Positions 1 through 64,000 of a stretch of DNA of 64,000 nt are shown here, piece after piece. How positions within the stretch are numbered: position 1 is the first letter of the stretch; each line of letters starts with the position of its first letter. The notes under the pieces were generated by a model that saw only the letters and a list, made by a program, of their open reading frames with translations, did no database searches and was not told where the DNA came from. Source of the DNA: Kangiella aquimarina DSM 16071 (GTDB lineage Bacteria > Pseudomonadota > Gammaproteobacteria > Enterobacterales > Kangiellaceae); the NCBI RefSeq assembly GCF_000374105.1, contig NZ_KB893650.1:676862-740861 (forward strand), written 5' to 3'. Position numbers and translations under genes: made by a program.

Positions 1-1
1 T

Positions 2-385
2 ATCATTTTTGCCCTGATTTTCTGGCTCTTTATTGAAGAGTTCATTGGATTAATAACCAGTATTGATAGTGTTATTGCAGCCTCTGAGCCTTACCATTTG
101 TATATCATCTTTATGGCGCTGGTTTCGGTTTGGAGTTTCTGGCTGGATGGGGTTTTTATTGGCGCATCGCAAATTGGCGCCATGCGCAACTCGATGTTGA
201 TTGCAGTACTGTTAGGCTTTGTGCCTTTATATTTTGTGACTAAAAGCCTCGGTAATCATGGCTTGTGGTTGGCTTTTTATGCCTTTATGCTACTGCGAGC
301 ACTCAGTTCGGTGCTGTTTTTAAAGCTGGGTATTAAGGCAGGTGCCTATATCGCTTTGGATAAAGTTCCATTGACGAAAGGATAA
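2..385 (+). CDS. MATE-family (DinF-like) efflux transporter, C-terminal fragment
   Basis: This reading frame is open from the left edge of the window and stops with TAA at 383-385, so only the C-terminal ~127 residues are present. The fragment is almost wholly hydrophobic, with about four membrane spans, and carries a WLDGVFIGA segment followed by a long helix and a terminal helix. This resembles the last transmembrane bundle of the DinF branch of MATE cation/multidrug antiporters. No catalytic residues can be judged because the N-terminal half lies outside. It ends 23 nt before the glycosyltransferase gene and may be co-transcribed with it. The family call is moderate; another multi-spanning exporter is possible. 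Confidence 0.6.
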   Translation: MIFALIFWLFIEEFIGLITSIDSVIAASEPYHLYIIFMALVSVWSFWLDGVFIGASQIGAMRNSMLIAVLLGFVPLYFVTKSLGNHGLWLAFYAFMLLRALSSVLFLKLGIKAGAYIALDKVPLTKG

Positions 386-408
386 CAATTGAAATAGGTG
401 GAGCATCC

Positions 409-1437
409 ATGAAAGTTGCTTTGGTCAGACTTTCCGCAATTGGTGATTGCACACTGGTTTTACCGGTGGTACGTGCGCTTTTACGACAGAAGCCAGAACT
501 GGAACTGTATTGGATTATCGGCAAAGCTGCCTATAGCCTGTTAAAGGATTCTACTCATCCCCGTTTACACTATATTCCTATCGATAAACCCAAAAGTATG
601 TCTGATTATCGAAGCCTGAAAAAACAACTGGCAGAGCATAATTTTGATGCAGTACTGGCAATGCAGGCCAGCGCACGAGCAAACCTGATATATCCATTAA
701 TCCGCTGTGCCCGTAAAATTGGTTTCGATAAAACACGTGCCCGTGATTGGCAATGGCTATTCACTAGTGAACGAATTGATTTTAGTGATGAACATCTGCA
801 TGACAGCTTTAGACGTTTTGCAGAACAGTTGATCCAAAGCAAACTCGAGGTCAGTGCCGATGACTGGTCAATTACTCTGCCGAGTGACGCTGTCAGCTCC
901 ATTGCTGACCTGCAGTTGCCAGAGAGCTATGTGGTGATTAATCCGGCGGCCAGTAAGTTGGAGCGCTGCTGGTCTACCGCTAATACGGTACAACTGATTC
1001 AGCAGATTCAGGAGCGTTACCAGTTACCTGTTGTACTAACAGGTGGGCCAGATAAATTGGATCACGAATTGGCGCAAGAGATTGAAAGTCAGGTAGACGT
1101 TATCAATTGTGTCGGCAAGACAAACTTACAGCAACTGGCTGCCATCTTGCAGAAGGGCAAAGTATGTATTGCGCCGGATACAGGACCTGCGCATGTTGCC
1201 AATGGTGTGGGTACTCCGGTGATTGGTTTGTATGCGGTTGCACCGAGCAAACTATCTGGCCCTTACCTTAATCAGGAATACACCATCGATAAGTTTGAGC
1301 CGGCAGTGCAGCAGTTTCTTGGCAAAAATATTGACCAGGTTCGCTGGCGGACGCGAGTACACAGCCGCCAGGCAATAGATTTGATCAGTGTTGATGAGGT
1401 GATGGCTAAATTGGGTCTATTAATGCCAGAATTATAG
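409..1437 (+). CDS. Glycosyltransferase family 9 (heptosyltransferase-like), LPS core synthesis
   Basis: The 342-residue protein begins with the GT9 start MKVALVRLSAIGD, the donor-side glycine turn of ADP-heptose:LPS heptosyltransferases. It ends with the family signature APDTGPAHVANGVGTPVIGLYA around residues 260-285, which contacts the ADP-sugar. Length matches WaaC/WaaF/RfaQ enzymes (320-350 residues). Members transfer heptose from ADP-L-glycero-D-manno-heptose to the inner core at the cytoplasmic face of the inner membrane. Which heptosyltransferase it is cannot be told from sequence alone, so no symbol is given. It is convergent with the acyltransferase/kinase-like gene, whose stop begins at the very next base, and both point to LPS core work. 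Confidence 0.85.
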   Translation: MKVALVRLSAIGDCTLVLPVVRALLRQKPELELYWIIGKAAYSLLKDSTHPRLHYIPIDKPKSMSDYRSLKKQLAEHNFDAVLAMQASARANLIYPLIRCARKIGFDKTRARDWQWLFTSERIDFSDEHLHDSFRRFAEQLIQSKLEVSADDWSITLPSDAVSSIADLQLPESYVVINPAASKLERCWSTANTVQLIQQIQERYQLPVVLTGGPDKLDHELAQEIESQVDVINCVGKTNLQQLAAILQKGKVCIAPDTGPAHVANGVGTPVIGLYAVAPSKLSGPYLNQEYTIDKFEPAVQQFLGKNIDQVRWRTRVHSRQAIDLISVDEVMAKLGLLMPEL

Positions 1438-2937
1438 TTAAGGCTTCATCTGGTACTGCTCAATGAAAAGCTCTCTGCATCTTTGACTGTCTTTTAGTAA
1501 GGCGATGCTTTCCATCATTTGCTGGCGATCTTTTTCGCGAAGAGATACTTTTAATTCACAGTCAAAAAATTCACAGTTGGTCGGGTTCAGCAAAATAAAA
1601 GAACCATTCGGAAGTATCTGAATGTTGGTCTGGCGGATATCCTTCAGATACACACCTTCGCTGTGCAGATGGTTAAGCCAGCTGCCCAGTAGAATAGCCG
1701 TTGGTTCGTGTCGATCAGCAGGAATGTGGCTTAAACTGACCCCGGGTACTTCAAGGTAGCGCAACATATAAGCATTGCGCTCTTCGCATAAAGTAAACTC
1801 CTGTGGAGTAATGGTATAAAACCCGCGGAAGGTAAACAGTGAGCATTTCTCCAACATCCGCTTCAATTCCTGACGAGTAATATCAATGGCCAGGCTAGTG
1901 CGACGCGGAAAGATATTCAGTAACTGTCCGTCAAAGGTACGAACCAGCTTTGGTAAGCCGTCCTGTCTGGTTAATGTCTTGCCTGAGCTAATAGCGCCAT
2001 CATGTTGTTCACTGCTGATTGTCTTCAGTCTGGGTGGTTTCTGTTTGTAGATGGTGCGCTGGCCTTCCGGTAAGGTCTTAAAGCGGCGATGAACCCAGTA
2101 ATACTGTTCAGGCGCTTGCATGATACAGGCCTCGAGAATTTTATTGGCCATGGCGCAATCAATATCATCCTGCCCGGTAAATTCCACCTCGGGCAGAACT
2201 TCGACAATCATTTTGCCTTTCTTATCCTTGTGATAACTGACGGGAAGGACAATGGCATTACCCAGTTTAGTAATTCGCATTGGGGAATTCAGAGTCGCCA
2301 TTGGATTGCCGAAGAAGGGCGCAAAAACGGTCGCTTTGCGACCCATATCCTGATCCGGCATGAACCATAAGTTTTTACCCGATTTGAGCCACTTGCCGAT
2401 CGAGCGAATATCGTTTCGGCCCATGGTCTGGGTACGATTATTACGGCCTTTCTGGATATGGTAGTCCAGGGCCGGATTTTTATTCGGGCGATAAAAGGCG
2501 GCAAACTCCAGATAGCGAGACATAATGGCGCCAGATAGTTCGAGACTGGTGTTGTGATAACCCAGGAACAATATTCCGCGGCCAGTTGCCTGAGCTTTTT
2601 CGTAGTGCTCAAGTCCGCGAATTTCATGGTATTTTTCCAGCTTTTTAAAAGGCTTGTACCAGGCCAGAGCTAACTCAGCGAAACCTTCTCCTAATGCCAG
2701 AAAATGTTGTTTGCACATGGCCTGCCGCTCTGAGTAGCTGACATCAGAAAAGCAGTAACGGAGGTTGGCTTCAACAATAATGCGGCGGCTTTTAACCCGG
2801 TAAAGCAGACGCCCCAGCTGACGTCCGCAGGCTATAACAAACGGGTAGGGTAGCTTTGCAAACAGTTTGAGTAGACCAAAGGCAAGGCCAATAAAGAAGG
2901 CGGATATTTTGCTGGTTTTTTTAGCCAAGGGATTCAA
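1438..2937 (-). CDS. LpxL/HtrB-type lipid A acyltransferase fused to a kinase-like (toluene-tolerance/WaaP-type) domain
   Basis: This 499-residue protein has two parts. Residues ~1-295 are a lysophospholipid/lipid A acyltransferase: an N-terminal hydrophobic helix (12-35), an HX4E catalytic motif (His128, Glu133) and an FMPDQDMG segment like that of LpxL/LpxM. Residues ~330-499 resemble the small Kdo/LPS-kinase-like proteins called toluene tolerance proteins in pseudomonads. They keep a catalytic-loop-like Asp433 and Asn438 in HSEGVYLKDIRQTN, but the DFG position reads LNP, with Asn451 in place of Asp. Standalone LpxL proteins are ~300 residues, so this is a fusion. The first part probably adds a secondary acyl chain to Kdo-lipid A; the second may be an inactive or altered kinase. 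The gene is divergent from the DUF423 gene. Confidence 0.8.
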   Translation of the reverse strand: MNPLAKKTSKISAFFIGLAFGLLKLFAKLPYPFVIACGRQLGRLLYRVKSRRIIVEANLRYCFSDVSYSERQAMCKQHFLALGEGFAELALAWYKPFKKLEKYHEIRGLEHYEKAQATGRGILFLGYHNTSLELSGAIMSRYLEFAAFYRPNKNPALDYHIQKGRNNRTQTMGRNDIRSIGKWLKSGKNLWFMPDQDMGRKATVFAPFFGNPMATLNSPMRITKLGNAIVLPVSYHKDKKGKMIVEVLPEVEFTGQDDIDCAMANKILEACIMQAPEQYYWVHRRFKTLPEGQRTIYKQKPPRLKTISSEQHDGAISSGKTLTRQDGLPKLVRTFDGQLLNIFPRRTSLAIDITRQELKRMLEKCSLFTFRGFYTITPQEFTLCEERNAYMLRYLEVPGVSLSHIPADRHEPTAILLGSWLNHLHSEGVYLKDIRQTNIQILPNGSFILLNPTNCEFFDCELKVSLREKDRQQMMESIALLKDSQRCRELFIEQYQMKP

Positions 2938-3052
2938 ATCATTAAAAAATTTGAGTCATTTTACCCGTAAAGAGGTGGATTATAAAACCGCAGATTTTGT
3001 AAACCGCTTTTCTCGTGTAATACTAAGGCCCATTTAACATTGGCGAGCAATA

Positions 3053-3433
3053 ATGAAAAAGCACTTTATCTTACATGGCGCCATGTTCATGGCACTTGGT
3101 GTGGCTCTGGGAGCCGTTGGATCGCATGCCTTGGAGCTAAGCAGCGATATGCAAAGACTGTTTGAACTGGGTGTTCAATATCAGATCTATCATGCACTTG
3201 GCTTGATTGCCGTAGGCTTGATATCAGGGTGTCTAGCTAACACTAAGGGAGAACTTGCAGGCTGGTTGATGTTTGCCGGTATTGTGGGATTCAGTGGTGG
3301 GCTGTATTTTTACGCATTGACGGGCAATGAGTTGATCCGTAAAGTGATCCCGCTAGGCGGAAGCCTACTAATAATAAGCTGGCTGGTCTTTTTCTGGGCC
3401 GTTCTAACCAGCAAGGTTAAGCAATTCGATTAA
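3053..3433 (+). CDS. DUF423 family small membrane protein (YgdD-like)
   Basis: This 126-residue protein has four hydrophobic segments and the DUF423 signature near the start: a small helix followed by GALGAVGSHAL-type glycines and, after a short amphipathic stretch, YQIYHALGL at residues ~43-51. Length matches E. coli YgdD (131 residues). The family is widespread in the inner membrane and its biochemical role is unknown, so no function is proposed. A start at ATG 3053 follows GGCGAGCAATA. The DUF2390 gene begins 29 nt downstream in the same direction, so the two may share a transcript. Confidence 0.85.
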   Translation: MKKHFILHGAMFMALGVALGAVGSHALELSSDMQRLFELGVQYQIYHALGLIAVGLISGCLANTKGELAGWLMFAGIVGFSGGLYFYALTGNELIRKVIPLGGSLLIISWLVFFWAVLTSKVKQFD

Positions 3434-3462
3434 ATACCTGGATCAACTAATGGGGTAAGTTG

Positions 3463-3969
3463 ATGGTCAAGGAACAGTTATTACAACATCATCAGGATAA
3501 TTTCTGGGATTGGTCCTGCGTCTTTTATGAGGCCTCTCAGGTTAAACCCCTATTGCTTAAACTTCAGGATAGCTATCAACTGAATGTCAATTACGTCCTA
3601 CTTGCGCTGTGGACCGAACAGCAAGGCATAGCGATGGATGCTGTTATCTGGAAAAAAGTCATTCGTGAAGGTCTGCAGGCATCTCAGGCTGTTTCTGGTT
3701 TACGCCACAGGCGTCGAAAGGCTAAGCATTTGGGACAGAAGGATGAGTATAAAAAGCTCTTATCTCTTGAATTAAAGGGCGAAAAACTGTTGCAGCAACA
3801 GGCAGTTAAGAGCTTGCTGCCCTTCTGGCCGATTGTGCCGAATTCTGTTGAACCTATGAGCAATTTACGTTTCTATATCCAAACTCAGGCGCAGTCGCGA
3901 ATCGAAGCGGATGAAGCCCTGCAGCAAGCCTCAGAACTAGGAGGCATAGTTCAAAAGTTACAGGTTTAG
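3463..3969 (+). CDS. DUF2390 / TIGR02444 family protein
   Basis: A 168-residue soluble protein with the family pattern near its N-terminus: FWDWSCVFYE followed by LLKLQDSYQLNVNYVLLALW (residues 14-50), then a basic helix rich in Arg and Lys. This matches the TIGR02444/DUF2390 family of gammaproteobacteria, whose function is unknown. An in-frame TTG lies one codon earlier (3460), but ATG 3463 is better spaced from the GGGGT ribosome-binding site at 3452-3456. It lies between the DUF423 and FKBP genes on the same strand. Nothing in the sequence suggests an enzyme active site. Confidence 0.75.
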   Translation: MVKEQLLQHHQDNFWDWSCVFYEASQVKPLLLKLQDSYQLNVNYVLLALWTEQQGIAMDAVIWKKVIREGLQASQAVSGLRHRRRKAKHLGQKDEYKKLLSLELKGEKLLQQQAVKSLLPFWPIVPNSVEPMSNLRFYIQTQAQSRIEADEALQQASELGGIVQKLQV

Positions 3970-4036
3970 ACCTCGCATTTTGCAGATAACTCCTGCACAA
4001 TGCCTGTTTTTCAACCACTATTTGGGGAAAATATCA

Positions 4037-4984
4037 GTGAAACAACTAACTATTAAGAAAACTGCATTAGTTTTAGCGCTCAGCGCTGCATTGGTTGCCT
4101 GTGAGCAATCAGGTGATAAAAAAGAGAGCACAGACGGTGCTCAGCAGGCCGTTGAATTTAAAGGCGAATACGATAAAGCTGCTTATGCAATTGGAGTTAA
4201 TTTCTCCAAGCAAATGGGGCAGAATTTCGAGTCTTTAAAAGAGTACGGTATAGAAATTAATCCACAGATTGTCGCTGAAGGCATTAAAGACGGTTTCGCC
4301 GGCAATGCTCAACTAACTGATGAAGAAGTTGATGAGCAAATGGAAGCCTTCCAGAACAATCTAAACACCAAGATGGAAGAGCATCAGGCTAAATTGGAAG
4401 CTGAAGCTCAGCAAGAAGCAGAAGCTAACTTGGCCGAGGGTGCAGCTTTCCGTGAAGAGTATGCCAAGAAAGAAGGCGTTCAAACTACTGAATCTGGTTT
4501 GATGTATCGTGTGATCGAGGCAAGCGGTAGCGAAGAAAGCCCAGCAGCTGAAGATACCGTTCGCGTTCATTACCGTGGTACTTTTATCGATGGTAAAGAA
4601 TTCGATAGCTCCTATGAGCGAAAGCAACCCATCGACTTCCCATTGCGTGGCGTGATTCCTGGCTGGACAGAAGGTGTTCAGTTGATGAATGTTGGTGATA
4701 AGTATGAGTTCGTGATTAAGCCTGAGCTTGCTTATGGTGAAATGGACCGTGGCACAATCCCAGGTAATTCAACCCTGGTTTTTGAAGTAGAATTACTTGA
4801 GATTAACCCAACTGAACCGGTTCAACCTGATCCAGAGCCAACAATTGATGAGCAGATGGAAGAACATGTAGAAGAAGCGGCTCAAGAGCTAGAGCAGGCT
4901 GCTGAAGAAACTCAGGAAACAGTTGAAGAGGCTGCTCAGGAAGTTGAAGAAGAAGTCAAAGAAGCGACTGGTGACGATCAGTAA
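4037..4984 (+). CDS. FKBP-type peptidyl-prolyl cis-trans isomerase, periplasmic lipoprotein (FkpA/Mip-like)
   Basis: From the GTG at 4037, which sits 8 nt behind a clear GGGGA site, the product is 315 residues. It starts with a lipoprotein signal (ALVAC, lipidated Cys22). A longer ORF to 3980 would bury this signal and is rejected. Residues ~35-130 are the helical dimerisation domain of Mip/FkpA proteins; residues ~145-255 are the FKBP fold, with VRVHYRGTFIDGKEFDSS and the AYGEMDRG loop. It catalyses proline isomerisation and acts as a chaperone in the periplasm or at the outer membrane. Unusual: a ~55-residue acidic Glu/Gln/Ala-rich tail, predicted helical, follows the FKBP domain and is not typical of FkpA. 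Confidence 0.88.
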   Translation: MKQLTIKKTALVLALSAALVACEQSGDKKESTDGAQQAVEFKGEYDKAAYAIGVNFSKQMGQNFESLKEYGIEINPQIVAEGIKDGFAGNAQLTDEEVDEQMEAFQNNLNTKMEEHQAKLEAEAQQEAEANLAEGAAFREEYAKKEGVQTTESGLMYRVIEASGSEESPAAEDTVRVHYRGTFIDGKEFDSSYERKQPIDFPLRGVIPGWTEGVQLMNVGDKYEFVIKPELAYGEMDRGTIPGNSTLVFEVELLEINPTEPVQPDPEPTIDEQMEEHVEEAAQELEQAAEETQETVEEAAQEVEEEVKEATGDDQ

Positions 4985-5000
4985 TCATTGGTAAAGCAAT

Positions 5001-5327
5001 ATGACGGAAAAAAGCATCAAAAGCTTTAAAGAGTTTTGGCCTTTTTATCTCGGTGAGCATCGCTTGCCGAGTAACCGTCTGTTGCATTACGTTGGCACAA
5101 CCGCGTCATTGCTCTTGCTGACTTACCTTATTATTACGGCACAATGGCTATGGTTACCACTCGTGTTAGTGGTTGGCTATGGCCCAGCCTGGATTGGTCA
5201 CTTCACCATTGAGAAGAACCGTCCAGCGACTTTCACCTATCCGTTATGGTCATTATTGGCAGATTATAAGATGCTATATATGGCAATGACGGGACAGTTA
5301 AAAAAAGAGTGGCCAAAGTACTTCTGA
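5001..5327 (+). CDS. DUF962 / Mpo1-like membrane protein
   Basis: This 108-residue protein has the DUF962 layout: FKEFWPFYLGEHRLPSNRLLHYVG, two to three membrane helices, then GYGPAWIGHFTIEKNRPATFTYPLWSL. The His-rich pattern (EH, LHY, GHF) is shared with yeast Mpo1, a dioxygenase acting on 2-hydroxy fatty acids, where the histidines bind iron. Bacterial members are mostly uncharacterised, so the reaction is only a suggestion. It starts 16 nt after the FKBP gene and is followed by a strong terminator, so it probably ends that transcript. Confidence 0.8.
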   Translation: MTEKSIKSFKEFWPFYLGEHRLPSNRLLHYVGTTASLLLLTYLIITAQWLWLPLVLVVGYGPAWIGHFTIEKNRPATFTYPLWSLLADYKMLYMAMTGQLKKEWPKYF

Positions 5328-5354
5328 AGATATTTCGGCAGTTCTAATATAAAA

Positions 5355-5382
5355 AAACCAGCTTAACTAAGCTGGTTTTTTA
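5355..5382. terminator. Bidirectional intrinsic terminator
   Basis: A stem ACCAGCTTA / TAAGCTGGT is flanked by A-runs on the left and T-runs on the right, so it can stop transcription from both sides. It lies between the converging DUF962 gene and the ABM-domain gene. Confidence 0.85.
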
Positions 5383-5395
5383 TATTTCTCAATAA

Positions 5396-5692
5396 TTAAC
5401 TTTTAATATTGCTACTTTCCAGAACTGTTACTTTTTCATCTGATTCCAGCAAGGGACGCATAGCGTCTAATAAGTCCAAACGTTGCTCTGACTCCGCCCA
5501 GACCTCCCAGGTGTCAAATGAATCCCAGCACGACATGACGATCACATGATTTGGATTGTCTTTAACGTGGAAAATTTCGCCGGTTAAGAAGCCTGCTGAG
5601 TTGCTGGCTTTATTTTTAGCTTGGCGGATCAGTGCGTGATAGTCGTCTAACTTACCTTCGCTGATAACTCGCTCGATAATAACTCGGATCAT
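5396..5692 (-). CDS. Antibiotic biosynthesis monooxygenase (ABM) domain protein
   Basis: The 98-residue protein is a single ABM-type dimeric alpha-beta barrel: MIRVIIERVISEGKLDDYHAL, a central SAGFLTGEIFHVKDNPNHVIVMSCWDS and a final helix ERLDLL-like region. Such proteins range from haem-degrading and quinone-modifying monooxygenases to stress proteins, and no substrate can be named. It starts 24 nt after the stop of dsbB on the same strand, so the two are probably co-transcribed. No iron or flavin ligand motif is visible beyond the fold pattern. Confidence 0.75.
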   Translation of the reverse strand: MIRVIIERVISEGKLDDYHALIRQAKNKASNSAGFLTGEIFHVKDNPNHVIVMSCWDSFDTWEVWAESEQRLDLLDAMRPLLESDEKVTVLESSNIKS

Positions 5693-5716
5693 AAGAGCCT
5701 CGGTTGTGCCATTAGA

Positions 5717-6229
5717 TTAAAGTGGTTTCGGTTGCTGGAATGCTTTGAAGAGTCTGAAGCCAAAGACCAGAGCCGCTATGATGAATATGATCAGCATCCA
5801 GCCAGGCATTGAGATTCCCCAGAATCTCCAACTGATTTTGGCGCATTCCCCAGCGCCGGTTAATACGGTTTGCAGTACTTCCATGAATGGTAGTACATCC
5901 ATCATATAATCCAGAGGCGCACCACAGGCCGGAGCTTCGCCTTCTGGCAAACTTTGCAGGTAAACGTGGCGCCCCGAAATGCCTATTCCGGCTATTGCAG
6001 TTAATAAGCCAAGGATTTGATAGATTCGATTGCTGATAGAAGAAATGGCAGGGTTATGAATGGCGTTTAGCAATAGGATGATGCCCATCACAGCCACTAC
6101 AACGCGTTGGAAAATACATAAAGGACAAGGCTCAAGCCCATCCACGTACTGGAAATAAAGGGCTGTCACCAGTAATTGATAACAGATGAATGCACCTAAG
6201 AAATTCCAGCCACGGCTATTTAAATTCAT
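5717..6229 (-). CDS. dsbB: Disulfide bond formation protein DsbB
   Basis: This 170-residue inner membrane protein has four membrane spans and both DsbB redox pairs: the CPLC motif Cys35/Cys38 in the first periplasmic loop and Cys102/Cys129 in the second. Arg42, equivalent to E. coli Arg48 which helps bind quinone, follows the CXXC. It reoxidises DsbA and passes electrons to quinones. Length matches the family (165-176). DsbA is not in this window. Oxidative folding would be needed by the nearby secretion system and its exported substrates. The 149-nt gap after tex holds its promoter. Confidence 0.95.
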   Translation of the reverse strand: MNLNSRGWNFLGAFICYQLLVTALYFQYVDGLEPCPLCIFQRVVVAVMGIILLLNAIHNPAISSISNRIYQILGLLTAIAGIGISGRHVYLQSLPEGEAPACGAPLDYMMDVLPFMEVLQTVLTGAGECAKISWRFWGISMPGWMLIIFIIAALVFGFRLFKAFQQPKPL

Positions 6230-6378
6230 GTTTGTTGCTCTTGTGTCATTTGTTCACAGGACGCGAATAGCGCACACTACCTGCACTTCGCTAAAAGTGC
6301 AAGCAGTTACGCCTGGCAATACTACCCGTGACATTGACGGTTTAAAAGTGACAATTTGTAACTAAGTTCCAATAACGA

Positions 6379-8700
6379 CTACTTCTTCAGGGCAGCAGCC
6401 AATGCGTCAGCAAAAGCACCCTGTGGTTTAGTTTGACCACGCTTATTGGACTGGTTTCCTTTAAAGTTGCCTTTTTTATGGCTTTGAGCATCACGTTTCT
6501 GAGCTGGTTTTGAGGCTGCCTGAGAATCCGGCCCAATCATGGACAGGCTGATTCGCTTACGCTGCATATCAACGTCCAGTACCCAGACTTTCACAATATC
6601 ACCAGCTTTTACAACTTCAGCAGGGTCTTTAATAAATTCATTAGCCATCATCGACAAATGAACCAATCCATCCTGATGAACGCCAACATCGATAAAGGCA
6701 CCAAAGGCCGTTACGTTGGTGACAACACCCTCAAGCTCCATACCAATTTTCAGGTCATTCAGAGTTTCGACGCCTTCTTTGAAACGAACCATTTTGAACT
6801 CTGGGCGTGGATCACGACCTGGCTTGTCCAGTTCTTTCAAAATATCGTTAACGGTATGCAAACCGAAAGTCTCATCGGTAAATTCCTGTGCCTTGATTTG
6901 GCGAAGCTTGTCGGTATTACCCATTAACTGGTGAACATCCTGCAGCTCAAGGGATTGCATCATTTTCTCAACCACTGGATAAGCTTCCGGGTGAACCGCT
7001 GAGCTGTCCAGCGCATTGTCTCCGTCTCTAATACGTAGGAAACCTGCCGCCTGCTCGTAAGTTTTCGGACCCATGCGCTCAACTTCGAGCAGCTGCTTAC
7101 GGTTATTGAAGCGACCATTGGTGTCACGCCAGTTTACGATATTCTGAGCAATGGTTTTACTGAGGCCAGAAACACGCGTCAGTAGCGGTACCGAAGCCAT
7201 ATTTAAATCGACACCAACCGCATTCACACAGTCTTCAACTACGCCATCAAGGCTTTTGGCCAGCTGGCTTTGGCTAACGTCATGCTGATATTGACCTACA
7301 CCAATGGATTTTGGTTCGATTTTGACCAGCTCTGCCAAAGGATCCTGCAGGCGACGGGCGATGGAGACTGCACCACGGTAGCTGACGTCCAGATCCGGGA
7401 ACTCCTGTGCTGCCAGAGCTGATGCCGAATAAACCGAAGCACCTGCTTCGCTGACCATGATTTTCTGCAATTTAAGCTGCGGTGCCATCTTCATTAGCTC
7501 GGCAACCAGCTTGTCGGTTTCTCTGGATGCCGTACCATTGCCGATACTGACTAGCTCAACCTTGTGCATTTCGCATAATGTCTGCAACTTGCGTAAGGAC
7601 TGGTCCCACTGGTTTTGCGGGGCGTGTGGGAAGATAGTGGTCTGGGTCAGAAGTTTGCCTGTTTCATCCACAATCACCGCTTTGGTACCGGTTCTCAAAC
7701 CCGGATCCAATCCCATGTTGGTTTTGGCACCTGCAGGAGCTGCCATCAGCAGATCATTCAGGTTGCGGGCAAAAATGCGAATAGCTTCGGTCTCGCCCAG
7801 TTCACGAACCTTGGCTAACAATTCCGTTTCAAGATAAAGGTGGAGTTTAATTTTCCAGGTCCACAGGACGACCTGCTGCAACCAGTAATCGGCAGCACGT
7901 TTTTGATCTTTGATATTGAAATGATCAGCTACCATGGATAAACACGGATCACTGGCTTCAGGATCCTTGATGAGGTCCTGATTGGAAACCATCTGCAACG
8001 TCAGGATATTTTCATTACGGCCACGAAGCAGGGCCAGAATTCGGTGCGAAGGAATGGTTTTGAAGGCTTCGCTGTGATCAAAGTAATCGGAGAACTTGAT
8101 GCCTTCCTTTTCCTTACCCTCAATCACTTTTGAATGGATGTAGGCATTGTCCCATAAGTATTCACGCAGTGTTTTCAACAAATCTGCATTTTCGGCAAAG
8201 ACTTCCATCAGAATTTGACGGGCTCCATCCAGTGCATCTTTGGTGGTTTCAATCTTATGCTCAGGATTGAGGTATTTTTCTGCTTCTGCTTCCGGATCAA
8301 GCGTTGGGTTTTGCCATAAATCCATGGCTAATGGTTCAAGCCCTGCTTCACGCGCTATCTGTGCTTTGGTGCGACGCTTAGGCTTATAAGGCAGGTATAA
8401 ATCTTCCAGCTCACTCTTGGTGGTGGCAGCTTCTATTGAAGACTTGAGTTCAGGGGTAAGCTTTTCCTGCTCTTCAATACTTTTCAGGATAGCTGCGCGG
8501 CGATCTTCCAGTTCGCGCAAATAACCCAATCTCTGCTCAAGGTCACGGAGCTGGGTATCGTCCAGCGCTCCGGTGACTTCTTTACGGTAACGTGCGATAA
8601 AGGGAACCGTTGAGCCTTCATCAAGCAGGCGAACCGCAGCTTCTACCTGTTGCGGGCGAACATTTAACTCTTGAGCTATCTGTTGGTTTATTTGTAACAT
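6379..8700 (-). CDS. tex: Tex family RNA-binding transcription accessory protein
   Basis: At 773 residues it has full Tex length. Domains in order: N-terminal helical region ([23 protein letters not shown]), the HTH/linker part, a YqgF/RuvC-like domain with [13 protein letters not shown] near residue 330, helix-hairpin-helix motifs around 500-560 ([29 protein letters not shown]), and a C-terminal S1 RNA-binding domain (~655-725; [24 protein letters not shown]). The basic Lys/Gln-rich tail probably adds RNA affinity. Tex affects transcription and RNA handling in the cytoplasm. It is divergent from ompR; in enterobacteria yhgF also lies close to ompR/envZ, so this is old synteny. Confidence 0.95.
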
Positions 8701-8916
8701 CTTGTTAAGTGCTTATTGGGGAAAATATGGCGGCATAGTATAGTGCTTCAAAACCTATGAAAAAAGAACAAAATGCCCAAGTCGGTTCTGACCCAGCACT
8801 CAACTTTGAGTAAAATAAGAGTCAATATGCCGATAAGCATGAATAATTGTTTGTTTTTATGACTAATTTTCGTTGGTGTATTACAAGAAACAAAAATGTA
8901 GAAGGAATGTTGGGTT

Positions 8917-9639
8917 ATGACTGAAGAAACTCCGAAAATATTAGTAGTTGATGATGACGTTCGTTTGCGAAGCCTGCTGGAGCGTTATCTTAAAGAACAG
9001 GACTTTATGGTTCGTACGGTCGAAAATGCCGAACAGATGGACCGTTTTCTGGAGCGTGAGAACTATCACCTGATGGTGCTGGACTTGATGCTTCCGGGAG
9101 AAGATGGTCTATCCATTTGCCGTCGTCTGCGTTCTCAAAATAACCCCATCCCTATTATTATGCTGACAGCCAAAGGCGATGAAGTGGATCGTATCGTTGG
9201 CCTTGAGGTCGGTGCCGATGATTATCTGGCCAAACCTTTCAATCCACGCGAGTTGTTGGCTCGAATCCGTGCCGTGTTACGTCGTCAGGCCAAGCATATT
9301 CCCGGCGCACCGAGTAATTCTGAAACTGTTGTCAGCTTTGGTCGCTTCACACTGAATCTCGCTACGCGTGAGATGACTGATGATGGCAATCCAATCTCGT
9401 TAACCAGCGGTGAGTTTGCAGTCCTTAAGTCTTTGGTAGAGCATGCTCGCCAGCCGCTTTCTCGCGATAAGCTGATGAATCTTGCTCGTGGTCGTGACTA
9501 TTCAGCCCTGGAGCGCAGCATTGATGTACAGGTGTCGCGACTGCGTCGTCTGATTGAGGCTGATCCGGCACATCCGCGTTATATCCAGACGGTCTGGGGT
9601 GTGGGTTATGTTTTTGTTCCGGATGGTGGTGAGGCCTGA
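8917..9639 (+). CDS. ompR: Two-component response regulator OmpR
   Basis: A 240-residue OmpR-type regulator. The receiver (residues ~7-120) has the acidic pocket Asp12-Asp14, phospho-acceptor Asp56, Thr84 and Lys106. The winged-helix DNA-binding domain (~145-235) has SLTSGEFAVLKSLVEH and the recognition region LERSIDVQVSRLRRLIE. It lies 50 nt upstream of envZ with the same polarity and is divergent from tex. In known systems OmpR-P controls porins and the osmotic response. The regulon here is unknown. Confidence 0.95.
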   Translation: MTEETPKILVVDDDVRLRSLLERYLKEQDFMVRTVENAEQMDRFLERENYHLMVLDLMLPGEDGLSICRRLRSQNNPIPIIMLTAKGDEVDRIVGLEVGADDYLAKPFNPRELLARIRAVLRRQAKHIPGAPSNSETVVSFGRFTLNLATREMTDDGNPISLTSGEFAVLKSLVEHARQPLSRDKLMNLARGRDYSALERSIDVQVSRLRRLIEADPAHPRYIQTVWGVGYVFVPDGGEA

Positions 9640-9689
9640 TCTGCAGGCCTTGCTATGATTCGTTTCTGAGCCTTTCAATTTAATCTTTC

Positions 9690-10994
9690 ATGCGTATTCT
9701 GCCTAAAACTGCTTTTGGCCGCATTGCTGTCCTGGTTGGCTGTTTGCTGCTGATTAATCAGTGGGTGTCCTATTTATCGATCTCATGGTACGTAGCGCAA
9801 CCTTCGATGAAGCAGTTGGTTCAGTTGCTTTCTGCGGATGTGAAAACATCACTGGAGTTACAGGCTCTGGAGTTTGAGGGCAAAATTGATGGCAGCGTGC
9901 GTCAGCAAATCATGGATAACCAGCGCATTCAGTTTATTTCAACGCGCATGGGTGAGCCCAAGCAGCTACGTGAAGCGCGACCTTATAGTGTCTTGACGGA
10001 GCAGCTGGCAGAAAGCCTTGGTGTCAGTGAAAGTCAGACTGAAATGCGGGTAGAAGAATCCGACAACATCTATTATTGGATTAAGTCACCGCAACATACC
10101 AATGTCTGGCTCAGAATCGCGATGGACCCCTTCGAAGGCTTTTATATCCACCCACCGGTGGTCTACATATCGGTCATATTATTGTTAAGTTTGCTCGGAG
10201 GCTGGATTTTTACCAAGCAGATCAGCCGCCCACTTCGTCGCCTGGAGTTTGCTGCACGCGAAATTGGTCGTGGTGACAATCCCGGCCAGTTAAAGGAAGA
10301 GGGGCTTGAGGAAATGGTTACGGTGACTCGAGCCTTTAACCAGATGGCTCGTAATGTGCAGCAACTGGAGCAGGATCGTAACCTGCTGTTGGCAGGTGTT
10401 TCCCATGATCTTCGAACCCCATTAACCCGTATTCGTCTGGCGACAGAATTCATGGGCGATGCGGATGAAGAGTTACGCGAAGGCATTGTGCGTGATACCG
10501 AAGATATGGATCAGATTATTGACCAGTTCATTTCGTTCGTACGTGATGGCCGCGATGAACGCGAGCAGCTGGGCGATCTCAATGCGCTGGTTGAAGAGTG
10601 CATCAAGTCGGTTCGATTGCAGACTCAGGACATCAGTTTTGAGTTGGGGAAATTACCGAAAATCTATTTTAAGCCTCTAGCGATGAAGCGATTAATCACT
10701 AACTTGATTATGAATGGCCTGAAATATGCTGGACCGCCCTTAAAAGTAACCACTACATTAAATAACAACATGATCCAGCTTTCGGTATTGGATGAAGGGC
10801 CGGGCATAAAAGATGCTGAAATGGAGCACTTATTCCAGCCATTTTCTCGAGGTGATTCGGCGCGTAGTGGTGGTGGATCCGGATTAGGGTTGGCAATTGT
10901 TCGCCGGATTGCTGAAATGCATGGTGGCACGGTCACTTTGCATAACCGTGCCGAAAAGGGATTGGAAGCTCGTTTACAGATCCCTGTTCACTAA
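9690..10994 (+). CDS. envZ: Sensor histidine kinase EnvZ
   Basis: A 434-residue membrane kinase: first membrane helix ~10-32, periplasmic sensor ~35-155, second helix ~156-174, HAMP ~175-228, DHp domain with phospho-acceptor His239 in [16 protein letters not shown], and a HATPase domain with [10 protein letters not shown] (N box), DEGPGI (G1) and [11 protein letters not shown] (G2). It phosphorylates and dephosphorylates OmpR. Its stop overlaps the convergent hslO stop by 4 nt. Weak SD-like sequence precedes ATG 9690, and translation may depend on ompR. Confidence 0.93.
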
Positions 10995-11863
10995 TTGACT
11001 GACTGGCTACCCTGATTGGTGGTAACCAGTTCGGCAATTTCTTGCTGAGTAAACACTTCTTTCTTGCTACAAAAATCACATACCAGCTCTACCTTACCAT
11101 CATGTTCCTCTGCCAATTGCATCAGCTCCTGTGGCTCAATGGTTAACAAGGCCCGCTCATTACGTTCGCGCGAGCATCCGCATTGGAACTGGATAGGTTT
11201 GGCGTCGTATAAAGTGACCTTATCCTGATGGAATAGACGATACAGCAGGTCATGGTGAGACAGGCTCAAGGCTTCTTCATCAGTGATAGTTTCGGCAAGT
11301 GTCGTGACATGTTCAAAGGCAGCGGCTTTATCTTTTTGCTGACTAGAGTCATCAGGCATCGCTTGAAGAAATACACCATTGATACGGTTTTCCCCGACAA
11401 AGAGCTTCAGATAAGTAGGTAACTGCTCTGAGCTGGTGAAGTAATCTTCAAGACATTCAGACAAGCTTTCTTTTTCTAGCGATACGATACCTTGATAGCG
11501 GTGGCCCTGCTCAGGTTCGATGGTAATGGCTAAAGTGCCGCCCTGAGTCCATTGCTTAAAATTGTAGTCGCTAACTTCAGGATCCAATGGGTGCATAACA
11601 CCACGTATATGCCCGTGATTATTACATTCAGTGACCAGTAATTTGACTTGAGAAGGGCTTTGTAGCTGGAGTGAAACCCTGCCTTCAATCTTTATTATTT
11701 CGGCCATCAGTGCAGTAGCGGCCAATGCTTCACCCAGCAGATGGCGCAGAGTTTTTGAGTATTGGTGCTGATCGCAGATGGTTTGAAAGCTTTTCTCAAG
11801 GCTGATGATTTCTCCGCGAATGGGTAAATCAGCAAAGGTAAATCTCTGGATAAGATCTGACAT
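10991..11863 (-). CDS. hslO: Redox-regulated holdase chaperone Hsp33
   Basis: This 290-residue protein has the Hsp33 fold and the C-terminal zinc redox switch: Cys228-X-Cys230 and Cys262-X2-Cys265. Under oxidative stress and unfolding conditions these cysteines lose zinc and form disulfides, which activates chaperone holdase activity in the cytoplasm. Length is normal (E. coli 292). hslR lies directly upstream on the same strand with 37 nt between the genes, as in E. coli. Confidence 0.95.
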
Positions 11864-11900
11864 GGTTACTCTCTAAAATTGGTTAGTATTGCTAAGGGTC

Positions 11901-12287
11901 TTAATCTTTTTCCTGCTGGCGCAGAAAACGGTGGATCTGGCGACGTTGCTTTTTATCGGGCTTATGTTCCGAGTAGGGCATCGATTGTCGTTGCACTACA
12001 AGCTGTTCTCGCTTCTGGATACTTTCTTCGGTCTCTCTGTAAAGTGTTTCAGCTACTTTGGCAGGGCCTCTTTGTTCGGATAAGCCCTCCACAATGACGG
12101 TTTTCTCAGCAAAGCCTTGACGAATCTTGATGCTCATTCCAAGCTGAACCTGTCGACTGGGTTTACCACGAACCCCATCGCAATGTACTTTCCCACCCTC
12201 GATGGCAGCTTTCGCCAGGGCGCGTGTTTTGAAAAAACGTGCAGCCCAGAGCCATTTGTCTAACCTTACTTGATTGTCAGTCACCAT
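11901..12287 (-). CDS. hslR: Heat-shock ribosome-associated protein Hsp15 (S4 domain)
   Basis: This 128-residue protein has an N-terminal S4 RNA-binding domain (VRLDKWLWAARFFKTRALAKAAIEGGKV, residues 7-34) and a basic C-terminal tail (DKKQRRQIHRFLRQQ). Hsp15 binds 50S subunits carrying a stalled nascent chain and helps recycle them. Length matches E. coli Hsp15 (133). It is upstream of and co-oriented with hslO. The 140-nt gap to gspC holds divergent promoters. Confidence 0.93.
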   Translation of the reverse strand: MVTDNQVRLDKWLWAARFFKTRALAKAAIEGGKVHCDGVRGKPSRQVQLGMSIKIRQGFAEKTVIVEGLSEQRGPAKVAETLYRETEESIQKREQLVVQRQSMPYSEHKPDKKQRRQIHRFLRQQEKD

Positions 12288-12427
12288 CTTGAACCTTACT
12301 ATTCTTTACAGTATGTTGCTTGCTTTCTCAGCGCCTGCGTGGGAATATTCCAATTATAGGCGATCTGCAGGAAGGATGCCGTACAATTACGAGGGAACAC
12401 AACGACTTTTCGTGACAACAGTAACTC

Positions 12428-13381
12428 ATGAATCCTATAACTCAAAAAATAAGCCAGTTTGTGCAACAACGGGGTAGGTTGATTGCGCAGGTACTAGCCG
12501 CTTTATTGACTGTAATCACTTTGTATATAGTCGCAAAGCTAATATGGTTGTGGATTGGATTTTTTCAACCACCACAACAAGCAGCACCTGTCGTTCAAAC
12601 ACGTCCCCAGCAAACCAATCGCCCAGCTGTTGATATCAACAAGCTGGTGTCCTTGCATGTCTTCGGTGAGGCTGGTCGAGTCGAAGAAGAAACCGTACAA
12701 GCTGAAGAAACGCGCCTCAACCTAAAGTTATTGGGTACTTATGTATCCGATGAGGAAGAGCTATCCAGCGCTATCATTCAGGCCAATGGGCGTGATGAGA
12801 AAGCTTACTTTATCAATGACAAGTTGCAGGTAAGCGGTAATGTGGTGTTGGAAAAGGTCGAAACATTAAAAGTTATCTTGAGAAATAATGGCAAGCTGGA
12901 AACTCTAACTTTAGAAGAGCAGCTTAATCAGAGTGCACTTGAAAAGCCGAAACAGTCACTGGTTCCTTCGGAGCCTGGAGCTGGGGAAAGAACCATTGAT
13001 AAAAGGCGTGATTCTCGCTTAACCAGTGAGCTGGCCGAGATGAAGGATAAGGTATTTACCGATCCTCAGTCACTTGCAGATTTAGCCAAATTTGAGCAGG
13101 TCGTCGATGAAAGTGGTGTGGTAACAGGTTATAAAGTTGCCCCTGGCAGCGACCCAAGAATGTTCGCTCGACTTGGCTTAAGACGCAATGATGTCATCAA
13201 GTCAGTTAATGGAACACAACTCAATGAACAGGGTTTATTGGGTATCGCCAACGAGTTGACCAGTGCAGATTCGCTGGAAATTACAATTGAGAGAGATGGA
13301 CAGCCCGTAACACTATTGCTGGGTTTGTCAGAGCTGTCACAGCAGCAAAAGTCAGATCCAAATGAGAGAAGAATCCAATGA
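12428..13381 (+). CDS. gspC: Type II secretion protein GspC
   Basis: A 317-residue bitopic inner membrane protein: one membrane helix (~20-45), a Pro/Gln-rich linker, the homology-region domain (~70-150; LNLKLLGTYVSDEEELSSAIIQ), and a C-terminal PDZ-like domain (~215-300; GLRRNDVIKSVNGTQLNEQG). GspC links the inner membrane platform to the secretin GspD and helps pick substrates. The coding region overlaps gspD by 4 nt. It is the first gene of gspC-N and is divergent from hslR. Confidence 0.93.
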   Translation: MNPITQKISQFVQQRGRLIAQVLAALLTVITLYIVAKLIWLWIGFFQPPQQAAPVVQTRPQQTNRPAVDINKLVSLHVFGEAGRVEEETVQAEETRLNLKLLGTYVSDEEELSSAIIQANGRDEKAYFINDKLQVSGNVVLEKVETLKVILRNNGKLETLTLEEQLNQSALEKPKQSLVPSEPGAGERTIDKRRDSRLTSELAEMKDKVFTDPQSLADLAKFEQVVDESGVVTGYKVAPGSDPRMFARLGLRRNDVIKSVNGTQLNEQGLLGIANELTSADSLEITIERDGQPVTLLLGLSELSQQQKSDPNERRIQ

Positions 13382-15510
13382 TACAGAGACTCAAGAAAAT
13401 TCGTATGAAACAGCTGGGTAGCAGCCTAACCATGTCGCTTTGTGCTGCAGGCCTGTTACTGTCTTCGTTTAGCGCGAATGCGGAAAGGCTTAATGTCAGA
13501 GACGCTGATATTCGTGAGGTGGTTGAAACGGTTGCCAAAATCACCGGCAAAACCATGATCGTTGATCCTCGTGTGAAAGGGTTAAAAGTAACCATCATTA
13601 CTGCGGGTAATGTGGACTACACCAAGGACCAAATTTATAACATCTTTGTTTCAGCACTTCAGGTTCATAAGTTCCAGGCGATTGAAGCAAATGGTGTGGT
13701 TAAAATTGTTCCGGATCAGCAGGCGCGTTCAGAGTACTCCCCGGTTAACGTTTCCAATCTGGATGATTATGGTGACCGTTATATCACTCAGGTGATTCCT
13801 GTTCAGAATGTTGATGCGCAACAAATCATGAACGTACTACGTCCTCTGGTATCCCCAACGTCAGGTCATTTGTTTGCTGTGCAGGGAACCAATACTTTAA
13901 TCCTTCATGACTCAGCTTCTAATGTGCGTCGAATTAGTGAAATTATTGACCGTACAGATAAAGCTAACGACGAAGAGATAGAAGTCATTCCACTGGAGCA
14001 TGCATCAGCAAGTGAAATCGTTCGTATTCTGGAAAGTTTAAATCGTAGTGGACGCCAGCAACAGGGTAATGAAGTACAGGAACCTCGCTACGTTGCGGAT
14101 GAACGAACCAACAGTATTTTGCTCAGTGCAAATGATCGTCAAAGAGTTCGTCTACGTGCGCTGATTAGTAGCCTGGATCGTCCATTGAACTCCATGGGCA
14201 ATACCAAAACAGTATTTTTGAAATATGCCAAGGCTGAGCAGGTTGCAGAAGTTCTTTCCGGCATTGGCGAAATTAAGCAAAAAGAAGAAGCTGCGGCATC
14301 TGGTCGCGGCGGAGCTGGAACGGCTGGAACGGGTGGTATCGCAGCACAGAGATCGTTATATAGCATTCAACCGCATGAAGAAACTAATGCTCTAGTATTG
14401 ACTGCACCACCAGATATTATGCGTGAGTTTGATTCTGTAATTCGTGCGCTGGATATTCGCCGTAAACAGGTTCATGTAGAAGCCATTATTGTTGAGATCT
14501 CGGATAATAAAGCGAAAGAATTAGGTATTCAGTGGCTGTTCTCGCCTGAAGGCAGCAGCACAACACCAGGCGGTGTGGTTAATTTTACTAACACAGGCCC
14601 AGGTATTGGTCAGGTTGCCGCTGGCGCAATTTCAGCTCGTGGAACTGAAGAAGAAGTGTTTGTCAGAGATCCTGATACCGGTGTAATCACAGGTACAGAA
14701 ACAATTCGTACCGGTGGTGATAATGGTGCAGCACTGGCTGAAGTGTTAGGTGGCATGCAAGGGCTTGGTTTAGGCGTTGCCAGGATTAGACCGGACGGCT
14801 TTAGCTGGGGCGCTTTCATTCGTGCTTTAGAGGGCGTGACTGATTCTAATACGCTTTCCCGCCCAAGTGTGACGACTCTTGATAATGTTGAGGCAATCTT
14901 CAAGTCTGGTCAGGAAATTCCAATTATTACCGGTTCAACACTAGGCGATAATAACTCAAATCCGTTCCAGAATGTTGAGCGTAAAGATGTGGGTGTGATG
15001 CTTAAGCTGACACCACAAATTAACGAAGGCAATTATGTCCGTCTTGATATTGAGCAGGAAGTGTCTTCAATCGCTGGTTCAACCAACGTAGACGTAGTAA
15101 CCAACAAACGTGAAGTGAAAACTTCTGTGTTGGTTCCCGATGGCGGCATGGTTGTACTGGGCGGTTTGATTGATGATGACATTCAACAAAGCTCTCAGAA
15201 AGTACCTATTCTTGGAGATATTCCAGTATTAGGTCATGCGTTTAAATCACAGCGCACCCAAAAAATTAAACGTAATCTGATGATCTTCATTCACCCAACT
15301 GTGTTGAAAGATGATGAAGAACTACGTGAAATAAGTAGTGCTAAATACAGTTATATCAGAGCGCAGCAGATTGAGCAGGCCAATCGTGGTATTAGCCTAA
15401 TGCCTGAAGAGGACTCTGAAGTTCTGCCTACTTACGATGAAGCATTGGTGTTACCACCAACTTATGAAGAGTATATGCTAGACGAAGACGGTGAGGCTAA
15501 GGAAGACTAA
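13378..15510 (+). CDS. gspD: Type II secretion outer membrane secretin GspD
   Basis: A 710-residue secretin with a signal peptide ending near SFSANA (~36). N0 domain ([26 protein letters not shown]) and N1-N3 repeats (~115-340) are followed by the secretin C domain (~350-640) with [15 protein letters not shown] and [14 protein letters not shown] near the end. A Gly/Ala-rich insertion lies in N3 (~302-318). The protein multimerises into the outer membrane channel. A C-terminal acidic extension could be the S-domain that binds a pilotin, but no pilotin gene is in the window. It overlaps gspC by 4 nt and gspE by 1 nt (TAATG). Confidence 0.95.
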
Positions 15511-17039
15511 TGGCTGAACAAATGGCAACTAAACAATCTGAGCATGAAACGGAAGCCGTTACCAAAGAAGTAGGCTTTCGCCCCTTGCCATTTAGCTTTG
15601 CCAAGCGTCATGGTGTCTTTTTGATACGAACTGATGATGGTATGCAGTGCTACATGCGAGAGGGTACAGCTCCGCAGGCCTTGCTCGAAGTGCGCCGTCA
15701 TTACCCTCATCGTTTCCAGATTGAAAAACTGAATGAGACAGAATTCGAAAGTCGTCTTAGTGCTTTTTATCAGTCCGGAACTGCAGATGCGCGCCAGACT
15801 ATGGAAGACCTTGGCGATGAGATGGATCTGTTCCGCCTGGCTGAAGAAATGCCAGAAACAGAAGACTTGCTCGAAGCCGAAGACGATGCACCGATCATTA
15901 AACTGATCAACGCACTACTGACCGAAGCCATTAAAGAAAATGCTTCGGATATCCACATTGAAACATTCGAGAAAACATTATCGGTTCGATTCCGCGTTGA
16001 TGGCGTGTTGCGTGAAGTTTTACAGCCCAATCGTAAGTTAGCTCCATTGCTGGTTTCACGTATTAAAGTAATGGGCAAGCTCGATATTGCGGAAAAACGT
16101 ATCCCGCAGGATGGTCGAATTGCTCTAAGAATTGCTAATCGCGCGGTGGATGTTCGTGTATCTACTATGCCATCAAGCTTTGGCGAGCGGGTAGTACTTC
16201 GTTTATTAGATAAAGAAGCCGGGCGTCTTGAGTTTTCGCATCTGGGTATGGAACCGAAAACGATGCAGCTGATGAGCGATTTGCTGCATAAACCGCATGG
16301 CATTATATTGGTAACGGGTCCGACAGGTTCCGGTAAGACGACAACCTTGTATGCGGGCTTGTCACTTCTTAATAACTCCACTCGAAATATTCTCACAGTT
16401 GAAGATCCCATTGAGTATCTGATCGATGGTATTGGTCAGACTCAGGTTAACCCAAAAGTGGATATGACATTTGCCCGTGGGCTCCGCGCTATTCTGCGTC
16501 AGGATCCTGATGTGGTGATGGTCGGTGAGATTCGAGATTTGGAAACTGCGCAAATTGCAGTTCAGGCAAGTTTGACCGGTCACCTGGTTTTATCAACTTT
16601 GCACACCAATACCGCAATTGGTGCGGTAACCCGTATGCAGGATATGGGGGTTGAGCCTTTCCTGTTATCGACAAGTTTATTAGGTGTATTAGCTCAACGC
16701 TTAGTCAGAAGACTCTGTCCTGAGTGTAAAAAGCCGGCAGTTGCCAATCAGAAAGAATGTGAATTAATGGGCTTTGATGCTTCAAATCCACCAACCATCT
16801 ATCATCCTGATGGCTGCGAAGCCTGTAACTATCATGGCTATCGTGGACGTCAGGGTATTTATGAGTTAGTTATGATTGATGATCAGATGCGTACCATGAT
16901 TCATAACAATAACAGTGAGCAGGAAATGGAACGCCATGCGCGTAAGTTTACGCCGAGTATACGCGCAGATGGTCGTCAACGTGTACTTGAGGGGATGACC
17001 TCAGTAGAAGAAGTCTTGCGTGTAACGCGGGAGGATTAA
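15510..17039 (+). CDS. gspE: Type II secretion ATPase GspE
   Basis: A 509-residue secretion ATPase. N1E domain (~20-110) interacts with GspL; the ATPase core has Walker A GPTGSGKT (residues 270-277), an Asp box ([10 protein letters not shown]), Walker B ([12 protein letters not shown]) and a His box ([11 protein letters not shown]). A zinc-binding four-cysteine element follows (CPEC ... CEAC, ~402-440). ATP hydrolysis on the cytoplasmic face drives pseudopilus assembly. Start and stop codons overlap its neighbours by one base each (TAATG), a sign of coupled translation. Confidence 0.97.
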
Positions 17040-18262
17040 TGGCCGCGTTTGAATATGTTGCTCTAGATGCTCGCGGAAAGCAGAAAAAAGGTGTTCTGGA
17101 AGCCGACACTCCTCGCCAAATTCGCCAGCAATTAAGAGAAAAAGATATGACGCCACTGGAAGTGGTTCATATTGGTGATGCGCAGAAAGCGCGTGAAAAA
17201 AGCTCAGGCGGATTCTTCAAACCTTCCATCAAAGTAGCCGATCTGGCACTAGTTACCCGCCAGTTGGCCACTCTGGTTAAAGCTGCTCTGCCGATTGAAG
17301 AAGCATTAAAAGCGGTTGCCGATCAAACCGATAAAGGCAAAGTTAAGAGTATCATTCTTGGCGTACGTGCCAAAGTTCTTGAAGGGCATACTTTAGCCGA
17401 TGGCATGGCAGAATTCCCCAACGTCTTTAATGAACTCTATCGCTCCATGGTTGCTGCCGGTGAGCGTGCGGGTCATCTGGATAAGGTTCTTAATCGATTA
17501 GCTGATTACACCGAGCGCCGTCAGAAGATTAACAGCAAAGTATCAGCTGCAATGGTCTATCCGGTGGTATTGATACTGGTGGCAGTGGGTGTGGTATCCG
17601 GCTTGATGGTCTTTGCCGTTCCTAAGGTTGTAGAACAATTCACTCACATGAGTCAGGAGCTTCCAGTACTGACAAAAATCTTAATTGGTATCAGTGACTT
17701 TGTAATTAACTATGGCCTCTATGTTTTGATATTACTGATTCTGATGTTTATTGGAATGAGATATTGGTTACGCAATGAAGACAATAAACGCAGATGGCAT
17801 GCCAAAATATTGAAGATGCCAGTCTTTGGTCGTCTATCAAGTAATCTCAACACGGCTCAATTTTCAAGTACCTTAAGCATTTTGCATTCCAGCGGAGTTC
17901 CATTGCTCGAAGCCATGAATATTGGCGGCAAAGTGTTGTCTAATTTAAAGATGCGACAGGCAGTTAAAGAAGCAGCCATCAAAGTTCGCGAAGGTAGTAG
18001 TCTGAAAGTGGCGCTACAACAGTCCAGTTTATTCCCGCCAATGATGATTCACATGATCGGCAGTGGTGAAGCCAGTGGCGAATTGGAGCAAATGTTGCAA
18101 CAGGTCTCGGACAATCAGGAGAGCCTGTTTGAAAATAGTGTTGATGTGGCACTGAATATAATGGGGCCGCTTATTATCTTGGCTCTCGGCGGTATGGTGA
18201 TGTTCATTGTACTGGCCATGATGCTACCTATTTTTGAATTGACTAATTCTATTACAAGTTAA
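17039..18262 (+). CDS. gspF: Type II secretion inner membrane platform protein GspF
   Basis: This 407-residue polytopic protein has two T2SSF cytoplasmic domains (~70-190 and ~270-390; each with the LATLVKAALPIEEAL / TLSILHSSGVPLLEAM pattern) and membrane helices near 170-190, 220-240 and 375-400. The N-terminal FEYVALDARGKQKKGVLEAD is a family signature. It anchors GspE and pseudopilins in the inner membrane. It starts one base into the gspE stop and is followed after 20 nt by gspG. Confidence 0.96.
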   Translation: MAAFEYVALDARGKQKKGVLEADTPRQIRQQLREKDMTPLEVVHIGDAQKAREKSSGGFFKPSIKVADLALVTRQLATLVKAALPIEEALKAVADQTDKGKVKSIILGVRAKVLEGHTLADGMAEFPNVFNELYRSMVAAGERAGHLDKVLNRLADYTERRQKINSKVSAAMVYPVVLILVAVGVVSGLMVFAVPKVVEQFTHMSQELPVLTKILIGISDFVINYGLYVLILLILMFIGMRYWLRNEDNKRRWHAKILKMPVFGRLSSNLNTAQFSSTLSILHSSGVPLLEAMNIGGKVLSNLKMRQAVKEAAIKVREGSSLKVALQQSSLFPPMMIHMIGSGEASGELEQMLQQVSDNQESLFENSVDVALNIMGPLIILALGGMVMFIVLAMMLPIFELTNSITS

Positions 18263-18282
18263 CTATTTTTTTCGGAGTAGAA

Positions 18283-18753
18283 ATGAAACGTATATTGCGC
18301 AAACAGAAAGGTTTTACCTTAACTGAAATTTTGATTGCATTGGCAATCGTTGCCATTATGGGAACCGTAGTAACATTAAGTTTGCTAGGCAACACTGACA
18401 AAGCCAACCTGCAAAAACTAAAGTCGGATTTGGGTACCATTGAAATGGCATTACAGAATTACAAACTGGACAATGGCTACTATCCGTCTACCGAACAGGG
18501 CTTACACGCTTTAATTGAAAAGCCGACTACCAACCCTGTACCACAGAATTACCCACGAAATGGCTATCTTGGCACTCGAGCCATTCCAACCGATCCGTGG
18601 AAGCGTGAATATATTTATATGCAGCCTGGCCGTAATCACGATTACGATCTGTATACATTAGGCGCAGACGGCCGTCCTGGTGGTGAAGGCGAAAATATGG
18701 ACATCAGTCCCTGGAATGTACATGAAGCCAATTTCAACCGCGACAATCAGTAA
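18283..18753 (+). CDS. gspG: Major pseudopilin GspG
   Basis: This 156-residue prepilin has a basic leader and the cleavage site KG^FTLTE with Glu at +5, then a hydrophobic helix (ILIALAIVAIMG). The C-terminal region carries the calcium-binding loop pattern of GspG (DPWKREY ... GADGRPGGEGENMDISPWN). A strong CGGAG site precedes ATG 18283. It forms the shaft of the pseudopilus after processing by a prepilin peptidase; no gspO/pilD is in this window. Confidence 0.96.
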   Translation: MKRILRKQKGFTLTEILIALAIVAIMGTVVTLSLLGNTDKANLQKLKSDLGTIEMALQNYKLDNGYYPSTEQGLHALIEKPTTNPVPQNYPRNGYLGTRAIPTDPWKREYIYMQPGRNHDYDLYTLGADGRPGGEGENMDISPWNVHEANFNRDNQ

Positions 18754-19366
18754 GACAAAACTTCACCGCTCAATTATTCAAGCAGGTTTTACCCTGCTTG
18801 AAATTCTTATAGCGCTGGCGATTGCCAGTATTATGCTTTCTGTCGCGGTCATCGCATTTTCTGATAACGATGCTGCAAAACTTAAGAATAAAGCGCACCA
18901 GTTATATGGATTGATGCAAATTGCACAGGAAGAGTCGATCCTGCGCGGTGTAGAAATTGGCATTAGGGTGAAGCAGGATGGATACAGTTTTCTGATCTAC
19001 GATGGAACTCGCTGGAATCCATTACAGGAGCATACATTATTAAGGGATGTAGAGCTCGAAGAGCCGATTGAAATGTATGTCAATGTAGAAGGTCAGGAGG
19101 CCCTACTGGCTAATTCAGAAGCTGATGACGAATCGGTCGAAGAGCAGGATGGTGATCAGGATGCGAATAAAGAGATTAAGCCACCACAGATTTTCATGCT
19201 TTCAAGTGGTGAGATGAATGAGTTTACAGTCACCATAGGCTTGGATCGTGATGAACCCAAATTTTATCGGATAACCGGCAATTATTTGGGCGAAATAAAT
19301 TTTGAACCTGCAATGGAAGGGCACTATCGGCACGATTGGGATTTAGAGCTCAATGAGCCATTTTAG
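18722..19366 (+). CDS. gspH: Minor pseudopilin GspH
   Basis: The prepilin site is QAG^FTLLE, with Glu at +5 and a helix ILIALAIASIMLSVAVIAF. The open frame runs back to 18680, but ATG 18722 (or 18716) gives a more typical 22-residue leader; both starts lie inside gspG, overlapping it by about 30 nt, and no good ribosome-binding site is visible, which suggests translation coupled to gspG. The product is ~214 residues. An acidic low-complexity insertion (about residues 125-152, Glu/Asp-rich) is unusual for GspH. It is a tip component of the pseudopilus. Confidence 0.85.
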   Translation: MKPISTATISKTKLHRSIIQAGFTLLEILIALAIASIMLSVAVIAFSDNDAAKLKNKAHQLYGLMQIAQEESILRGVEIGIRVKQDGYSFLIYDGTRWNPLQEHTLLRDVELEEPIEMYVNVEGQEALLANSEADDESVEEQDGDQDANKEIKPPQIFMLSSGEMNEFTVTIGLDRDEPKFYRITGNYLGEINFEPAMEGHYRHDWDLELNEPF

Positions 19367-19383
19367 TTAGTTGAAAGAAATTG

Positions 19384-19764
19384 ATGATAGCAAATCACAC
19401 AAAACAGAAAGGCTTGAGTTTGCTAGAGCTATTAATTGCTCTGGCAGTGTTTGCTATTTTCATTACCCCTATGTTAACCGGATTATATGCTGCAAGTGTG
19501 ACCGCTATTGGCAATTCTAAAGAGCGAACATTGGCCAGTTACATTGCGCAAAACCATTTAGCAGAATTACAACTGGAAGATGAATGGCCTTCAACCGGTA
19601 AAAAGCAGGGCGAGGTAGAGTTCGCAGGTCAGGAATGGCGCTGGGAACAAGAAGTAGTCAATACCGCTAACGAAGATATGCGTAGAGTGACGGTAACTAT
19701 TTTGTTAGGAGAGCAAGGTAGCTTCTCCATGATTGGTTTCGTTGGCAAGACAGAGAAACGCTAA
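19384..19764 (+). CDS. gspI: Minor pseudopilin GspI
   Basis: This ~126-residue prepilin has the site KG^LSLLE, Glu at +5, then LLIALAVFAIFITPML. Length and position between gspH and gspJ match GspI, which starts the pseudopilus tip complex with GspJ and GspK. An in-frame TTG lies one codon upstream (19381); ATG is preferred. The C-terminal ERRVTVTI-like strand (MRRVTVTILLGEQG) is typical. The stop overlaps gspJ by one base (TAATG). Confidence 0.9.
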   Translation: MIANHTKQKGLSLLELLIALAVFAIFITPMLTGLYAASVTAIGNSKERTLASYIAQNHLAELQLEDEWPSTGKKQGEVEFAGQEWRWEQEVVNTANEDMRRVTVTILLGEQGSFSMIGFVGKTEKR

Positions 19765-20468
19765 TGAAACGAATTCACGCTAAACAGGCTGCATTTACGC
19801 TTACTGAGATTCTGGTAGCGTTGTTTGTATTCAGTGTGGTTGTGGCAGGAGCGTTGCAAGTTTTCACTTTTTTGCAGAACGCAACCGACTCGAATGATAA
19901 GCAGATTCAGCGAATACGTGAAGTACAGATGGCTGTAAGGCAGCTGGAAGAGGATATTCGCTATTTAGTACCACGTACCAGACGAGATGAATATGGCGAT
20001 ACCTCACCACTGATAGTAGGTGAAAGCAGTAGCGTGAATAGTTACCTGGAGTTTACGCGGGCCGGATGGCGAAACCCGGCAAAGTTATCTCGCAGCGAAC
20101 TGCAGCATCTAAAGTATGAGTTTGTGGATGACGAGCTATTGAGACATCATTGGATATATGTCGACCCAGCGCAGAATGGACAGGAGCTAACACGTGTTAT
20201 GTTGACAGGTGTTACTGAGTTTAAAGTTGAATTTCTTGAAGACGATAACTGGAAAGAAGATTGGATTATAGATCGTGGTACTAAAGGAACCATGCCCGAG
20301 GCGGTAAAAGTCACAATCGAGCTAAAGGACTTTGGTGAAATATATCGACTGTTCCCAATGGCCGACTTTGCTTCTAATGAACGAAGCGAAGGTGCAGATG
20401 AAAATGGTCGAGGGGGTGAGTCAGGGCCGGGCAATGACGGCGGTACTGATATAAGAGGGAGACGTTGA
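19764..20468 (+). CDS. gspJ: Minor pseudopilin GspJ
   Basis: This 234-residue prepilin has basic leader MKRIHAKQA and the site QAA^FTLTE, with Glu at +5. Position -1 is Ala instead of the usual Gly, which is rare though tolerated by some prepilin peptidases. The rest fits GspJ (EILVALFVFSVVVAGALQVF, then IQRIREVQMAVRQLEEDIRYL). The last ~30 residues are a Gly/Glu-rich, probably disordered tail. Part of the pseudopilus tip; start overlaps gspI stop by one base. Confidence 0.9.
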   Translation: MKRIHAKQAAFTLTEILVALFVFSVVVAGALQVFTFLQNATDSNDKQIQRIREVQMAVRQLEEDIRYLVPRTRRDEYGDTSPLIVGESSSVNSYLEFTRAGWRNPAKLSRSELQHLKYEFVDDELLRHHWIYVDPAQNGQELTRVMLTGVTEFKVEFLEDDNWKEDWIIDRGTKGTMPEAVKVTIELKDFGEIYRLFPMADFASNERSEGADENGRGGESGPGNDGGTDIRGRR

Positions 20469-21553
20469 TGAATCCTCTACATACCTTAACTTCTTCCAGA
20501 AAAGTGAGCATAAAATGCTCCAAACAAAGCGGTATTGCTTTGATTACGGTGCTGGTGATTTTCTCGGTATTGAGCATTATGGCCATTCATATACTGTCTA
20601 ATCAGCATATGAATAACCAAAGAACCGCCAATATAATCAATAGTTCAAGGGCTTATCAATATATGTATGGGGCGGAAGAGTTCGCCAAAAGTTTGTTGCA
20701 GAATTACTTTGAAGAAAGCGACCAGGAGCGTGTCCATCGCAACCAGCCATGGGCGCAAAATCCAATGATGTTTCCTATTGAACAGAATATGGGACAACTT
20801 GAAGGCTCGGTTAGAGACATGCATAGCTGCTTCAATCTAAATAGCATTATCATGGAGCCGGTTGTTCAGGCAGGAAGTGAAGATAGCGAGCGTGGTAATG
20901 GCGGTGGTGGTCTGCAGGTTGTTGGAGAAACTGGCGGCCAGACAGACGAACAATTACCAGGACAAAAGTTATTTGCGAAACTGATTGAGCCTTTAATAGA
21001 ACAAAGCGAAAGTTCGCCCCAGGCTCTGGCAGCTGCTGTACGTGACTGGATTGATGATGACCTGGAGCCTGCGGGAATTGATGGTGCAGAAGACTATACT
21101 TATACCGGCCTGACCAAACCCTACCGAACGGCTAATACTTTTATGGCTCACACCAGTGAGCTGATGGTGGTTAAAGGGTTTAATGCAGCAATCTATGACA
21201 GTATCAAAGACTACATTTGCGTATTACCGACCGAGCAGGGCACCATCAATGTTAATACAGTGAAACCCGAGCAGGCGGAGTTAGTTTGGATTTTATTAGA
21301 GGACGTTGATCTGGCAACGGTAAGACAGGCGTTGGAACAGCTGCCAGAGGATGGTTATGACGAAGCCTCCTTTTTCGAGAGCTTGGGCAGTGGTAAAGTG
21401 TCGAAAGATGGGCGTGGGAGATTAGTGTTTGATAGCCAGTATATGCAACTAACTGCCACAGCAATGGTTCAATCAGGTAGAGCCAAAGTGCAATCCTTGT
21501 TGATGAAGTCAGAGAATAAATTTCAGGTGGTTGCACGCCACATTGGAGATTAG
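20468..21553 (+). CDS. gspK: Minor pseudopilin GspK
   Basis: A ~361-residue prepilin with leader ending CSKQSG^IALITV. As usual for GspK it lacks Glu at +5. The large alpha domain (~100-240) and C-terminal pseudopilin fold (INVNTVKPEQAELVWIL) match GspK, which caps the tip. ATG 20468 shares its A with the gspJ stop (TGATG); the TTG at 20465 is a weaker choice. A Gly-rich acidic insertion lies at about residues 137-162. Its HSCFNLNSI motif is a family signature. Confidence 0.92.
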   Translation: MNPLHTLTSSRKVSIKCSKQSGIALITVLVIFSVLSIMAIHILSNQHMNNQRTANIINSSRAYQYMYGAEEFAKSLLQNYFEESDQERVHRNQPWAQNPMMFPIEQNMGQLEGSVRDMHSCFNLNSIIMEPVVQAGSEDSERGNGGGGLQVVGETGGQTDEQLPGQKLFAKLIEPLIEQSESSPQALAAAVRDWIDDDLEPAGIDGAEDYTYTGLTKPYRTANTFMAHTSELMVVKGFNAAIYDSIKDYICVLPTEQGTINVNTVKPEQAELVWILLEDVDLATVRQALEQLPEDGYDEASFFESLGSGKVSKDGRGRLVFDSQYMQLTATAMVQSGRAKVQSLLMKSENKFQVVARHIGD

Positions 21554-21555
21554 CA

Positions 21556-22791
21556 ATGAAAGATCGATTGTTTATTCGATTAAAGAGTGATGAGGAGTCA
21601 TTAGAGTGGGGACTCATGACTCATGAGGAGTCTGTTCCGAAATTCAGTGAGCAGGGTGAATTATTGCTGGATGACATGATTGCTCTGGCTGAGCAAGCAG
21701 CCCAGAATGAAGTTGTTCTTCTGCTGCCTGCCAGTCGTGTAAGGTGTTTTAATGTTAAAGCACCCACCCGTAATCGAAAGCAGCTAGAGAAAGCGGTTCC
21801 TTATATTCTTGAGGAGCAGGTTCTGGAGAATGTTGAGCAGCAACTGTTTGCACTAGGTAGCATCAATGCCAGTGGCATGGTAGCAGTGAATGTAGTTGAT
21901 AAAAGTTATCTCGAAGACGTGTTGGAAAGACTGAAGAATGCATCAATTGAGCCAGACTATGTGGTATCTGATGCTTCCTGTTTGCCATTGTTTGATGATG
22001 CCTGGTCTGTATTGGAGCATGATGATTCAATTTTGGTTCGACAGTCAGCCAATGAATACTGGTCTACCGAAGCTGATATGCTGTCCGATCTGATGAGCTG
22101 GAACTTGCAGACTCAGTTTGAAGAAAACCAAACCGTATCCCAGGCAGTCAGGATTTATAGCCCGGATGAAAATACCAACCTGCTTGCTGGCATTGCTGGC
22201 TTAGCAATACAAAAAATGCCAGTGGAAAACAGTTTTGAGTGGTTATGTAGTCAGTTTAATTACTCGTTACTGAACCTTCTACAACAGGAATTTTCTTCAC
22301 AGAAAAAACATCAGGTAAATTTAGGTCAATGGAAAATGCCGGCCATTGCAGCAATTGCTTTAATAGCGGTTGGATTTATATATTTAATCAGTCAGATGAT
22401 TGTTTTGAACCAGCAAAAAAATCAATACGAGCAGCAGATTTTAACCAGTATCCAGCAAGTTTTTCCAAATGTTAGTGACGTGAACACCGGCTTAATACAG
22501 GTATCCAATCGCTTCTCCACATTAGGTGGTGACGCAGCGTCAGCGAACAGCTTCATGTTATTACTCGATAAATCTTTAGCGGCAATCGATCCGCAAACTA
22601 TAAAAGTGTCGCAACTGGAATACTTATCAAGCATGGCACAGTTAAGCTTTGATGTTGAAACAAGTGATTACTCAACATTAACAGCAGCGCAGAATAAGTT
22701 GGAAGCAACGGGAATGCAGGTTGAGATGCGTAATGCTTCGGAGAGTGGTGGCACCTGGTCTGCACGGATTTCAGTGGGAGTAAAACAATGA
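21556..22791 (+). CDS. gspL: Type II secretion protein GspL
   Basis: A 411-residue bitopic protein: a cytoplasmic actin-like domain (~1-245) that recruits GspE, one membrane helix (~260-285, PAIAAIALIAVGFIYLISQMIV) and a periplasmic ferredoxin-like domain (~320-405). The family signature LLPASRVRCFNVKAPTRNRKQLEKAVPYILEEQ is clear at ~50-90. It starts 2 nt after gspK and overlaps gspM by 4 nt. Confidence 0.92.
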   Translation: MKDRLFIRLKSDEESLEWGLMTHEESVPKFSEQGELLLDDMIALAEQAAQNEVVLLLPASRVRCFNVKAPTRNRKQLEKAVPYILEEQVLENVEQQLFALGSINASGMVAVNVVDKSYLEDVLERLKNASIEPDYVVSDASCLPLFDDAWSVLEHDDSILVRQSANEYWSTEADMLSDLMSWNLQTQFEENQTVSQAVRIYSPDENTNLLAGIAGLAIQKMPVENSFEWLCSQFNYSLLNLLQQEFSSQKKHQVNLGQWKMPAIAAIALIAVGFIYLISQMIVLNQQKNQYEQQILTSIQQVFPNVSDVNTGLIQVSNRFSTLGGDAASANSFMLLLDKSLAAIDPQTIKVSQLEYLSSMAQLSFDVETSDYSTLTAAQNKLEATGMQVEMRNASESGGTWSARISVGVKQ

Positions 22792-23270
22792 GCGCATTAA
22801 AAACTTGGTACTCCGGTTTGCAGGAGCGTGAGAGAAATATGGTGATTGCACTGGGCGTTGCTTTGGCCATCTTGCTGATTTTTTTATTAGTGGTGTTACC
22901 GTTAAAGAATTACTTTAACAGTCTAAACGATGATCTCAGTTATTATGAGAATCAGGCCATAACAATTGAGAAGCAGGTTGCAGCAATAAAAAGTGCAGGC
23001 CCTGGGAAAGTGACCAATGACAATATATCTCTAAACCAGCTGGTAAATCAGACGGCAAAAAGTTTCGGACTGAGCTTTTCCAGAATTGAAGAACGTGAAA
23101 GAAATAAAGAAATTCAGTTAAGGCTTGATAATGTTGAGTTTGATCAGCTTCTACGTTGGATTTCTTTGTTGGAGCAAGGTCGTGGGTTGGTAGTTGATAC
23201 CTTAAGAGTTTCAAAAAAGGATGCAGTGGGCAGAGTGGATGCTTCGATCAAATTGATAAAAGCTTCATGA
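22788..23270 (+). CDS. gspM: Type II secretion protein GspM
   Basis: A 160-residue inner membrane protein: cytoplasmic stub with LQERERNMVIALG, one membrane helix (~20-42) and a periplasmic ferredoxin-like domain (~75-160; VEFDQLLRWISLLEQGRGLVVDTLRV). It pairs with GspL in the platform. It overlaps gspL and gspN by 4 nt each (ATGA). Confidence 0.9.
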   Translation: MSALKTWYSGLQERERNMVIALGVALAILLIFLLVVLPLKNYFNSLNDDLSYYENQAITIEKQVAAIKSAGPGKVTNDNISLNQLVNQTAKSFGLSFSRIEERERNKEIQLRLDNVEFDQLLRWISLLEQGRGLVVDTLRVSKKDAVGRVDASIKLIKAS

Positions 23271-24013
23271 AAAAATTGATTTTAAGTTTCATTATTGGTT
23301 TTTTATTGCTATTAATTTTTGTATTAGCAATGGCTCCGGCAAGAATAGTATTACCTTGGTTTACCCAGGGGCTACCCCAGTTATCATTAAATCAGCCATC
23401 GGGCTCAATCTGGAATGCCACTTTGGATTCTATTAGTTTTCAGGGAAGAAGCATTCACAATATCTCAGCGCAGACTGGCTTCTGGTCATTATTACTTGGC
23501 AATATCCATTCAGAAATTCAGATAGACGATCAACAACTATTTATTGACGGTAGTGTTCAACTGAATAGTAAGCAAGTATCAATTAACAAAACTGATTACG
23601 AACTGGATGCAGGAGCAATACTGGACTGGGTCAGATTGCCCATTACTGAACTTTCAGGTCGCTTTGCTGGTGAAATAAATGAACTTGAGCTTGCGCCCAA
23701 TGAAATCATAAAGCTTGACGCTAGAGGTGTTTGGCAGAATGCAGTAGTAGGCTATCCCAATTCTGTACTGGAATTAGGTGATATTCACTTCACGATAGAG
23801 CGTACCGATGAAGGACGAGCATTACTGACTATAACGGAAAATCCGGGAATGCTGGATTTGGAAGGAACATTAGAAGTGGGGTTTGATAAACAATACCAGT
23901 TGAACCTCAGCACGCAGACTGATACACCTGCGCACATCAAACAATGGTTGACTCAGCTGGGTCGCATTGAAAACAACAGAGTTATTATCAAATGGAATGG
24001 TCGCCTGCCTTAA
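23267..24013 (+). CDS. gspN: Type II secretion protein GspN
   Basis: A 248-residue protein with one N-terminal membrane helix (~4-26) and a beta-rich periplasmic domain typical of GspN (LPWFTQGLPQLSLNQPSGSIWN). GspN is present in only some T2SS operons and its exact role is unclear. It overlaps gspM by 4 nt and the following HAD gene by 22 nt, so the operon runs on beyond the secretion genes. Confidence 0.85.
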   Translation: MKKLILSFIIGFLLLLIFVLAMAPARIVLPWFTQGLPQLSLNQPSGSIWNATLDSISFQGRSIHNISAQTGFWSLLLGNIHSEIQIDDQQLFIDGSVQLNSKQVSINKTDYELDAGAILDWVRLPITELSGRFAGEINELELAPNEIIKLDARGVWQNAVVGYPNSVLELGDIHFTIERTDEGRALLTITENPGMLDLEGTLEVGFDKQYQLNLSTQTDTPAHIKQWLTQLGRIENNRVIIKWNGRLP

Positions 24014-24666
24014 CAAAGCAACAATGGGATGATCTGGAAGCTATCCTGCTGGATATGGATGGCACTTTACTGGATTTGGCTTTTGATAATGATTTCTGGT
24101 TAAGACAGGTTCCCAGGCTATATGCAGAAAAACTTGGTATAGATCCTGAAACAGCTCAGCAACAGCTATTTGATTTATATCATGAATATAAAGGCACGCT
24201 GCAGTGGTATTGTACTGATTTTTGGAGCGAGCAATTGGGAATAGATATCATCAAGCATAAGTATGATTTCGCCCATAATATTGCTCTTCGCCCAGGCACA
24301 GTAGAATTTCTAAATAAAGCTAAACATCACAACAAACGATTAATTCTGGTGACTAACGCTCACCCCGATACCTTAGCAGTTAAAATGGATCGTGTTTTAA
24401 TAGCAAAATATTTTGATGACATTTATTCTTCACATCAATTTTCAAGACCTAAGGAATCACCTGAGTTCTGGGAAAGATTGCAGCAGGAAATTAACGTTTC
24501 GCTAAACAAATGCCTGTTTGTTGATGACTCAGAAGAGATTTTAACGGTAGCGCAACAATCAGGAGTTAAACTGGTTCTGTCAGTGAGTCAACCGGACTTA
24601 TCATTGCCAGTCAAAGATGGTATGAAGTTTCCAAATATCAATCAACTCAATGAAATTATTGGATAA
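23992..24666 (+). CDS. yrfG: HAD-family GMP/IMP nucleotidase (YrfG-like)
   Basis: A 224-residue HAD hydrolase with motif I DMDGT (residues 21-25), motif II at ILVTNAHP, and motif III/IV KESPEFW ... FVDDSEEIL. LDMDGTLLDLAFDN and the QWYCTDFWSEQLG segment are near-identical to E. coli YrfG, which hydrolyses GMP and IMP 5'-phosphates. ATG 23992 lies inside gspN. In E. coli yrfG is beside hslR-hslO; here the T2SS operon sits between them. Confidence 0.88.
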   Translation: MEWSPALTKQQWDDLEAILLDMDGTLLDLAFDNDFWLRQVPRLYAEKLGIDPETAQQQLFDLYHEYKGTLQWYCTDFWSEQLGIDIIKHKYDFAHNIALRPGTVEFLNKAKHHNKRLILVTNAHPDTLAVKMDRVLIAKYFDDIYSSHQFSRPKESPEFWERLQQEINVSLNKCLFVDDSEEILTVAQQSGVKLVLSVSQPDLSLPVKDGMKFPNINQLNEIIG

Positions 24667-24673
24667 ATACGAC

Positions 24674-25222
24674 ATGCGTAAACCACCCAAAATTAAAAAC
24701 ACCAAATTAATTGCACAGACAAGAATCTTTGGCGTGGAAGAAATGGAGCTGGAGTTTTCAAATGGTGTTTATCGAATTTATGAACGGCTCAAAGCCGGTA
24801 AGCATGGTGCGGTAATGATTGTACCTCTGCTGGATAGTGAGACCATGTTACTCATTAAAGAGTATGCTGCCGGAGTTGAGCGTTACGAATTGGCTTTCCC
24901 CAAAGGATTGATTGATGCGGGTGAAACCAGTGAGCAGGCGGCAAACCGCGAGCTCCAGGAAGAAGTTGGTTATGCAGCAGAGCAGCTTCATGTGCTACGA
25001 AAAGTAAGTCTTGCTCCAGGCTATTTGGGTCATCAGATGGATATTGTTGTTGCTGAGGAGCTTTTCCCGAGCAAGCTGGAAGGCGATGAGCCTGAGCCAA
25101 TTGAAGTTGTCGAGTGGAAAATTAGTGATATGGATAGTTTGCTGGATATAGAAGAGTTTAGTGAAGCTCGCAGCATTGCTGCTTTATATTTGCTAAAAGA
25201 TTATTTGGCGAAAAAGCAATAA
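24674..25222 (+). CDS. nudE: ADP compounds hydrolase NudE (Nudix)
   Basis: This ~182-residue Nudix enzyme has the full Nudix box GX5EX7REUXEEXGU (GLIDAGE ... RELQEEVGY) and NudE-type EFSNGVYRIYER and EGDEPEPIEVVEW. It hydrolyses ADP-ribose, NADH and Ap3A-type substrates in the cytoplasm. ATG 24674 lies 7 nt after the yrfG stop; an upstream in-frame ATG at 24650 would overlap yrfG and add eight residues, and cannot be excluded. A strong terminator follows at 25226. Confidence 0.9.
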   Translation: MRKPPKIKNTKLIAQTRIFGVEEMELEFSNGVYRIYERLKAGKHGAVMIVPLLDSETMLLIKEYAAGVERYELAFPKGLIDAGETSEQAANRELQEEVGYAAEQLHVLRKVSLAPGYLGHQMDIVVAEELFPSKLEGDEPEPIEVVEWKISDMDSLLDIEEFSEARSIAALYLLKDYLAKKQ

Positions 25223-25225
25223 AAA

Positions 25226-25254
25226 AACAGCGAGTATATCTCGCTGTTTTTTTC
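25226..25254. terminator. Intrinsic terminator after nudE (bidirectional)
   Basis: Stem ACAGCGAG / CTCGCTGT (25227-25234 and 25240-25247) is flanked by A7 and T7, so it ends the gsp-yrfG-nudE operon and also the converging lipoprotein operon. Confidence 0.88.
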
Positions 25255-25264
25255 TGAACGTAAG

Positions 25265-25795
25265 CTATTTTTCTTCTGCAGGCATAGAGATCACTGTTTC
25301 ACCATCATCCTGCTGTTCCAGCGTGCCGTTAATTTCCAGGTAATCCTGGATGGGTTTGTCACCAGCTACAATCTGAATAGCGATGGGTTTTTCATAGGCT
25401 ACTGACAAGTCTTTAGCATAGATAGTTAGCAAATGAATACCTTCAGTTTGTGGGATAACTGTTATAACTTTTTCTTCCGATTGTTGAGTCTGGGTGCCAG
25501 ACTTAAAGGTCATTAAAGAGTCGCTCGATAATATCAAATTATCGGTAGTTTGTAGGCGTGCCGTAATATCGTGTTTGATATTACTGGTAGTCAGATAAAC
25601 CTGTACAGGCTCTCCAACTGCAACACGCTCCTTGCTAACTTTATAATTAATCGCTGTTTTAGAGCCGGGCTTCCCCGGACTCTGATAGCTTTGCTTCATT
25701 TTGTGCGCTTCACTCTGTTGGGCGCAAGCAGTTAAAGGTGCAGTGCCTAGCAACAAGCTAATGGCAGTGCTTAAGAATACGGTAAGTGTTTTCAT
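25265..25795 (-). CDS. Uncharacterised lipoprotein
   Basis: This 176-residue protein has a lipoprotein signal with lipobox LTAC (Cys24). The mature part is beta-rich (INYKVSKERVAVGEPVQVYLTTSNIKHDITARL, then HLLTIYAKDLS), like an immunoglobulin-like or filamin-type single domain, and ends in an acidic tail. I do not recognise the family. It begins 20 nt after the stop of the metalloprotease lipoprotein gene on the same strand and is probably co-transcribed with it, so a partner role in the envelope or at the cell surface is possible but unproven. Confidence 0.6.
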   Translation of the reverse strand: MKTLTVFLSTAISLLLGTAPLTACAQQSEAHKMKQSYQSPGKPGSKTAINYKVSKERVAVGEPVQVYLTTSNIKHDITARLQTTDNLILSSDSLMTFKSGTQTQQSEEKVITVIPQTEGIHLLTIYAKDLSVAYEKPIAIQIVAGDKPIQDYLEINGTLEQQDDGETVISMPAEEK

Positions 25796-25815
25796 AATCT
25801 GTGCCCTAAAATTGA

Positions 25816-27417
25816 TTAATTACTGATAAGTTCAACATCATAACAAGCCGCTGCAATGTCTGATCCTGTTGAGTCATAAGCCAAAGTATCGGCAACGTAT
25901 GTGCCAGCTTGTAAGTTTGTCGTAATTTCTACTTCACCTGTCCCAAAGTCCTGATTGAGCGCAACCAAACTACCACGAGAATAAATGTAGGCATCGACAT
26001 CGTTAGTATTTGCAACAGCTGGAGTGAGTCGCAATGTGTAACTGCCGCTACTTGCAACATTGAGCCTTAAGAATCGATGGTTACCGAGTTTATTTCGGTC
26101 ATCACCATTAGTCGTATTTGTACAAGCTTGTACAGGAGCATTGTCAGGATTGATAGTGACATAGACGGGCAGGTTTGCATTATTGCCACCACTATTGGTT
26201 TCATTACTGCCCCAAATATCGGTGTTGGTAACTATCTGTTGGCCACTAACCAGACTATTAACTTGGGCCTCTTGAGCTGGGTTATTATCTTTTAAATAGG
26301 TTATGAAACTGAAAATACTGGTGAATGCTTCAGTATTTTTTTGTTCGTTAGTTAATACTTCATAAATCGGACCAAGTCCTAAAGTTGTCGTGTCGTCATT
26401 TAGTCCATCATAAATATCATAGAGGATTGCCTGAACGGAGCCTTCACTAAACCAACCCTTGTTGGATACGTTATTGTTTTCAACATTAATAGAAAAGCCT
26501 TGTGCCTGCTGAGAGCCATAGGAATCTCGATAGTAAGGGTCATCAGTGATTATGCCGGACCAGGCGTTCCCAAACCCTTCGCTAAATGCCACTCGCATAT
26601 CCAAACGATCGCCTCCGGAATGAGAACCACCGATGCTATCTGAACGAGCCAGTTTATCTTCAAAATAGTGTCCCCATTCGTGAATGATAACGTGACCATC
26701 ATATTCGTCAGTATCACTATTGGCTGCACCTAATAAGAAAATTTCACCGTTGCTGTAAAAAGACGTACCAATCTGACCTTGGCTACGATCTCCCGACTGC
26801 GCAACATTGTTTACGCTCCAATTTATTTTAAGCTCTGGTAGATTGATGGAGCTATCGACGACCTCAAGTTTCATGATCGTCTCATAAACTCGATCTAAAA
26901 TATGAAATGGTGCTGCTGCACGTGTCGATGTATAGCTGCTGCCCCCCCATCCTGAGGCTGCATTGAGGTTACGGGTTTGATTGCTACTGCCCGTTGAAAA
27001 GACAGAGGAATCAAGTACGTAGATAGCTCCATTATTAGTGTTATCGACAATTGTTGTATCCCAGCCTGGGGAGCCAGTTTGTAACAATTCAGCTCGGACG
27101 CGAATTTTTACCTCAGTATTAGAGTTGAGTTCAAAACTATACTGGCCATTACTATCAGTTTTAGATGTAGCAATTACAGAGTTACCCTGCAATACCTGGA
27201 TAGTAGCTCCACGTATTGGGTCTTGGCTGATTAGGTTGTAGTTTAATCCATTAGTACTGGTGTTATGAGGAACATTATCATAGGTTGCCGTTCCTGAAAT
27301 TGTTACTTTTTCTGGAACAGGTCCAGAGGAGGGCGGTGTAGAGTCATCGCCACCGCTGCCGCATGACACTAGGAATGCCAAACCAGCGATGGTAAAAATG
27401 CCACGGATAAGCTTCAT
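25816..27417 (-). CDS. Secreted lipoprotein zinc metalloprotease (HEXXH) with PPC domain
   Basis: A 533-residue protein with lipobox LVSC (Cys19) followed by a Ser/Pro/Gly/Asp linker. Residues ~38-115 look like a carboxypeptidase-regulatory (beta-sandwich) domain. The centre has HEWGH (246-250) and, ~30 residues on, RVAFSEGFGNAWSG with Glu280 as likely third zinc ligand, a gluzincin-type arrangement. Residues ~440-530 resemble a pre-peptidase C-terminal (PPC) domain (GSYTLRLTPA ... DVDAYIYSRG). Lipid anchoring plus PPC domain suggests export to the outer surface, and the local T2SS is a candidate route; this is inference. The exact peptidase family is not recognised. Confidence 0.75.
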   Translation of the reverse strand: MKLIRGIFTIAGLAFLVSCGSGGDDSTPPSSGPVPEKVTISGTATYDNVPHNTSTNGLNYNLISQDPIRGATIQVLQGNSVIATSKTDSNGQYSFELNSNTEVKIRVRAELLQTGSPGWDTTIVDNTNNGAIYVLDSSVFSTGSSNQTRNLNAASGWGGSSYTSTRAAAPFHILDRVYETIMKLEVVDSSINLPELKINWSVNNVAQSGDRSQGQIGTSFYSNGEIFLLGAANSDTDEYDGHVIIHEWGHYFEDKLARSDSIGGSHSGGDRLDMRVAFSEGFGNAWSGIITDDPYYRDSYGSQQAQGFSINVENNNVSNKGWFSEGSVQAILYDIYDGLNDDTTTLGLGPIYEVLTNEQKNTEAFTSIFSFITYLKDNNPAQEAQVNSLVSGQQIVTNTDIWGSNETNSGGNNANLPVYVTINPDNAPVQACTNTTNGDDRNKLGNHRFLRLNVASSGSYTLRLTPAVANTNDVDAYIYSRGSLVALNQDFGTGEVEITTNLQAGTYVADTLAYDSTGSDIAAACYDVELISN

Positions 27418-27614
27418 TGATCTTCTCCAAACTAGGTATAGCGATAATAGTAAATAATCTAATCTTTACCTAATATGAACAAATCAGCGTTTTAAGTAAA
27501 TGGTTATTCTGTATCTCAGTGTTGCCTGTGGGCAGTTGAAATTGATACAAAACAGTGGAATATAGATAAATTATCCAGACAAAACAAATGGTTAGAACTT
27601 GAGTCTCATTCTTG

Positions 27615-28862
27615 CTATGGAGTATCTGACGACTTGGTAGCTAATAGGTGATTTAATGCAGCCATTACCTGATTATCTTTTTGATAATCATTTAGAACTT
27701 CTCCTGCGCGGGTTGCTAAGCGGCCATTTTCAGACGCATCAAGGGTTTCAAATTCAACAAGGGTGTCTGGAGTGATGCCTGCTCCCTGTATCGATTTGCC
27801 AGATGGAGTGTAGTAAAGGGCAGTGGTTAGCTTAACTGCATTGCCACCATGGATAGGAAGGATAGTCTGGACCATGGCCTTTCCGTAGGACTGGGTGCCG
27901 AAAATGAAACCACGGTGATGATCCTGTAAGGCTCCGGCAACAATTTCTGAGGCAGAGGCTGAACTTCCATTGACAAGGACGACCATTGGCTTGCCACCCA
28001 GGATATCTCCAGAAGTCGCTGTATAAGAGTCGTTACCTTCAGGTAGGCGCCCTTTTGTGGAAACGATGATGCCTTCATTTAAGAAAAGATCGCTAACTTC
28101 AATTGCACCATCCAGCAGGCCACCGGGGTTATTACGCAAATCAAGGATAAAACCTGCCAGTGGCGTTTTATTTTGTTTTTCCATCGCGCTTATGGCTTTG
28201 CTCAGGTCGTTGGCCGTCCGTATCTGGAATTCGTTAATATGAGCATAGCCAATTCCTTTTTCCAGTAATTCATATCTGACACTGGTGGTGTGGATGATTT
28301 GACGAGTAATGGTAATGGTTTCAGTTTTATTGTTAACTGCTTTAATGACCGTGAGAGTTACTTTGCTACCAGGCGGTCCACGCATTAAATCTGAGCCCTC
28401 AACATCTGAAAGTCCTTTTGCAGAGACATCACCAATAGCAGTGATCAAATCATTGACTTGCAGGCCGGCTGCTTTGGCTGGAGAGTCTGCCACCACGGCC
28501 ATGACTTTTATTCCATCCTCCAGATGAAGTGCTTCAATGCCAATGCCAGCGTAATCTCCAGTAGCTGTTTCTTCTAGCTGGGCAAATTCATCAGCATTGA
28601 GGTAGCTGGAATAAGGATCAAGGTTATACAGCATCCCCCTGATTGCACCATCAAGAATTTCTTTATCAGTTAGCTCGTGAACGTAGGACTTTTTTATTTC
28701 AGCGTAGACGTCAGCTAATGCCGCCAGCTCATCAAGTGGTAGGGTCTCGATTGACGATTCAGGTTGAGGCTTTTGAAGCTCAGGGTTTTCATGAGGGTGT
28801 TCTGCCAGAGCGGCCTTTGGCAGCATCAGCATTATTATGCAACCTAAAACAATGCGCTTCAT
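27615..28862 (-). CDS. C-terminal processing peptidase, S41 family (CtpA-like)
   Basis: A 415-residue periplasmic serine protease: signal peptide (~1-20), PDZ domain (~105-190; GIGIEALHLEDGIKVMAV, SPAKAAGLQVNDLITAIG), and the S41 core with DLRNNPGG, the Ser region GSSASASEIVAG (~299-310) and Lys328 in GTQSYGKAMVQ. It cleaves C-termini of periplasmic proteins and in many bacteria trims peptidoglycan hydrolases. It follows envC by 28 nt, as in many Proteobacteria, which fits a role in cell-wall separation. Confidence 0.92.
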   Translation of the reverse strand: MKRIVLGCIIMLMLPKAALAEHPHENPELQKPQPESSIETLPLDELAALADVYAEIKKSYVHELTDKEILDGAIRGMLYNLDPYSSYLNADEFAQLEETATGDYAGIGIEALHLEDGIKVMAVVADSPAKAAGLQVNDLITAIGDVSAKGLSDVEGSDLMRGPPGSKVTLTVIKAVNNKTETITITRQIIHTTSVRYELLEKGIGYAHINEFQIRTANDLSKAISAMEKQNKTPLAGFILDLRNNPGGLLDGAIEVSDLFLNEGIIVSTKGRLPEGNDSYTATSGDILGGKPMVVLVNGSSASASEIVAGALQDHHRGFIFGTQSYGKAMVQTILPIHGGNAVKLTTALYYTPSGKSIQGAGITPDTLVEFETLDASENGRLATRAGEVLNDYQKDNQVMAALNHLLATKSSDTP

Positions 28863-28890
28863 ACAGTTCCCTCAATTCCTGTGGTGTAAT

Positions 28891-30066
28891 TTATTTGATC
28901 CAGTTCACTGGATTTTGTGGTTTGCCTTTATAGCGAATTTCAAAATATAGTCCTGGCTCAGTGGTACCGCCACTTCTACCTACCGTAGCAACCGGCTCAC
29001 CCGCTTCAACCCAATCCCCCGTTGATTTAAGCAGACTTTCGTTTTGCCCGTAGAGCGACAGATAACCCTGACCATGATCGATAATAACCATTAGTCCAAA
29101 CCCGCGCAACCAATCGGCAAAGACCACCTGCCCATTATGTATAGCCTGCACGTTTTTTCCGGATTCCGCATTAATTACGATACCATTCCATTTTACTTTA
29201 TTGGCAAACTTGTTACTGCCAAACCGGTGCTGAATGGTACCTTTAACTGGCCAGTTTAATTTGTTTTTATATTGAGCCAGGCCTTTGAGTGATTGCTTTG
29301 GAGCAAACTCTTCGAGGGTCTTTTGTAACGACGAAATAATTGCCTGCAATTCCTGTTCGTCTTTTCTTAATTGAGCCAACCGGGAGTTCTGATTCTGATA
29401 TTCTTTCTTGAGATCTTGCAGAGCTTGAGTCTGTTGTGACTTTAACGATAACTGCTGGTCTACCTGTTGCTTTTGCTGTGCCTCAAGTTCGGTTAACTGC
29501 AAGGTTGTTGCATTGATTTTCTCTTCGACTTGTTGCAGCTCTTCAAGGGTTTTCTGTAAAGCGTCGATATCTCGTATACGTGCTTGATTAAGATAGCGGT
29601 AGTATTGCAGCATGCGGGAAATTTTTGCCGGGTCTTCCTGGTTGAGCAGTAACTTAATGTATTCTTCTTGCCCTGCAATATAAGCACTTCGCAGTTGGGA
29701 TGATAATTGTTTTCTCTGCTTTTCCTTTAGAATGTTTTTTTCAGTTTTCTGCTTTTGAAGCTGGTTAAGTTCTTTTTTGTTATTGCTAATTTTTAACTGA
29801 GTTTCGCGCAGCTCTTTACTGACAGCAGATAACTTAACATCTATCGCCTGAATGGCTTTTTCGGTATCGGTTTGTTGGCTACGATTTTCCGCCAGCTGCT
29901 TCTGGAGCTGGTTAATGACCTGCTTCAATTCTTGGAGTTCCTGCTCTGCCTGTTGCTGATCTTGAGCAGAATGAGCGAAAGGGGAAAGCAAAAGAGCAAG
30001 CACCAACAGGGTAAACTGTGGTACTTGCTTGAGTGAAGATAAAAACAATAAATCAGTTAACTTCAA
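28891..30066 (-). CDS. envC: Murein hydrolase activator EnvC
   Basis: This 391-residue exported protein has a signal peptide, a long coiled coil (~35-260, Gln/Lys/Leu-rich) and a C-terminal LytM (M23-like) domain (~275-391). The LytM metal ligands are lost (YGQNESL and LYFEIRYKG in place of His motifs), as in E. coli EnvC, which activates amidases AmiA/AmiB at the septum under FtsEX control. The start appears to be TTG 30066, inside the end of gpmI (14-nt overlap); another TTG at 30048 is possible. No ATG precedes the signal peptide. Confidence 0.88.
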
Positions 30067-31588
30067 AGATTGGACGCCCCGTCATTTCTTCAGGTATCGG
30101 TAAACTCATTAAGCTTAACATGGTAGGAGCGAGATCTGACAAAACTCCGTCATTGATTTTGATGCTGGCTTTGCGACCAATATAAAGAAGTGGTACAGGC
30201 TCACTGGTGTGGGCGGTGTGCGCCTGGCCGGTAGAGGCATCAGCCATCTTTTCAGCGTTGCCATGGTCAGCAGTTATCAAGGCTTCACCACCGACTTTTT
30301 CAAGAGCTCTTACGATGCGGCCAATACACACATCAAGTGCTTCAATCGCTTTTACAGTGGCCTCAAAATTTCCAGTATGGCCCACCATATCCGGGTTAGC
30401 AAAGTTACAGATGATGACATCATAGGTTTGATTTTCTATAACATCCACAAGATGGTCGGTAACCATTGCTGCGTTCATTTCAGGTTGCAGATCGTATGTT
30501 GCGACCTGAGGAGATGGTATTAACTTACGGTCTTCGCCAGTAAAGGGGTGTTCGCGGCCACCATTAAAGAAAAAAGTAACGTGAGCATACTTTTCTGTTT
30601 CCGCGATGCGCAATTGTTTCTTGCCAAGTTTCATCAAATGTTCACCGAGCACATTGGTCATGCCGATTGGTGGATAGGCGACGCTGGCAGGAATGTCTGA
30701 TGCGTATTCAGTGAGCATGACGAAGTCTGAAAGTTGTGGGCGAGCCTGGCGTGTGAAGCCATCAAAGTCATCGCTCACAAATGTCTTGCTTAACTGGCGT
30801 GCACGATCGGCACGGTAGTTCATAAAAATTACCGAGTCGCCATCACCTATAATGGCTGGTTCACCAATGGTGGTGGCTTTGACGAACTCATCATTTTCAT
30901 CGCGCGCATAGGCAGCCTGCAAAGCGGAAACCGCATCATCTGCTTGATAAGCGGCTTTGCCTTCGGTCAGCATTTGATAGGCTTCTTCAATACGTTCCCA
31001 GCGGTTGTCGCGATCCATTGCGTAATAACGACCAATAATACTGGCAATGCGTCCAATGCCTTGTTGCTCGCAAACCTGCTGCATCAGCTTGAGGCTGGCT
31101 TCTGCACTTCTCGGCGGCATATCGCGTCCATCAAGGAAGGCATGAATATAAACTTTCTTAGCACCACGCTGATGACAAAGCTTAAGAGCGGCATGAAAAT
31201 GCTCTTCGTGGCTATGCACGCCACCCGGTGAGAGCAATCCCATCAAGTGAACCGCCTTGTTTTGGGCTACAGCTTTATCTATGGCTGTAACTAACGCCTG
31301 ATTTTCAAAGAAGTCACCGTCAACTATGGCCTTACTGATGCGGGTGTAATCCTGATAGACCACACGACCAGCTCCCAGGTTTAAATGGCCAACTTCTGAG
31401 TTACCCATTTGACCGTCTGGCAGGCCGACGTCAGTACCAGAACCGGAAATAAGCGTGTGGCTGTATTGCTGCCAGTATTTATCCCAGTTAGGGGTATGCG
31501 CAGCCATGATGGCATTATCGGTCGGATCTTCACTGTAACCCCAACCATCAAGGATGATTAAGGCCATTGGTTTAGGCGTGTTACTCAT
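30053..31588 (-). CDS. gpmI: 2,3-bisphosphoglycerate-independent phosphoglycerate mutase
   Basis: A 511-residue alkaline-phosphatase-superfamily enzyme converting 3- to 2-phosphoglycerate in glycolysis. Catalytic Ser64 lies in [14 protein letters not shown]; metal-site segments ILDGWG (residues 12-17), [17 protein letters not shown] and TADHGNAE are intact. Length matches the family (~510). It heads a minus-strand gpmI-envC-ctpA group also seen in E. coli (gpmM-envC), and is divergent from the SPFH gene. Confidence 0.96.
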
Positions 31589-31690
31589 GGATTCTTGAAT
31601 CAGCTTGCTAAAAGTTGGCGCTATTGTACCTTTTGCCTTGATTCTAAGCCAGCCAGAGGCTTGAAGATAAATTTAATTACATAAAAACAA

Positions 31691-31720
31691 TTGATTTAAT
31701 TGTGAAAAACTACCTATAGT
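31691..31720 (+). promoter_or_regulatory. Candidate sigma70 promoter for the SPFH/NfeD pair
   Basis: TTGATT (31691-31696), an 18-nt spacer and TATAGT (31715-31720), ending 40 nt before the ATG. Based on consensus match only. Confidence 0.35.
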
Positions 31721-31760
31721 TATTGACTGAATTATTCCAATAAACAAAGAGGATGAATTA

Positions 31761-32684
31761 ATGGATGCAGGCCTAATAATTATAATCGTGTTAGTTGTTT
31801 TTGTAGTTTTTCTACTATTTTCAGGGATTAAAACCGTTAACCAGGGTTTTGAATATACAGTTGAGCGCTTTGGTAAGTTCCGTAAAGTACTGACCCCTGG
31901 ACTCCATATTATTATACCCGTATTTGACCAGGTTGCGGCCAAGGTAAATATGAAAGAGCAGGTGCTGGATATCCCTGCACAGCAGGTTATTTCACAGGAT
32001 AACGCTACGGTTACTATCGATGCAGTATGTTTTTTCCAGGTGATCGATCCGATTAAAGCGACCTATGAAGTGAACCAGTTGCATAGAGCGATGCAAAATC
32101 TGGTTCAGACCAATATCCGTACCGTATTGGGCAGTATGGATCTGGACTGGATGCTGTCTAAGCGAGATGAAATCAATGCGCGCATTTTGACCATTGTTGA
32201 TGAAGCGACTAACCCTTGGGGGGTTAAGGTTACTCGTATAGAGATCAAGGACATCCTACCGCCACGCGACTTGGTTGATGCGATGGCGCAGCAGATGAAG
32301 GCTGAGCGTTTAAAGCGTGCCAAGATTCTTGAGGCAGAAGGTACAAAACAGTCTGAAATTCTAACGGCGGAAGGTATGAAGCAATCATCTATCTTAAAAG
32401 CAGAAGGTGAAAAAGAAGCCGCATTCCGTGAAGCGGAAGCGCGCGAGCGTCAGGCTGAAGCTGAGGCTAATGCGACGCAGATGGTATCGAAAGCGATAGC
32501 CGAAGGTAACGTGCAGGCGATTAATTACTTTGTGGCACAGAAATATGTCGATGCCTTAGCGCAAATTGCGACGGCAGATAACCAGAAGTTGTTGATGTTG
32601 CCACTCGAAGCATCGTCGGTAATTGGATCGGTTGCCGGTATTGCTGAAATTGCCAAAGAGTCATTTGGTCAGAGTAAGGGGTAA
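31761..32684 (+). CDS. SPFH/Band 7 (stomatin-like) membrane protein, QmcA-like
   Basis: A 307-residue protein with an N-terminal membrane helix (~3-22), an SPFH domain (~25-180; GFEYTVERFGKFRKVLTPGLHIIIPVFDQV) and a coiled coil of AEG-type repeats (~185-245: EAEGTKQSEIL, AEGMKQSSIL, AEGEKEA). Such proteins form large ring scaffolds in membrane microdomains. A good AGAGGA site lies before ATG 31761. The nfeD-like gene starts 2 nt after its stop, the classic SPFH-NfeD pairing. Confidence 0.92.
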   Translation: MDAGLIIIIVLVVFVVFLLFSGIKTVNQGFEYTVERFGKFRKVLTPGLHIIIPVFDQVAAKVNMKEQVLDIPAQQVISQDNATVTIDAVCFFQVIDPIKATYEVNQLHRAMQNLVQTNIRTVLGSMDLDWMLSKRDEINARILTIVDEATNPWGVKVTRIEIKDILPPRDLVDAMAQQMKAERLKRAKILEAEGTKQSEILTAEGMKQSSILKAEGEKEAAFREAEARERQAEAEANATQMVSKAIAEGNVQAINYFVAQKYVDALAQIATADNQKLLMLPLEASSVIGSVAGIAEIAKESFGQSKG

Positions 32685-32686
32685 TT

Positions 32687-33166
32687 ATGGAGTTTTTTCT
32701 ACAAATTGAATATTGGCACTGGCTAGTATTTGGACTGGTGCTTCTTATTCTGGAAATGTTTGCACCAGGAGCCATTTTGCTGTGGTTTGGTGTTGGCGCT
32801 TTGGTGGTTGGCGTATTACAGCTGATATTCCCGGGTCTGATGCCACCAGAAATGCAATGGTTGGTATTTTCTATATTGTCAGTAGCAAGCCTTGTTATAT
32901 GGAAGTCCTATGCGAAGAAGCACAAACTAGACCAGGATGATGATAGTGGCTCACTCAATCAGCGCAGTAAGTCTTTGGTTGGGCGCGAATTCAACCTGAG
33001 TAATGCTATTGAAAATGGGGTCGGTAAGGTTAGAGTTGGGGACACCTATTGGCGCGTGGAAGGTCCAGAACTGCCCGAAGGCCACAAGGTAAAGGTGGTT
33101 GGTTTTGAGGGAGCTACCCTCAAAGTCGAGCCGGTTACCTCTGATGCTGCCAATACTCAGGCTTAG
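32687..33166 (+). CDS. NfeD-like membrane protein (short type)
   Basis: A 159-residue protein with two to three membrane helices (~10-75) and a soluble OB-fold NfeD domain (~95-150; SLVGREFNLSNAIENGVGKVRVGDTYWRVEGPELPEGHKVKVV). It has no serine protease domain, so it is the short NfeD1b/YbbK-partner type. NfeD proteins work with SPFH proteins in membrane quality control. It directly follows the SPFH gene, and a hairpin lies downstream at 33188. Confidence 0.9.
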   Translation: MEFFLQIEYWHWLVFGLVLLILEMFAPGAILLWFGVGALVVGVLQLIFPGLMPPEMQWLVFSILSVASLVIWKSYAKKHKLDQDDDSGSLNQRSKSLVGREFNLSNAIENGVGKVRVGDTYWRVEGPELPEGHKVKVVGFEGATLKVEPVTSDAANTQA

Positions 33167-33187
33167 TCCTTAGTATTGTGATTATTA

Positions 33188-33217
33188 TAAGGAGGCTACG
33201 GCCTCCTTATGGGCTTT
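33188..33217 (+). terminator. Likely terminator after SPFH-NfeD
   Basis: A perfect 9-bp stem TAAGGAGGC / GCCTCCTTA with a TACG loop, followed by GGGCTTTT. The T-run is short, so termination may be partial. Confidence 0.55.
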
Positions 33218-33278
33218 TAAGGCGTGGATATTTTGTTCCTGAAAGTCAACACACTCTAGGCCTTGGCGCTGTTTTGTG

Positions 33279-33284
33279 TATAAT
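33279..33284 (+). promoter_or_regulatory. Candidate -10 box of the rhodanese-grxC-secB-gpsA operon
   Basis: A perfect TATAAT lies 41 nt before the rhodanese ATG, followed by a GC-rich discriminator (GCGC). No convincing -35 box was seen. Confidence 0.35.
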
Positions 33285-33325
33285 GCGCTGTCTCTATTTT
33301 GTGAAATCCAAAGGCTTATCAGCAG

Positions 33326-33751
33326 ATGCAACAACTACTTGAGTTTTACGGCAATCATCCTATTTTAGGTACTGCCTGGCTGGCATTTACCCTATTGATA
33401 ATAATCAGTTTGATCAAGACCGCAACCAGCGGCTCTAAGTCATTGACTCCATTAGTGATGACCCAGATGGTCAATAAGCAAAATGCAGTGGTGGTTGACC
33501 TACGCGCGATAGCGGATTACAACAAAGGGCATATTCCAGGCTCAATCAATATTCCTTTCGGTAAGCTGAAGGATCGAATCAAGGACCTTGAAAAACATAA
33601 AGAGGTCCCCATCATAATGGTCTGTAACGCAGGTGTGCAGGCGGGTAATGCCGCGATGCAACTCAGAAAGCACGGTTTCACCGATGTCCATAAACTGAAA
33701 GGTGGAATCCAGTCCTGGACTACAGAAAACTTGCCTTTAGCGAAAGGCTAA
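33326..33751 (+). CDS. Membrane-anchored rhodanese-like protein (YibN-like)
   Basis: A 141-residue protein with an N-terminal membrane helix (~13-32) and a rhodanese domain (~45-137; AVVVDLRAIADYNKGHIPGSINIPFG). The active loop reads VCNAGVQAG: the Cys is present, but the usual Arg at the sixth loop position is absent, so sulfurtransferase activity is uncertain. It heads the conserved yibN-grxC-secB-gpsA order of gammaproteobacteria. Confidence 0.88.
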   Translation: MQQLLEFYGNHPILGTAWLAFTLLIIISLIKTATSGSKSLTPLVMTQMVNKQNAVVVDLRAIADYNKGHIPGSINIPFGKLKDRIKDLEKHKEVPIIMVCNAGVQAGNAAMQLRKHGFTDVHKLKGGIQSWTTENLPLAKG

Positions 33752-33783
33752 GCTAAAACATCCGACAATATTTGAGAACTATA

Positions 33784-34044
33784 ATGTCACAAGTAACCAT
33801 TTACACTACGCGCTACTGCCCATTCTGCGTCAGAGCGAAAGCGTTATTAGATGAACTTCAGGTTGATTATAAAGAGATTCCTGTCGACGGTGACCAAGAG
33901 TTAAGAGCTCACATGGAATCATTAACCGGTGGCTATACAGTTCCTCAAATTATTATCAATGAACGAGCAATAGGTGGTTGTGATGACCTGTATGCATTAC
34001 ACCGCAAGGGTGAGTTATTGCCACTATTGCAAGACAATAATTAG
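33784..34044 (+). CDS. grxC: Glutaredoxin 3 (GrxC)
   Basis: An 86-residue glutaredoxin with active site CPFC (YCPFCVRAK) and the GSH-binding TVPQIIIN and GGCDDL motifs. It reduces protein disulfides with glutathione in the cytoplasm. The frame is open to TTG 33772, but ATG 33784 gives the standard start MSQVTIYTTRYC. It lies between the rhodanese gene and secB. Confidence 0.93.
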   Translation: MSQVTIYTTRYCPFCVRAKALLDELQVDYKEIPVDGDQELRAHMESLTGGYTVPQIIINERAIGGCDDLYALHRKGELLPLLQDNN

Positions 34045-34071
34045 TAAGAGTAAAAGTTAAGAGAGAAGATT

Positions 34072-34578
34072 ATGGCAGAGCAAGATCAGAAAGTAGAAAC
34101 TAATGAGCAACAGGTAGAGTCTCCTGAGGGTGTTCAAATAGGTGTTCAAACTATTTACGCTAAGGATGTTTCATTTGAAGCTCCTAATTCACCTGAAATT
34201 TTCTTAGAACAGTTTAAACCTAGCGTTGATGTTAACTTAAATAACAGAGCAAAAGAGTTAGGAAATGACAGTTATGAAACTGAGCTACAGGTTACTGTTA
34301 CAGCCAAGATGGATGATAAAACCATTTATATTGCTGAAGTTAAATATGGTGGAGTATTTGCAATAAAAGGCGTAGACGATGCAACAAAAAATCGTTTGTT
34401 GAGAACCTTCTGTTGTGATCAATTACTTCCTTATGTTCGTGAGGCTATCTCAGAAATCATTGCTCGTGGCGGTTTCCCTCGTTTTGTATTACAGCCTATA
34501 AACTTTAACACTTTGTTCGATCAAGCTATGCAAAAAGCACAACAGCAGCAGGCTGAACAAGGCGAAGCGAACGCTTAA
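34072..34578 (+). CDS. secB: Protein-export chaperone SecB
   Basis: A 168-residue SecB: the core IYAKDVSFEAPNSPEIF, VDVNLNNRAKELGNDSYETELQVTVTA, and FPRFVLQPINFNTLFDQAM near the C-terminus are clear. SecB keeps exported proteins unfolded for SecA. E. coli SecB is 155 residues; the extra length is an acidic N-terminal extension. Its stop overlaps gpsA by 1 nt (TAATG). Confidence 0.96.
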   Translation: MAEQDQKVETNEQQVESPEGVQIGVQTIYAKDVSFEAPNSPEIFLEQFKPSVDVNLNNRAKELGNDSYETELQVTVTAKMDDKTIYIAEVKYGGVFAIKGVDDATKNRLLRTFCCDQLLPYVREAISEIIARGGFPRFVLQPINFNTLFDQAMQKAQQQQAEQGEANA

Positions 34579-35588
34579 TGTCTGCACCACTTTCCTTTGC
34601 GGTTCTAGGGGCTGGTTCTTATGGAACCGCATTGGCAGTTTTACTGGCCCGTAATGGTCATCGTGTTCAATTATGGGCTCGTAATGCTGAGCATGTTGCT
34701 GAAATGCAGCAGGCCAGAAACAATTCTAAATATCTTCCAGATGTAGCTTTCCCCGAGAACCTATCTGTTACTGATAATGTTGAATCCGCACTTGCGGATC
34801 ATCCGATAATTCTAGTGGCAGTTCCAAGCCATGCATTTCGCGATACGCTACATCTTGTAAAACCCTATGTTGATAAAAGTAGTCGGTTAGTCTGGGCCAG
34901 TAAAGGGCTGGATCCCGAGAGTGGTGATTTGCTTGGCAATGTGCTTAAAAGCATTTTGGGCAGTGATATGCCTCATGCCATCTTATCCGGACCGACTTTT
35001 GCCAAAGAGATGGCTATCGGTATGCCAACCGCCATTACTTTAGCAGCCAATAATGATGAGTTTGCCGAGCAGCTAGCCTTAGCACTGCATAATGAACGTT
35101 TCCGAGTTTATACCAGCGATGATATTGTTGGTGTGCAGGTCGGTGGCGCTGTAAAAAACGTTGTGGCCATAGGTGCTGGGATTGCTGATGGCTTAGGCTA
35201 TGGTGCCAATGCTCGAACCGCTTTGATTACCCGTGGACTGGTTGAAATGACTCGCTTAGGCGTTGCCGCAGGCGGTAAGCAGGAAACCTTCAATGGCATG
35301 GCCGGAATGGGTGATCTGGTATTGACCTGCACCGATAACCAGTCACGCAACCGCCGATTTGGTTTGGCTTTAGGTAAAGGCGCCAGTCGTGAGGAAGCGG
35401 AACATGCCATTGGACAGGTCGTCGAAGGTGTCCGTAATGCCAAAGAAGTTAAAATGCTCGCGGAGCGACTCAATGTTGAAATGCCCATTAGCGATGCCAT
35501 CTATCGCATCATTTATGAAGGTGTTGATGCCCGTCAGGCAGCCCACGAACTGTTAACGCGCGATCTTAAATCAGAAGGCTTGAAGTAA
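34578..35588 (+). CDS. gpsA: Glycerol-3-phosphate dehydrogenase [NAD(P)+]
   Basis: A 336-residue enzyme with Rossmann motif GAGSYGTALA (~11-20), the LVWASKGLD and SGPTFAKE segments, and the catalytic Lys region GGAVKNVVAIGAGI (~195-208). It makes sn-glycerol-3-phosphate for phospholipid synthesis. In E. coli cysE and trmL follow; here cysE is missing and trmL is convergent. Confidence 0.96.
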   Translation: MSAPLSFAVLGAGSYGTALAVLLARNGHRVQLWARNAEHVAEMQQARNNSKYLPDVAFPENLSVTDNVESALADHPIILVAVPSHAFRDTLHLVKPYVDKSSRLVWASKGLDPESGDLLGNVLKSILGSDMPHAILSGPTFAKEMAIGMPTAITLAANNDEFAEQLALALHNERFRVYTSDDIVGVQVGGAVKNVVAIGAGIADGLGYGANARTALITRGLVEMTRLGVAAGGKQETFNGMAGMGDLVLTCTDNQSRNRRFGLALGKGASREEAEHAIGQVVEGVRNAKEVKMLAERLNVEMPISDAIYRIIYEGVDARQAAHELLTRDLKSEGLK

Positions 35589-35605
35589 TCGTTAATCCAT
35601 AAGGA

Positions 35606-36067
35606 TTACAGAAAGCCTTCAAACTGCTCCTGTCGCAATACTTCGTAAGTTACTATAGCTACCGTATTAGAAAGGTTCAGACTGCGGCTGTCAGGGCGCA
35701 TAGGGATTCTTAGCAGGTGTTCTCCCATATCCTCAAGGATATGATCGGGTAGTCCTCTGGTTTCTGGACCAAACATTAAGTAATCACCATCCTGAAACTC
35801 AACTTGATGAAAATAGTTTTTTGCTTTGGTGCTAAGCCCAAATAGCCGTTCCGGTTGTTCATTGTCTAGAAATGCCTGGTAGTTGTCATGAATTTTGACC
35901 TGTGCCCATTCATGGTAATCTAACCCTGCTCGACGCATTCGCTTGTCATCTATTTCAAACCCAAGTGGTTTGATTAAGTGAAGCTGAAAACCGGTATTGG
36001 CGCATAAGCGGATAATATTGCCGGTATTTGGTGGAATTTCAGGTTCAAATAAAACGATATGGTACAT
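35606..36067 (-). CDS. trmL: tRNA (cytidine(34)-2'-O)-methyltransferase TrmL
   Basis: A 153-residue SPOUT methyltransferase: [19 protein letters not shown] near the start and the knot motif [10 protein letters not shown] with [22 protein letters not shown]. It methylates the wobble ribose of tRNA-Leu. Its ATG follows the ntrC stop without any spacer, so it is probably expressed with ntrBC, an unusual link between nitrogen control and tRNA modification. Confidence 0.93.
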
Positions 36068-36676
36068 TTACTCGTCGTCCTGCTGTTGCCAGTTTTGTAG
36101 TTTACGGGTCAGTGTGTTGCGCCCCCAGCCAAGGAGCTTTGCGGCTTTTTGTTTGTGTCCCTGAGTTAGCCGCAAGGCATTGTCTACGATAAAGCGCTCA
36201 AAATCATCCTGAATTTGTTGCAGTATATCTGTCTGCCCCTGATGGTAGTGCTGTTCTATGGCCTTGTGGATCTGCTGCTGCCAGGCAGGCAGATGCGTAT
36301 TGGGGAGTTGGCTATCGAGAGCCTTGCGACAGATGTCGATGACCTGATTAATGTTGAATGGTTTAGGTAAATAATCGAAAGCACCCAGTTCGTGGGTTTG
36401 GCTTCCAATATCCGTATCAGCATAGGCAGTGATCATAATTACCGGCAGATTTGGGTTTGATTGATTAAGTTTTTCGAGTAACTCAAGACCACTCATTCCC
36501 GCCATTTGAATGTCAGTGATTACAATATTGGGACTGTGAGTTCTGACTAGCTCCAAACCTTCAGCGCCGTTATCGCAGGAGATGACTTTAAACTCTGCGT
36601 TGTTTAGCGCGCGTGCTAGCACCCAGCGAATTGAACTATCATCATCTACCACCAGAATAGTTGGCTGCTCGGTCAT
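36068..36676 (-). CDS. NtrC-family response regulator lacking the AAA+ sigma54-activation domain
   Basis: A 202-residue regulator. Receiver: Asp11-Asp13, phospho-acceptor Asp55, Thr83, Lys105 and GAFDYLPKPF, all as in NtrC. C-terminus: RLTQGHKQKAAKLLGWGRNTLTRKL (~169-193, given in part), essentially the Fis-type HTH of enteric NtrC. Between them are only ~40 residues of linker, where NtrC (~470 residues) has its AAA+ domain; GESGTGKE, GAFTGA and Walker B are all missing. The reading frame is unbroken. It overlaps ntrB by 4 nt, and trmL follows with no gap. It probably binds NtrC boxes but cannot open sigma54 promoters. The label ntrC is by descent; function is inferred. Confidence 0.9.
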   Translation of the reverse strand: MTEQPTILVVDDDSSIRWVLARALNNAEFKVISCDNGAEGLELVRTHSPNIVITDIQMAGMSGLELLEKLNQSNPNLPVIMITAYADTDIGSQTHELGAFDYLPKPFNINQVIDICRKALDSQLPNTHLPAWQQQIHKAIEQHYHQGQTDILQQIQDDFERFIVDNALRLTQGHKQKAAKLLGWGRNTLTRKLQNWQQQDDE

Positions 36677-37734
36677 TGCTGTTCAACCTCGCTATCATGA
36701 TTGACTACGGGCAGGTAAATAGAAAAAGTTGTACCTGTAGCGTCGCTAATAAATTCTATAATGCCGCTTTGCTGCTGAATCAGACTTTGAGCAATTCCCA
36801 GTCCCAATCCACTACTCTGTTTCCCACTGATGAGGGGCACAAAGACATTGGGTTGTAGTGCAGGGTCAATTCCTGGACCATCATCTATGACATCAATTCG
36901 AAGGGTAAGCGGGTATTGTTTTATGCCAATACTGTGACGAGGTAACGCGCGGGTTTTTATAACAATGTTCGCCTGTTTTTGAACCGCACACGCTTCAATA
37001 GCATTCTGGACTACATTCAACAGTGCCTGATAAACAGACTCTGGCGCGATCGTAAGTTCTGGCAGACTGGGATCATAATCTTTTTTTAGTTGAATATTTT
37101 CCGGTAGATTAATGCTGCAGAAGTCGTAAACCTGTTCAGTGACTTCATGAATATTAGTTAGTACTTTGCTGGCTTTTTTGCCACCCAGTAACATTCGATC
37201 TACCAGTTTGGAAAGCCGCTCAATTTCGTGCTGAATAATATCGGTAAATTCTTTCTGTTCTTCTGGAAGCTCAAGCGCCAGAAGTTGAGCAGCACCGGCG
37301 ATACCGCTGAGAGGATTTTTGACTTCATGGGCTAGTTGGGCCAACAATTTATTATTGATTTGGTTTTGTTGCAGTATCCCAAGCTCATGTTGATAGCGCT
37401 TTATGCTCTGTCTGTCCTGCCACTCGACCATCAGGTAAGGCTTATCAAGATGGATCCAGTGACCGGTAAAGTTGGCAATAATGTTGCGGCCATTGAGCAA
37501 CTCCAGCCTTAAATCATCCTGAGCAAAACTGCCATTGTCCTTAAGTGTTTTTAATAGTTCGCGGAGAGGGAGGCTATCGCTGGCGATAAAAAAACTATAG
37601 CGTTGCCCGAGCAGAACCTTGGAGGTGGTCCGTAATGCGCTTTCTGCGGTTTGGTTCAAATAGGCAAAGCGACCATGAGTATCAAACAGCATGACTGCGG
37701 TAGAGAGCTGGTCGAGCAGTGCTTTGGTATTCAT
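36673..37734 (-). CDS. glnL: Nitrogen-control sensor histidine kinase NtrB (GlnL)
   Basis: A 353-residue soluble kinase: PAS domain (~5-110), H box with His136 in LAHEVKNPLSGIAGAAQLL, and ATPase motifs (NVVQNAIEA, DDGPGIDP, SSGLGLGIAQSL). In enteric bacteria NtrB phosphorylates NtrC when glutamine is low and dephosphorylates it with PII. All catalytic elements look intact, so phosphotransfer to the short NtrC is expected. The upstream region has a sigma70 -10 box and an NtrC-type palindrome. Confidence 0.93.
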   Translation of the reverse strand: MNTKALLDQLSTAVMLFDTHGRFAYLNQTAESALRTTSKVLLGQRYSFFIASDSLPLRELLKTLKDNGSFAQDDLRLELLNGRNIIANFTGHWIHLDKPYLMVEWQDRQSIKRYQHELGILQQNQINNKLLAQLAHEVKNPLSGIAGAAQLLALELPEEQKEFTDIIQHEIERLSKLVDRMLLGGKKASKVLTNIHEVTEQVYDFCSINLPENIQLKKDYDPSLPELTIAPESVYQALLNVVQNAIEACAVQKQANIVIKTRALPRHSIGIKQYPLTLRIDVIDDGPGIDPALQPNVFVPLISGKQSSGLGLGIAQSLIQQQSGIIEFISDATGTTFSIYLPVVNHDSEVEQQ

Positions 37735-37759
37735 AGATGGCTGGGCTGGAAAAAAACGG

Positions 37760-37788
37760 ATTATAACAGCTTAAAATGAATAACGCAC
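37760..37788 (-). promoter_or_regulatory. Candidate sigma70 promoter of ntrB-ntrC-trmL
   Basis: On the minus strand a perfect TATAAT (37765-37760) lies 25 nt before the ntrB ATG. The -35 position coincides with the right half of the NtrC palindrome and has no good TTGACA match. Confidence 0.6.
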
Positions 37789-37799
37789 CAAAACGGTGC
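37785..37799. promoter_or_regulatory. NtrC-type operator overlapping the ntrB promoter
   Basis: GCACCAAAACGGTGC is a near-perfect GCACC-N5-GGTGC palindrome. Relative to the start predicted from the TATAAT it is centred near -39, over the -35 region, a position typical of repression. In E. coli NtrC represses glnL in the same manner. Confidence 0.75.
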
Positions 37800-37826
37800 G
37801 TTACTGAGCTTAGTTGAAGTCGAGTA

Positions 37827-38378
37827 CTATCGGTTCAGGACTGAAGCCCGTAAGACATGAAAGGTCACTGCCTTGCTGGTCTGGACAATTTCCTGTGTTT
37901 CGTCATTGATAACCATAGCTACCAGCTCGTGAGTACCGCGTGCCACATTGACTAAATTAAAGTAGGGAATTTTCTGATCCTGGCCTACCTGAACGCCATC
38001 CATATGTAATCGAATACTGTGGTTGGGTTGAATCTGCGGTGTAATACCTATCACGATATTGACCGAACCATCGTTTGCCCTGACGCCTTGATCATTGGTC
38101 GGGCTGTCAATTGAAAATACTTCATACATTGGCCCTTGCTCTTCATCATCGTTTTGACTCTGCTGTTGCTTGCTGGGGCTGATGCGAGGTGTAGAAACAA
38201 CATTCTGATTGGTTTTAACAGTAATCGCTTCGGCACCTTCTATGGGCTTATCGGTATAGGTTACTTTGCCATCTTTATCCACCTTTTTGTACAACACGGT
38301 GGCATCAGCACCAGTGAACCATAGTGCCGTGACAAAAAGGAGTGACAGTTTAAAAAGATATGAAACTTTAACTTGCAT
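37827..38378 (-). CDS. DUF4124-containing exported protein
   Basis: The ~183-residue protein has a signal peptide (ending near FTGADA) and a DUF4124 motif (VLYKKVDKDGKVTYTDKPIEGAEAI), then a Gln-rich linker and a C-terminal beta-sandwich-like region (GVRANDGSVNIVIGITPQIQPNHSIRLHMDG). An AGGG site 8 nt upstream favours ATG 38378 over the GTG at 38387. DUF4124 genes between glnA and ntrB are common in gammaproteobacteria; their role is unknown. Confidence 0.82.
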   Translation of the reverse strand: MQVKVSYLFKLSLLFVTALWFTGADATVLYKKVDKDGKVTYTDKPIEGAEAITVKTNQNVVSTPRISPSKQQQSQNDDEEQGPMYEVFSIDSPTNDQGVRANDGSVNIVIGITPQIQPNHSIRLHMDGVQVGQDQKIPYFNLVNVARGTHELVAMVINDETQEIVQTSKAVTFHVLRASVLNR

Positions 38379-38450
38379 TAAAATCACCCTGTAATGAACT
38401 TACCTGATTAGACAAAGTATTAGGCAGCTTGTGCCATCTGTCAAAAATAA

Positions 38451-38480
38451 AAAAAGCCCAGCATGTGCCGGGCTTTTTTT
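38451..38480. terminator. Intrinsic terminator after glnA
   Basis: GCCC / GGGC plus an inner GC/GC stem, flanked by A-runs on the left and T7 on the right. The runs on both sides mean it can act on either strand. It separates glnA from the DUF4124 gene. Confidence 0.8.
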
Positions 38481-38500
38481 CGCATCAGAAATTAATCTGA

Positions 38501-39910
38501 TTACAAGCTGTAGTACATGTCGAACTCAACTGGGTGAGTTGTCATGTTTAGACGCTCAATATCAGCACGCTTGAGTTCAATGTAAGCATCAAGCATGTCA
38601 TCAGAGAAAACACCGCCACGAGTTAGGAATTCACGGTCAGCATTTAGTGCATCTAAAGCCTGCTCTAAAGACTTGGCAACAGTTGGAATTGCTTTTGCTT
38701 CTTCCGCTGGCAAATCATACAAATCTTTATCCATTGCATCGCCAGGATGGATTTTGTTTTGGATTCCGTCAAGACCAGCCATCATCAATGCAGCAAATGC
38801 CAAGTATGGATTCGCCATTGGGTCTGGGAAACGCACTTCGATACGACGAGCTTTTGCGCTACTGACATGCGGAATACGAATTGAAGCAGAACGGTTTTTA
38901 GCGGAGTATGCAAGCATTACTGGAGCTTCAAAACCAGGCACTAGACGTTTATATGAATTTGTTGACGGGTTAGTCAAAGCATTCAATGCGCGTGCATGTT
39001 TGATGATGCCGCCGATGTAATACAAGGCTTCTGCAGAAAGACCTGCATATTTATCACCAGCGAAAAGATTTTTACCATCTTTTGCAAGAGACATGTGAAC
39101 ATGCATACCAGTACCATTATCGCCAACGATTGGTTTTGGCATGAATGTCGCGGTTTTGCCATAAGCATGAGCGACGTTATGAATAACATATTTTAAGATT
39201 TGAACTTCATCCGCTTTCTTCATAAGCGTGTTAAATTCAGTGGCAATCTCATTCTGACCACCGGTTGCAACTTCGTGGTGGTGAGCTTCAATACGCAAAC
39301 CCATCTGCTCCATAACAAGACACATTTGTGAGCGAATATCTTGTGATGAATCAACAGGAGGAACTGGGAAGTAACCGCCTTTTACGCGAGGACGGTGAGC
39401 ATAGTTACCGCCTTCGTATGATTTGTCAGAATTCCATGCTGCTTCAGGGTCATCGATCTTTACGAATGAACCGCTCATGTCGGTTTTAAAACGCACGTCT
39501 TCAAACATGAAAAACTCTGGTTCAGGACCAAAGAATGCTGTATCTGCTACGCCTGTAGACTTTAAATATTCTTCAGCACGACGAGCTACCGAACGAGGGT
39601 CTCTATCATAACCAGTCATCGTTGATGGCTCTAAAATATCGCAACGCAAGTTAAGAGTTGCATCTTCGAAGAAAGGATCCATAACAGCAGACTCTGCATC
39701 TGGCATAAGGACCATGTCTGATTCATTAATGCCTTTCCAACCAGCGATTGAAGAACCGTCAAACATCTTACCCTCTGTTAACATTTCTTCGTCAACAAGG
39801 CGCGCAGGAATGGTAACGTGTTGCTCTTTACCTTTAGTATCGGTAAAGCGAAGGTCAACAAATTTAACATCCATTTCTTCAATCATTTTAAGAACGTTTT
39901 CAACTGACAT
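38501..39910 (-). CDS. glnA: Glutamine synthetase type I (GlnA)
   Basis: A 469-residue [21 protein letters not shown] (N-terminal beta-grasp), FFGPEPEFF and [13 protein letters not shown] (metal and glutamate sites), [17 protein letters not shown], and the adenylylation Tyr398 in DLYDLPAEE, which shows control by an adenylyltransferase. It combines ammonia and glutamate using ATP. A GGAG site lies 8 nt before the ATG. The promoter region has a perfect TATAAT and an NtrC palindrome but no visible sigma54 promoter. Confidence 0.98.
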
Positions 39911-39951
39911 TAGTATTGCTCCAGTGAGTCAAAAGGAATTTGATGGTGGCT

Positions 39952-39957
39952 ATTATA
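39952..39957 (-). promoter_or_regulatory. Candidate sigma70 -10 box of glnA
   Basis: A perfect TATAAT on the minus strand, placing the start near 39945. The -35 region is weak (TAGTCT, three matches of six), as expected for an activator-dependent promoter. Confidence 0.6.
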
Positions 39958-40010
39958 ATCAGGTCATAAAATTAAGACTATTTAAAACAGGGGGAACCCT
40001 ACATAACAAT

Positions 40011-40025
40011 GCACCAAAATGGTGC
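40011..40025. promoter_or_regulatory. NtrC-type operator upstream of glnA
   Basis: GCACCAAAATGGTGC is a perfect palindrome (GCACCA-N3-TGGTGC) of the NtrC class. Its centre, 40018, is about 73 bp upstream of the predicted glnA start, near the -72 register used by class I activators of sigma70 RNA polymerase. It lies in the region shared with the TonB receptor gene. Confidence 0.8.
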
Positions 40026-40345
40026 GTGCGGACTTTCTGGAGGAAGCATTTTCTATTATCAAAGATAGACTCGAGAAAATTTATATTCTGCTGGTTAAAA
40101 AAAGTACAAAGCAAAATATTTTTTATGAGGCTATATCAAGCTACAGACTAAACTACGTATAGGAAAAATCACCTATAACCAATAGTCACTTAAATGCAAA
40201 ACTTGTTGACCGACCATAGAAAATTATGATAACTATAACATTCTCCAAGGCTGTGTTTGGCCGTGGTACTTTATTGTGGCGCGATAAAATACAGTTTTGG
40301 GCAAAAAGAAAGAAAATTTACCAACTTATCTATAGGTAGGATTTT

Positions 40346-43027
40346 ATGACTAACAAGACAATGATAGCTAAAGCAGTAAAGTACGCTTTATATAGCGGCT
40401 TTGCAGCTTCAATGGCTGTTGCAGCTCCAGCTAGTTTCGCTGCTGAAGAAGAAGCAGAAGAAGCTGAAACGGTTGTTGTAACAGGTTCACGTTTAAAAAG
40501 AACTGACGTTGAAGGTGCTTTGCCAGTAACAGTTATCTCTCGTGAAGATTTAGACATGAGTGGTGACGTATCTGTTGCAGACTTCTTACGTAACACAACT
40601 TTCAACTCTTTCGGTTCATTCCGTCCACAATCTGGTAGCTCAGCGCAATCTTTTGCTGAATTGAGCTTACGTGGTTTAGGTGGCGGTCGTTCTTTGATTT
40701 TGATCGATGGTCGTCGTGGCCCAGTTGCTCCTCAAGTAGGTTCAGCTCAAGATTTGAACAGCATCCCATTGGCAGCAGTAGAGAGAATTGAAATTCTTTC
40801 AGATGGTGCTTCTGCGATTTATGGTACAGACGCAATCGGTGGTGTTGTAAACATCATCACTCGTAAAGATTTCGATGGCGTAGAATTCCGTATTGGTGCA
40901 TCTGAGCCAAGCCGTGAAGGTGGTTCTACTGATGAAGGTTCAATCATCTTTGGTGCTTCAGGTGACAGAGGCTCTGCATACCTAGGTGCTTCTTGGAATA
41001 GCCGCGAAATCGTATTCCAACGTGACCGTGAGTGGTCTTCAGGCGGTATTTCATCTTATGGTAACAACTACCAGTCACTTGCAACTACAACTGCATTCAC
41101 TGGCTTAAGCGGTGTTCAAAACTGGACTCCAAATGGCGAAGGTTGTGACTCTGTAGGCATGTTTACTATCCCAGGCCAAAATCTTTGTTTCTATGACTTC
41201 ACGGCATTGGCTGCAGATGAAGCTGAATTAGAAAATCATTCAATTTTCGGTCGCGCACAGTACCAAATTAACGATGACTGGAGTACTTTCTTCAACGCGA
41301 CTAACTCACGTGTTAAGTCATTTGGTCGTTACGCTCCAACTCCTCTAATCGTGTTTGTACCAGCTTCATCACCAAACAACTATGTTGGTGAAGACGTTCT
41401 TTTACGTCACCGTAGTTTAGGTACAGGTACTCGTGATACTAATACTGATCAAAATATGTATGCAGTTGAGTGGGGCTTTGAAGGCTTCGTAACTGATGCA
41501 GTTGAGATGGAATTCGGTATCCGTCGTAATGACTACAAATATGACGAGTTTGGTCGTAACTATGTAGTAACTCCTTTGATGAACCAAGCGATTGCTGATG
41601 GTTCATATGATATCTTAGACCCAGCTGGTAACCCAGACAGCGTTCTTAACGGTTTGAAAGCTACTATTAACCGTGAGTCAAGCTCTATCATTGATGAAGT
41701 TTATGTAAACAGTCAATTTGACTTGTTTGACATGGACGGTGGCGCTGCTCGTATGCTAGTGGGTGGCGAGTATCGTAAAGAGAAATACGAAGATCAGTAT
41801 GACTCATTGTCTGAAGGTGGTGTGATCGGTGGTTCTGCTGGTAACTCTGCTGGTGGTGGTCGTGACGTAACAGCTGTTTATTTCGAAACTTTGTTGCCTG
41901 TTCTAGACAACTTGGAAGTTAACGTAGCTGGCCGTTATGATGACTACAGTGACTTCGGTGATAACTTTGCACCTAAAGTATCTGTACGTTTCCAACCAAC
42001 AGACGATGTAACAATGCGTGCATCTTGGGGTGAAGGTTTCCGTGCTCCATCATTGGATATCTTAACTGCTCAGCCTGCTTTCTCTGCTGACGGTACAACT
42101 GACCCAGAGACATGTTTGTTCTTGAGTGGTTCTATCAGCTGTCAAACTCAAACTGACGCATACGTTCTTGCAAACCCTAACTTGGGTGCAGAAAATTCAG
42201 ATCAGTTTGGTTTCGGTGTTGTATGGCAGGCAACTGATGACTTGTCAATGTCTGTTGATTACTACAACATTCAGCTTGAAGACCAAATCTCTGCAATTGG
42301 TACAGGTGAAATCGTTGCTTGTTTGAGAGGCTTGGCTCCATGTCCTAATGGTGTATCTGAGCTTCCAGCGACAGCTACTCCAGGTGATGCTTCTCTTGGT
42401 TTAGGTGCTGCTTTCCAAACAGTACCATACGATGTTGACGGCAACGGAACAATCGAGCCAGGTGAAGAGATTAACCCAATTTTATTCGTACAGCGTGGTT
42501 TCATTAACCGTGGCGAAATCGAAACTTCAGGTCTTGATTTCAACGTGAAGCATCGTTACGACATGGGTGGCGCAGGCGTACTTAGCACTAACCTACAAGT
42601 TGGTTATGTTGAGAAGTATGAGTTAAATGGTGAAGACTTCGTAGGTTTGCCAGGTGTTCCAGATATGCGTGCTAACTTAAGCAACGTTTGGTCTATTGGT
42701 GACTTCGGTGTGGTTTGGAATATCAACCATATTGCTGAAACTAAATCTACCAACGGCACATTCTGTGAAGACTTCTCAGATCCATCATGTATACCAGATG
42801 TAAGTTATGATACAACTGTAAGACTTCAAAATCCTAGTTGGACTACACACGATCTACAAGTTAACTACAATACTCCTTGGGATGGTATGATTTCTCTAGG
42901 TGCTAATAACATCACTGACGAGGATCCAGTATTAGATCCTTATGAAGGTGGTGGTCGTGGTTATGACTTTGGCTTGTATGATGGCTATGGTCGTATCGTA
43001 TACTTACGTTATACGCAAAGATTCTAA
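40346..43027 (+). CDS. TonB-dependent outer membrane receptor
   Basis: An 893-residue receptor: signal peptide (~1-33, ending SFAA), plug domain (~43-170; VVVTGSRLKRTDVEGALPVTVI, GLGGGRSLILIDGRR, ILSDGASAIYGTDAIGGVVNII) and a 22-strand-type barrel ending in the C-terminal Phe of YLRYTQRF. It imports a large ligand across the outer membrane using TonB energy; the substrate is unknown. Codon use is strongly biased toward a few codons, suggesting very high expression, unlike the AT-rich genes after it. It is divergent from glnA and followed by a strong terminator. Confidence 0.93.
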   Translation: MTNKTMIAKAVKYALYSGFAASMAVAAPASFAAEEEAEEAETVVVTGSRLKRTDVEGALPVTVISREDLDMSGDVSVADFLRNTTFNSFGSFRPQSGSSAQSFAELSLRGLGGGRSLILIDGRRGPVAPQVGSAQDLNSIPLAAVERIEILSDGASAIYGTDAIGGVVNIITRKDFDGVEFRIGASEPSREGGSTDEGSIIFGASGDRGSAYLGASWNSREIVFQRDREWSSGGISSYGNNYQSLATTTAFTGLSGVQNWTPNGEGCDSVGMFTIPGQNLCFYDFTALAADEAELENHSIFGRAQYQINDDWSTFFNATNSRVKSFGRYAPTPLIVFVPASSPNNYVGEDVLLRHRSLGTGTRDTNTDQNMYAVEWGFEGFVTDAVEMEFGIRRNDYKYDEFGRNYVVTPLMNQAIADGSYDILDPAGNPDSVLNGLKATINRESSSIIDEVYVNSQFDLFDMDGGAARMLVGGEYRKEKYEDQYDSLSEGGVIGGSAGNSAGGGRDVTAVYFETLLPVLDNLEVNVAGRYDDYSDFGDNFAPKVSVRFQPTDDVTMRASWGEGFRAPSLDILTAQPAFSADGTTDPETCLFLSGSISCQTQTDAYVLANPNLGAENSDQFGFGVVWQATDDLSMSVDYYNIQLEDQISAIGTGEIVACLRGLAPCPNGVSELPATATPGDASLGLGAAFQTVPYDVDGNGTIEPGEEINPILFVQRGFINRGEIETSGLDFNVKHRYDMGGAGVLSTNLQVGYVEKYELNGEDFVGLPGVPDMRANLSNVWSIGDFGVVWNINHIAETKSTNGTFCEDFSDPSCIPDVSYDTTVRLQNPSWTTHDLQVNYNTPWDGMISLGANNITDEDPVLDPYEGGGRGYDFGLYDGYGRIVYLRYTQRF

Positions 43028-43049
43028 GATAGACTCTTATCTTAGGTAT

Positions 43050-43078
43050 AAAAAAGGGCGTGTATGCGCCCTTTTTTT
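43050..43078 (+). terminator. Intrinsic terminator after the TonB receptor
   Basis: AAAAAGGGCG / CGCCCTTTTT with a TGTATG loop and T7. It ends the receptor transcript and overlaps a spurious ATG (43064) of the next frame. Confidence 0.9.
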
Positions 43079-43093
43079 ATAGTAGAGGTAAAC

Positions 43094-44086
43094 GTGAAAA
43101 ATAATAAAGAAACAGATAAACAAACACATTGGACGTCCTATTGGGAAAAAGGAATACTAAATTCATGCGGCTATGATACTGAGTTTGGCAATTACCAAGG
43201 TTCTATTCTCCAATTCTGGAATGGAAAAATTCAAAGTTTAGACAGCTTATCATTATTAGACTTATGTACAGGAAATGGAGGTTTAATTTCTCTATTGCTG
43301 GATAATAAGGATATAACAGATGCTGAAAAAATTGTTGGGGTAGATATAGCGGGAATAAATCCAAAGTGGATTGAATCATTTCCGAGTACTATCAGAGAAA
43401 AGGTTGAGTTTATACCTAATATTAATATTGCTAATTTACCAATTAAAGATAACACCTTTGATATAATTACAAGTCAGTTTGGACTTGAATACAGCGATCT
43501 ATCCGAAAGTTTAAAAGAGGCCTCAAGAGTATTGAAGCCGGGAGGTAAAATCTACTCGGTAGTACATAACTCTGACTCTATAATAGTTAAAAATAGCCAT
43601 GAAGAAATTACTCACATTAACTGGTTATTAAGCAACAAGGGCATAAGAGATAGTAGCGGTAAACTTCTGAAGTTTATGGCAATGCTAAAAAATCCACATA
43701 ATGTGAAAAAAGTTAGCAATAATGAAACAGCAAATATAATAAGAGCTGAGTTTAATAGCCAAGTTGAAGAAGCAAAAGTTATAGCGTCAAAAAGTAAATG
43801 TCCAGACATAATATTTGAATGCTTAGATTGTATTATGCTTAGCTTTAACACTGCAAAAAGTAGTGGTATCAAAGAGGGAAAAGAGATACTTGAAAATTTA
43901 TGGGAGGAGCTAAGGCATAATAGGAAGAGGTTAGAAAACTTACTGTTAGCAGCAAAAACAGAAAGTGAGCTAAATGAGCTTATTAAAATTTGTAATGATT
44001 CTAAACTAGAGAAAGAAGAGTTGATTACCTTACAAGAAAAAGGGCAAGTCCTTGCCTGGGGGTTAACACTAAAAAAACATAAGTGA
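43094..44086 (+). CDS. SAM-dependent class I methyltransferase
   Basis: From GTG 43094, preceded by GAGG at 43085-43088, the product is ~330 residues. An ATG at 43064 lies in the terminator stem and is rejected. The methyltransferase domain (~10-170) has motif I LLDLCTGNGGL, motif II VGVDIAG, DNTFDIITSQFGLEY and LKPGGKIYSVVHN, a UbiE/type-11 pattern. The C-terminal ~160 residues are helical and Lys/Glu-rich, without a recognised family. The gene is AT-rich with rare codons. It is 10 nt upstream of the oxygenase gene, so the two likely act together, perhaps modifying a small molecule or peptide; substrate unknown. Confidence 0.8.
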   Translation: MKNNKETDKQTHWTSYWEKGILNSCGYDTEFGNYQGSILQFWNGKIQSLDSLSLLDLCTGNGGLISLLLDNKDITDAEKIVGVDIAGINPKWIESFPSTIREKVEFIPNINIANLPIKDNTFDIITSQFGLEYSDLSESLKEASRVLKPGGKIYSVVHNSDSIIVKNSHEEITHINWLLSNKGIRDSSGKLLKFMAMLKNPHNVKKVSNNETANIIRAEFNSQVEEAKVIASKSKCPDIIFECLDCIMLSFNTAKSSGIKEGKEILENLWEELRHNRKRLENLLLAAKTESELNELIKICNDSKLEKEELITLQEKGQVLAWGLTLKKHK

Positions 44087-44096
44087 GAATAGAAAA

Positions 44097-44774
44097 ATGA
44101 TTGATAAATTAAATATACAGCCAGTTTTCTCAGTACCAATTATTGAAGCTACATACTCAAATCATGAGCAACTTAATCCAAAATTGAGGCAAATATTTCT
44201 AAAGGCTGAAAAAGAAAAAGAAAAATTCGGTAATAAAGAAGAGTATGTACAGAAAAATGAAAACGTATTTGAAAGTAGGTTTGATTTATTTTCTTGGAAT
44301 AATCCTGAAATTTCAAGTTTAAGAGATTTTTGCTGGGCAAGTCTCTACCAGGCTATTGGTAAACTAAATAACTATGATTTGAAGACGCTAGAAAAGCTTC
44401 ATATGGCTAGCTCAAGCTGGTTTCATGTTACAAAAAAAGGTGGTTTTTTTGGTGTTCATAACCATGCTAATTCTGCTTGGTCCGGTGTTTATTGTGTTGA
44501 TGAAGGGGATCAGGATGATGAGTCGATTGGGTCAGGATTATTAAGCTTTTTATCTCCCAACATGGCTACTACCTCATACGTTGATATGTCTTGCTCAAAT
44601 CTATCCAGTCAGTACTCTAGGGGAAATTTGCAATTTAAACTTAAACCGGGACAGTTAATTATGTTTCCATCTTGGCTATTGCATGAAGTAAAGCCGTACT
44701 TTGGAACGCGAGAAAGAATAACAGTAGCATTCAACGCATGGTTTAAATATTCAGGTGAAATAAAAAACCGCTAA
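44097..44774 (+). CDS. Putative 2OG-Fe(II) oxygenase (TIGR02466-like)
   Basis: A 225-residue protein with the pattern of the TIGR02466/2OG-FeII_Oxy_5 family: VHNHANSAWSGVYCV (His121, His123), SGLLSFLSP, GQLIMFPSWLLHEVKPYFGTRERITVAFNAW with His196 and Arg205/Arg207. The histidines and the Arg fit iron and 2-oxoglutarate binding. Members often lie near TonB-dependent receptors in marine Proteobacteria; substrates are unknown. Its stop and the stop of the convergent TusA-like gene lie in one hairpin. Confidence 0.78.
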   Translation: MIDKLNIQPVFSVPIIEATYSNHEQLNPKLRQIFLKAEKEKEKFGNKEEYVQKNENVFESRFDLFSWNNPEISSLRDFCWASLYQAIGKLNNYDLKTLEKLHMASSSWFHVTKKGGFFGVHNHANSAWSGVYCVDEGDQDDESIGSGLLSFLSPNMATTSYVDMSCSNLSSQYSRGNLQFKLKPGQLIMFPSWLLHEVKPYFGTRERITVAFNAWFKYSGEIKNR

Positions 44775-44789
44775 ATAGCGGTTTTTTTT
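44762..44789. terminator. Bidirectional terminator carrying both convergent stop codons
   Basis: AAAAAACCGC / GCGGTTTTTT around a TAAATA loop. The oxygenase stop (44772-44774) and the stop of the minus-strand TusA-like gene (44771-44773) both fall within it. Confidence 0.85.
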
Positions 44790-45004
44790 ATGGTGAAAAT
44801 AATTTGATTATCAATCTCTTCCGTGGATAAGACTTCCTGCTGGTTAATACGACACCAAGTGGGAATGTCACTTAATGTACCAGGGTCAGTACATATAACC
44901 TCAAGTGTGTCACCTTCGTTTAACTCTTTGAGTGCATTCTGGGTGCGAATTACGGGCATCGGGCACAGAAGGTTCGAGCAGTCTAAAGTGTGTTTGTTAC
45001 TCAT
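44771..45004 (-). CDS. TusA/SirA-like sulfur carrier
   Basis: A 77-residue protein from ATG 45004, which is 9 nt behind AGAGGA and overlaps the upstream stop as ATGA; ATG 45013 is too close to the site. Cys14 in LLCPMPVIRTQNAL is the sulfur-carrying Cys of the TusA family (CPxP). It probably carries persulfide sulfur to the PP-loop enzyme encoded just upstream. It is a TusA paralog by operon context rather than a certain tusA ortholog. Confidence 0.88.
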   Translation of the reverse strand: MSNKHTLDCSNLLCPMPVIRTQNALKELNEGDTLEVICTDPGTLSDIPTWCRINQQEVLSTEEIDNQIIFTIKKTAI

Positions 45005-46089
45005 ACATGCCATTCCTCTTTCACTTCATGCGCAGGCATTGGTGGAACGTCCATCACATAAGAGGTGCCATTATAGTTTTCGATTTGTACGGTAACTGCA
45101 TCTGCGCTTTTACCACCTGAGTAACGGGCAACAATTTGTGCTGCAAGCTTTATGTCGTCTTTATCGAATGCCCCATCCAGTAAAGTTAAAGGACCGCCAT
45201 GGCTGACTGTATGGATACTGGTGAACTGTTTCTTGTAACCTTTTAGGAAGTTGTTTTCACCTTCTTCGCGGCTCACAATCAATTTGAAGTTAGGTTTAGG
45301 CCGTATGTGGCGTCCAACTTTCAATAGCATAATGTCATCAAGTTCATAGCGCCTTTCACCACGAGCCTCCCATAAGTCAGCAAGTTTGGCTGAGTAATTT
45401 GCATCAGTTAAGAAACAGCAGCCACCGGCAGGTTGGGCAAAGTCATCAAAGCCAAACTTTTTAGCCAGCTCAAACTGAGGTTTACGGCTTCGGCCTGAGA
45501 AATCGTAAAGTTGATCACGGTCTACCCATCCCTCGCGCTCAGGCAAGGTTGGCATCAAGTTTTTGGCGCACAGTGGGCGTAACAGCCTATCTTCAGCACC
45601 TGACTCACGGGCAATAATAGGCATGGTTTCTTTTCGTTGTGACTTTGGACGCTGGCCAATTACTTCTCCAGTAATGATAAAGTCAAAGCCGTTTTCTTCG
45701 GCCCAAGCCCAAGCCTGTGCCTGATTCACCATAAAGATTTTGCAGTCCAGGCAAGGGTTCAGGTTAGCGCCATAGCCATGCTTGGGGTTTAGTACGATAT
45801 CCTTATATTCTTCAGAAATATCAATGATATGGAGTTTAATTCCTAGCTGCTCTGCAACCCACAGAGCATTGTTACGCTTTTGCTTATCTTTATCTTTCTT
45901 GCGAATGGCATGAGTATGACCCTCAACGCAAAAACCAGTATAAAAATTGATGCCTTCCACATGGACTCCCTGTTCCTGGATCACTTTAGCTGCTAATAAA
46001 GAGTCTAGGCCGCCAGAAATCAAAGCAACGGCCTTGCGCTGTTTTTGTGGGGCATTGTTCGAAGTTTGAATAGAATTTGCTTGAGTCAT
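45001..46089 (-). CDS. PP-loop (MnmA/ThiI-like) sulfurtransferase with NFACT-R-like C-terminal domain
   Basis: A 362-residue protein. The PP-loop SGGLDS (25-30) marks an adenylating ATPase. Cys113/Cys116 in NPCLDCKIF and Cys224/Cys225 in PAGGCCFLTD match the positions of the two catalytic cysteines of MnmA. The C-terminal ~100 residues (MLLKVGRHIRPKPNFKLIVSREEGENNFL) resemble the NFACT-R RNA-binding domain. Together with the adjacent TusA-like carrier this predicts thiolation of an RNA, possibly a tRNA, but it is not MnmA or ThiI itself. The genes overlap by 4 nt. Confidence 0.8.
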   Translation of the reverse strand: MTQANSIQTSNNAPQKQRKAVALISGGLDSLLAAKVIQEQGVHVEGINFYTGFCVEGHTHAIRKKDKDKQKRNNALWVAEQLGIKLHIIDISEEYKDIVLNPKHGYGANLNPCLDCKIFMVNQAQAWAWAEENGFDFIITGEVIGQRPKSQRKETMPIIARESGAEDRLLRPLCAKNLMPTLPEREGWVDRDQLYDFSGRSRKPQFELAKKFGFDDFAQPAGGCCFLTDANYSAKLADLWEARGERRYELDDIMLLKVGRHIRPKPNFKLIVSREEGENNFLKGYKKQFTSIHTVSHGGPLTLLDGAFDKDDIKLAAQIVARYSGGKSADAVTVQIENYNGTSYVMDVPPMPAHEVKEEWHV

Positions 46090-46253
46090 AATCTGAAAAT
46101 CAATAAGTTACACAATATGGGGTGGTCAAAAAATGGACAGCGATTATATATTAGCAAGCCGCTATAGGCAAAGGTTGGGAAGTGAAAAGTAAACAATAGA
46201 TACAATCACTGCAGTTAAACAAGAGACAAAAAGGCTAGTAATTCAAAAAAAGT

Positions 46254-46281
46254 TTGGTAAATCAGATAATTAAGTTACTAT
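46254..46281 (+). promoter_or_regulatory. Candidate sigma70 promoter of the first GGDEF gene
   Basis: TTGGTA (46254-46259), 16-nt spacer, TACTAT (46276-46281), ending 15 nt before a strong AGGAGG site. Consensus match only. Confidence 0.35.
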
Positions 46282-46307
46282 GGGGGTGCTAGCAACAGGA
46301 GGTAATT

Positions 46308-48443
46308 CTGGACACTAGGACAAGAAAACAACAAATTCTGAAAGAGCTTGGCTATGCTTCTGCGTATGGCCTGATGGCTTTATTATTCAATAGCTTCCTG
46401 ATAGCCCACCTTTACGGGAACCTAAGCCTGCATTTCGGGCAAATATTCATTATCTTCTGTCTGGTAACTCGTGGGCTATACCCAGCTGTATTCGCAGCAC
46501 TTATTGGCTCCATTGGATTGTATGTTGAAACCCATAATCCCGCATTCTTCATCAATTCAATATTAGAAATTCTGGTACTTTATGCTTTGAGTAGAAGAGG
46601 TTGGGTGCTTCTAGTTGCAGATGTTGTCTATTGGCTCGTTATCGGCATCCCAATTACTTATGTGTTTGTCATTTACTTCTTCGGGATCAGCTCAAGTGAC
46701 TTTATACAGGTCATCATGCTGAAGCAGTTATTAAATGGCGTTTTAGTTGTGTCAGCTGCTTCGCTATTGAGACCATTTTTGCCAACAAGATGGCATAGAC
46801 TTGATATCCAGCAACAGCTACCTAAATTATCCTATCGGATATTTGAGTTATCGATGATAAGCATCCTGCTACCATCACTAATAATCACGTTAATACTATC
46901 AAATAATTCTGCCAAGATAGCAGAACAGCAGGCGAGTGAATTGTTAGGTGTTCAGGCTGATCATTACACTGAAATAACAAGAAACCATTTAACTCATCAC
47001 CAAAGGATGGTTGATAATCTAGCCAATACCTTTAGCTGGCAACCATACAAGGATAAAGAGAAGCTAGAATTTTTGTTGGATGCGCAGAGCCAGTATCCGG
47101 ACGTTTTTTCGATGCTTATAACAGATGAAAATGGGTACGTGATTCATGGTGCACCGCAGGAGTTTGAAGATACTTTGCAGGGACTTTCCAGGGCAGAAAA
47201 GATGGTTGACGACCGGTTATATTTTCAAGTCCCTTATTCGCGAAATACGCATTATATATCGGATGTATTTCAGGCCAGGGGGTATGGGAATGATCCCATT
47301 GTGGCAATCAGTTCACCCTATTTTGAAGGTGAGCAATTTTCGGGCATTGTACAGGCAACCTTAAACTTGGCGAATTTCGAAAAGTTTGGAGCTGGGACTA
47401 GCGGATTTAGTGTCTTCGTCATTGTAACTGACGCAAAAAATAAACTTGTGTATGCTTCCGAAATATTAAACCTGGAACCACTATCAGAGTTTTTACCAGA
47501 AAAAATAGAGCAAGTTTACACAGATGAGTTACCTCTACTTAAATTAAGTGAAGGTTTCTTCTTATTTAAGAATAGAGTTACTGAGGGTGGCTGGAAAATA
47601 TATACACTCAGTTCACCAGACACGTTAATAGACGCCTATAAAAATGACTTTTATAATCTAATCGTCAGTTTGTTGATTATTGCCTCGATTGTTTTACTGG
47701 TGGTGCAAAAATTCTCAAAACAGATTACTCGACCGCTTGAAACAATTGTAAGGCATTTTTCGTCCAATGAGCCTATCCCAAGAAAAGCTCGGTCTATCTA
47801 TAGTAGCGTAGAGATTGAATCAGTAAGAGAGCAGTTACAGCAAGCACAGCACTTTATGCTTGAGTATCAGAAGACTTTGCAGGAACAAGTCGAAGAAAAA
47901 ACGAAAGAGCTAAGGGAAGCCAATGACAAACTGGCATTAGTTAGTGTGCAAGATGAGTTAACACAAATTTATAATCGACGTGGTTTCGATCAGAATGTGA
48001 AAAATGCGTTTGCCGTTTCTATTCGACATGCTACACCTATAACAATGGCAATTCTGGATATCGATCATTTCAAAAATGTAAATGATCAATGGGGCCATGC
48101 CGCAGGTGATCAATGCATAATCATGGTTGCCGAAGAAATGAAAAAACGGTTTAAAAGAGATTCAGATTTTGTTGCTCGCTATGGTGGTGAAGAGTTTGTA
48201 GTATTTATTGCAGGTGGCGATATTAATATTCATAGGCAGATGTTGGATGAACTTAGATTAAATATTGCCAACCATGAAATTTACTACGAAGAAAAAATAA
48301 TATCCATTACTGTCAGCATTGGAGCATATAGCGTCAAAGACGATTTGAATATTACTTATGATAAACTGGTGTCAAATGCTGATAAGTTATTATATAAAAG
48401 TAAAACATCAGGAAGAAATCAGTTATCTGCAGGTCAGCAGTAG
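46308..48443 (+). CDS. Membrane diguanylate cyclase (5-6 TM + Cache + GGDEF), first of two
   Basis: I place the start at CTG 46308, 5 nt behind a full AGGAGG (46297-46302). This gives 711 residues, matching its 712-residue neighbour, and restores the first membrane helix that the ATG at 46374 would cut. Order: membrane domain (~10-170; LYGNLSLHFGQIF), a periplasmic dCache-like sensor (~190-440), membrane helix (~450-470), coiled coil, GGDEF domain (~545-711) with GGEEF (~626) and the RXXD inhibitory site (RDSD). Both active and feedback sites are intact, so it should make c-di-GMP. Confidence 0.85.
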   Translation: MDTRTRKQQILKELGYASAYGLMALLFNSFLIAHLYGNLSLHFGQIFIIFCLVTRGLYPAVFAALIGSIGLYVETHNPAFFINSILEILVLYALSRRGWVLLVADVVYWLVIGIPITYVFVIYFFGISSSDFIQVIMLKQLLNGVLVVSAASLLRPFLPTRWHRLDIQQQLPKLSYRIFELSMISILLPSLIITLILSNNSAKIAEQQASELLGVQADHYTEITRNHLTHHQRMVDNLANTFSWQPYKDKEKLEFLLDAQSQYPDVFSMLITDENGYVIHGAPQEFEDTLQGLSRAEKMVDDRLYFQVPYSRNTHYISDVFQARGYGNDPIVAISSPYFEGEQFSGIVQATLNLANFEKFGAGTSGFSVFVIVTDAKNKLVYASEILNLEPLSEFLPEKIEQVYTDELPLLKLSEGFFLFKNRVTEGGWKIYTLSSPDTLIDAYKNDFYNLIVSLLIIASIVLLVVQKFSKQITRPLETIVRHFSSNEPIPRKARSIYSSVEIESVREQLQQAQHFMLEYQKTLQEQVEEKTKELREANDKLALVSVQDELTQIYNRRGFDQNVKNAFAVSIRHATPITMAILDIDHFKNVNDQWGHAAGDQCIIMVAEEMKKRFKRDSDFVARYGGEEFVVFIAGGDINIHRQMLDELRLNIANHEIYYEEKIISITVSIGAYSVKDDLNITYDKLVSNADKLLYKSKTSGRNQLSAGQQ

Positions 48444-48466
48444 AAAAAGTAACTAAGGAATAATCA

Positions 48467-50605
48467 TTGAAACAGGCAGTGTCAAAAACAATTAGTGAAA
48501 AAGCTCTTTTGTTAGGGGGAGTGTATGGGATACTTGGTTTAATAACCAACCTCTGGTTTATCATCCCATTATATGGAAATCTTAGTCTTCACCTTGGCGA
48601 AGTATTTGTTATTAGCTGCTTAATAACCCGAGGTTTATATCCTGCAATATTAGCATCCATAATAACAACCGCAGGTCTTGTATATGAGACTGGAAATTAT
48701 GTATTTTTTATATCGGCCATTCTTGAAATTATCATTTTAAATACTCTTCTCAGAAAAGGTGTATTGTTATTACTAGCTGATGCCGTTTTCTGGGTGATGC
48801 TGGGAATACCTATTACATATTTAACCATTAAATATATTTATGACGTGACATCTGTTGACTTTATGCAGGTAATTTTACTAAAGCAGGCTGTTAATGGGGT
48901 CCTGATTGTATCAATCGTTGCACTCTTAAAGCCTTTTATACCCTTGAGATGGTTTTCGGCAGCTGTGGAACCTGAAGTTCCAAAGTTGTCAGATAGAGTG
49001 TTTGAGTTGTCATTGAATAGTATTTCATTACCAGCTTTGATTATATCTCTGTTCTTGTCAGATTCAGCGGCAGATAATACTGAAAAACAAATGGAAAATG
49101 TTCTGAAAACACGTACTGAGTATTACATAAGTTACCTGACAAATTATGTTGATTACCATTTAAAATCTCTAAGAAGTCTCGAGGCGGTTGTTCTTGAAGA
49201 TGATTTTACAGACGATGAAAGGGACGTTTTGCTCAATAAGTGGAATAAGATATATAGCGGTTTTATAACAATGCTTATAGCAAACCAATCAGGATTGATC
49301 ATAAGCGGTTCACCGGCAGAATTTTATAACAATATTAAATCCGCACCAGAAGAAAAAAGAAGAATTGTAGACAGGGATTACTTCAAAGTCCCTAAGGCGG
49401 AGTTAAGAGGATATGTTTCTGAAGTTTTTCGAGGCCGAGGGTTCGGTGATGATCCCATAGTTGCAATTAGTGTTCCAATCCTGGATGAAAATAAAAAGTT
49501 TTTGGGCATAGTAGAAGGTTCATTAAATATTCCAAAGTTTGAGAATATAGAAGAAAGTATGCCTGATTCTGATGGTCATATAATCATCAAGGACCAAAAT
49601 AAAAATATTATTTATTCTTCTCCGGAACTTGATTTAAATGCGTTGGATCACTTTGAAATAGTCGATATAACGCCTACCTTCACCAATAGGATGCCAATTT
49701 TCGAGTTGAAAGGTGAGCAGTACCTATACCATGCCGATACAACAGATTATGGTTGGCGGGTTGTTGCTTTGGCTGAGCCTTCTATACTGATAGGCTCTTA
49801 CGGTCATAACTTTTTACGCTTGACCATTATATTGCTTTTCATTGCTGTTCTGTCACTTGCTGTTACCCGACGCTTTTCAAAACAAATAACTAAGCCACTT
49901 GAGAACCTGGTTAGAAACTTTGCCGCTCACAGACCTATTCAGGATTCTGCTAGTAATATCCAAACCAGCCTTGAAATCGAGTCAGTCAGAGAGCAGCTTA
50001 AAGAGGCTCAGTATCTCACGCTTGAATATCAGGAAAGTTTGAAAAGAGAAGTTGAAATAAAAACAGCTGAGTTGATGAAGATGAATGATCAGCTTAAAAA
50101 AATGAGCATTGAAGATGACTTAACCAAAATATTTAACCGACGTGGTTTTGAGAAGTCTGTGTATGAAATTTTCAAGTTGAGTTGCCGTAACAAAACACCG
50201 ATAACATTTGCCATTCTAGATGTCGATCACTTTAAAGCAGTGAATGATACCTGGGGACATACTGTCGGTGATGACTGCCTGGTTATGATAGCCAAGGAGT
50301 TAAAAGAACATTTCCAAAGGGAAACAGATTTTGTTGCCCGCTATGGCGGGGAAGAATTTGTTGTTTTCCTGTCTGGGGGAAACATCGATAAACATTGTAG
50401 AATGCTTGAGGAATTTAGAAAGAAAATTGCTGGGCAGAAAGTTCCCGCTAATGGCAATTTCGTCAAACTGACCATCAGTATTGGCGTCTACAGCCTGGAG
50501 AACGATTTTAATATTGGATATCATCATCTGGTTTCAAAAGCCGATGAACTGTTATATCAAAGCAAGAATAACGGTAGAAATCGTATTACCTGTGATAGTC
50601 AATAG
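48467..50605 (+). CDS. Membrane diguanylate cyclase (TM + Cache + GGDEF), second of two
   Basis: A 712-residue paralog of the preceding gene with the same architecture: membrane domain with LYGNLSLHLGEVF, Cache-like sensor (~190-440; VDRDYFKVP, GFGDDPIVAIS), linker with LEIESVREQLKEAQ, and GGDEF (GGEEF ~627, RETD I-site). The start is TTG 48467, 6 nt after AAGGAA. The sensors differ more than the signalling domains, so the pair likely sense different ligands. It follows its paralog by 23 nt, a tandem duplication. Confidence 0.88.
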   Translation: MKQAVSKTISEKALLLGGVYGILGLITNLWFIIPLYGNLSLHLGEVFVISCLITRGLYPAILASIITTAGLVYETGNYVFFISAILEIIILNTLLRKGVLLLLADAVFWVMLGIPITYLTIKYIYDVTSVDFMQVILLKQAVNGVLIVSIVALLKPFIPLRWFSAAVEPEVPKLSDRVFELSLNSISLPALIISLFLSDSAADNTEKQMENVLKTRTEYYISYLTNYVDYHLKSLRSLEAVVLEDDFTDDERDVLLNKWNKIYSGFITMLIANQSGLIISGSPAEFYNNIKSAPEEKRRIVDRDYFKVPKAELRGYVSEVFRGRGFGDDPIVAISVPILDENKKFLGIVEGSLNIPKFENIEESMPDSDGHIIIKDQNKNIIYSSPELDLNALDHFEIVDITPTFTNRMPIFELKGEQYLYHADTTDYGWRVVALAEPSILIGSYGHNFLRLTIILLFIAVLSLAVTRRFSKQITKPLENLVRNFAAHRPIQDSASNIQTSLEIESVREQLKEAQYLTLEYQESLKREVEIKTAELMKMNDQLKKMSIEDDLTKIFNRRGFEKSVYEIFKLSCRNKTPITFAILDVDHFKAVNDTWGHTVGDDCLVMIAKELKEHFQRETDFVARYGGEEFVVFLSGGNIDKHCRMLEEFRKKIAGQKVPANGNFVKLTISIGVYSLENDFNIGYHHLVSKADELLYQSKNNGRNRITCDSQ

Positions 50606-50725
50606 AGGCTGATAGTCTTCTGAGCCTAATTGAGTTAATTGAGAAGCTTCCTATCTAACTGATATCTATAGATAAACTTTCTTACTCTTACCACACCAAA
50701 ATTAAATTGACTATTTTCTGTGCGA

Positions 50726-50761
50726 ATGGCGCTATCTAGTATAGAATATGCGCCATTTTTT
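50726..50761 (+). terminator. Candidate terminator or leader hairpin before typA
   Basis: A 7-bp stem ATGGCGC (50726-50732) / GCGCCAT (50750-50756) with a 17-nt loop, followed by TTTTT, 17 nt before the typA ATG. It could end the GGDEF transcript or act in the typA leader. Confidence 0.4.
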
Positions 50762-50777
50762 CACCTTTGAGAAATTT

Positions 50778-52601
50778 ATGATCGATAAGTTACGCAATAT
50801 TGCGATTATTGCCCACGTTGACCACGGCAAAACAACCTTAGTTGACAAGCTGTTGGAGCAATCGGGCACCTTGGGCGAACGCGCTGGCCCACAAGAGCGT
50901 GTAATGGATTCAAACGATCTTGAGAAAGAGCGTGGCATTACTATTTTGGCAAAAAATACTGCTATCAAGTGGAATGATTACCGCATCAATATCGTAGATA
51001 CCCCTGGGCACGCAGATTTCGGTGGTGAAGTTGAGCGTGTTATGTCGATGGTTGACTCTGTTCTACTGTTGGTCGATGCGGCTGAAGGCCCTATGCCTCA
51101 GACTCGTTTTGTGACACAAAAAGCTTTTGCGCAAGGCCTGAAACCAATTCTGGTTATCAACAAAATTGATAAGCCTGGTGCGCGTCCTGACTGGGTTATG
51201 GATCAGGTATTTGACTTGTTTGATAACTTAGGCGCTACCGACGAGCAGCTCGATTTTGAAGTGGTTTACGCTTCTGCTTTGAATGGCTGGGCTAGCCGCG
51301 ATCCGGACACGGTTGGTGAGAATATGCAGCCATTGTTTGAAGCTATCGTCAACAATGTTGCGCCACCACCTGCAAATGCTGAAGGCGGATTCCAGATGCA
51401 GATCTCTCAGCTGGACTATAACTCTTATGTAGGTGTTATTGGAGTCGGTCGAGTAAAACGCGGTTCTGTTAAGCCAAATCAACAGGTCACAATTGTCAGC
51501 GCAGATGGAAGCAAGCGTAATGGTAAAGTTGGTCAGGTATTAGGTTATCTGGGTCTCGACCGCCATGAAGTTGACTCTGCTGATGCTGGTGACATTATTG
51601 CGATCACCGGATTGGGTGAATTAAAGATTTCAGACACCATCTGCGATCAAAATGCTGTAGAAGCTTTGCCACCATTGTCAGTTGATGAGCCAACAGTAAC
51701 CATGACCTTCCAGGTCAACACGTCTCCTTTCGCTGGTAAAGAAGGTAAATACGTTACTTCGCGTAATATTCTTGAGCGTTTGCATCAGGAGCTTGTGCAT
51801 AACGTAGCTTTGCGTGTTGAAGAGACTGATGACCCAGATAAGTTCAGAGTTTCTGGACGTGGTGAATTACACCTAGGTATCTTAATCGAGAATATGCGTC
51901 GCGAAGGATTTGAGATTGCAGTTTCGCGCCCGGAAGTAATTCTTAAAACTATTGATGGTAAGCTACAAGAGCCATTCGAGACAGTGACCATTGACGTTGA
52001 AGAGCAACATCAAGGCAGTGTCATGGAGCGCATGGGTACGCGTAAAGCGGAGTTAACCAATATGTCTCCTGATGGTAAAGGCCGTGTTCGTTTGGACTTC
52101 ATGATGCCAAGCCGTGGCTTGATTGGTTTCCAGACTGAGTTTATGACGCTTACCTCCGGTTCTGGTCTGATGTACCACACTTTTGACCATTATGGTCTGC
52201 ATAAAGGTGGCGACATTGGTCAAAGAGCCAGTGGTGTGTTAATTGCCAACATGACCGGTAAAGCACTGACTAACGCCTTGTTTAACCTGCAAGAGCGTGG
52301 TCGTCTGTTTGCCAAGCACGGTGATGAAGTGTATGAAGGGCAAATCGTTGGTATTCATAGCCGCTCAAATGACCTCACGGTTAACTGCCTGAAAGGCAAG
52401 CAGCTAACTAACGTTCGTGCATCTGGTACTGACGAAGCTCAGGTTCTAACACCGCCTGTTAAGTTGACTCTGGAGCAAGCTTTAGAATTTATCAATGATG
52501 ATGAGCTGGTCGAAGTAACGCCAAACAGTATACGTTTACGTAAAAAACATCTTACTGAAACGGATCGTAAACGCGCAAGTCGTCCGCCTAAAGCATCTTA
52601 A
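50778..52601 (+). CDS. typA: Ribosome-binding GTPase TypA/BipA
   Basis: From ATG 50778 the product is 607 residues, the same length as E. coli BipA; the upstream ATG 50748 lies in a hairpin and is rejected. G1 [11 protein letters not shown]2 RGITI, G3 [10 protein letters not shown] and G4 NKID are present, followed by EF-G-like domains II, III and V and the BipA C-terminal domain ([15 protein letters not shown]). It binds ribosomes and assists 50S assembly at low temperature. A strong terminator follows. Confidence 0.97.
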
Positions 52602-52616
52602 GTCTATAAGAGCTTT

Positions 52617-52657
52617 AAAAAGCCGTTATCTGTTTAGCAGTTAGCGGCTTTTTTTTG
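52617..52657 (+). terminator. Intrinsic terminator after typA
   Basis: Stem AGCCGTTA / TAGCGGCT (52621-52628 and 52642-52649; one G-T pair) followed by T8. Confidence 0.85.
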
Positions 52658-52796
52658 CCTTAAATATATTAAATCAGGCGAATCGGTTAGCAATAAATTA
52701 ATAAAATCGTTACACTTTTTTGTAATCGCTAAAATTAATTGCAACCAATTGCATAGATACCAATCATATAAGCAATAAATTACAAAAAGGCCTTTT

Positions 52797-53165
52797 ATGA
52801 ATCAGATTAAACTCGCAGCACTTTGCACTACAATCACTGCGCTTTCAGCATGCACGACTTCTCAGGGCGTGGATGCCGCAAAAGCCTTAAGCAGTTTGTT
52901 TGGTGGACCACCGGATCGTGCTCAGATGATTGACTCAACTGTTAAGGAAGCTTTGCAGTATGAGTTTGACAAGTGCATGAGTGGTAAGGAGTTTACTGCT
53001 GATTCGCAATCCAAATGTATTCAGCTTGCCTATGCAACGGTTAAAGAAGACATGAATCTTGAAGAACGTCCGGGGCAGGATGGAACTGTGATTATAGAGC
53101 GTGTCGATGATGACGAAATGATTTATGAAGATCAAAGCAATCAAGAAGAAGACAACGACGAGTAA
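52797..53165 (+). CDS. Small uncharacterised lipoprotein
   Basis: A 122-residue protein with lipobox LSAC (Cys19). The mature part has two cysteines 14 positions apart (FDKC ... SKC), which may form a disulfide, and a strongly acidic C-terminus (DDDEMIYEDQSNQEEDNDE). No family is recognised. It lies between typA and dtd and ends 6 nt before dtd, so it may share its transcript. The AT-rich upstream region (52660-52790) probably contains its promoter. Confidence 0.7.
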   Translation: MNQIKLAALCTTITALSACTTSQGVDAAKALSSLFGGPPDRAQMIDSTVKEALQYEFDKCMSGKEFTADSQSKCIQLAYATVKEDMNLEERPGQDGTVIIERVDDDEMIYEDQSNQEEDNDE

Positions 53166-53171
53166 TAATTG

Positions 53172-53609
53172 ATGATTGCATTGTTACAGCGTGTGTTGGA
53201 ATCAAAAGTGATCGTAGAAGGCAAAACTATTGGTGAAATTGATCAAGGGCTAATGGTTTTGCTTGGTGTTGAAAAAAATGATGACGAAGCGGTTGCTGAT
53301 AAATTATTACAACGGATATTAAAGTACCGAGTATTCAGCGACGAGCAGGATAAGATGAATCTGTCTTTACAGGATGTGAACGGTGGATTGTTGCTTGTGC
53401 CGCAGTTTACTCTTGCTGCTGATACACAAAGTGGTTTACGACCAAGCTTCTCTTCTGCAGCCCCTCCACAAGTGGGTAAAGAGCTGTTTGAATATGTGGT
53501 AGAGCAGGCTAGATCACATTATGATAACGTCGAGTCTGGTCAATTTGGAGCTGACATGAAAGTCCACCTGATTAATGATGGACCGGTTACATTTCAATTA
53601 AAAGTTTAA
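53172..53609 (+). CDS. dtd: D-aminoacyl-tRNA deacylase (Dtd)
   Basis: A 145-residue [21 protein letters not shown], the active-site segment [21 protein letters not shown] and the Gly-Pro motif NDGPVTFQL. It hydrolyses D-amino acids from mischarged tRNAs and dimerises. The canonical SQFTL motif reads PQFTL here. ATG 53172 is preferred over the in-frame TTG one codon earlier. The stop overlaps that of the convergent SRPBCC gene by 4 nt. Confidence 0.95.
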
Positions 53610-54166
53610 AGAACGATCTCGTCATCATCTTCAAGCTTGTCAGGCTGAGTTGATTCAATGAGCTTCTTGAGCTGTTCTAAATTGGATTGATTCACCTCTT
53701 CAATACTTCCTTGAATCAAAAACAAAATAGCATTCTGTACAATACCTTTCCCTGAATATTGCTGGTTCATTGTCACGATAGTTGATTTATTGTCACTGCC
53801 TTCAAAGATCACCTGAGTTGTTCCAGTTAGCCATTCATTGGAGTAGTCATAACCCACCTGCTGATTTGCAGTATAGGAGGTCAGGGTATGCTGCATTGTA
53901 ATTGGAGTGCCTTCAGCAGATTGGTAATTCATTTGCCATTGGCTACCAACCTCATTTAATGAACCGCTGACGTTTTCAATGGAGTGGAATTCAGCTATCC
54001 AATGATTCAGTAACAGCGGATTATTATAAACCGCAAAAACCTGCTCGACAGGAGCGTCAATGGTTACACTCGAATTGCTTTCGAAGTTTCTTTTGAAAAT
54101 GCCAATAGCAACCAGCACCATAAATAGAGTGCCGATAAAAATAAAACCATACTTTAAAACTTTCAT
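53606..54166 (-). CDS. Membrane-anchored SRPBCC (polyketide cyclase-like) protein
   Basis: A 186-residue protein with an N-terminal membrane helix (~5-24) and a START/SRPBCC domain (~30-165; [32 protein letters not shown]). The fold binds hydrophobic ligands in a deep pocket, but the ligand here is unknown. It follows the LplT-PlsC gene by 15 nt, so a role in lipid handling is plausible. C-terminus acidic. Confidence 0.72.
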
Positions 54167-54181
54167 AATGCACTTATCCTG

Positions 54182-56059
54182 TTACGGCTTATTGTCGCGA
54201 AGCTCAGTCACGACTTCCTGTAAATGCTCTTTCGTTACATCTTGGTGAGGAATTGGCTCGCCAACGATTAATGTTACCTTGGTTCGAATTCGTTTTAAAC
54301 GGTCAATAATTTTATTGACTTTCTTACGACTGAACAGGCTTTGCCAGAGGCCTTGTAGCGCCATGGGGATAACGGGTACGGGAGTTGTTTCAATGATTCT
54401 CTCGATACCAGATTTGAAGGCATTCATTTCACCATCTGTTGTCAGTTTACCTTCCGGGAAGATACAAACCACTTCACCATTCTCAAGAGCTTCAGCAATT
54501 TGGTACATGGCCTTGTTGAGCAGTTCTTTGTCTTCATTGGCGCCAGCAATTGGGATCGCCTTTGCCGTTCTAAAGATAAAGCTGAGAACGGGGATTTTAA
54601 AAATTTTGTGGTACATGACGAAGCGTACCGGACGACGAATACTGCCTGCAATAATTAAAGCGTCGACATAGCTCACATGATTGCAGACCAGCACCTGTGC
54701 ACCTTCGTCCGGAATATTATCTAATCCTTTCTTCCTAACCCGATAAACGGTATGGATCAGAATCCAGACCAGGAAGCGCATCAAAAACTCAGGAACCAAG
54801 GTGAAAATATAGATGGCTACCAGAGCATTCATAATGGCTACCAGCAGGAAGAACTGTGGAATGGTCATGCCATTACCAAGTAGCACCGCGCCAAGCACTG
54901 CGGCAACTACCATAAAAAGAGCATTAAGAATATTATTACCAGCAATTACGCGCGACAGGTGCGAGCGTTCACAGCGTTCCTGAATCAATGCGTATAAAGG
55001 CACAATATAAAATCCGCCAAAGATACCAACAAAAGCACAATTAATCAGAGTTCGAATAGCTCCATCTTGACTCAAGTATTCTGTTGGAGATAAAGCGCCT
55101 GTGAAACTGCTGTTCGGGTTTGCCAGAAAAATATCAATAGCAAACCAGGTCATACCGATAGCGCCAAATGGCACAAGTCCCAGTTCGACTTTTCTGCCTG
55201 ATAAGAACTCACAAAGCACTGAGCCTAAACCGATCCCCACTGAGAATGTCGCAAGGATCATTGTTGCTACGAGATCATTTCCGTTTAAACTGACTTTAGT
55301 GAAGTTTGGTATCTGAGTAAGAAAAACTGCGCCATAAAACCAGAACCAGGAAACACCTAGAATGGATAGGAAAACGACTTTCTGCTGACGGGCGAATTTA
55401 AAGGTTTTCCAGGTCTGTGTAATGGGGTTCCAGTTAATTTTTAAATCGGATTGAGTCGAAGGTGTTTCGGGTATTCTGCGGCTGGCCAAGTAACCAGTTA
55501 TTGAAATAGCCAATAACAGACCTGATAAGATTTGCACTCCGATATCACCACGTCCTATAAGAACGCCACCGATAACTGTACCAATAATAATGGACAGGAA
55601 TGTGCCCATCTCAACCAAGCCGTTACCGCCGAGTAACTCGCTATCATCAAGGTGTTGCGGCAAAATACTGTATTTAATTGGACCAAATAAACTGGACTGG
55701 AAGCCCATTAAGAATAAAACCAATAGCAGGAACCAGATATTATTCAAATAGAATCCGATTACTGCGCAAATCATAATAGTGATTTCTAGTAGTTTAATTT
55801 TTCGTATTAATGCGGATTTTTCGAACTTTTCAGCGATCTGACCGGCAGTGGCTGAGAACAGAAAGAAGGGAAGAATAAACAGTCCGGCAGCAATATTATT
55901 CAGCATATCTGAATTTAAATTAAGCTCTGCAGAAGCCTGGTAAGCAATAAATATTAATAAAGCGCTTTTATACACATTATCATTTAGCGCCCCCAGCGCT
56001 TGAGTGACAAAGTAGGATGAAAAGAATCGCTTTTTAAATAATGAAAACTGGTTGGCCAC
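54182..56059 (-). CDS. Lysophospholipid transporter-acyltransferase fusion (LplT-PlsC type)
   Basis: A 625-residue protein: MFS transporter of LplT type (~1-415; SYFVTQALGALNDNVYKSALLIF, multiple helices) joined to a PlsC acyltransferase (~440-610) with HX4D in NHVSYVD (~455) and FPEGKLTTDG. Unlike enteric LplT plus Aas, it lacks the acyl-ACP synthetase domain, so it needs acyl donors from elsewhere. Likely role: take up lysophospholipids across the inner membrane and re-acylate them. It follows tatD by 26 nt. Confidence 0.87.
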   Translation of the reverse strand: MANQFSLFKKRFFSSYFVTQALGALNDNVYKSALLIFIAYQASAELNLNSDMLNNIAAGLFILPFFLFSATAGQIAEKFEKSALIRKIKLLEITIMICAVIGFYLNNIWFLLLVLFLMGFQSSLFGPIKYSILPQHLDDSELLGGNGLVEMGTFLSIIIGTVIGGVLIGRGDIGVQILSGLLLAISITGYLASRRIPETPSTQSDLKINWNPITQTWKTFKFARQQKVVFLSILGVSWFWFYGAVFLTQIPNFTKVSLNGNDLVATMILATFSVGIGLGSVLCEFLSGRKVELGLVPFGAIGMTWFAIDIFLANPNSSFTGALSPTEYLSQDGAIRTLINCAFVGIFGGFYIVPLYALIQERCERSHLSRVIAGNNILNALFMVVAAVLGAVLLGNGMTIPQFFLLVAIMNALVAIYIFTLVPEFLMRFLVWILIHTVYRVRKKGLDNIPDEGAQVLVCNHVSYVDALIIAGSIRRPVRFVMYHKIFKIPVLSFIFRTAKAIPIAGANEDKELLNKAMYQIAEALENGEVVCIFPEGKLTTDGEMNAFKSGIERIIETTPVPVIPMALQGLWQSLFSRKKVNKIIDRLKRIRTKVTLIVGEPIPHQDVTKEHLQEVVTELRDNKP

Positions 56060-56085
56060 TTATTATCCCTCTTCTTGATCCTGTT

Positions 56086-56889
56086 CTAGTTTGGCAGATT
56101 GAAAAAAGTTTGTGCATTTTTATGGGTTATTTCGGCAACATGCTCTAATGATTGCTGTCGACAGTCCGCTACCTTTTGTGCCACATGCGGCAGAAACATG
56201 GGTTCGTTGCGGCCATCTTTCGGTTTCGGTCGTAAATCTCTTGGTGTCAGCCAGGGCGCATCTGTTTCAATCATTAATCTATCATCAGGTATCAGGTGAA
56301 CCATGTCTGCAAGCTCCTGTCCGCGCCTCTCGTCGCATATCCAGCCTGTGATGCCGATATATAAGCCTAGCTCTAAATAGTGCTCAAGAGCATCCTGAGA
56401 GCCTGTGAAGCAATGAATGACGGCAGGTGGGAGCTGCTGTTTATATTGAAGTAATAATTCCAACATGGTGTCGCTGGCGTCACGTTCATGTAGAAATAAA
56501 GGCTTTTGCAGTTCGCAGGCCAGTTCTAAGTGCTGATGCAAAACTCTGATCTGACTGTCTGGAGTAGAAAAATTACGGTTGAAATCAAGTCCGCACTCGC
56601 CAATGGCGACTACTCTGTCTTGCGAGTGAAGCGATTGAATCAGCTTAAAATCACTAGCTGTCAAACGCTCAGCGTCATGCGGATGGCAACCTGCGGTACT
56701 ATAGCAATCATAGCGTTCAGCCATAGCTAATGCCTGTTCGCTCTCCCGGGCATTGGTACCAGTAATGATGATAGACTCTACCCCTGTGTCATGAGCTCGA
56801 TCAAGGATCTGCTCCCGATCCTTGTCAAAACGATTACTGGTTAGATTAACCCCGATATCAATAAGCTGTATATTTGCGCTCTGCGCCAT
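56086..56889 (-). CDS. tatD: TatD family metal-dependent deoxyribonuclease
   Basis: A 267-residue TIM-barrel hydrolase: IDIGVNLTSNRF, TAGCHPHDAE, IGECGLDFNRNFSTPD, HCFTGS and IETDAPWLTPRDL. These follow E. coli TatD very closely, including the NLTSNRF start in place of HXH. It acts as a 3'-5' DNase linked to DNA repair. It heads the tatD-lplT/plsC-SRPBCC group and is divergent from the PerM gene. Confidence 0.93.
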   Translation of the reverse strand: MAQSANIQLIDIGVNLTSNRFDKDREQILDRAHDTGVESIIITGTNARESEQALAMAERYDCYSTAGCHPHDAERLTASDFKLIQSLHSQDRVVAIGECGLDFNRNFSTPDSQIRVLHQHLELACELQKPLFLHERDASDTMLELLLQYKQQLPPAVIHCFTGSQDALEHYLELGLYIGITGWICDERRGQELADMVHLIPDDRLMIETDAPWLTPRDLRPKPKDGRNEPMFLPHVAQKVADCRQQSLEHVAEITHKNAQTFFNLPN

Positions 56890-56977
56890 AAAACCTGATT
56901 GGCATTAGAAAAAGTCTTGTAAGATGTTATAAACTAAAACAGCTTTAAATCAAAGAGATAACAAAAAAGGGAATATC

Positions 56978-58024
56978 ATGTCTGCAGAAACACCGAGAGT
57001 CACAAACGCGCTGGTTGCCATTGCCGCAACTTTTTTAATTATTGCGGGATTAAAGTCCGCCAGTAGCTTTGTGGTACCTGTGATCTTGTCATTATTTGTG
57101 GCCATAATTTTGGGGCCGCTTTACTTTTTCTTTGCAAACGCAAAATTACCGGTAATCAAAAAAGATATGCCCGATTGGCTGGCCATTATTTTAGTGGTGG
57201 TCATTATGAGCTTATTCTTTTTTATGATCGGAACACTGGTCGGTAATTCAGTAGAACAGTTTTCCAGTAATCTACCGCGCTATGAAATGATGTTACGGGC
57301 AAAGTTCGAAGGGCTTGTGCTCTGGCTAGGAGGGCACGGTATTGAAGTCCCACAAACACCATTAGCAGAGCGTTTCTCTCCCGGTGTCATGATGAATTTA
57401 TCGGCATCAATCCTGAATGGGCTTGGTAGTGTATTAAGCAATACTTTCCTGATAATCCTGACTTCTATCTTCCTGCTGATGGAAGCCAGTATTTTTGGCG
57501 ATAAAATGCGTCGTGCTTTCCCTGACGTTGAAAGTAAAGCCCATCTTGGTCTGGGTGAGGTGATTACCAAGATTAAGCAGTATGCATCCATTAAGTCTGT
57601 GGTGAGCCTATTAACTGGTGCCATCATCAGTTTGTGGTTGTGGTTAATAGGGGTGGAGTATCCGTTCTTGTGGGGGCTGATTGCTTTCATGTTTAACTTC
57701 ATTCCTAACATTGGCTCGATCATTGCCGCTATTCCAGCAGTCCTGCTGGCCTGGTTGACTTCAGATAGTCTTACCACGCCACTGCTTGCAGCAGCAGGCT
57801 ACCTGGCGGTTAACTTTGTGATTGGTAATATCGTAGAGCCAAAATTTATGGGTAAGGGCCTGGGACTTTCTACTCTGGTGGTCTTCCTTTCATTGTTATT
57901 CTGGGGCTGGGTACTGGGGCCGGTTGGCATGTTGCTTTCAGTGCCATTGACAATCATCGTCAAAATCTTCCTTGATGCTAACAAGGAAACTCAGTGGATT
58001 GGTATTATGCTGGGCGATAAGTAA
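56978..58024 (+). CDS. AI-2E/PerM family transporter
   Basis: A 348-residue protein with about eight membrane helices and the C-terminal family signature IGNIVEPKFMGKGLGLSTLVVFLSLLFWGWVLGPVGMLLSVPLTIIVK. Members export autoinducer-2 or act as ion/proton antiporters; the substrate here is unknown. An AAGG-like site precedes ATG 56978. It converges with the RND pump genes across a strong terminator. Confidence 0.88.
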   Translation: MSAETPRVTNALVAIAATFLIIAGLKSASSFVVPVILSLFVAIILGPLYFFFANAKLPVIKKDMPDWLAIILVVVIMSLFFFMIGTLVGNSVEQFSSNLPRYEMMLRAKFEGLVLWLGGHGIEVPQTPLAERFSPGVMMNLSASILNGLGSVLSNTFLIILTSIFLLMEASIFGDKMRRAFPDVESKAHLGLGEVITKIKQYASIKSVVSLLTGAIISLWLWLIGVEYPFLWGLIAFMFNFIPNIGSIIAAIPAVLLAWLTSDSLTTPLLAAAGYLAVNFVIGNIVEPKFMGKGLGLSTLVVFLSLLFWGWVLGPVGMLLSVPLTIIVKIFLDANKETQWIGIMLGDK

Positions 58025-58046
58025 ATTTCACAGCAACTAAACCAAT

Positions 58047-58080
58047 AAGAAAACGCCCGAGTGATTTCGGGCGTTTTCTT
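58047..58080. terminator. Bidirectional terminator
   Basis: A 14-bp perfect stem AAGAAAACGCCCGA / TCGGGCGTTTTCTT with a six-base loop, placed between the converging PerM and RND outer membrane genes. Confidence 0.92.
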
Positions 58081-58104
58081 ATTACAGGTTTAGCAATTAT
58101 CTGT

Positions 58105-59505
58105 TTACTGATAGGCAGAATCGCCGCCACCCAACGCCTTATACAGAGTTACTGTATTAGCCAATCGAGCACGCTCACTTTCCAGCTTAGCCTGCTCAGC
58201 AGCAAATAGATCCTGCTGCGCACTCAGAACTTCAAGATAACTGGCAAGGCCTGCTTTGTACTTGGCTTCAGCCAGGTAGAGTCGACGCTTTTGTGCTTTA
58301 ACCAGATCAAGATTGGCATTAAGCTCGTCTTCGTAACTCTTGCGATTGACCATCAATTGATACACTTCAGCGAAGGCCTGTTGAATGGTTTGCTCATAAC
58401 TGGCGACCATCTGCTCTTTCTGGGCTTTGGCAACATCAAGCTGAGCGTTCAATGCATTACCGAAAATGGGTACAGAAATTGAAGGCATAAAGGTCCAGGT
58501 TTCTGAGTCGCCATCAAACAAGTTATCAAATTCGGTGCTGGCAAAGCCAAAGTCACCGGTTAACCGCAAGCTGGGGAAGTAAGCCGCGCGCGCAGCACCG
58601 ATATTGCCGTTGGCGGCATACAGCTGGTGCTCGGCAGCTAATACATCAGGACGATTGAGTAGTACATTCGAACTAATGTTATCTGGCAATTCCAGACTCA
58701 TCATCTCTGGCATCTGATGCTTGTCGCTTAATGATACCTGGCTGAGTGGCGTGCCAATCAAAAGCTCAAGATTGGTTTTCGAAACAGCATACAGACGTTC
58801 AAGTTGCGACTTTCGTGCTGAAACCTGAGCCAGCGCTGCCTGCGCCTGTGCCAAATCCAGGTCGCTGGCGATACCGTTATCTTTGCGCTTTTGTATCAGA
58901 TCCAGACTTTCCTGACGACTATCAAATGTTTGCTGTGCAAGGTTTAGGTTTTCCTTTGCTGACAACCAGGAATAGTAGGCGTTGGCAGTTTCGGCGATGA
59001 CTGAAATTTTCACGAAGCGCTGTGCCTGCTCGGTAGCATAGAACTGATTTAAAGCAGCGTCGCTCAAGGAACGAATACGGCCAAATAAATCCAGCTCATA
59101 AGAAACGAGTCCGACCGATGCATCGTAACGGTTGAACATGACGCTGCCACCGGTAAAGGTTGATAAATCTCTACCACGAGTTTGACTAACTTCTCCACGG
59201 AACCCCGGCACAAACTCTTCCCATTGAATCTGATAACGTCCTTTAACCTCCGCTACCCGCGCAGTTGCTATACGTAAATCACGGTTATGCTCCAATGCCT
59301 GGTTAATCAGTGCCTTGGCATTGTCGTCGGTAAAGAAGCTTTGCCACTCACGTAAAACGACCTGCTCGGCAGCCTGAGACTGCTGTTCAGAAATTGACAG
59401 GTTATCAGCTACAGGTAATTCAGGGCGCTCATTATCAGGTGCCATGGACAGGCAGCCCGATAATACGAATAGTGCCGCTAAAGGCGTTAAACTTCTTTTA
59501 ATCAT
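58105..59505 (-). CDS. RND efflux outer membrane lipoprotein (OprM/NodT family)
   Basis: From ATG 59505, spaced 7 nt from GGAG, the product is ~466 residues; the longer frame to 59538 would overlap the pump gene by 41 nt and bury the signal. Lipobox LSGC gives Cys18. The TolC-like fold is shown by the paired repeats (ANAYYSWLSAKENLNLAQQT, then QQAFAEVYQLMVNRKSYEDEL) and NRPDVLAAEHQLYAANGNIGAARAAYFPSL. It forms the trimeric exit duct of the pump. It overlaps the permease gene by 8 nt. Confidence 0.92.
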   Translation of the reverse strand: MIKRSLTPLAALFVLSGCLSMAPDNERPELPVADNLSISEQQSQAAEQVVLREWQSFFTDDNAKALINQALEHNRDLRIATARVAEVKGRYQIQWEEFVPGFRGEVSQTRGRDLSTFTGGSVMFNRYDASVGLVSYELDLFGRIRSLSDAALNQFYATEQAQRFVKISVIAETANAYYSWLSAKENLNLAQQTFDSRQESLDLIQKRKDNGIASDLDLAQAQAALAQVSARKSQLERLYAVSKTNLELLIGTPLSQVSLSDKHQMPEMMSLELPDNISSNVLLNRPDVLAAEHQLYAANGNIGAARAAYFPSLRLTGDFGFASTEFDNLFDGDSETWTFMPSISVPIFGNALNAQLDVAKAQKEQMVASYEQTIQQAFAEVYQLMVNRKSYEDELNANLDLVKAQKRRLYLAEAKYKAGLASYLEVLSAQQDLFAAEQAKLESERARLANTVTLYKALGGGDSAYQ

Positions 59506-62500
59506 CATTAATCTCCATTCCTCTGGCCGCCATTTCATAATGCTTTAGTTTTCGTGGGAAAATCTTGCGTACCAATAAGTAGAATACTGGAACGAAGAAA
59601 ATTGAGAAAACTGCTGCGGCAAACATACCGCTGACCACCCCTGTACCAATTGCCTGACGGCTGGCAGAGCCTGCACCGCTAGCCAATGCCATTGGCAGAA
59701 CACCCATGATAAAAGCCAGCGAAGTCATTAAGATTGGACGTAAACGAATCTTGCAGGCTTCAATCACTGCTTCTAATGGCGACTTGCCATCGGATTGTGC
59801 TTCACGAGCAAACTCTACAATCAAGATAGCATTTTTTGCCGAGAGACCGATGATGGTGATCAAACCAACTTTAAAATAAATATCGTTCGGCATGCCACGT
59901 ATATCCATCCCGATGATACAACCTAGTATGCCCAGTGGCACCATTAGTACAACGGCCATCGGTACGGACCAGCTTTCATAAAGTGCTGCCAGCACTAGAA
60001 ACACCACCAGGAAGGAGAGAGCGAAAAGTAGAGCTGTCTGGTTGCCGGCTACTTTCTCCTCCAACGATTGCCCTGACCATTCGTAGGCGATGCCTGGTGG
60101 CAGTTCTGCGGCGAACTGTTCCATGAGATCCATAACTACACCGGAACTAACGCCCTCTGCACCCGAGCCGGTTAGTGGTAAGGATGGCAAGCCATTGTAG
60201 CGAGTCAGCTTGGCGGGTGCTTCACCCCAGGATGCGGTAGCAATTTCCGACAGGTTGACCAAATCACCTTGCTGGTTACGAATTTGCAGACTCATGATTT
60301 CTTCAGTGGTAGAGCGTGTTTGTGCATCTGCCTGCACCCAGACCTGACGCACTTTACCATTATCAATATAGTCATTGACGTAAGATGAGCCTAGCGCGAT
60401 CTGTAACGTGCTATTTAGCGTCGGGATATCAATACCCATGGCTCGCGCCTTAACCCGATCCACTTCCAGTGTCAGCATCGGTGCTGCTGGTAACGTATCT
60501 GGGCGAACTTCGGCAAATTTACCTGTCTGTTGTGCTTTACCAATAATCTGGAATGCAGCTGCAAACAGAGCATCCTGACCGCCTGTGCCACGGTTCTGTA
60601 ACTGGAAGTCAAAACCGCTACTGTTACCTAGCCCCGGAATTGGCGGCATGTTAAAAGCAAAGGTGTTGCCTTCTGAGAACTTCTGGAATTCAGCACTGGC
60701 CGCAGCTGCAAATTCATCTGCATTGCGCATGCCTTCCCGTTCACTCCACGGTTTGAAGTTAACGAAAGTAATGGCAGTATTCTGGCCGCTGCCAAAAAAA
60801 CTGAAACCCGCAACGGTAATTACACGAACTACTTCAGGCTGCTCTAGATACCAGGCATCAGTTTTCTCGGTTAATTCCAGTGTCCGTTCGCGAGTGGCGC
60901 CCGGTGGTAATAGGGTTGTGGAAACGATAAAGCCTTGGTCTTCTGATGGTACAAAGGCAGTTGGCATGTATATAAAGCGTGCCACGACATAACCACATAG
61001 CAGTACAAACACTGACATGGTTATCAGCATCCCTTTTTTGCTAAACATTTTCTGCACTGAGTTCATGTAGAAGTTTTTAAAGGATTCAAAACCTCGATTG
61101 AACCAGCGGAAAAAGGCCATTTCCTTTTTCGCCTTATTACCTTCGGCATCACGCTTTTCAAGTTTCAATAAGCCCTGGGCAATGGCGGGGCTTAATGATA
61201 ACGACAGAAATGCAGAGATGGCCACCGAGATAACAATGGTTAATGAGAACTGCTGATAGATGCGTCCCACTGAGCCAGAGAAAAAGGCCATAGGAATAAA
61301 TACCGCAATAAGCACCGCAGTGGTACCAATAATGGCGCCAGAGATTTGCTTCATGGCTTTTTTGGTTGCTGGATAAGGTTTGAGGCCTTCTTCGTCCATG
61401 ACTCGCTTGACGTTTTCGACCACGATAATGGCGTCATCGACCACAATACCAATTGCCAGAACCATCGCGAACATGGTCAGCATGTTAATCGAGAAACCAA
61501 ACAGCTGTAGACCGATGCCTGCCCCGATCAATGAGATCGGTACCACGATTAAGGGAATTAATGTGGCGCGCCAGCTTTGCAGGAACAAGAACATGACCAC
61601 GGTAACCAGTACCACAGCTTCAAGCAGCGTTTTGACTACTTCACTGATCGATTCATCAACGAATATCGAAGCATCGAAAGGGACAACCCAGGCCATGTCG
61701 TCTGGGAAGAACTGCTCCAGCTCCTCCATTTTTGCTTTAACGGCTTCCGCTGTATCCAGAGCGTTACCAGTATTACTTAATTTAATAGCAAAGGCTGCGG
61801 CATCCTGGCCACTTAAAAATGCCTGTGAACCATAACTGTTAGCTCCGCGTTCTATAGTCGCCACATCTTTGAGACGAACTACTGCGCCCTGGGAGGAAGA
61901 GCGTAGAATAATATCACCGAATTCTTCCACCGTTGATAATTGTGCTGGCACCAGAACTGTGGCATTAATCTGTTGATTGCCGGGTGAAGGGAGAGAGCCC
62001 AGCTCACCGGTTGCCAGCTGTGCATTTTGACTACTGACCGCAGCATTCACTTCCGCAGGCGTTATGCCGTAGGCGGCCATCTGTTTCGGATCGAGCCACA
62101 CACGCATGGCGTAACGTGAGCCAAATTGCTGAGCACTGCCTACGCCATCAATACGGCGAATGTCACTTAAAATCGCGCGATCCAGATAGTCACCAAGGTC
62201 GGTGCTGTTGAAAGTACCATTCGGTGAATAGAGCGAAACAACCATCAGGAAGTCGCGACGTGCCTTGTCCACCGCAACACCCTGAGTGCGCACGGAGGAG
62301 GGTAAACGAGCCTCCACCCGCTTAAGCCGGTTCTGAACCTCAACTCCGGCGATGTCAATATCGGTGCCCGTATCAAACGTCAGGTTGATGGTGCCGGTAC
62401 CGGTTCGGGAACTTTCAGAGCGAATGTATTTCAGACCTTCGATACCATTCATCTCTTCTTCGATGATGGTCGTGACCGTGTCCTCAATGACTTGCGCCGA

Positions 62501-62656
62501 AGCTCCCGGATAGGATGCGGTTACCGAAATTTGCGGTGGTGAAATGTCCGGGTATGACATAACGGGCAACTGCTGGATCGCCAGTGTACCGCCAAGCAAA
62601 ATAAGTAACGCAATAACCCAGGCAAAAATGGGACGGTTAATAAAAAACTGAGCCAT
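59498..62656 (-). CDS. RND multidrug efflux pump permease (AcrB/MexB type)
   Basis: A 1052-residue HAE-1 pump: MAQFFINRPIFAWVIALLIL, 12 membrane helices with the proton-relay GIVVDDAIIVVENV segment in TM4 (two Asp), and two large periplasmic loops with PGASAQVIEDTVTTIIEEEMNG and IPGLGNSSGFDFQLQNRG. It exports drugs and lipophilic compounds using proton motive force. Specificity cannot be told. It starts 3 nt after the adaptor stop. Confidence 0.96.
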   Translation of the reverse strand: MAQFFINRPIFAWVIALLILLGGTLAIQQLPVMSYPDISPPQISVTASYPGASAQVIEDTVTTIIEEEMNGIEGLKYIRSESSRTGTGTINLTFDTGTDIDIAGVEVQNRLKRVEARLPSSVRTQGVAVDKARRDFLMVVSLYSPNGTFNSTDLGDYLDRAILSDIRRIDGVGSAQQFGSRYAMRVWLDPKQMAAYGITPAEVNAAVSSQNAQLATGELGSLPSPGNQQINATVLVPAQLSTVEEFGDIILRSSSQGAVVRLKDVATIERGANSYGSQAFLSGQDAAAFAIKLSNTGNALDTAEAVKAKMEELEQFFPDDMAWVVPFDASIFVDESISEVVKTLLEAVVLVTVVMFLFLQSWRATLIPLIVVPISLIGAGIGLQLFGFSINMLTMFAMVLAIGIVVDDAIIVVENVKRVMDEEGLKPYPATKKAMKQISGAIIGTTAVLIAVFIPMAFFSGSVGRIYQQFSLTIVISVAISAFLSLSLSPAIAQGLLKLEKRDAEGNKAKKEMAFFRWFNRGFESFKNFYMNSVQKMFSKKGMLITMSVFVLLCGYVVARFIYMPTAFVPSEDQGFIVSTTLLPPGATRERTLELTEKTDAWYLEQPEVVRVITVAGFSFFGSGQNTAITFVNFKPWSEREGMRNADEFAAAASAEFQKFSEGNTFAFNMPPIPGLGNSSGFDFQLQNRGTGGQDALFAAAFQIIGKAQQTGKFAEVRPDTLPAAPMLTLEVDRVKARAMGIDIPTLNSTLQIALGSSYVNDYIDNGKVRQVWVQADAQTRSTTEEIMSLQIRNQQGDLVNLSEIATASWGEAPAKLTRYNGLPSLPLTGSGAEGVSSGVVMDLMEQFAAELPPGIAYEWSGQSLEEKVAGNQTALLFALSFLVVFLVLAALYESWSVPMAVVLMVPLGILGCIIGMDIRGMPNDIYFKVGLITIIGLSAKNAILIVEFAREAQSDGKSPLEAVIEACKIRLRPILMTSLAFIMGVLPMALASGAGSASRQAIGTGVVSGMFAAAVFSIFFVPVFYLLVRKIFPRKLKHYEMAARGMEINDD

Positions 62657-62659
62657 GAA

Positions 62660-63850
62660 TTACTCCTGAGTCTGATTCTGGGCATTGCCAGAAGGCTGGT
62701 TCATTGCTGTGACAGGAGTTCCCGGTTGTAGAAATTGGGTGTTACTTACAATAACCTGGTCACCGCGTTGCAGTCCGCTTTTGACCACCCAGTTTGGGCC
62801 TACCATTGGTCCTAATTCAACTGGCTGAACTGCCAACTTACCATCTTTAATTAACTTTACGGTTGCACCATTGGCTGACATGGTCACTGCTTTCTGGGGA
62901 ACCTGAAGCAGGCTGTCAGATTCACCCACCGGCAGCTTGACCCGGACAAACATACCTGGCAGCAATAAATGGTCTGGATTATCAACAATAGCTCTTAATT
63001 GAACCGAGCCAGTATCGGGTTCAACTGACCAGCTGGAAAATTCAAGATTGCCAGAACCAGGGTATTGAGTGCCGTCATTATAGAAAATCTGCACGGTGGA
63101 TGAGCTGGCGTTAGAACTTTGACCGGATTCGAATAGTTTGCGCAACTGCATCATTTCTGAACTTGAGCGAGTGAAATCAACATAAACTTTATCCAACTGC
63201 TCAATGGTGGCCAGGTGAGTTGATTCTGCAGCTCGAACAAGCGCGCCTTCGGTGACCATAGCACGACCGATGCGACCTGATATTGGTGCCGTTACGGTTG
63301 CGTACTCAAGTTGGATTTGCGCATTTCTAAGGTTAGATTTGGCCAGTTCGACACGAGCCTTGGCCTGTTCATTCTGCGCTGCAAACGTATCAAACTCCTG
63401 CTGACTGACGGCTCCCAGTTCAAGCAGGGTGGTATAGCGTTCCAGCGTTTGCTGATTCAGCTTTTGCTGGGCTATGGCATCATTGAGATTAGCACGTTCT
63501 GCTTGTACATCGGCCTGTAACTGACGCTTGTCAATTTGAAACAGCACGTCACCCTGCTTCACCATGTCGCCTTCGGTGAAGACTCTTTTCTCAAGAATAC
63601 CATCGACACGGGCACGAACTTCCGCTGTACGAATGGCATTAACTCGACCAGGTAAATCCTGTGTAAAGGTAGTGATACCTTCAGAAACAGTGCTGACTTC
63701 AACAGGTACGGGTTGCTCACCCTGTTCGGCAGCAAAGCTGCTTAATGTCAGGGTTGAAGCAAACAAACCCAATAGTGTGCTTTTTAAGAGTGTATGGGTC
63801 GTCATGAGATTCTTTTTCATAAAACTCTTCTTAATAAGGTTCTGGTTCAT
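62660..63850 (-). CDS. RND efflux periplasmic adaptor (AcrA/MexA type)
   Basis: A 396-residue membrane fusion protein: signal peptide (ending near SSFA), lipoyl-like halves (VRARVDGILEKRVFTEGDMVKQGDVLFQID, and the later ITAPISGRIGRAMVTEGALV-type segment), an alpha-hairpin (~110-165), beta-barrel and membrane-proximal domains. No lipobox Cys is visible, unlike AcrA/MexA. AGGA lies 7 nt before ATG 63850; ATG 63820 is a possible alternative. It bridges the permease and the outer duct. Confidence 0.94.
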   Translation of the reverse strand: MNQNLIKKSFMKKNLMTTHTLLKSTLLGLFASTLTLSSFAAEQGEQPVPVEVSTVSEGITTFTQDLPGRVNAIRTAEVRARVDGILEKRVFTEGDMVKQGDVLFQIDKRQLQADVQAERANLNDAIAQQKLNQQTLERYTTLLELGAVSQQEFDTFAAQNEQAKARVELAKSNLRNAQIQLEYATVTAPISGRIGRAMVTEGALVRAAESTHLATIEQLDKVYVDFTRSSSEMMQLRKLFESGQSSNASSSTVQIFYNDGTQYPGSGNLEFSSWSVEPDTGSVQLRAIVDNPDHLLLPGMFVRVKLPVGESDSLLQVPQKAVTMSANGATVKLIKDGKLAVQPVELGPMVGPNWVVKSGLQRGDQVIVSNTQFLQPGTPVTAMNQPSGNAQNQTQE

Positions 63851-63859
63851 AAAGTAATC

Positions 63860-64000
63860 CTAAAGAGTATTGGTGGGACTTTTGATTGCATCCCAGGCAA
63901 ATTCAATCATTTCCTCAATCAGTTGCTCATCCACGGTGTTGTGATTGACAAACTGCCAATGGATGAAATAACTGAAACCGCCGTAAATCTGAATGTTTAC
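63860..64000 (-). CDS. TetR-family regulator, C-terminal fragment
   Basis: The minus-strand frame is open from the right edge and stops at TAG 63862-63860, giving 46 residues that end EMIEFAWDAIKSPTNTL. Helical composition and the position 9 nt before the adaptor gene fit a TetR/AcrR-type repressor of the pump. The DNA-binding half is outside the window, so the call is moderate. Same-strand placement makes it the first gene of the pump operon. Confidence 0.55.
   Translation of the reverse strand, partial: VNIQIYGGFSYFIHWQFVNHNTVDEQLIEEMIEFAWDAIKSPTNTL

Follow-up and report, generated by a model that had tools for sequence, protein, structure and literature searches.

Genus-wide and apparently convergent conversion of NtrC to a sigma54-independent regulator in Kangiella

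Introduction

NtrC serves as the textbook example of a sigma54 activator, with a mechanism considered to centre on its ATPase. Even the atypical NtrCs that act with sigma70 need theirs (PMC10274813). Rhodobacter capsulatus NtrC acts with sigma70, and ATP binding is essential, according to the same paper (PMC10274813). The NtrC of Caulobacter lacks GAFTGA and acts on sigma70 promoters, including that of glutamine synthetase; growth on ammonium depends on all three of its domains and is not supported once the AAA+ domain is removed (PMC10274813; PMC12421884). The former sigma54 activators TyrR, DhaR, VpsR and HupR have lost the link to sigma54, as described in Francke 2011 (PMC3162934). A search of the open-access literature, which leaves subscription journals mostly uncovered, found no description of a natural NtrC without an AAA+ domain. 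Among other response regulators, the redox regulators PrrA, ActR and RegA (REC-Fis) have a receiver-Fis domain order and work without AAA+.

We analyzed 64,000 nucleotides of the Kangiella aquimarina DSM 16071 genome (contig NZ_KB893650.1; hereafter the window), in which ntrC encodes only a receiver and a DNA-binding domain. This short NtrC shares with enteric-type NtrC (NR(I)) an orthologous receiver and DNA-binding domain, the glnA-ntrB-ntrC operon, the DNA site and the partner kinase, but it has no AAA+ domain and no sigma54 promoter at glnA, and its site lies near a sigma70-type promoter. Like the R. capsulatus and Caulobacter proteins it may act at sigma70 promoters, which in Kangiella is inferred only from predicted -10 elements at fixed spacing, without transcription data. 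Those two proteins keep an AAA+ domain that they need and have lost only loop 1 (GAFTGA), whereas in Kangiella the whole domain is gone. The loss of the sigma54 link recalls TyrR, DhaR, VpsR and HupR, but these keep the AAA+ fold that Kangiella NtrC lacks.

In Kangiella, nature has removed the ATPase and kept sensing, DNA recognition and targets. Such a minimal NtrC offers a means of testing what a receiver and a DNA-binding domain can do alone. The species compared here form a series along the path from sigma54 to sigma70, with NtrC full, decayed or deleted and rpoN kept or lost, and offer a direct handle on how a lineage loses an alternative sigma factor. NtrC has apparently been converted across the genus, and convergently elsewhere, to a sigma54-independent regulator; the activation step at glnA remains unproven.

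Results and Discussion

Domain structure and identity of the short NtrC

The reading frame of the short ntrC is exactly 36068-36676 on the minus strand, with an ATG start and 202 amino acids. The gene is placed in glnA-ntrB-ntrC, adjoining that of its partner kinase. Features of the operon, in window positions, are:

36068-36676, minus strand: short ntrC, receiver (residues 7-114) and NtrC DNA-binding domain (about 127-202) without an AAA+ module
36673-37734, minus strand: ntrB, nitrogen regulation protein NR(II) (NF008293, 264.4 bits, cut-off 240), 4-base overlap with ntrC
37760-37765, minus strand: predicted sigma70 -10 TATAAT of ntrB, 27 bp from the site centre, -35 position covered by the site
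37785-37799, no strand: perfect NtrC site GCACC-N5-GGTGC upstream of ntrB (pattern match)
37827-38387, minus strand: DUF4124 protein gene between glnA and ntrB (PF13511, E 4.4e-06)
38501-39910, minus strand: glnA, glutamine synthetase (NF007006, 953.4 bits, cut-off 845)
39952-39957, minus strand: predicted sigma70 -10 TATAAT of glnA, 61 bp from the site centre and 47 bp from the ATG
40011-40025, no strand: perfect NtrC site upstream of glnA (GCACC-N5-GGTGC), centred at about -73 relative to the predicted start

Pfam placed Response_reg at residues 7-114 (E 1.1e-30), overlapped by a weaker FleQ-domain match, and the Fis-type helix-turn-helix HTH_8 at 157-195 (E 2.6e-12); neither Sigma54_activat nor any AAA+ domain was matched in the protein. 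It does not meet the criterion for a sigma54 enhancer-binding protein, an AAA+ domain with Walker A/B and GAFTGA. The best NCBIfam models were two for NtrC (NR(I)), TIGR01818 at 183 bits and another at 182.6 bits, each matching in two separate stretches; the middle is absent, and the TIGR01818 cut-off of 558.6 bits is not reached. AtoC followed at 102.7 bits. Among PDB sequences, the receiver matched that of NtrC (1dc7, E 3.5e-30) and residues 127-195 matched the NtrC DNA-binding domain (1ntc, E 1.7e-12). Alignment with 16 full-length NtrCs showed that one 252-column block is missing, along with a further short gap in the linker, and that the C-terminal DNA-binding domain is retained from the conserved Trp132 onward. 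The receiver residues D55, T83 and K105 (phospho-Asp, Thr/Ser and Lys) are invariant in all 19 Kangiella orthologs. A structure model built from these orthologs (mean pLDDT 84.3, pTM 0.59) has a five-strand receiver followed by helices 131-144, 150-170, 175-182 and 186-201, and the best 50 Foldseek matches listed for it were response regulators and receiver domains only.

A preliminary description of this locus had claimed an intact NtrC receiver (Asp55, Thr83, Lys105) and an intact NtrC-type Fis helix-turn-helix with the AAA+ module missing between them. The invariant residues, the HTH_8 and 1ntc matches, and the lost block together with the lack of a Sigma54_activat match agree with each part of this claim. 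Judged from these comparisons, the short NtrC is the true NtrC of the Kangiella lineage by descent, with its AAA+ sigma54-activation module (about 250 residues) deleted.

In full-length NtrC, the signal reaches AAA+ through the helix 4 region of the receiver. At 14 alignment columns the Kangiella majority departs from a residue that 80% or more of 44 full-length NtrCs share, and half of these columns (7 of 14) lie within residues 81-95, in the helix 4 region. We regard these changes as suggestive only, because the short NtrCs of a second family, described below, still have, at four of the seven, the residue most common in the full-length proteins.

Distribution and selection

Within a set of 61 genomes, the short NtrC was present in 19 of 20 Kangiella genomes, and the twentieth is only 55% complete, so the short form is not an assembly fault. 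No full-length NtrC scored over the NtrC cut-off in any of the 20, the window's genome and the 55% complete one included; a single 464-amino-acid match at E<=1e-120, in G007, falls under that cut-off. In the rest of the family, 16 of 17 genomes had a full NtrC over the cut-off (the one without is 73% complete), as had 19 of 23 genomes from other families of the order. Among nine pairs of short ntrC genes, dN/dS was 0.016, 0.028, 0.048 and 0.052 in four, and the other five were saturated at synonymous sites. By these estimates, from the four unsaturated pairs, the gene is under strong purifying selection.

The preliminary description had read the architecture as a stable, selected deletion rather than decay, and the open frame in 19 genomes and the low dN/dS in four of nine pairs fit that reading. 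Recurrence of the same architecture in related genomes, which it had proposed to look for, is found in 19 Kangiella assemblies. The two findings that would have overturned it did not materialize: the 19 assemblies rule out a gap or deletion in the assembly at the locus, and no full-length NtrC over the cut-off was found elsewhere in the window's genome.

Promoters of glnA and ntrB

An NtrC site lies at glnA in all 19 Kangiella genomes with the region at hand (G009 and G018 with one mismatch), and a perfect site lies at ntrB in 19 of 19. The glnA site is centred 92-128 bp upstream of the ATG. A perfect TATAAT starts 60-62 bp downstream of this centre in 18 of 19 genomes, which happened in 0.3% of shuffles of the downstream DNA. 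The spacer between site and TATAAT has a median identity of only 42%. The exception, G015, has perfect TATAATs at 32 and 50 bp from the centre, the second of which is closer by one helical turn than 61 bp. The -35 is poor, with 3-5 mismatches in the 18 genomes scored (G007 was not scored). A -24/-12 sigma54 element is absent at glnA in 19 of 19 genomes, bar two weak GG-N10-GC matches (5 and 7 of 11), both of which overlap TATAAT and are chance matches. Eight relatives with full-length NtrC had glnA in the fetched stretch (seven of the family, one of another family), and all eight have a -24/-12 element at glnA that matches 9-10 of 11 consensus positions; four of them also have a perfect or near-perfect NtrC site 195-209 bp before the glnA ATG.

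At ntrB, 18 of 19 Kangiella genomes (all but G007) have a -10 with at most one mismatch 25-27 bp downstream of the site centre, which puts the site over the -35. To place this -10 we chose the best-matching hexamer among 14 positions, with no shuffled sequences as a control. At least four relatives with full-length NtrC (G030, G033, G023 and G036) share the 25-27 bp distance between the site and a sigma70-type -10. Thus, the ntrB arrangement is ancestral and predates the deletion, and the change is at glnA. All Kangiella promoters and start sites are predictions from sequence, without expression or binding data.

In the window's genome, the arms of the palindrome at ntrB run past the NtrC core. 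We considered the palindrome as a terminator and rejected this, as the extension and the T-run differ by eye in several relatives while the core is constant.

NtrC sites across Kangiella genomes

Four perfect GCACC-N5-GGTGC matches occur in the 2.68 Mb of the window's genome. Two are the sites upstream of glnA and ntrB, and the others fall within coding sequences, presumably of uvrC-like and murA-like genes. The reversed pattern, used as a control, matched once. Summed over 19 Kangiella genomes there are 65 perfect sites, of which 19 are at ntrB, 17 at glnA, 5 upstream of amtB-like genes (in three genomes) and 24 elsewhere. Nine of these 24 were inspected; six are within coding sequence and three (L102, L106 and L108) lie outside the ORFs listed, so an extra target is possible there. 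Those amtB promoters that carry NtrC sites lack a clear -10 at a constant spacing. A PII protein was found in all nine genomes searched.

Two perfect sites 40 bp apart lie upstream of an amtB-like gene adjoining a PII gene at L100:3540-3594 and L101:3458-3512; both genomes are without rpoN.

Sigma54 and its activators in Kangiella

The preliminary description had proposed a check for rpoN. The gene is present in the window's genome, and therefore sigma54 as such is not gone there; it looks uncoupled from NtrC. In contrast to this genome, searches with a DNA-binding-domain model and with whole RpoN proteins found no rpoN in 7 of 19 Kangiella genomes (G001, G005, G006, G008, G009, G014 and G018), all of them at least 99% complete. 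The seven form one clade of the NtrC tree. All keep the short NtrC and both sites (at glnA with the single mismatch in G009 and G018), and because rpoN is gone while protein and sites are kept, the short NtrC cannot need sigma54 in these genomes. The claim that this regulator no longer uses sigma54 is thereby supported most directly, and also by the lack of -24/-12 at glnA.

The activators that remain have changed as well. One, presumably PrsR-like, is without GAFTGA in seven of seven rpoN-less genomes (L273-L279) and keeps it in the 12 rpoN-bearing ones (L001, L262-L271 and L280). A further activator, of the L002 kind, is present in two rpoN-less genomes and has lost GAFTGA in both, with GSLHAG in L290 (G014) and GSLYPN in L291 (G008) in its place. 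As far as motifs can tell, this loss gives independent support for a true loss of sigma54 in the seven genomes.

A second family with short NtrC

Across 369 genomes of the class, the short-NtrC profile matched at E<=1e-45 only in the window's genome and two others; scoring was limited to 8 candidates per genome, and divergent short forms may have escaped detection. The two further matches belong to a gammaproteobacterial family, here f178. Within it, 29 of 41 genomes matched, 18 with a short NtrC (one partial, G441) and 11 with a full-length one; all but one locus of each kind were retrieved (17 short, 10 full). Both loci whose whole sequence was read have, as in Kangiella, glnA and ntrB as neighbors of the short gene. 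The 451-residue NtrC of G448 (L241) has a decayed AAA+ domain in which patterns found no GAFTGA and no Walker B; on its sequence it is an apparent intermediate between the full and short forms.

A quick tree of NtrC (196 columns) nested the f178 shorts inside their own family's NtrCs (SH-aLRT 100 for 27 f178 rows), with G448 adjoining the shorts, and placed the Kangiella shorts in a separate clade (SH-aLRT 99). A clade of the Kangiella shorts with their own family's full-length NtrCs is not shown by the best tree and is not rejected (p 0.484). A single origin of all short NtrCs was rejected by the NtrB tree (p 2e-7), and the best NtrC tree has them in two places; on the NtrC tree alone, the AU test does not reject one short clade (p 0.066). 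The NtrB tree had 29 short-lineage rows and left out 7 Kangiella and 2 full-length f178 NtrBs, which exist yet were missed by the H-box pattern. Neither tree included PrrA/ActR rows. From these placements, the same AAA+ deletion apparently arose independently in f178.

Where glnA was visible, the sigma54 pattern had no match at the f178 glnA promoter in 16 of 16 short genomes and 7 of 7 full or decayed ones, except for two matches some 200 bp upstream. The sequence TTGGCA-N16-TACAAT (with TAAAAT in one genome) occurs in 13 of the 16 short genomes, at a distance of 65-66 or 75-76 bp from the site centre, two spacings about one turn apart. The distal site is near -88, off the usual class I spacing, and in 10 of 16 a second-best site match overlaps the -35, although weakly (4 of 12 mismatches). 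The full or decayed promoters have a like arrangement in G433 and G448 and are unclear in the other five. Thus, on limited evidence, f178 seems to have switched promoters before it lost the domain. All 14 f178 genomes searched have rpoN, with G427 matching only part of the model. In G447 there were two RpoN matches.

Proposed mechanism and alternatives

The target genes have ordinary promoters and perfect sites, and the short NtrC therefore appears to be a simple switch, freed from the need for a special sigma factor. Quite probably, the NtrB-phosphorylated short NtrC dimer activates sigma70 RNA polymerase at glnA and autoregulates ntrBC without ATPase or sigma54; sites, -10s and descent come from sequence, and phosphorylation, binding and activation are inferred. 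Under nitrogen limitation, PII-controlled NtrB would phosphorylate Asp55, and the dimer would bind GCACC-N5-GGTGC. At glnA, from its site near -73, it would activate ordinary sigma70 polymerase by direct contact in a class I-like manner, probably via the alpha C-terminal domain. At ntrB, where the site centre near -39 lies over the -35 element, it would regulate its own operon. Neither an ATPase ring nor sigma54 would take part, and the AAA+ deletion may have become possible once the target promoters had switched from sigma54 to sigma70. Several points count against this explanation: the positions at glnA (-73) and ntrB (-39) differ, the distal f178 site is near -88, amtB has no clear -10, and G007 lacks the ntrB spacing.

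The alternative that retains most weight, although we think it unlikely, is that the short NtrC is a pure repressor that binds the sigma70 promoters of glnA and ntrBC. Full-length enteric NtrC represses glnAp1 and glnLp without its ATPase, and repression needs no AAA+; the ntrB site lies over the -35 position in 18 of 19 Kangiella genomes, with the spacing shared by at least four full-length relatives. At glnA, however, the site is upstream of the core promoter rather than over it, at a near-fixed distance across a variable spacer, and the -35 is poor; repression of glnA by phosphorylated NtrC in nitrogen limitation would also, by inference, oppose the need. Activation rather than repression of glnA is inferred from this site position, the poor -35 and physiology. 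There is only a slim chance that the short NtrC still works with sigma54 by delivering another activator, such as the PrsR-like protein, in trans. The window's genome does retain rpoN and a GAFTGA-bearing activator, but glnA has no -24/-12, and the seven rpoN-less genomes keep the short NtrC, its sites and their spacing.

Still less credible, and strongly disfavoured, is replacement of NtrC beside ntrB by a REC-Fis regulator of the PrrA/ActR/RegA kind. The two-domain order is identical, and the PrrA/ActR model NF033791 matches the receiver, but it does so at 69.7 bits against a cut-off of 250, which marks a separate family, while NtrC scores 183 bits in two stretches. The C-terminal half aligns with NtrC throughout and matches 1ntc, and the NtrC DNA sites are kept. 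For an assembly error or a decaying pseudogene we found no supporting point, and next to no likelihood remains; it is refuted by the open frame in 19 genomes, the dN/dS of 0.016-0.052 in four of nine pairs (the rest saturated) and the same architecture in f178.

Returning to activation by the short NtrC, we regard a broader history as, on balance, probable: a sigma54 enhancer-binding protein was made into a minimal sigma70 activator at least twice independently, by complete excision of the ATPase after the promoter's sigma switch. In Kangiella this would belong to a general dismantling of sigma54 that ended in rpoN loss, and in f178 a decayed-AAA+ intermediate would survive.

A pilus regulator and a downstream gene

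At L003:1060-2388 (window genome C2, near 716452) lies what we take to be a PilR-like response regulator, whose AAA+ region is without Walker A or GAFTGA. One such weak PilR-like match occurs in each of the 19 Kangiella genomes (E 1e-23 to 1e-32). The three of 19 proteins that were read (G000, G009 and G007) are without GAFTGA regardless of whether rpoN is present. These three sequences suggest that pilus control, too, may have left sigma54 in Kangiella.

Directly after the ntrC stop codon begins a gene at 35606-36067, presumably trmL-like, that looks co-transcribed with ntrBC; the same order is found in L041, L047 and L050.
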